DNA from: a virus
DNA length: 23,740 nt
Strand: one strand, 5' to 3'
Virus record (IMG/VR): IMGVR_UViG_3300025698_000058
Location: 1-23,740 of that record
The stretch's first letter is position 1. Each line of letters begins with the position of its first letter. Of the stretch, positions 1-23,740 are shown piece after piece. A model generated the notes under the pieces. It was given only the letters and a program-made list of their open reading frames with translations. It was not told where the DNA came from and ran no database searches. The position numbers and the translations under genes are program-made.

Positions 1-1356
1 AGTTTTATCATCAATATCTGGATATAATCCCTTAATTGTCTTCCATGCTTCTGCCCATCCAAGTTTCTTTTGAGCTAATTTAGTTCTAACATCATCTAAA
101 TCTTTTTTAAATTTTATTTCTTCATCAGTCAATTCTCCCTCATCCTCTTCACCACCACCACTACCACTAAACTCTGGTGTTAATCCAGTAGAAACAATTT
201 CGCTCGAGCCGTCCTTATAAATGATTGACATTTGGGCTTTGTCTTTACTGGTTATTGTAGTAAGTATATCCCTTCCGGCACTAATATTTAAAATATTTGG
301 GAAGAAATCAGCACCAAGTCCTGACTGGACACCTAATTTTATAAGATTGGTCTGTTCAGAAGCGTCTAGTTCATCAAAGGTAATCCCAACCTCACTATAA
401 GCATTAAGAACAATTTGAGCGTTTGATCTAGCGTTGTCAATTTCTCTTTCAATATCAGATTTTTCGCTTTCTTCAATTCCTTTGGCCGCGTTAAACATAG
501 CAATATTATTTGACATTTCTTTATCATATTGAGCGGTCGCCGCATTATAATCCATTTCCTTTGTTTTCATTAAAGAATTTACAATGTTGTATTTTGTATT
601 AAGTTGATTTGTAGCATTAGCAATACTTCTTTGAACAACCGCAATACGTTCGTTTTCTTGCCGTTCGACTTCACCGACACGTCCTTCAATAACATTCGTT
701 GCAACTGTTTTACCTCTTTCAGCATTTTTTCTGGCCAGCTTAGTATCTATTAATAATTGTTCTTCTGCCCTCAATTCATCTAGTTGAGTTTCTAAAGCTG
801 TAATTCCGTATTCTGAACGATATTCTTGAAAGGTTCCTGTATAATCTGGGGCCTCTGGCGCACCGGTTACGGGTTCAGTTAAATCTTGTATTTCACCCAT
901 TATATCTTTTAATGTTCTTCTTGTTTCCGGTTCTCCTTCGGTTTCAGCGTCGTTAATATCGCCTTCTTGGGCTGAATTAATTGCGTCATTTGCCTCACTC
1001 ATAGAATTGACTTGTGAATAATCCGGAGCATTATTATCGCCCGATACATTTAAAGAACTACCCGCATAAATAAGATTTGGGTTTGTGATATTGGGATTAA
1101 GTTTTAGCAATTCTGCAACCGTTGTCCCCTGTGCTTTGGCAATACCCGATAAAGTGTCGCCCGATTTAATATTATAAGAAGCGCCAGAAGATGACTTAAC
1201 AGGTGCAGGTGAATTAACTTGATTAGGCGATTGATAAGTGTCAAGATTATTAGTGGGGGTTTCTAAAAGAAAACCACCAGCAAAAACATCGGGATCGCCG
1301 ACTGTAACCACCTTTCGTTCCTTTGTCTTTGGATTAAAAACGGTTGCTTTTGCCAT
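1..1356 (-). CDS. LysM-domain and coiled-coil virion protein (3' end outside window)
   Basis: The frame is open from an ATG at 1356 to the window edge (452 codons, no stop seen), so the C-terminus is missing. Residues about 61-104 form a LysM module ([20 protein letters not shown] start, [14 protein letters not shown] middle), a fold that binds peptidoglycan or chitin-type sugars. After it come an acidic linker and a long charged helical stretch (about 180-330) rich in Glu, Lys, Asn and Ala that should form a coiled coil, then a Gly/Glu-rich hinge. There is no signal peptide and no visible catalytic domain in the part present. The start lies 4 nt after the preceding stop, so it is co-transcribed with the fibre genes. 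A late structural or injected protein that docks on the cell wall is a reasonable inference. The LysM call is firm; the role is not. Confidence 0.8.
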
Positions 1357-1360
1357 ATTA

Positions 1361-1597
1361 TTATTGCTTTAAATCCCTTAAATCTTTGAACCTAATATCT
1401 AATAAGCCCCCTTGTTTTCTAATTATCGCTAAAGCAATTCGGCTTAAAATAGGCACTCGGCGGCGACGAGGATAATTAACTGTTAATTGAAATAACAATC
1501 CGTATTTTTTTAGGATTTTATCACTCTCGGACAAGTATTTAGTTACTCTCTCTGTAACTGTTCCTTGACCTCTTTTCTTAGTCCTTTTTTTACTCAT
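1361..1597 (-). CDS. small basic hypothetical protein
   Basis: This 78-residue protein has a Lys/Arg-rich N-terminus ([10 protein letters not shown]) and an RRRR cluster in the middle. No family is recognised. The basic charge could mean nucleic-acid or membrane-surface binding, but nothing in the sequence decides this. It sits between the 648-residue fibre gene and the LysM gene, with its own TATAAT box at 1621-1626 and a start preceded by a run of A and T rather than a Shine-Dalgarno sequence. The reading frame is clean and the packing with neighbours is tight (4 nt before the LysM gene), which supports it being real. Confidence 0.65.
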
Positions 1598-1620
1598 AAT
1601 TTTTTTGTCTTAATAATTAT

Positions 1621-1626
1621 ATTATA
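1621..1626 (-). promoter_or_regulatory. -10 box upstream of the small basic/LysM genes
   Basis: On the minus strand the hexamer reads TATAAT with TG just before it (ATGTTATAAT), an extended -10. A poor TTGTTC can serve as -35 at 17 nt spacing. It lies in the 38-nt gap after the fibre gene stop and about 24 nt upstream of the 78-residue gene. Sequence match only. Confidence 0.45.
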
Positions 1627-1635
1627 ACATAAATT

Positions 1636-3582
1636 TTATTGATGAACAAAATTGTCTGTTACCCAATCTTTATCTGCTAGTGCATGCCAAGCACCATTTT
1701 GATAAGACCAAACTTCGTCCCAAGTGGTGTGGTAAAACATCATTCCATTACTTGCGCCTGTTGGTGGAGTAGAGGAAGTGTATAATCTCATTGGGCCCAT
1801 TAAATCTAATCCGCCAACTCCTGAAAATCCGGCATTGCGTCCATACCACCTGCCTATTGCGTTACCTTCATTGTCTTGAATTTTAATTTTATTTGGGGAA
1901 GGCATATCAAAAATAAAATCTGTTCCAGATACATATATTCTTCCATAGTTTGACCCTGAATATCTACACATAAAACCATATCCATATTCAACAATAACTC
2001 CCCAAATATTAGTAGCGTTAGGATCCTGTCCTAAATAACCAATCGGAACACCAGTGCTTTTTTGTATGTTCATTCTAGCAGAAACTCTAAAAGTTCCGGC
2101 GGTAATAGTCCCTATATTTGCACTTATAGCCGACAAATAACTAACATTTATTTTATCATAAGTAACTGTGTTATTAGCGAGTTTACCACCAGTAACAGTT
2201 AGATTTTTAATTTGTCCAGCAGTGATTGTTAAATTAGCTATTTTACCAGCACTTACAGCTAAATCAGCAATTTGAGTGCCAGAGATTTGTCCAGTGAGTT
2301 GCCCAACAGTAATAGATGTTATTTGTCCTGACGTAATAGAACCGGTTATCGTAGAGGCCGCAACTGAACCTATCTGACTTGATGTAATAGAACCTGTTAT
2401 TTGCCCAGCAGTAATAGAAGCGATTTGTCCGGCTTGAATTGATCCTGTAATTTGAGTTGCAGCAATCGTGTTGATTTGCCCTGCCAAAATTAAACCGGTT
2501 ATAGCGCTTGAATTAACTGACCCTATTTGTGAGGCAGTTAAAGTGCCAGTAATATCAGAAGCCGCCGCACTTGCTGACCACGAACCTGCGGCGTTGCGAT
2601 AAAGTTTTTGATCAGTTGTTAAATAAACAGTTGCCCCTTCTGGGTAAGCTGTGTCAGGTAAAGTTGGTAAAGTATTAACTTGACTTATTGGCCTTAAATC
2701 TGTGGCAAATAAACTTAAAGTATCTATAATTTGATCTGCTAATTGAGAGGTAACAATAACCCCGTTAATGACACTAGCGTTTATTGAACCAATTTGACCA
2801 GCCACGATTGACCCAGTGATAGTTGTTGCCGCGACACTAGAAATCTGGCCTGATGTTATTGAGCCAGTTATTGTGGTTGCGGCAACTGAGCCAATTTGAG
2901 AGGAAGTAATTGAACCGGTTATTTGAGTAGCGTCAAGACTGGTTATCTGACCGGCTGTTATAGAACCTGTTATAGTTGTTGCCGCGACACTTCCAATTTG
3001 ATCAGATGTAATCGTTCCAGTAATAGCAGTTGCATTAACTGAACCTATTTGCCCAGCAGTGATAGAACCTGTTATTTGTCCTGCTGTTAGAGAAGTGATC
3101 TGACCGGCTGTTATAGAACCTGTTATTGCCGCTGCTGGAAGATCTGAACCAACAGGATCAACTATTGCTTTACCAGTATATTCAAAAGCACCTGTCCCAA
3201 TATTAAATTTAAACAAAGTTGCGTCTGCTATTTTACCAGCATATAAACCTTCTGTGCCAAAATAATAACCGCTGTGAGCATTGTCAGTAAAAGAAGTCTT
3301 GCCATATCTCATTGTGCCACCGGTTATCAAAATTGAACTGGTTGTTAATGCCCCAGCCATTGAAACGCTGAAAGGCGCTGACGCAAAAGTCCTTCCCCCA
3401 GCCCAAAAACCTGAACTATCAGCCCGAAAAACATTACTACCACCTTGTCCAACGCTTAACTCTCTTAACTGCGACAAAAATGTTCCGCCTTGACCAGCGC
3501 TACTTTCAGCTTCCGCCGCAGATTGAACAGGTTTATATTCAATATTTGTGAACGGATCAATAATTTTGTCTTTTTTAGGCAT
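1636..3582 (-). CDS. tail fibre with 17-residue ITGSITAGQI repeats
   Basis: A 648-residue probable receptor-binding fibre. Residues 1-150 hold a head- or tail-attachment region, including an SSGFWAGG...FASAPFSVSMAG stretch common in phage tail proteins. Residues 153-287 and 343-446 contain about 14 copies of a 17-residue unit (ITGSITAGQIGSVAATT type), which would suit a trimeric beta-structured shaft. The repeat run is interrupted at about 288-342 by a different module (PEGATVYLTTDQKLYRN), seen in fibres as a small loop domain. Then come AGKI/GGKL shaft segments (447-480) and a globular C-terminus (about 500-648) with many aromatic residues, likely the host-contact tip. The start is 5 nt after the propeller gene stop. 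Fibre is confident; the receptor is unknown. Confidence 0.85.
   Translation of the reverse strand: MPKKDKIIDPFTNIEYKPVQSAAEAESSAGQGGTFLSQLRELSVGQGGSNVFRADSSGFWAGGRTFASAPFSVSMAGALTTSSILITGGTMRYGKTSFTDNAHSGYYFGTEGLYAGKIADATLFKFNIGTGAFEYTGKAIVDPVGSDLPAAAITGSITAGQITSLTAGQITGSITAGQIGSVNATAITGTITSDQIGSVAATTITGSITAGQITSLDATQITGSITSSQIGSVAATTITGSITSGQISSVAATTITGSIVAGQIGSINASVINGVIVTSQLADQIIDTLSLFATDLRPISQVNTLPTLPDTAYPEGATVYLTTDQKLYRNAAGSWSASAAASDITGTLTASQIGSVNSSAITGLILAGQINTIAATQITGSIQAGQIASITAGQITGSITSSQIGSVAASTITGSITSGQITSITVGQLTGQISGTQIADLAVSAGKIANLTITAGQIKNLTVTGGKLANNTVTYDKINVSYLSAISANIGTITAGTFRVSARMNIQKSTGVPIGYLGQDPNATNIWGVIVEYGYGFMCRYSGSNYGRIYVSGTDFIFDMPSPNKIKIQDNEGNAIGRWYGRNAGFSGVGGLDLMGPMRLYTSSTPPTGASNGMMFYHTTWDEVWSYQNGAWHALADKDWVTDNFVHQ
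2245..3126 (-). repeat. degenerate 51-nt coding repeats in the tail fibre
   Basis: About 14 tandem copies encode a 17-residue unit with core ITGSI-x-x-x-QI. Copies differ at many wobble and variable positions, so this is an old diverged protein repeat rather than a recent DNA duplication. A non-repeat insert lies at about 2557-2721. Confidence 0.85.
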
Positions 3583-3587
3583 AATTT

Positions 3588-5015
3588 TTATTCAAATGAA
3601 AACTCGCAAAGTTCTATTTCCGGCGCTTTATTAACAAATGCAAGAGTGGCCGCATTGCTTTCTACTTTAATTTGTATTGAGGTAGCTTCCGGTAATGCTT
3701 TTTCGCAATAAACTACATTTCTTATAGTATCAACAACCGTTGTGGCTTCTACCCAAGACCCAGTTGAGTGATTTATTTTATAATAAATTTTAATTGAAGC
3801 GTCATTTGTTAAACTACGATAAGCAACATAGCCGGATAGCGTTTTGCTGTCATTACGCAACACATTTATAATTCTTGTTGTAAAATAAGCGCTCGTTACT
3901 TTAGCAGTTAAGTCAATCTTATCTACTCCATAAGTTGTTCCGCCTGTCGTATCTTTCCAAGAAACTAATAAAACAGTTCCGACCATTTCTATTGCCCCAA
4001 TATCTATCCCTGACAAATTGCCGGTTGAGATTAACCATTCAAGATTTAAAACTTTTGGATAATTACGATCATAACCACCTAAAGAATAAACGCCTTGCGT
4101 TGCTGGATTTCCGCTAACATTAGATAAACCAAACAAAGGCAAGCCATTCATATTGCAACTAGCGTTTTGATGAATAGTAGCTGTTTTTGTTCCTAACCAG
4201 TCGCCCGGTATTTTTTTAAACTCATCTAATTGCGAACCGTCGTAATAATAGATATGTCCTTTTTGCCCGCAACTAACTAAATTAAAATTATCTGTGGCCA
4301 GAAAACAGTTAATTCCGACTTCCGGTATCTCATCAGAAACTTGAAAACTCTCTGACCAAGTATTCCAACGAAAAATCTCTGTGGCCACTTTATAAACATT
4401 TACAAAAGTCCCCAGTAAAATATCAGTTAATATCTTGCCTAAACTCTTAATCCGAAGCGGTGTTTTAATATCAAGCGCACTGGCCGAAAAAACGCCAGCG
4501 TCAACTTGTGCTAAATCTTTACCGTCCCCAATATACATAACTTGATTGACTTCTTTAAACGGGTGATAAGTGTCGTCAGTATTAGTAAAAGTTTTCCAAT
4601 CGTCGTCCCTGCCACCCCAAGCAGTCGGCGCACCAACGGCCACGCGTCCAAGTCTGCTTTCCATTGAGTAATAAATATGGCCCTGATATTCGTATGCGTC
4701 CATAATTCCAACACCACCGGAAGCTGGTGAGGCAGTGTCCGCTAAACTATAAACACCAGCACTGGTTCGTTTCCATATTTTGCCATTAGTTGATCCGAAT
4801 AAATAAGAGTTTCCGTCAGAGCAAGGTAAAATCTTTTTAACTAAATCATCAACGGTTGCCCCGCTTTCTTTAGCTAATTTCTGATTATTTTTTAAAATAC
4901 CCGGTTCGCTGTGAATATCAAAACCTACCATTTCAGCAACGGAGTTTGCTTGACCTTGATATTTACTATCTGCAATACCACCAAGATTTGCATTGTTAAT
5001 AATAATTTGGTTCAT
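3588..5015 (-). CDS. beta-propeller-like tail protein
   Basis: A 475-residue protein rich in short strands, aromatic residues and Gly, with recurring blade-like segments (NGKIWKRTS, GHIYYSMESRLGRV, GHIYYYDGS, QGVYSLGGYDRNYP), suggesting a beta-propeller. Similar propeller-like proteins form nozzle or fibre-adaptor parts of podovirus-like tails, which is the inferred role. The final 100 residues (SGYVAYRSLTNDASIKIYYK onward) look like a beta-sandwich. I chose the ATG at 5015 (MNQIIINNAN...GGIADSKYQG) because it starts 4 nt after the previous stop. An in-frame ATG at 5045 would add ten residues and overlap the upstream gene by 26 nt. Confidence 0.65.
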   Translation of the reverse strand: MNQIIINNANLGGIADSKYQGQANSVAEMVGFDIHSEPGILKNNQKLAKESGATVDDLVKKILPCSDGNSYLFGSTNGKIWKRTSAGVYSLADTASPASGGVGIMDAYEYQGHIYYSMESRLGRVAVGAPTAWGGRDDDWKTFTNTDDTYHPFKEVNQVMYIGDGKDLAQVDAGVFSASALDIKTPLRIKSLGKILTDILLGTFVNVYKVATEIFRWNTWSESFQVSDEIPEVGINCFLATDNFNLVSCGQKGHIYYYDGSQLDEFKKIPGDWLGTKTATIHQNASCNMNGLPLFGLSNVSGNPATQGVYSLGGYDRNYPKVLNLEWLISTGNLSGIDIGAIEMVGTVLLVSWKDTTGGTTYGVDKIDLTAKVTSAYFTTRIINVLRNDSKTLSGYVAYRSLTNDASIKIYYKINHSTGSWVEATTVVDTIRNVVYCEKALPEATSIQIKVESNAATLAFVNKAPEIELCEFSFE

Positions 5016-5019
5016 ATAA

Positions 5020-5349
5020 TTATTTTTTAGGGATCCTTTCGTCAATTATTGTTGTTAATCTAGTAATATCCTGTTGCTGTAATTGTATCTGATCAACCAA
5101 GTCCTTAACTACTTCCTTTAATTCCTGCGTATCGTTTTGCTGTGTTAAAGTTAATTTGTCAATAGTTTCCCTTTGTGCAGTTATACGCTGATCCTGTAAT
5201 TGTAAGGCAGTGTTATTATCATTTGTCGGACTGGTTAGATAAATAAACGCACTCAAAACAAAACCGATAATTGCTATAATAAAAGTTATCTCGTTAAAGA
5301 TTATCTTTCTTGTTTTCGTTTCAGTAAATTGATATTTTTTTTCTTTCAT
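5020..5349 (-). CDS. single-pass membrane protein with coiled coil
   Basis: This 109-residue protein has a short charged N-terminus, one hydrophobic helix at about residues 18-39 (FNEITFIIAIIGFVLSAFIY), and then a Gln/Asp/Leu-rich stretch (47-105) that should be a coiled coil. The layout fits an inner-membrane protein with its helical tail on one side. Candidates are a lysis accessory (i-spanin-like or holin-associated) or a tail-associated membrane protein. No lysis motif or lipobox is visible, and no endolysin lies in the window, so the role stays open. It sits between a homing endonuclease and the propeller gene. Confidence 0.7.
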   Translation of the reverse strand: MKEKKYQFTETKTRKIIFNEITFIIAIIGFVLSAFIYLTSPTNDNNTALQLQDQRITAQRETIDKLTLTQQNDTQELKEVVKDLVDQIQLQQQDITRLTTIIDERIPKK

Positions 5350-5356
5350 AGGTTTG

Positions 5357-5908
5357 TTAATTATCGTTTCTACTTATGAATTTTAATAGTTGTTTTTCAG
5401 TATTATTTTTCTTTCCGTATTTTTTATGAAACTTTTGATGTGCTTTTTCACCTAAAGTAATTCCATTGTCTATGGCAAATCTTAATTCGGGAAAATCAGC
5501 AAAGTTTTGAATATGATGAGCAACCAGTTTTCCACCTCGTTGTTCTGTCTTTTGACAAGTCCAGTTATCTCTCGCAAATACTGCCTCACGCCATAAACGA
5601 TATTCTATTGATACTCTTATCTTTTTATTTTTTGGAGTTATTCCACCCTTCCATAAATAAGATTTATTCCCCTTGTGAAGTTCACTCATTATCTTTCTTG
5701 TTTTGTCAGAATGATGTCTGCCTTTATTTAATCTACTCATTTTTTCTCTAAATTCTTTTGTTATCACACGCTTTTTTAATGCTTCACCTATTTTTTTTCT
5801 ATGTTTTTTTGAAAACTGTTTACCAAGCCAAAATTTAGCATTATTTTTACTAATCTTGTTCCTTGTTGTTTCTGAAACACTATATCCTTTTTTTCTACCA
5901 ACTTTCAT
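5357..5908 (-). CDS. HNH homing endonuclease with NUMOD3-like repeats
   Basis: A 183-residue free-standing endonuclease. Residues 10-80 hold three or four short Lys-rich units (SVSETTRNKIS, KKHRKKIGEAL, KEFREKMSRLNKG, SDKTRKIMSELHKG) of the NUMOD3 DNA-binding type. Residues 100-165 form the HNH nuclease: RDNWTCQ, the H131-H132 pair (AHHI), N148 (DNGITL) and H157/H161 (HQKFH), so the catalytic frame is intact. The usual zinc-knuckle cysteines are mostly lost: CxxC becomes C118-x-x-T121 and the second pair is G153 and A156. Such enzymes move themselves between phages by cutting empty sites. Lying 12 nt after the repeat-protein gene and 7 nt before the membrane-protein gene, it is probably a mobile insertion into the tail operon. 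Confidence 0.88.
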   Translation of the reverse strand: MKVGRKKGYSVSETTRNKISKNNAKFWLGKQFSKKHRKKIGEALKKRVITKEFREKMSRLNKGRHHSDKTRKIMSELHKGNKSYLWKGGITPKNKKIRVSIEYRLWREAVFARDNWTCQKTEQRGGKLVAHHIQNFADFPELRFAIDNGITLGEKAHQKFHKKYGKKNNTEKQLLKFISRNDN

Positions 5909-5920
5909 AATTATAAATCG

Positions 5921-8900
5921 TTAAGATGAATTTCTACTTATCTTTTTCCAAGCACCAATAGTAACACGAGCAATCTTTTTCCAAAGACCAACCTGTATTC
6001 CGTTTAGCACTAATTTTATTTTAGCCCAATCGGCCACAACTGTTTCTTTAAATATCTTTCCAATAGCAAAGTTTCCAAAGGTTAAAACTACATTAAGAAC
6101 CTCGCTGAATATCCTTGTAAATATGTGGCTTATATCATCAACTACATTGACAACTTCCTCAAAAACTCTTGTCATAGCAAAAGATATGCCGTCATAAACT
6201 TTGACCACCTCAATAAGCGCCTTTGATATTGTGCCGAGTATAAACTCACCGACCACTTCCACCGTTTCAACAAAAATCTTTCCAGTCTGATTAACAAAAT
6301 TAAGAGAAATGCTGACTACCTCTGATAATACTTTATAAAAAGTTCCACCGGCAATAAATTGAGAAGCCACAATAACCGGTTGAATAAACAACTTTGATAT
6401 AGTTCCCAAAACAAACTCCCCGACAACCTCAATGGTTTCGGTAAATATCTTGCCACCCTGATTAAACGCATTACCAATAACTGATAATGTTTCCTCAAAT
6501 ACTATTGGCAATGATTTAGCAATAACATCATAGACCTTGACAACCTCAATTATAACTTTTGAAATAGTCCCTAAAGTAAAACTACTAACAACTGAAATTA
6601 CCTCAATAAAAAATCTACCTGATAAATGAAATATATTATCAACTACTTTTATTGTTTCTTTGTATTCCTTACTAATAGCCCGAATAAAAGCCAAACTGCT
6701 TATAACCTTAATCTGATCAACTAATAATTTTGAAATAGTCCCGATTAAAAAGGTGCTAACAACATTTATACTTTCAACAAATATTTCTAGTCTTTTTCTA
6801 ATAATATTGTCAACTACTTTTAAGCTATCAGTTAAAATCTTAAATTGTGCTTTCAAAAATGCCACTGTATCAAATGCTTTTATGCTCTCAACAAAAGTTC
6901 TACTCATTAACCAATCTCCAAAATCCCCAACTATACTGACAATTTCAATCAATACTTTAGTCCCTATTGAAGCCACATTGTCAACAACTGATAATGCCTC
7001 ACTGAAAACCGTTGTCGTTGTGTTTAATACATTGTCGTAAATTTTAACAACCTCAACTAATAATTTATTTATAACCCAGTTTCCCATTGTGTCAACAACT
7101 GAAAGCGCCTCTGACAAAACTCGGCCAAAAAGCAACTCAATTTCGTCAGAAAATCCTTTGCCGTTGATCAATAACGGTTCAACGAATGTCCGGCCCAAAT
7201 ATCTGATAATAACATCAGAAGCCATTTTTATACTCTCAACAAATGTCTTGCTAATAGAAAAGGAAAAGCTAACTCCGGCCTTGATCACATCAGTTAAAAC
7301 CGCAAATTGTTTTTTAACAAACTCTGCGCTTGCACCGGTAATTAAACTCTCAATTAAAACCTTTGTTATAACAAATGGATATGATATTGTCCTCACAATT
7401 ATACTTTCTGAATAAACAAAAGCCCGATAAGTTTCTTTGAACCATTGAACGGCCACGCTTTCTGTGAATGTCTTTGATATGCTATGGCTTATTTGATCAA
7501 TAACTTTGACAACTTCGCTCAATGTTATAAGTCGCAATCTATTTATTGTTGGATCAACGCTTATAATTTCCGTAAAGATATTAGCGGTTTTATTGGCTAT
7601 ACTACCAACTACCTTAACAACCTCACTGAACACCCTTTGCATTGCAAAAACAATACTGTCAAAAATCGTTAAACTTTCAATCAATAATTTTCCAATTCTT
7701 GTTAACCTATCAGACACAACTTGAAAAACCTCTGTAAATACTCGCGCTGTTTGGTTTCCTATTGTAGAAATGATTTGCACTATTTCAACAAATATCCGAC
7801 CAATATCCCTGACAAAACTATCAACAACCTTAATGGTTTCGGCTAATACTTTTTGACCTGCAAATATAATGCTGTCGCTGGCTTTAAAACTATCAACAAA
7901 AGTCCTTGCTAAACTATATAATTTATTTGAAATTACGCTCATGCTTTCAACAAAAATTCTACCGGTTTGTTTTAATATACTACCAGTAACGATAATCACT
8001 TCGCTTAATATTTTATAAAATGTGCTAATAGTTAAAAGAACAGGGGCAATTATAACTTGCTCAATTAAAACTTTAATTGCGGTTAATACTTTTTCAATAG
8101 CACCTTCAACAATACTGATAACCTCTGTTATCGTCCTAAAGAAAATTGAAGCTATTACAACCGCCAAATCAGTAACATTTAAAACCTCTGTATAAGTTTT
8201 TGCTGGAAGTGTCTTTAAAGTAGTAGCAAAAACCTTAACTATCTCTGTAAAGGTGCGTGAGGCCGTCAAAACAGTGGCTAAAACAGGTGCAACTACCAAA
8301 ACCTCAATAAATGTCCTTGAAGTGTTATAGAGCGAATTAACGGCCATTATGATAGTTTCAGTTAATATTTTTACTCCTGACAATACTTTCTCATAAACGT
8401 CAAGTGCTTTTATATTTTCAGTAAATGTTCTGCCGGTATCTCTTATAAAAGCACCGGCAACTGTAAAACTCTCAACAAACTCCCTAAAAGCCGTAACCAA
8501 TCTATTAAATACCGGACTTATTTTTATTGCCTCTGTTAAAGTTTTTACTAAACTGGCCACATTTTCAATGACAGAAGTAATATTTAAACTTTCAACAAAA
8601 GTTCTGCCTGTTTGCATTATTCTGTTTCCAACGGCAACAATACTTTCAGTTAACACTTTCACAGCCGATAAAACTATTGAGATTACCGGAACAACCTTTA
8701 TACTCTCAACAAAAGTCGTAGCTGTATCTAATAGTGCGTTTGAAACTACACTGACAATCTCTGTCAAAACTTTAATTGCGGTTAAAACATTTTCGTATGC
8801 GTCTGACGCCTTGATATTTTCAATCAGTGTCGTTGCAGTTTGATTAAGTATTGCCGGCACTACCGAAACCACCTCAACTAAGGTCTTTATTAAAGTAGCC

Positions 8901-9154
8901 ACTTTAGCAATGACGTCCCTAGTAGTAAAACTCTCAACAAATATTATTGCTGTCTGTATTATCCTGTTTCCAACTGCGATAACCGTTTCGGACAAAACTT
9001 TATACAAAGTCGCAACCTTTTCTATTACCGGAACTATGGCAATCCTTTCAGTCAATGTTTCTGCAATATCTTGTGGATCAAGTAAAAGATAATCACCATT
9101 TTCTTGCAGGATATTGTCGGCAGTTTCCATCTGTATTTTAGAATATGTGGCCAT
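5921..9154 (-). CDS. giant protein built from about 54 repeats of 19 residues
   Basis: A 1077-residue protein. Residues 1-32 form a cap containing ILQENGDYLLLD, a short beta motif seen at the start of some phage tail proteins. From about 33 to 1051 it is almost wholly tandem units of 17-22 residues, typically FVE-S-hydrophobic-K-V-V...R-T, often alternating between an F[TV]ES form and a VL[ST]E form; I count about 54. The Glu or Asp at unit position 3-4 is nearly invariant. The last 26 residues carry two G-x-WKKI-x-R copies (GLWKKIAR, GAWKKISR), an ending seen in some fibre proteins. Similar [FL]TE-hydrophobic repeats are known from archaeal surface and environmental phage proteins. It lies among fibre and adhesin genes, so a long fibre or surface solenoid is inferred; no catalytic domain is seen. 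It is unlikely to be a classic tape measure. Confidence 0.75.
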   Translation of the reverse strand: MATYSKIQMETADNILQENGDYLLLDPQDIAETLTERIAIVPVIEKVATLYKVLSETVIAVGNRIIQTAIIFVESFTTRDVIAKVATLIKTLVEVVSVVPAILNQTATTLIENIKASDAYENVLTAIKVLTEIVSVVSNALLDTATTFVESIKVVPVISIVLSAVKVLTESIVAVGNRIMQTGRTFVESLNITSVIENVASLVKTLTEAIKISPVFNRLVTAFREFVESFTVAGAFIRDTGRTFTENIKALDVYEKVLSGVKILTETIIMAVNSLYNTSRTFIEVLVVAPVLATVLTASRTFTEIVKVFATTLKTLPAKTYTEVLNVTDLAVVIASIFFRTITEVISIVEGAIEKVLTAIKVLIEQVIIAPVLLTISTFYKILSEVIIVTGSILKQTGRIFVESMSVISNKLYSLARTFVDSFKASDSIIFAGQKVLAETIKVVDSFVRDIGRIFVEIVQIISTIGNQTARVFTEVFQVVSDRLTRIGKLLIESLTIFDSIVFAMQRVFSEVVKVVGSIANKTANIFTEIISVDPTINRLRLITLSEVVKVIDQISHSISKTFTESVAVQWFKETYRAFVYSESIIVRTISYPFVITKVLIESLITGASAEFVKKQFAVLTDVIKAGVSFSFSISKTFVESIKMASDVIIRYLGRTFVEPLLINGKGFSDEIELLFGRVLSEALSVVDTMGNWVINKLLVEVVKIYDNVLNTTTTVFSEALSVVDNVASIGTKVLIEIVSIVGDFGDWLMSRTFVESIKAFDTVAFLKAQFKILTDSLKVVDNIIRKRLEIFVESINVVSTFLIGTISKLLVDQIKVISSLAFIRAISKEYKETIKVVDNIFHLSGRFFIEVISVVSSFTLGTISKVIIEVVKVYDVIAKSLPIVFEETLSVIGNAFNQGGKIFTETIEVVGEFVLGTISKLFIQPVIVASQFIAGGTFYKVLSEVVSISLNFVNQTGKIFVETVEVVGEFILGTISKALIEVVKVYDGISFAMTRVFEEVVNVVDDISHIFTRIFSEVLNVVLTFGNFAIGKIFKETVVADWAKIKLVLNGIQVGLWKKIARVTIGAWKKISRNSS
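6002..9058 (-). repeat. about 54 tandem coding units of about 57 nt
   Basis: The protein repeat is visible at DNA level as recurring minus-strand codons for [FL][TV]E[ST]. Copies are strongly diverged; the closest pairs share the VGEFVLGTISK-type segment (near residues 900 and 960), hinting at later local duplications. Open frames on the opposite strand over this stretch are by-products of the repeat. Confidence 0.85.
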
Positions 9155-9162
9155 ATAATTGC

Positions 9163-9234
9163 TTAATTTTTAAAACTTATTTTAAAAGTTTCCTGTAGTA
9201 TTTTATCTCCATTTTCTTGTGTTAAATAAGACAT
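9163..9234 (-). CDS. 23-residue QENGD peptide
   Basis: In the 96-nt gap between the adhesin gene and the giant repeat gene there is an ATG at 9234 followed by 23 codons and TAA. The peptide contains LTQENGDKILQET, which closely matches the cap of the next protein (ILQENGDYLLLD). It lies 16 nt after the upstream stop and 8 nt before the next start, spacing typical of this operon. It could be a genuine mini-protein, or the remnant of a duplicated N-terminus of the repeat protein. Its shortness keeps confidence low; the motif match supports past coding. Confidence 0.4.
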   Translation of the reverse strand: MSYLTQENGDKILQETFKISFKN

Positions 9235-9250
9235 AGTTTATTTTATTTGC

Positions 9251-10306
9251 TCAAAAAAATTGAAAGAAAGCTCCTGTTGCTACTTCTGAATGTTCTACTA
9301 CTAATTTAGGGTCTTTTGTTGTTCCTGCTTCATCTGATGTATAAAACGCTTTAGGAGTTGTAAATCCTGATAATGAACCTGGGTCATCATCAAAATCTTC
9401 TTCACGCCTTACTGCAAATTTAGAATAACCAGTTTTTGATATATTACTAATTCCACTTGAATTTAATACAAAATCTCTAAATCCGACACCAGATGAACTA
9501 AAAGAGTGTGTCCCAAAAGAGATAGAACCAATAGCAGATATATTTTGGTCATTAGCTGTAAGAGATGATGTGCTTGCTTGTTTCCCCTCTACTAAATAGT
9601 AAATTACATCAGGGTCAAAAGCTCTTACAACATCATTTTCGTAAATAGAAAATTTTGCACTAGAAATTGTATCACCATCTGGAATGGAAGATGTGTCTAT
9701 TGGATAGAAAGAACGAGCTATACCATAGTTTCCTCCGTTCTCTTCAACAGTAATACGAGACCACGCCGAATCGTAGTCAACTTCAGTCGCAGAGCCATCA
9801 TAAGCAGAACTCCAAGAAACCCACTGCCTACGAACGTGCCCATCTCCAGCTCCACTATAAAATGTAGAAGTAGTATTGCCAACTTTACCTGAAATAATAT
9901 TATTTCCATTTTTGCCTACTTGTAAAATCGTATGAGCTAAAGACTGTTTGATAGCTTCTATTGGGTCATATTTTAATTTTCTTTGTCTTAGTGTTTTAAT
10001 TTTTGTATCTAAATCTTCTTCTTCCCATTCTCTTACAATATCTCCATTTATATCATCAACTAAAACAGGGGGATTGAAAAATCTGAACCTTTCAATTTCA
10101 ACACTTCCGTCTTTTCCAAAACCTAATTGTTTCCCATTTTTACGTGCCTTAGCAAATAATTGAATACCACCATTAATTTTTTTAATATCACCAATAATCT
10201 CAATGTCAAAATTATCTTTAGTAAATTTACCAATCTTAACCTTAGCCAATTCTACTGACTTTAACTTTATCTTTTCTTTTTTAGTTTTACCTTTTAAGCT
10301 TATCAT
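9251..10306 (-). CDS. DNRLRE-type adhesin/tail protein
   Basis: A 351-residue protein. The Lys-rich N-terminal 110 residues are not recognised. About 150-345 reads as a single beta-sandwich of the DNRLRE or carbohydrate-binding type: an opening SGAGDGHVRRQWVSWSSAYDG, a central R-x-F-x-PIDTSSIPDGDTISSAKFSIY motif, and a closing TKDPKLVVEHS. Such domains occur in bacterial surface and phage tail proteins and are thought to bind glycans or hold multimers together. It is flanked by a short fibre gene and the repeat protein, in line with a tail adhesin. It uses the only TGA stop in the window. The domain call is good; glycan binding is inferred. Confidence 0.7.
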   Translation of the reverse strand: MISLKGKTKKEKIKLKSVELAKVKIGKFTKDNFDIEIIGDIKKINGGIQLFAKARKNGKQLGFGKDGSVEIERFRFFNPPVLVDDINGDIVREWEEEDLDTKIKTLRQRKLKYDPIEAIKQSLAHTILQVGKNGNNIISGKVGNTTSTFYSGAGDGHVRRQWVSWSSAYDGSATEVDYDSAWSRITVEENGGNYGIARSFYPIDTSSIPDGDTISSAKFSIYENDVVRAFDPDVIYYLVEGKQASTSSLTANDQNISAIGSISFGTHSFSSSGVGFRDFVLNSSGISNISKTGYSKFAVRREEDFDDDPGSLSGFTTPKAFYTSDEAGTTKDPKLVVEHSEVATGAFFQFF

Positions 10307-10323
10307 AATTATATATTTATTTA

Positions 10324-10821
10324 TTAAGCTCTTGAACTACTTGCTTCACAAGCCCATTTACTATCTACTGAATCGTAAATGAATCCTACTAATAATGTTT
10401 TGCCTGCTACTGTTGTAGTTGGTAAAGCAACTCCACCAGCTTCAAAATCTGAACCCCAAGCTATTGCTCTTGCTGTTCCATCATCTAATATTCTGAATAT
10501 TATCTTCTGGAAATTGGTTTCAGTACCAGAAAGGTTTGTAGTCATTGAAGTAATATCTTCTGCTAATGCTGTTATTGAAACAACATCACAAACATCAGTA
10601 TCTACAGTTGGAGTAGCGTGAGTAGTAATTTCTGTTACTCTGTCTGTAATTCTTTTATTTGTTAATGTAGCAGTATCACTATTGATACCACCCAATAAAT
10701 TAGCTACTGTTATTTTCTTAGTTACTGGGGTTACAGCGACATCATCTACTATTGGTAGAATGTCAACGTCGTCAGGAGTTGCGTTTAACTCCACCAACTC
10801 TGTTATTTTTTTGTCTGCCAT
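10324..10821 (-). CDS. short tail fibre protein
   Basis: A 165-residue protein. Residues 1-45 (MADKKITELVELNATPDDVD, then ILPIVDDV...TKKITVANL) are the N-terminal attachment segment shared by many phage fibres. Residues 50-160 form a second familiar module (TATLTNKRI, TPTVDTDVCDVVSITALAEDI, NFQKIIFRILDDGTARAI, KTLLVGFIYDSVDSKW), probably a compact beta-rich trimeric head. The length is that of a short side fibre rather than a full receptor-binding fibre. It follows the glycosyltransferase gene by 28 nt and precedes the adhesin gene. Confidence 0.82.
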   Translation of the reverse strand: MADKKITELVELNATPDDVDILPIVDDVAVTPVTKKITVANLLGGINSDTATLTNKRITDRVTEITTHATPTVDTDVCDVVSITALAEDITSMTTNLSGTETNFQKIIFRILDDGTARAIAWGSDFEAGGVALPTTTVAGKTLLVGFIYDSVDSKWACEASSSRA

Positions 10822-10849
10822 ATAATTGTCTTTAAATTGTTAATTATTA

Positions 10850-11602
10850 TTATTTTAAGTTTTCGGACAATGTAATTCCGCCCTTTATTGGTTCACGATT
10901 AAGTGGTGGCAATTTCTCTCCTTCCATTTCAAATCGAGCAAAGTTTGGTTTTCCCAAGTGAACTGGCCTAATCCGGCTATCAACCCAAATGGCAAATCCT
11001 GCCTCTCTCGCTCTCTCACAAAAACACATGTCCTCTGAAATATTGCGTAAAGTAATGCCATGCTCTTTGGTTTCGTGGACTTCATTAAGGAACTCAAACG
11101 GCCGGCCATTGTGCTTTTTAAATAATGCTTCAAACGCTGATCGCTTCAATAACATACAGGCGCCCCCTACTCCGTCAACCTGCTGTAAATAATTATCGCC
11201 AATCTCCAATTTATCCATTGATCGGTATTTATTGATTGTTTTTCCGTCCCCGATATAGAAGTCAAACTTTTCAAAGCAACAAAGTGCATGCTCTCCGTTA
11301 TCCCTTGCATTTCTCGTTACCATTGGCGCACCCACAATATCCTTGTCGTCCTCAACCAATTTAACCAGTGTGTCGTTTGGCAATACTCCGTCGTCATCAG
11401 CAAACATTAAATAATCAACTTGCATACGCACAGCAATTTCAATTAAGAAGTTTCGTGCGGCGTCAACTGCTTGACGTTCAATTATTAACATACTGGTTGC
11501 GCAAGGCCTTGTTAGTTTGAAAAACCCGTCAACTACATAGGCAGAAATATAACCTGACGCACTCGGTATCCCAATAAGGATCTTCTTGTTTTTTAAGTCC
11601 AT
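10850..11602 (-). CDS. family 2-like (GT-A) glycosyltransferase
   Basis: A 250-residue soluble enzyme with GT-A features: an N-terminal strand (ILIGIPSAS), ERQAVDAARN at 42-51, the DxD metal/nucleotide-sugar site in a D69-D70-D71 triplet (MFADDDGVLPNDTL), an acceptor-side GVGGACMLLKRSAFE segment (144-157), and the SED motif (189-191) with E190/D191 before CERAREAGF. It should transfer a sugar from a nucleotide donor. The target is not evident: a virion protein in the same operon or host surface sugar are both possible, and phage-encoded GTs in tail clusters often modify capsid or tail proteins. A 181-nt leader with strong hairpins and a TATAAT box precedes it, suggesting separate control. The start reads AATCGCTATGGA, as for the gene at 22134. 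Confidence 0.85.
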   Translation of the reverse strand: MDLKNKKILIGIPSASGYISAYVVDGFFKLTRPCATSMLIIERQAVDAARNFLIEIAVRMQVDYLMFADDDGVLPNDTLVKLVEDDKDIVGAPMVTRNARDNGEHALCCFEKFDFYIGDGKTINKYRSMDKLEIGDNYLQQVDGVGGACMLLKRSAFEALFKKHNGRPFEFLNEVHETKEHGITLRNISEDMCFCERAREAGFAIWVDSRIRPVHLGKPNFARFEMEGEKLPPLNREPIKGGITLSENLK

Positions 11603-11783
11603 AGCGATTTCGTATTAGTTTATAAGAACGGGGGAGTTAGCAATATCCGTCCTTTTTTAAAATTTAGGGTTTTTTAATTATCCCTTTTTATATGTTTTTG
11701 GCGACTTGCTAACTTTCCCCCATTTTAAGAGCAATTATAGCCCTATTCCTGCCCCCCAAAGAGAGGCAGAATAGAATTACAAT
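11603..11783 (-). promoter_or_regulatory. hairpin-rich leader before the glycosyltransferase
   Basis: This is the third-longest spacer. In transcript order: a stem-loop (arms 11765-11774 and 11743-11753, 10 bp with one bulge) without a following T tract, so not a normal terminator; a perfect TATAAT at 11734-11739; then a long-range stem pairing GGGGGAAAGTTAGCA (11707-11721) with TGCTAACTCCCCC (11630-11642), 13 bp with a 2-nt bulge. The 64-nt interior contains an A/T-rich loop and a copy of the recurrent motif (TAGCAAGTCGCCAAA, 11697-11711). The promoter position means the hairpin would be the 5' leader of the glycosyltransferase mRNA. Pairing is seen directly; regulation is inferred. Confidence 0.55.
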
Positions 11784-12365
11784 TTATGCAGTGTCAACAT
11801 CAAATTTCCAAGTAACTTGCAAACTATCGCCAGAAGCGACATTAATTGCAGAAAATACTTGACGAGCAAGCAAAGTGCCAGTAGAAGCGGCATTTAAAAC
11901 GCCACTTTCAGTAATAGCAAATGAAGCCCCAGTTGTGAAGTTATAAGTCAACTGTAATTGAGCGGTGTCGCCTGCTGTGTCAGTAGTAACTACGCTGACA
12001 GAAGCGGAAGCTCTTGCACCACCAGAGGTTGTAATTTCAGCCTCTAACTGTGTGTTGGCGTCTGCCGCACCAGTTGTTCCAGTTCCAATTCCAACATAAG
12101 TGTAAGCGTCAGGTGAACCCGAGCCGTTAATACGAGCGGCGATACCGGCAACTCCGGCAGTAGTTATCAAGTTTGCAATAACCATACTGTCAACGAAATT
12201 ACCTAATAGTGGAGAGGTTAAATCATTAGAGACAAAGCCCTTTTTCATTAACCAAGTGTATAACTTGTTTGCCTTGAAAATCGGTTTTATATCTCCGTTT
12301 TTGTCGGTCAATTTATACTCCACATTTTCTTTTAATCCAACTTTGGATTGTTTAAAGATGTTCAT
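11784..12365 (-). CDS. putative tail/virion structural protein
   Basis: A 193-residue protein. The N-terminal 75 residues are helical, then a beta-rich domain carries a pattern familiar from phage virion proteins: YVGIGTGTTGAADANTQLEAE, alternating beta strands (TAQLQLTYNFTT), then ITESGVLNAASTGTLLARQVF and a closing DSLQVTWKF. This GTGTT...E-x-GL/VLNA...L-x-R-x-F...TW layout recurs in tail and decoration-type proteins of many unrelated phages, usually without experimental function. It lies at the end of the capsid module just before the fibre genes. A structural role is likely; the exact part is unknown. Confidence 0.65.
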   Translation of the reverse strand: MNIFKQSKVGLKENVEYKLTDKNGDIKPIFKANKLYTWLMKKGFVSNDLTSPLLGNFVDSMVIANLITTAGVAGIAARINGSGSPDAYTYVGIGTGTTGAADANTQLEAEITTSGGARASASVSVVTTDTAGDTAQLQLTYNFTTGASFAITESGVLNAASTGTLLARQVFSAINVASGDSLQVTWKFDVDTA

Positions 12366-12430
12366 AGTATTATCTTTATTAGTGTGAGTTAATTAAATGG
12401 CAATTTCACTTGGCGATTTCTAATGACAAG

Positions 12431-12796
12431 TTATTCCTCGTCAACTACTTCCTCGACTGCTTCCTCGACTACTTCGTCAACCGGTTCTGTTTCCGGTTCT
12501 ACGCTCTTGTCAACTGCAATTCCCTTGAGTTCGTCCAACACTTTTTCTGCTTTTGCGTCGTCAACTGCTCGTTTTTGAGCTTCGGCGGCAAGTGCATGGT
12601 CGTTCTCATACATTCGGCAATATGCTTGAACTTCGGCAGTTATTGCGTCTTTGGTTGTCCCCATTGGGAAAGCCAATCTGCGTTCTGCGACTATTTCACC
12701 GTCAAGCAATATGTCAAACCAAATGTCCAAATAAGAGGCGTTGTCTGGCAACGAAAACTCTTTTTTTGCGTCCTTGATTTGTGCTGTGTATAACAT
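12431..12796 (-). CDS. small protein with acidic C-terminal tail
   Basis: A 121-residue protein. Residues 1-85 mix strands and helices (FDILLDGEIVAERRLAFPMG, then ITAEVQAYCRMYENDHAL). Residues 100-121 are a Glu/Val/Asp-rich tail (VEPETEPVDEVVEEAVEEVV). No family is recognised. It lies between the adaptor candidate and the tail-type virion protein, so a connector or chaperone role is possible but unsupported. A TATAAT lies 16 nt upstream of the ATG (12814-12819), possibly by chance in A/T-rich DNA. Confidence 0.65.
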   Translation of the reverse strand: MLYTAQIKDAKKEFSLPDNASYLDIWFDILLDGEIVAERRLAFPMGTTKDAITAEVQAYCRMYENDHALAAEAQKRAVDDAKAEKVLDELKGIAVDKSVEPETEPVDEVVEEAVEEVVDEE

Positions 12797-12826
12797 GATA
12801 CGTTTTGTTAATGATTATACGGAAAG

Positions 12827-13537
12827 TTAATAATCACTTCCGTCGTTATAAGGCACGGACGGCCTGACTGATCTGTCAAGGTTCGTGTCTTTCATTGAAT
12901 TAATTGCCGTCATTATATCCACCTCATAAAGTTTCTCTTTTTCTGATAGTGGGATCGGCTTGTCTTTACTTGATTTATAAGCAATGGATACGCGCCTTGC
13001 CAAAAGTTCGTGGAATTGGCGAGGGAAACCATGAGTGTAATCGTCCGGGTTAGTTGACATATCATCTGTTGAAGTGAGATTGGCAAAGTCTGCCGGAAAG
13101 ATTATCGCCCAAAGTTTTAAACCGTCAGTTACATCAATTATGGCGTCGCCTGACAAAAGATAAATACCTTGATCCCAAATATCAAACTCCGGCGCTTTAT
13201 CAGCGTAGATAGATTGTATTGTGGTTTCGTCTATTGCTTTACCATAGACAGTTAAATCGGTTTCATTTAGTTTTTCCCAATTAGTGCCGTCTAGTTTTGC
13301 TTGAAGGTATTTAATCCGTCCCATTATTTCGGCCGGCAGATCGTATTCACGCTGTCCGGCTAATAAATCGCGCTCAAAGCGCAAACCGAAATAATCCTCA
13401 CCTACTGCTTTTGACACTTCTGCTGAAATATCATCTTTAAAGATATTGGCCAGCGTTAAAATATCAGCGTCAGTGAAGGTGGTTGAATTAGTTTTGGTAT
13501 AATAGCGGACTAATGTTGCGAACTTTGTATTAATCAT
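12827..13537 (-). CDS. putative head-tail adaptor protein
   Basis: A 236-residue protein. The N-terminal helices (about 20-60) lead to a GQREYDLPAEIMGRIKYLQAKL segment (59-80), a signature I associate with small portal-binding adaptors of podovirus-like phages (P22 gp4/T7 gp11-like position and size). A beta-rich middle and helical C-terminal segment (HGFPRQFHELLARRVSIAYKS) follow; similar helices contact the portal in known adaptors. It sits downstream of the capsid genes where adaptors are usually found. The role rests on general pattern and position, so a different virion function cannot be excluded. Its leader carries the TAGGAAGTCGCCAAA motif at 13553-13567. Confidence 0.55.
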   Translation of the reverse strand: MINTKFATLVRYYTKTNSTTFTDADILTLANIFKDDISAEVSKAVGEDYFGLRFERDLLAGQREYDLPAEIMGRIKYLQAKLDGTNWEKLNETDLTVYGKAIDETTIQSIYADKAPEFDIWDQGIYLLSGDAIIDVTDGLKLWAIIFPADFANLTSTDDMSTNPDDYTHGFPRQFHELLARRVSIAYKSSKDKPIPLSEKEKLYEVDIMTAINSMKDTNLDRSVRPSVPYNDGSDY

Positions 13538-13570
13538 AATGATTGCTTATAGTTTGGCGACTTCCTATGC

Positions 13571-14056
13571 TTACATTCCAGCAAATCCGAAAGCGTCAAT
13601 GTATTGTGTTGTTAAATTAGCAACATCTAATACAGTTGTTGACGGAATAAAGTCAGCCGCAGTTTCATTTTTAACTACTAAAAAACCTACGATTGCTTTT
13701 AATGCGTCGTTGTTTTCGGGATTGCCAAAGTTTATATCACTTGTTTTTGCTACACGACCGATTGCAAAATCGTTACCGTGAACCCAAGTGCAAGTAATAA
13801 CTCCTGTTGCCGCGACGACAGAGGCCAACAGTGTATAAACACGTTGGTAGTCGTCTGCCAAATTGGAACTGTCAGCGTCATTAACTCCCTTTGAAGCTGA
13901 TAATGCTGGGGCGTCCGCAGTGGTTGTGTCAACAGAGATATTACCGTTTGCCTTTACGGCAAAGGTATTAGCGTATTTTGCAGTAACCGAACCACCAGCT
14001 TTAATGGCTAATCCGGGTGCTTTCAAACACACATTTTCAATGTAATTTCTTGGCAT
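13571..14056 (-). CDS. unknown beta-rich probable virion protein
   Basis: A 161-residue protein rich in Ala, Val, Thr and Asn with alternating strand patterns and no charged disordered region. The N-terminus (LKAPGLAIKAGGSVTAKYAN) and the ITCTWVHGNDFAIGRVAK centre suggest a compact beta fold. It is placed between a head protein and the adaptor candidate, which fits a capsid decoration or head-completion protein, but no motif proves it. The start is preceded by AATAATTCT with no Shine-Dalgarno sequence. Confidence 0.6.
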   Translation of the reverse strand: MPRNYIENVCLKAPGLAIKAGGSVTAKYANTFAVKANGNISVDTTTADAPALSASKGVNDADSSNLADDYQRVYTLLASVVAATGVITCTWVHGNDFAIGRVAKTSDINFGNPENNDALKAIVGFLVVKNETAADFIPSTTVLDVANLTTQYIDAFGFAGM

Positions 14057-14102
14057 AGAATTATTTATATGAGTTTCTTAAATCTAACTGTGAGTTAATT
14101 AC

Positions 14103-14609
14103 TTAACTCAATGCGTCCTGAACGTCGGACGCACGGTCAATTTTTTTGTCTTGCCCTGCTGTCATAGCAATTCTGTATTTCTCGGCAAGAATATTGGCCG
14201 CTGGAACAGGGATATTGACCATAACTCCCTTTTGAATTGTCAACTTATATCCATTGATTTGGACTGTGTCAACTGATCCCACTGCTTCATTTTCCCCTAA
14301 TGGGATAATAAAATTAGTGTGTGGCCCTTTAGCAAGGATAGCTTTTGTTTGTGCAATAATATCCACTTCCTTTGCTTCCTTTACAGATACAGGTTTTACA
14401 ACCTTCTCTGCAACGATTGGTGGTTCGGGAGTAGCAACTGGCTCGGGAGTTTTGACTTCTTCTGCTGGCGTTGGTGGTGCTGGTGCTTCCTTTGCCTGTG
14501 CTTTGTCCTTCTCTACCGCCGGCACTTCTTTTGGTGCTGGCTTATCCGGTGTCTTTGAACTTTCGTCGTCTAACAACGGATCAATAGCTTTGTCTTTTTC
14601 TTTTACCAT
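14103..14609 (-). CDS. Pro/Ala/Lys-rich head-associated protein
   Basis: A 168-residue protein with two parts. Residues 1-80 are a low-complexity, probably disordered arm (repeated PAP, PTPAEE, TPEPP). Residues 95-148 are a small beta domain with VDTVQINGYKLTIQKGVMVN, then an AANILAEKYR helix. Proteins with a 'QINGY-x-hydrophobic-x-I-x-KG-x' core directly after the capsid gene are common in phages and are thought to be virion proteins, although the function is not settled. It is 71 nt downstream of the capsid stop; that spacer contains a variant of the recurrent motif (14647-14670). Confidence 0.65.
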   Translation of the reverse strand: MVKEKDKAIDPLLDDESSKTPDKPAPKEVPAVEKDKAQAKEAPAPPTPAEEVKTPEPVATPEPPIVAEKVVKPVSVKEAKEVDIIAQTKAILAKGPHTNFIIPLGENEAVGSVDTVQINGYKLTIQKGVMVNIPVPAANILAEKYRIAMTAGQDKKIDRASDVQDALS

Positions 14610-14680
14610 AATAGTAATGTTCCTAAATAATTATTGTTTAATTACGGCTTTGGCGTGCAATTTCCTACTAATGAAAGATA

Positions 14681-15661
14681 CTAAACAAGAGCGCTTTCAA
14701 GTCTTGTGATATAATCCTCATTAAGGATTTTAGCCACAAAGGTTGCTTTCCAACCGGAAGTTGCTCGTTGATCCAAAGGATCAGCAGAACCGGCAGAGCC
14801 AAGAGGTTTAACAATATTTTTCATTGCTTCGCCTGAAACTCTACTTATACCGTAAGCGTTTGCGGCCATAACAAGTGTGCAATAAACATCAATAGCACCT
14901 GTTCCCGCGCCTGTCTTAACTTTTGCGTTGTTTGTTTCTATGAAACGAATATCCTCGTATGTGCCAACTTCGCCTTCCATTACGGTTGTTTGACTTGGAT
15001 ATTTTTCAACTGGTATCCATTGGCTTGAAGCTATTGCTAAGGTCTTAATCTTTACTAGAATAGTTGGGTGGGCAATAGCAACAAACGCTGGTTTAATCGG
15101 AGTGGTGTTGTAACCAGTAGAAGCATTAACTTGTCGTGTAATCTTTTTAGCGTCATTTGCTTTTAAAGTAGCAATCAAAGTATCAAGATTTGCAAGAGAG
15201 GCCACATCACCAGCGGCTACATCAGCCGTTGCGACATTACCTGTCCCTGCGTAAGTTGCGCTTGTTCCAGCAACTAAAATATCACGACATAATTGATCGA
15301 GTGTGTCGCCGGATTGATCGCCCATAATTTCGGACGCTTCCATTAACACTGCGTCTTTACTTTCGTAAGACACAATATCAGTAACCGTTATAAAATCGCC
15401 ATATTGAGCGACTGTTGCGGTAATATCGGTAACTGAAAGCTGACTACCCGCAGGGGTTGTCCCCTCTGTTAGCGGAGTAGTAGCGGCAGTTAGGTTACCA
15501 TATCTTCGAAACTTAATAACTTTTGTTCCGGCTTGTCTTGGTAAATCTCTAATCTGCGCCCAGCGTAAATGAACAAACAATGATACTGCTCTCTCTAAAA
15601 GAGTTCTATCATAAAAATTGTTTACTTCTGCTGGTATTTCTGTTCGTGTAGTATTCGGCAT
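14681..15661 (-). CDS. major capsid protein, N4-gp56 family
   Basis: A 326-residue protein that assembles the icosahedral shell. The N-terminal half carries the family pattern clearly: FYDRTLLERAVSLFVHLRWA (16-35), then LPRQAGTKVIKFRRYGNL (40-57), TTPLTEGTTPAGSQLSVTDI (61-80), and TATVAQYGDFITVTDIV (81-97), followed by an EIMGDQSGDTLDQLCRDIL helix. The C-terminal half has the expected P-domain/A-domain mix (PAFVAIAHPTILVKIKTL; GEVGTYEDIRFIETNNAKVK). Length is somewhat below the usual range of the family. The scaffold candidate immediately upstream and the portal two genes before it match a normal head operon. Confidence 0.93.
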   Translation of the reverse strand: MPNTTRTEIPAEVNNFYDRTLLERAVSLFVHLRWAQIRDLPRQAGTKVIKFRRYGNLTAATTPLTEGTTPAGSQLSVTDITATVAQYGDFITVTDIVSYESKDAVLMEASEIMGDQSGDTLDQLCRDILVAGTSATYAGTGNVATADVAAGDVASLANLDTLIATLKANDAKKITRQVNASTGYNTTPIKPAFVAIAHPTILVKIKTLAIASSQWIPVEKYPSQTTVMEGEVGTYEDIRFIETNNAKVKTGAGTGAIDVYCTLVMAANAYGISRVSGEAMKNIVKPLGSAGSADPLDQRATSGWKATFVAKILNEDYITRLESALV

Positions 15662-15718
15662 TTTGTTTGATTAAAATTATTGAATTAAAACTTAACTATC
15701 TTAGAGTTTGATTTGGTA

Positions 15719-16513
15719 TTAATTACCTTGTCTCACTCTGTTTTGCTCTGCCTCAAACTCCTCTTTTGTCATGTCATTGATATTCTTTCCACCTTCACCA
15801 CCGGCACGGTTTGATCCGCCACCAGTTTGAGAGGTTTTGGCTTCCTCGTCAGCCTTACCTTTCCTGTCAGCACCTATTTTCATGAGTTTATCGCCGGCTA
15901 CTTCGTAAAAAATAGCTTTTACAGGCAAATGGCTTCGGCTAGGGTGTTTTATATATCTTCGGACTTTTGCTTCAAACGGCTTGAAGTCAGGATTTTCAGC
16001 AAGAAAATCTTTAACATCTCTGTCGTCCTCTGCTGATTGAGTTTTTTCAATGATCGGGGCAAAGTTTTTGGAAACGACTTTATTGATAAGTGCCTCGTCC
16101 TCTGGCGCAACTTCATCATCATTGTCGTCGCCTGCGTCATTATCGCCAGCGTCGTCAGCTTTCGCTTTTGCTTTTGATAATTTGGCTTTTTGACGGCCGA
16201 TTATGAAATCTTGCTTATTTAACACTTTACGAGTTGACGGTTCTAATCCGTCGTCCTTATCGTCCTTATCGTCGTTATCCGATTGAGTATCTTTTTTGTC
16301 GGGGGCTTTGGCTTTGTCTTTATCGTCTTCACTTTGTGAGGTGTTATCGTCGCCTGAACCACCCTCTTTATCATCAGCGCCCTTGTCGGCGTTCTCATCT
16401 CCGTCATTGGCGTTGTCAGCTTGGTTGTTGTCAGCACCAGCTTGGCTGTTCTCGCCTGCGTCTTGACTTGCGTCAGCGTCGGCGGCTTGATTATTTTTGT
16501 CAATCTCTGGCAT
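15719..16513 (-). CDS. acidic scaffold-like protein
   Basis: A 264-residue protein directly upstream of the capsid gene. Residues 1-90 are a disordered, Asp/Asn/Gln/Lys low-complexity arm with many DD pairs. Residues 91-135 carry a basic-then-acidic segment (RQKAKLSKAKAKADD). Residues 138-215 form a helical core (ALINKVVSKNFAPIIEKTQS, FLAENPDFKPFEAKVRRYIK, VKAIFYEVAGDKLMKIGADR). The tail is Gly-rich with a charged end. Acidic, helical proteins just before the capsid gene are usually scaffolds that direct shell assembly and are then removed. Opposite-strand open frames here are by-products of low complexity. Confidence 0.75.
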   Translation of the reverse strand: MPEIDKNNQAADADASQDAGENSQAGADNNQADNANDGDENADKGADDKEGGSGDDNTSQSEDDKDKAKAPDKKDTQSDNDDKDDKDDGLEPSTRKVLNKQDFIIGRQKAKLSKAKAKADDAGDNDAGDDNDDEVAPEDEALINKVVSKNFAPIIEKTQSAEDDRDVKDFLAENPDFKPFEAKVRRYIKHPSRSHLPVKAIFYEVAGDKLMKIGADRKGKADEEAKTSQTGGGSNRAGGEGGKNINDMTKEEFEAEQNRVRQGN

Positions 16514-16785
16514 ATTTTTTTTGGTTAATACACATAATTATTAAGAAATGCCGATAACTTAATGATCATGGCTATCAGATATTATTATCTGACCTCGTCG
16601 GATTGATTAAATCCAACGGCAGAGCTGTTGTGAAGCTCATTGAAACCGCCTACTTGTTACTGCTGTTCGCAGTCTGTAAGTAGGAAATCGCCAAAGCCCC
16701 TCACAGAGTAAGACGGCTTCAACGAACTTCACAATATCGTCTGCAATTTTTGTTACTACACTAACTATTTAATTGTTAAAGTGCG
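16514..16785 (-). ncRNA. candidate structured RNA or leader before the scaffold/capsid genes
   Basis: This 272-nt non-coding gap is packed with inverted repeats. Pairings seen: P1 16727-16734 with 16628-16635 (TTGTGAAG/CTTCACAA, 8 bp); P1b 16714-16722 with 16640-16648 (9 bp if read from the minus strand, where one pair becomes G-U; the plus-strand version has an A-C mismatch); P2 16678-16684 with 16649-16655 (CCTACTT/AAGTAGG) topped by ACTGC/GCAGT; P3 16610-16617 with 16597-16604; P4 a perfect 7-bp hairpin 16586-16592/16575-16581 with a 4-nt loop; P5 16558-16563 with 16540-16545. The wobble pair favours a minus-strand RNA. It could be an independent RNA or the 5' leader of the scaffold-capsid mRNA. 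No convincing promoter or ORF is seen inside it. Confidence 0.5.
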
Positions 16786-17205
16786 CTATTGTCTTGATAA
16801 TCTATCTGCTTTCTGTATTTCACTTCTTGTCTTAAAATAGGGATCAAACTCTTTCGGCACAATTCCGGTATCCTCTAAATGTTTTTTGTAATTCTTGGGA
16901 GTATCCCTAACCTCTATATTTAAACTTCTCATCTTCCTTAATTCTTCTACTTCCTCGTGGCTGAGAAGTGCTTTTGTTTTCGGATCAATCCTTTCCAAAA
17001 TAGCCATTTCTAAATAATCAATATTATCGTTCAGTATCTTGCAAATAATCTGCCAACCCGGACTAATTGCCAAAGCGTCAAGTGCAGATTTAACATTCTC
17101 AACTAAATTAGGAGTGGCTTGTTTTGGTAATTCAACTGTCCTAAACGGGGTAGCCTTTGGCTTTCTTTTGGCTCGTGGTTTTTTTGTTGTTTTTTTAGCT
17201 GTCAT
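16786..17205 (-). CDS. basic hypothetical protein downstream of portal
   Basis: A 139-residue protein. The first 25 residues are very basic (TAKKTTKKPRAKRKPKA), then mostly helical segments (LVENVKSALDAL, WQIICKILNDNIDYLEMAIL, LSHEEVEELRKMRSLNIEVR). The basic arm suggests DNA or RNA contact. The family is not recognised. It begins 4 nt after the portal stop, so it is translated with the portal and may act in head assembly or genome packaging. It ends at the structured non-coding region. Confidence 0.65.
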   Translation of the reverse strand: MTAKKTTKKPRAKRKPKATPFRTVELPKQATPNLVENVKSALDALAISPGWQIICKILNDNIDYLEMAILERIDPKTKALLSHEEVEELRKMRSLNIEVRDTPKNYKKHLEDTGIVPKEFDPYFKTRSEIQKADRLSRQ

Positions 17206-17209
17206 AAAA

Positions 17210-19150
17210 TTATTGGTTCATTGTCGGCATTGATCTGCCGGCCCCTGCTGGTGCATTGGTAGAAGCAAACTCGGCTGGCATATTAGCTTTATCAACTGGC
17301 TCATCAGGTCTATTTCGCGCCATATCAAGTTCAGGTTTAACTCTCTTTAACATCATTGCTCTTTCGTGGGCTTTCAAGTGGGCAGTTTTTTGTGGGGTAT
17401 CAGACGCCTTATTATGAACCTCTAAATGAATAAAATCGTCATCATAGACTTGAACCGGCACTAATTCGCCTTCATCAAGTTTCTCGTTTTCAGTTTCAGC
17501 GTTTCTTTCGTCAACTGTCGGTGGCAATACCATTTCAACTTCTTCTTTAGTAAAGCCGGATAGTCTGCCGATTTTCTCTAACGCAAATCTAACATTGGCA
17601 CTCTGCGGATCAGTGGCCATAATATCTTTAACAAATAATCTATATTTTTGAAGTTCGTTTAATTTAATAGCTTCGGATATAACTTTGCTCTCAATCTTAA
17701 TGTCAGGATCAACACTGGCAATAATATTCTCCCGAGTTAATGCACGCCACTTTGCACCCATAGCCCCAACAATTCTAATAACCTTCTCATCAATATCATC
17801 TTTAAAATGTGTTTTATAAAGTTTATACCATTGCTTCCAAAATCTCTTTTCTGACCAACCAAATATCTTTGCTGATAATGAGTAACGAGTATCAACCTTT
17901 GCTGATTGTAGATTAAGTTCGGTGGCCGTTCTCTTACTCTCTGTCTGCATGCCTTGTTGAATATCAGGCGTGGCCGTAGCTTTTTGAGCCGCGACATCTA
18001 AAACTTCTAAAATCCAATTAACCTCTGCTTTAACTGTCTGCCTCTTGACTTCCTCAACCGCACCGGACGGACTACCGTCAACCGGAATATGTTTATTAAA
18101 CTCAACATTCAAATCGCCTCTATTCTTAATTTTATTGGTATCGTAAAGATAAGTCGGATTAAGTCCCACTCTTATACCTTCAAGCCCCAAGTTCTGCACG
18201 ACTGACCTTGCTCTTTGTTTATCCTCAATCAAATCAGGAATAGACACACCGTCCCAATCATGAGCCATAGGATAAATTGACCTGTCATGTATTGGCCATT
18301 CGTCTTGTTTTATTTCAGTATAGCGGATAACTCTTTTACGATTATCAGCCAAAGTAACTAAAACCTTTTTACCTTTCCAATGAGTAAACCATTCTAAACA
18401 ACGATAATCTGCATTGTCGCCTTTCAAATCAGAAAACTTGCTAACATCACCAGTTCCGTCAGCTTGCTGTCTTGCTTGTGCGCTAGCGTCAACCAGTGAA
18501 CGAATATCAGTTGTATCGGGTTTTAATCCTTTATAGTTAAAATAAATACCGGCATTGTCCATATCTAATTTAGACAACCTAATTTCTCTACCGCCAAACT
18601 TCATTGCCCCTCTGCCTTTCCTATCTCCATTAACTGAAACTGCTCGCGGATCACGCAACCAAGTCATCATATCAACTACTTCCGGCGTTGGACATTTTAA
18701 TTTACGATCAAATTCAAAATTGATTAATAAACCTCTGCCAAAAAATGACGCGTCCCAATCCCAGTCATAATCAATCTCGTCCTTTTCCATTTCGTCATAA
18801 TCAAATTCTGCCAAAGAGTTTAAGTTCTCTGCTGTTTCCTCGTCGCCTTCGTCGCGACCTAAAAAATCCACCCCAAGCCGGTCGCTATAAAGCGCGGCCA
18901 ACACAGTTTGGTGGATAGTAAATAATAAGGGATCGCCAACGGCAAGTTTGTCCCTCTTTTGGTTATTGTAAAGTTTTAATCTAACTGCCCATTCATCAAG
19001 TTTGGGCTTCATAAACCACCACCCGAGTTGATATTCTGTCTCTGTTTGTTTTATCAAACCGGAATAATCCTCGTCCTCATTCTTATAATCTTGATCAACT
19101 TCCTCAACCTCTGGCAATGGTTCTGCAATATCTTTTTTTGTTTTCGGCAT
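17210..19150 (-). CDS. portal protein
   Basis: A 646-residue protein of the size and layout of large portal proteins (P22/N4-like class). An acidic N-terminus precedes a helical wing region (YQLGWWFMKPKLDEWAVRLKLYNNQKRDKL, etc.). The middle is mixed alpha-beta (KGKKVLVTLADNRKRVIRYTE). A long helical region has the typical portal stem signature (TPDIQQGMQTESKRTATELN, then SAKVDTRYSLSAKIFGWSEK), and the C-terminus is charged and disordered. Twelve copies would form the DNA entry ring that docks the terminase. The start lies one nt after a 6-bp stem (19152-19157 with 19175-19180) that encloses a variant of the recurrent motif. Confidence 0.85.
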   Translation of the reverse strand: MPKTKKDIAEPLPEVEEVDQDYKNEDEDYSGLIKQTETEYQLGWWFMKPKLDEWAVRLKLYNNQKRDKLAVGDPLLFTIHQTVLAALYSDRLGVDFLGRDEGDEETAENLNSLAEFDYDEMEKDEIDYDWDWDASFFGRGLLINFEFDRKLKCPTPEVVDMMTWLRDPRAVSVNGDRKGRGAMKFGGREIRLSKLDMDNAGIYFNYKGLKPDTTDIRSLVDASAQARQQADGTGDVSKFSDLKGDNADYRCLEWFTHWKGKKVLVTLADNRKRVIRYTEIKQDEWPIHDRSIYPMAHDWDGVSIPDLIEDKQRARSVVQNLGLEGIRVGLNPTYLYDTNKIKNRGDLNVEFNKHIPVDGSPSGAVEEVKRQTVKAEVNWILEVLDVAAQKATATPDIQQGMQTESKRTATELNLQSAKVDTRYSLSAKIFGWSEKRFWKQWYKLYKTHFKDDIDEKVIRIVGAMGAKWRALTRENIIASVDPDIKIESKVISEAIKLNELQKYRLFVKDIMATDPQSANVRFALEKIGRLSGFTKEEVEMVLPPTVDERNAETENEKLDEGELVPVQVYDDDFIHLEVHNKASDTPQKTAHLKAHERAMMLKRVKPELDMARNRPDEPVDKANMPAEFASTNAPAGAGRSMPTMNQ

Positions 19151-19151
19151 A

Positions 19152-19180
19152 TAGCTGATAAGACGATTTCCTTCCAGCTA
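19152..19180 (-). promoter_or_regulatory. stem-loop at the portal start
   Basis: On the transcript TAGCTG (19175-19180) pairs with CAGCTA (19152-19157) around a 17-nt loop carrying GGAAGGAAATCGTC. The portal ATG follows after one nt, so the stem could control ribosome access. No promoter lies between it and the upstream stop at 19188. Confidence 0.4.
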
Positions 19181-19187
19181 TTTATTT

Positions 19188-19376
19188 TTAAAGACTTTCG
19201 GCTTCTTCCCAACTAAGGGTGAACTGTGAACTTTTATTGCCCTTCTCATCAGTTCTAAGACTGCCACTTATATTGACATTCTGAACATCTGCCTTTGCAC
19301 TTATAGTTTTAAATGCTTGAACTAAATCGTCAAAATTTTTAAACGAGATGTTTTTGTTAACCAGTTTTTTTGACAT
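19188..19376 (-). CDS. small hypothetical protein
   Basis: A 62-residue protein with a helix (NFDDLVQAFKTISAKA) followed by a probable beta hairpin (NVNISGSLRTDEKGNKSSQF). The family is not recognised. It is in the right phase and spacing (20 nt after the previous stop) to be part of the packaging operon. No promoter of its own is seen. Confidence 0.6.
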   Translation of the reverse strand: MSKKLVNKNISFKNFDDLVQAFKTISAKADVQNVNISGSLRTDEKGNKSSQFTLSWEEAESL

Positions 19377-19396
19377 AAAATTATTTTAGTTATTAG

Positions 19397-19702
19397 TTAT
19401 TTAATGATATTCTTTTTAGCTTTGTCCCTTGCCTCTTTTTCATCTTTAAATGTTTTCTCAATAACAGTTACGGCTATTCTTCTTAATATCTCTAAAATGT
19501 TTTTATACTGCTTATCACAATACTTTTCCGGTGCTATCTTCAACCAATAAAGAATTAAGTTTATAGTCGTAGGTCGAACAGAAATGTGCGCCGTATAGAT
19601 TTGATTATTAACTACCGTCAAATACTCAAAATGTGAACCAAAGTTGCGGTAGTATATCGGACAACCCCGATATTGTTTGACTTGAAATGTTTTAATTTTC
19701 AT
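19397..19702 (-). CDS. hypothetical protein between terminase and portal
   Basis: A 101-residue protein. The first half is beta-like with aromatic residues (FQVKQYRGCPIYYRNFGSHF, then YLTVVNNQIYTAHIS), the second half helical and basic (YKNILEILRRIAVTVIEKTF, ending KEARDKAKKNIIK). The family is not recognised. It follows the large terminase by 52 nt and has its own promoter-like element at 19721-19735, shared in sequence with that of the small terminase gene. Confidence 0.65.
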   Translation of the reverse strand: MKIKTFQVKQYRGCPIYYRNFGSHFEYLTVVNNQIYTAHISVRPTTINLILYWLKIAPEKYCDKQYKNILEILRRIAVTVIEKTFKDEKEARDKAKKNIIK

Positions 19703-19720
19703 AATCTTATTTTGTTATTT

Positions 19721-19735
19721 TTATTATACCACAAA
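19721..19735 (-). promoter_or_regulatory. extended -10 promoter element, copy 1
   Basis: The minus strand reads TTTGTGGTATAATAA: a perfect TATAAT (19723-19728) with G-rich upstream extension. The same 15 nt occurs at 23036-23050. A TTTTAC at 17-nt spacing is a poor -35. Transcription would begin about 14 nt before the 101-residue gene. Confidence 0.6.
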
Positions 19736-19754
19736 CTATAAAAAAGTAAAATGC

Positions 19755-21317
19755 TTATGCTGGTTTGTCAAACGGATCATAACTTTTACGCTCATTAACA
19801 TTCTGACTTCTCTTTGGCATAGGTATAAAGACCGGATTTTGAATTAAAATGCGCCCGATATTCTCAATAAAGTGATCGTCCTTATCAACTGTTTTCTCTT
19901 TCCTATCTTTTCTCTCGGCCATTTTGCCTAACCACTCGTCCCACCTGTAATGTTCAAATTCATAAATGGTATGTTTACAAGTATCAAAAATATATAATTC
20001 AGGCGACTTGATAAATTCCTCTCTATCGTTTAGATTGACTTTCTGATAAGTTAAAGCGTCCTCAATTTTCTTGTCTGACATGGTTCTGCTTTTAGTAGCC
20101 GGTAAATAATTCAAACCATAACTGGCCAATTTCTTTGCCAATGTTTCCTCTTTCGGTTCAGAGTGTTGATCCTCGTTATACGCCGCCGGTTCAAGTAGCT
20201 TCCTGACAATTCTATACTCGCTGTTTTTATCTTTAATCCTTCTGGCCAATTCTTCTGTCCCGCCCTGACTTTTTATCCACAATTCGTCAACGATTATTTT
20301 TGTCCCTTTATCATTAATCGCAATCCAAGTCCCAGCGTCCGGGTTTCTCGGGTGAGTATCAAGCGCATGATAAACACACCAGTTGCGCTGATCAATTTCA
20401 AATGGCCGGATAACATGTATATTTCTACTAAACTGTTTATAACGAATACCAACCAAATGTTGAAACTTACCATAAATACGCGCCTGCTTTTCTTCCTCTG
20501 AATACTCAGCAATCATTCTTTGAATATTATCGTGTTCCAAGTGTCCCCTTATTCCGTGTTGCCGACAAGCGTCCTCAACTTCGGCCTCAATATAAACACG
20601 CTGTCCCTTTGCGGCCAAGTCTTGATCAGGATTAGCAATGATATGATCATAAAGCCAAGCGGCGTATAACGGCGTTTCAGATATAAAAATAATTCCACCC
20701 TTACGCATACGACTGACGGTTGCTTTAAAAATTGCTTCCGGTGGTGGTTCATCAAACCAAGCCCAACCTAATGTAGCACTCTCAAACTCTTTAGTGTCCT
20801 GCTCATAACTCATCACATCAAACTTCCAACCGTTGTCAGTTGTCCACTGGCTCTTATATTGTTTAGACGCCTTTACCCCTTTGTATCTACCTATCGGAAA
20901 CCACTCCTCTAATGTTGGAATTAAGTTTGTCTTTACATTTTCAGGATCAGAAACTATACGGCCTTTTTTAGGAAATGGCCAATCTTTATAAAGCGGGTGA
21001 TTAAAGTATTTATTATCGCTCTCTTTTCCCCAAATAATATGTGCAATTATATTTGCTCCGGCCGCAGTTTTACCCACGCCGTTAGCCGCCGAAAATAAAG
21101 TTATAAAGTTTGGCTTGCCGTTAGCGTTTATCTCCCCAATTTTTGTTATAAATTGTTCACACTTACCGTTAGGCTCATAAAAACGAAACTTCTCACCTTC
21201 AAACCTAAAAATCTTTTCTTCTTTGACCTCTCGTAGTTTAGACAAAACAACTTCCGGCTTTGTATTACCGCATAAGTCTGCTATCTCTTGATCAATTTTA
21301 GTCTTTAGTTTTGCCAT
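19755..21317 (-). CDS. terL: terminase large subunit
   Basis: A 520-residue DNA-packaging motor. The ATPase half has Walker A at about 76-84 (SAANGVGKT) and Walker B at 185-190 (WAWFDE, with D189/E190), and a coupling segment with S213-E214-T215 (FISETP). The nuclease half has the expected acidic residues: D320 (YHALDTHP), D344/E345 (IIVDELW) and the D480-D481-H482 region (DKDDHFIENIGRI). It pumps DNA through the portal and cuts concatemers. Its ATG lies 20 nt inside the end of the upstream deformylase-like gene, so the two are probably translationally coupled. Confidence 0.93.
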   Translation of the reverse strand: MAKLKTKIDQEIADLCGNTKPEVVLSKLREVKEEKIFRFEGEKFRFYEPNGKCEQFITKIGEINANGKPNFITLFSAANGVGKTAAGANIIAHIIWGKESDNKYFNHPLYKDWPFPKKGRIVSDPENVKTNLIPTLEEWFPIGRYKGVKASKQYKSQWTTDNGWKFDVMSYEQDTKEFESATLGWAWFDEPPPEAIFKATVSRMRKGGIIFISETPLYAAWLYDHIIANPDQDLAAKGQRVYIEAEVEDACRQHGIRGHLEHDNIQRMIAEYSEEEKQARIYGKFQHLVGIRYKQFSRNIHVIRPFEIDQRNWCVYHALDTHPRNPDAGTWIAINDKGTKIIVDELWIKSQGGTEELARRIKDKNSEYRIVRKLLEPAAYNEDQHSEPKEETLAKKLASYGLNYLPATKSRTMSDKKIEDALTYQKVNLNDREEFIKSPELYIFDTCKHTIYEFEHYRWDEWLGKMAERKDRKEKTVDKDDHFIENIGRILIQNPVFIPMPKRSQNVNERKSYDPFDKPA

Positions 21318-22134
21318 AAAATATTATAGGCAAGTCATTTTCCCAAGTCCCGTCTTGTCTTTCTTTGCAGGTGCAATATTGTTGTTTACATTTTACACAA
21401 GTAGAGTTTTCGCCCAAATCAATATAAGGTGGATTAAGTGTTTTTTTCTGTGCGTCTATTGACTGGTTCATTATAATATTGTATGCAACCTTTTCCTTTG
21501 TCGGCTTCAACCCGGAAGGGTCAAACCTTTCTTTATCTATTGATGAGCCACCGATTACTGGCTTATCATTACCGATCAACTCCCACCACTTGACCGGAGT
21601 TTCACTTTCAAAATAGATATTCTTTGCCTGTGTTAGATCGTAGCAATGCTGAAATATCTCACTGGCCACACCTTCCAAGTCAACTTTAACAGTTTTTAAA
21701 CCATACCAGCGCGATACTTGATACCTAACTTTGATAAAATTAAACCTCTTTACTCTTTTTGGCCTTCTGAACGGAAAAGACATGCAAGGTTCTTGACATT
21801 CAATCGTGTTCGGAACAACCACACTTTTGCCATTTGATTGAATTACTTTTTTATGCTCTTTGGCTAATATAATTTTAGGGTTGATAATAACTCTGTCCTC
21901 AAACATTTTATACCAATTCATTTTCTTATTATTGGTTACGCACTCCCCAGCAACAACAAAAAAAGACATTGGCGTTTCACTCACTTGACAATGAGCGATC
22001 GCGTATGCCTTGTTATAAAAACCTTTATATTTCCCTTCGTCAATAAAGTTTAAAAGTTCTTTAGCTTCCGCCCTGATTTCCCGATAGCGAGAAACTGGCT
22101 TTGATAACTTATAGTGCATTTTAATAATTTCCAT
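21298..22134 (-). CDS. degenerate peptide-deformylase-like protein with C-terminal cysteine knuckle
   Basis: A 278-residue protein. Three regions line up with deformylase motifs: 43-60 (AYAIAHCQVSETPMSFFV, against G-x-G-LAAPQ, with Q50 kept), INPKI at 85-89, then 114-119 (QEPCMS, against EGCLS, with the metal-ligand Cys117 kept) followed by RPKRVKRFNFIKVRYQV, and 153-167 (LEGVASEIFQHCYDL, against the VFQHExDHL helix). In the last motif H163 is kept, but the catalytic Glu is C164 and the second His ligand is L167. The fold is therefore probably retained while deformylation is probably lost. The C-terminal 80 residues add a CxxC-x4-C-x-C knuckle (C246, C249, C254, C256) that may bind zinc. It lies between the terminase subunits and overlaps terL by 20 nt. 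Confidence 0.6.
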   Translation of the reverse strand: MEIIKMHYKLSKPVSRYREIRAEAKELLNFIDEGKYKGFYNKAYAIAHCQVSETPMSFFVVAGECVTNNKKMNWYKMFEDRVIINPKIILAKEHKKVIQSNGKSVVVPNTIECQEPCMSFPFRRPKRVKRFNFIKVRYQVSRWYGLKTVKVDLEGVASEIFQHCYDLTQAKNIYFESETPVKWWELIGNDKPVIGGSSIDKERFDPSGLKPTKEKVAYNIIMNQSIDAQKKTLNPPYIDLGENSTCVKCKQQYCTCKERQDGTWENDLPIIFYGKTKD

Positions 22135-22420
22135 AGCGATTGTTTTAATTATTTAAAGTTGATTATATTTATAAAAGGTAGCGGTCATTATCATTCCGAC
22201 ACTTGCAGACCATAAGCGAGGAGTAGCTAAAAGGAAAATGAAAATAAAATAAACCTTGTCGGATACCCCTGCACTACCTTAGACCGAGAGGTCTTGTGCT
22301 GGACAGAATTACTTGTCTGTTAATCAAGAACGCTAAGCGTCGCTGTTAGGCCAAAGCTCGATTTACAATACTAAGTAAAATCTGCCCAACGCGAGAACTC
22401 CCGATACTATAATTATACAC
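22135..22420 (-). ncRNA. candidate structured RNA between terS and the deformylase-like gene
   Basis: A 286-nt gap with no ORF but many inverted repeats: a long-range stem CTACCTT/AAGGTAG (22274-22280 with 22175-22181); nested TCCGACA/TGTCGGA (22195-22201 with 22257-22263); TGCAG/CTGCA (22204-22208 with 22269-22273), which would cross the nested stem as a pseudoknot; a perfect 5-bp hairpin AGACC/GGTCT (22281-22294); ACAGA/TCTGT (22303-22320); ACGC/GCGT (22330-22340); and a bulged GATTTAC stem (22360-22382). A perfect TATAAT (22412-22417) faces into it on the minus strand, placing a start near 22405, just where the structure begins. It may be a free RNA or a long 5' leader. Confidence 0.5.
22412..22417 (-). 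promoter_or_regulatory. -10 box of the structured RNA/deformylase-like gene
   Basis: On the minus strand GGTGTATAAT gives a perfect TATAAT with an upstream TG. It lies 4 nt after the terS stop codon, about 280 nt before the next start codon. No good -35 is seen, as at the other extended -10 sites here. Confidence 0.5.
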
Positions 22421-23005
22421 CTAATCTCTTTTTAATAAAAAGTCTTTTAGCTTCTTTTCTAAAGCGGCCAATTCAGCATTTGATAAGTCTTGATACTTTC
22501 GTTTAGTCAATTCAATCTTATCCGGTGCGTAAGCCCCTTTAACTTTATAAGCCATATCAAGCGCGTCCCTTCTACTTTTGGCGTCTGGTGCTTGAAAAAA
22601 AGCAACTTTTCCGATATAGTCGTCAGGTTTTATGTAAATTAAACGACAACCCGGCACGCTTTGAACTATCTTTTTGATTTCTGCGTTAGTTAATTGTCTT
22701 TTTTTCTTGCCTCTGCCAATCTTTGGAAATACAAGATGACTTATCTCGGACGACCTTAACAAGTCCCCGTGAGTTTGATAAATAATCTCATCAGATAAAT
22801 GTTCGGCAATTAGTTCCTGCGCTGTTCTACTTTTTAAAGCCCGACCAGTATCAGCATAACTTTTAGAATATCCAGCGTCAATTTGCGCCTGTCTTATAGA
22901 CTTCGGTTTTTTGACATTCTTTTTCCCTTTTTCTGATAAAGATTTTATAACTCGCTCGGCTCTCTTGTATGTCTTTGTATTCTTATTGTAAGACTTTTTA
23001 TACAT
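22421..23005 (-). CDS. terS: terminase small subunit
   Basis: A 194-residue DNA-recognition subunit. After a basic N-terminus, residues 36-59 form the helix-turn-helix typical of small terminases (SIRQAQIDAGYSKSYADTGR). A beta-containing middle follows (GCRLIYIKPDDYIGKVAFFQ), then RRDALDMAYKVKGAYAPDK (145-163), also seen in small terminases, and a charged C-terminal helix (173-192) fit for oligomerisation. It should bind the packaging site and hand DNA to the large subunit. It is separated from terL by the structured region and the deformylase-like gene, whereas the two subunits are normally adjacent. Confidence 0.85.
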   Translation of the reverse strand: MYKKSYNKNTKTYKRAERVIKSLSEKGKKNVKKPKSIRQAQIDAGYSKSYADTGRALKSRTAQELIAEHLSDEIIYQTHGDLLRSSEISHLVFPKIGRGKKKRQLTNAEIKKIVQSVPGCRLIYIKPDDYIGKVAFFQAPDAKSRRDALDMAYKVKGAYAPDKIELTKRKYQDLSNAELAALEKKLKDFLLKRD

Positions 23006-23035
23006 AATGATTTATCTAATGATTTGAACTTATAA

Positions 23036-23050
23036 TTATTATACCACAAA
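23036..23050 (-). promoter_or_regulatory. extended -10 promoter element, copy 2
   Basis: The minus strand reads TTTGTGGTATAATAA, identical over 15 nt to the copy at 19721-19735. TATAAT is at 23038-23043. It would start transcription about 25 nt before terS. Confidence 0.6.
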
Positions 23051-23063
23051 ATTGATAAAATAG

Positions 23064-23633
23064 TTATTCTTTCATAAATAATGTAAAACCTCTTGGCGTA
23101 TTAAAATAAACACTCGCCAATGGTAATTCATTTGCTAATTTATGGATCGTCGGGTGTTGCGGTGCAGTGTCATGTAAAGCGATCAGCGTCTTTGATTTCA
23201 ATGCCGGTAATAACTCCATAATCTCTAATCCTCTGATTGATCCCTTCGGCGAACTATCAATGAAAGCAAACTCAACCATATTCTTGCATTGCTTCGCTAA
23301 TTCTAACCCTGTCATTTCTAAACATTGCGCGATTTCAGTTAAACCTTCCTTTTTTATTCTATCATCTACAAACTTAACTCTATCCTCTAATGTTTCGCAC
23401 GCAACTATCTTTCCATAATTATTTTTTTTCAGGGCTTTGGCCATTGCTATTGTAGCGTCGCCCAAATAGGCCCCAGTTTCTATGACAAAACCCGGCTTGA
23501 TCAACCTGATTAGTCCAAATAAAAACTCCGCGACTTCGTCCTCGCTTGACTGCTCGTCGCGCGCTGTCCACATTTCGTCTTTGTCCAGCAGATACGGATT
23601 GCGTCCGTGTGTTAATTCGTGTTCGTTTGGCAT
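23064..23633 (-). CDS. class I SAM-dependent methyltransferase
   Basis: A 189-residue enzyme with a Rossmann-like fold: SAM motif I at about 50-61 (VIETGAYLGDAT), an acidic residue after strand 2 (E80, VACETLEDR), a strand-4 FIDSSPKG segment (124-131), and LHDTAPQHP (153-161), a pattern found in the Methyltransf_24 and cephalosporin-hydroxylase-like groups that act on sugars or small molecules. No DNA-methylase NPPY/DPPY motif is present, so DNA modification is unlikely. The substrate is unknown; together with the glycosyltransferase it could modify virion or surface glycans. It precedes terS by 58 nt. Confidence 0.82.
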   Translation of the reverse strand: MPNEHELTHGRNPYLLDKDEMWTARDEQSSEDEVAEFLFGLIRLIKPGFVIETGAYLGDATIAMAKALKKNNYGKIVACETLEDRVKFVDDRIKKEGLTEIAQCLEMTGLELAKQCKNMVEFAFIDSSPKGSIRGLEIMELLPALKSKTLIALHDTAPQHPTIHKLANELPLASVYFNTPRGFTLFMKE

Positions 23634-23654
23634 AATTATTTTTTATTGATTAAA

Positions 23655-23740
23655 TTAAGCTCTAAATCTTAATTTTGGTTTAACAAATACCCAAAAGTAA
23701 GTATGTATTTTCCTTAAATGTCTTTGTGTTAAATTACCAT
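23655..23740 (-). CDS. 3' end of an unknown gene (truncated by window)
   Basis: One minus-strand frame is open from the window edge for 27 residues to TAA at 23655-23657, ending HTYFWVFVKPKLRFRA. The Trp/Phe/Arg content looks coding rather than random, and the stop lies 21 nt before the methyltransferase start, matching local spacing. The fragment is too short to assign a family. Confidence 0.35.
   Translation of the reverse strand, partial: GNLTQRHLRKIHTYFWVFVKPKLRFRA

Follow-up and report, generated by a model that had tools for sequence, protein, structure and literature searches.

A peptide deformylase-like protein, probably non-catalytic and with a conserved C-terminal tail, encoded beside the terminase genes of uncultured phages

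The 23,740-nucleotide stretch of viral DNA analysed here (IMG/VR record IMGVR_UViG_3300025698_000058, positions 1 to 23,740, termed the window) carries, between its genes for the small and large terminase subunits (terS and terL), an ORF with the look of a peptide deformylase (PDF) whose active site has been altered. This raises the question of whether the encoded protein is a deformylase at all and, if its catalytic function is gone, whether the gene is decaying or is being kept for another role. The features concerned are given in Table 1, and numbers with the prefix L denote contigs, L001 being one with a copy identical to the window protein.

Table 1. Features of the window discussed in the text, with residue numbers referring to the PDF-like protein
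Feature	Positions	Strand	Basis
PDF-fold protein gene, 278 aa, probably non-catalytic	21298..22134	minus	ATG-start ORF; Pfam PF01327; model and Foldseek
terL (Terminase_6N)	19755..21317	minus	ORF and profile match; 20-nt overlap with the PDF-like gene
terS-like gene	22421..23005	minus	Group HMM matches the L009 orthologue, itself a Pfam Terminase_2 match
Motif I region AYAIAHCQ (residues 43-50)	21985..22008	minus	Alignment
Motif II EPCMS (residues 115-119)	21778..21792	minus	Alignment
Motif III QHCYDL (residues 162-167)	21634..21651	minus	Alignment
Tail motif PVKWWELIG (residues 180-188), clade-specific, nearly invariant	21571..21597	minus	Alignment
C-x2-C-x4-C-x-C stretch (residues 246-256)	21367..21399	minus	Sequence; private to this phage

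The terS-like gene lies upstream of the PDF-like gene and is separated from it by 286 nt (22135-22420, minus strand) without a minus-strand ORF. The RNA of this interval was predicted to fold better than shuffled sequences (z -2.9), and no match to it was obtained in Rfam and tRNA searches; possible roles are those of a packaging site and of a regulatory leader. Directly upstream of terS, a Methyltransf_24/O-methyltransferase-like gene was identified (23064-23633, minus strand), with a similar gene found near terS on L008 (3879-4478).

Assignment of the protein to the PDF family was supported by both profile and structure searches, as the original prediction had proposed. A match to Pfam PF01327 (Pep_deformylase) was obtained with an E-value of 1.3e-10 and 41.5 bits, above the curated cut-off of 22.8, and Thermotoga PDF 1lme was matched using phmmer (E=6e-4). 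The score against the NCBIfam equivalog TIGR00079 was well below the cut-off (21.8 bits vs 103.95), a cut-off also not reached by L011 and L128, both of which have intact catalytic residues. Comparison of the window protein with 50,697 phage records using tblastn gave no match, and the same search from L011 gave mostly weak PDF matches. Residues 1-200 were modelled with AlphaFold2 from 21 family sequences (pLDDT 87, pTM 0.84), and all 50 of the PDB matches listed by Foldseek for this model were PDFs (E about 1e-4 to 3e-6), including those of Thermotoga, phage S-SSM7 and phage Vp16T (5mtc; TM 0.85 by target, rmsd 2.3 Å). Five significant matches were found in BFVD, with four named as viral deformylases and one unnamed. 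A first model of the full-length protein (12 sequences, pLDDT 62) was poor, and none of its Foldseek matches was a PDF; it was discarded once the model from the deeper alignment was available. The C-terminal 90 residues, with the four cysteines described below among them, were of low confidence in the full-length model.

The glutamate of motif III serves as the catalytic acid/base of PDFs. Inspection of the three PDF motifs and the Cys/His/His set of metal ligands (as in PMC5591237) identified departures in each. At motif I, Gln50 is kept and both glycines are gone (AYAIAHCQ vs GxGxAAxQ), placing the region outside the consensus for an active PDF, while at motif II the Glu, Cys117 and Ser are kept with the Gly exchanged for Pro (EPCMS vs EGCxS). 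At motif III, His163 is kept, Cys164 replaces the catalytic Glu and Leu167 replaces the His that is the third metal ligand, breaking the HExxH consensus. These are the two survivals (Gln of motif I, Cys of motif II) and the two losses that had originally been read from the sequence. Sequencing error is a very unlikely cause, since HCYDL recurs in four distinct phages and these come from three or more metagenomes. As the motif III Glu and one metal ligand out of three are missing, the protein would be expected to have lost formyl-group hydrolysis, bearing in mind that activity can be predicted only imperfectly from the PDF motifs (PMC12690207).

About 25 family members, most of them encoded next to terminase genes, were identified in uncultured phages by scans that started from the protein, from alignments or from terL. 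The HCYDL form of motif III was found to be shared by the window, L002, L003 and L004, so that the survey of relatives returned the same substitutions; L008 possesses HGYDH, and L009, L109 and L113 have HExxH together with a Gln to Leu exchange in motif I. The Gln, Cys and HExxH are all kept in L011 (binned with a Verrucomicrobiota MAG), L128, L130, L124, L150, L151, L152, L154, L155, L157, L159, L170, L172, L173 and L174. Cys117 and His163 are kept in every relative. No second PDF gene was found in the phage records searched, these records being fragments.

A group of these proteins is set apart by a C-terminal tail, PVKWWELIG followed by GGTS or similar, and was found to hold together as a clade on the tree (97/98). 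The motif reads PFKWWELIG in L109 and L113 and PIEWWTLAG in the partial L110; in all eight full-length clade members it is constant except for one V/F position. The same eight retain the Gln in five cases, the Glu in four and the second His in five, and by these counts the catalytic residues vary more than the tail does. KWWELIG was absent outside the clade among the proteins of the fetched loci, and five other contigs with a DNA pattern for KWWELIG had neither a PDF nor a terL match.

Within the tail clade, eight of the nine informative members have lost the Gln, the Glu, or both the Glu and the His from the catalytic set, L011 keeping all. Outside it, only L126 (Gln to Glu, Glu to Cys) and L158 (Gln to Tyr) are altered. 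Parsimony on the tree indicated that the tail was gained once and the second His lost once, with the Glu lost at least two times and the Gln at least three; the association of tail with catalytic loss looks strong by count, comprises few independent events and is given with no claim of significance. As L011 combines the tail with the full catalytic set, the tail was probably acquired before catalytic residues were lost, the branching order inside the clade being weakly supported. Catalytic loss can also be recent, as L126 and the intact L170 are supported sisters. The L126 protein (704-1399) has HCVEH in motif III, in which the Glu to Cys exchange arose independently and the second His is kept, which makes a Cys/His/Cys/His metal site possible from its sequence; its C-terminal extension is unlike that of the window protein and contains a CxxC.

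The HCYDL subclade was examined for signs of decay. As most pairwise dS values were saturated, dN/dS was read from close pairs only, and YN00 gave 0.17, 0.12 and 0.15 among L002, L003 and L004 (three close pairs with fairly high dS, one sequence being partial), compared to about 0.07-0.09 for terL. Furthermore, the ratio of PDF to terL divergence, computed from log identities on small samples, was 1.05-1.57 for full-length HCYDL pairs vs 1.59-2.12 for pairs of the intact L124, L151 and L154. The HCYDL proteins are therefore no faster relative to terL than intact ones, showing no sign of relaxed constraint after catalytic loss, and the gene in this subclade is probably not decaying and is still under selection.

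The order terS-PDF-terL, originally noted for the window, was identified on nine contigs (the window, L002, L003, L008, L009, L011, L109, L128 and L150), with two extra genes between the PDF-like gene and terL on L008. One of the genes found there encodes a CxxCxxCC metal-chelating protein (PF03692; 6668-7054), and a different small CxxC ORF lies between terS and the PDF-like gene on L002 and L003. PDF-terL was found near a contig end on L004, L110 and L113. Members of the outer clade have the PDF gene 5' of terS-terL (L124, L130, L151, L154, L158, L170 and L173) or upstream of terL (L126, L155 and L174). No PDF gene was found between terS and terL on L111, the terL of which shares 65% identity with the L011 one, or in several other terL relatives. 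As some close terminase relatives do without it, the PDF-like gene is considered accessory and not an obligate part of packaging; a packaging partner for its product is possible, though not an obligate one. Co-production with the packaging motor had been suggested from the 20-nt overlap with terL. This overlap is present in the window, but the arrangement varies among relatives, with overlaps of 1-20 nt (L009, L011 and L150), gaps of 2-5 nt (L109, L113 and L128), a gap of 87 nt (L002, L003 and L004) and the extra genes of L008. Co-production with the motor is therefore not supported by the overlap as a general feature of the family.

Some terL genes of the group were themselves found to be interrupted. 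An 845-residue terL ORF on L151 (6998-9535) encloses a LAGLIDADG domain and is possibly the host of an intein. Two ORFs, adjacent or overlapping, make up terL on L128 (4450-5980), L134 (4402-5999) and L135 (2180-3686), as would result from a frameshift, an insertion or an assembly error.

The C-terminal four-cysteine knuckle of the original description is indeed present in the window protein (Cys246, Cys249, Cys254 and Cys256). It is not a feature of the family, as comparison of this segment with other ORFs of the fetched loci gave no significant match except on the identical contig L001.

Taken together, we consider the window protein to be probably a pseudoenzyme of the viral PDF family that has turned into a non-catalytic binding protein. 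A PDF with the Gln, Cys and HExxH is encoded beside the terminase genes in a broad set of uncultured phages. The C-terminal tail marks one clade, and inside this clade catalytic residues have been lost in at least two ways, by Gln to Leu or by Glu to Gly or Cys (the Cys accompanied by His to Leu), with the fold and tail meanwhile remaining under purifying selection. An accessory viral PDF would thus have acquired the tail and would afterwards have given up catalysis. In the most likely arrangement, the conserved tail would dock on a partner protein, with the PDF cleft either binding (formyl-)Met N-termini without cutting them or serving only as a scaffold; candidate partners are a nascent chain or the ribosome, the host PDF, and a virion or terminase protein. 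A more specific form of this proposal, which we put forward tentatively, is that of a phage-specific class of non-catalytic PDFs in which the WW tail came first and made activity dispensable, giving a late-infection binder that is made with the packaging genes and targets formylated N-termini or a packaging or ribosome partner.

Retention of a weak or altered metallo-hydrolase activity appears improbable. A metal could still be held, as Cys117 and His163 are never lost, and such an enzyme might coordinate it through Cys117, His163, Cys164 and a further ligand such as water, another base taking the place of the Glu. The independent Glu to Cys exchange of L126 is compatible with this, as is the existence of bacteria with only non-canonical PDFs (PMC12690207). 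However, the Glu of motif III is the catalytic residue, Leu167 removes one of the ligands (as assigned in PMC5591237), and near motif I no other conserved His or Cys is available, with His48 and Cys49 of the window protein being Asn and Met in L003. An equally low probability is given to the gene being an accessory PDF in decay, retained merely through its position inside the terminase operon. That L111 and other terL relatives have no such gene between terS and terL, and that catalytic residues were lost several times, would fit with decay, but the ORFs are intact in the members, dN/dS is 0.12-0.17, no acceleration relative to terL is seen and the tail is nearly invariant.

Two further explanations are special cases of the pseudoenzyme proposal. 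An accessory role in packaging, in which the tail would bind either TerL or TerS with the PDF fold as a scaffold, is rather unlikely, its probability overlapping with that of the general proposal. In the tail clade the gene has a fixed place next to terS and terL, on the same strand and in an apparent operon, which speaks for such a role. Against this, L111 and other close relatives have terS-terL without a PDF-like gene, tail-less PDFs of the outer clade occupy similar places, making the location older than the tail, and gene order could reflect mere co-regulation. Pseudoenzymes that regulate active paralogues are known in general, and the window protein shares its fold with the host enzyme, so that regulation of the host PDF, as a pseudoenzyme partner or a competitor at the ribosome, may be conceived. 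This is very unlikely, as the C-terminal helix with which E. coli PDF binds the ribosome has no counterpart in the window protein and the tail is unlike that helix.

For a pseudoenzyme of this kind, the novelty lies not in an inactive PDF, as such proteins are already known (type 3), but in a phage lineage in which motif III has been lost under purifying selection alongside a nearly invariant tail. At one genomic site, with the gene constrained, a series can be seen from the intact enzyme, to the enzyme with a tail, to tailed proteins that have lost the Gln, the Glu, or the Glu and His. This offers a natural test system for the conversion of an enzyme fold into a binding protein, with PVKWWELIG as a handle for finding the partner. 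It also means that the motifs should be checked before a PDF annotation in a viral metagenome is taken to indicate a deformylase gene.

It has been suggested that phage PDFs are all active, with early sets keeping every catalytic residue (PMC5591237); judged by its residues, the present lineage is a counter-example. Four annotated phage PDFs that were checked (DLP6, 023Pt_psg01, Vibrio D93 and Melnitz-3) all keep HExxH and the other catalytic residues, and none lies in a terS-terL block (in 023Pt_psg01, terS is about 0.9 kb from the PDF on the other strand and terL 4.5 kb away), which agrees with the original expectation that phage deformylases retain their motifs and lie outside the packaging module. 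The Vp16 PDF (5mtc; PMC5591237) resembles the window protein in fold (TM 0.85), in being phage-encoded and in lacking the ribosome-binding C-terminal helix, but keeps its catalytic residues and is active, whereas the window protein is without the Glu and a metal-ligand His, is tailed and adjoins the terminase. Type 4 marine viral PDFs and that of Synechococcus phage S-SSM7 (PDB 3uwb) are likewise viral, most with short C-termini, and unlike the window protein they keep the motifs. The type 3 PDFs (of archaea and trypanosomatids, and the accessory ones of S. aureus and S. pneumoniae) share with it homology to PDFs and substituted catalytic motifs; they are reported to be weakly active or inactive (PMC12690207, PMC5591237). 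Their substitutions fall in motifs I and II (PMC12690207), whereas the window protein has lost motif III itself, in phages, and with a new conserved tail.
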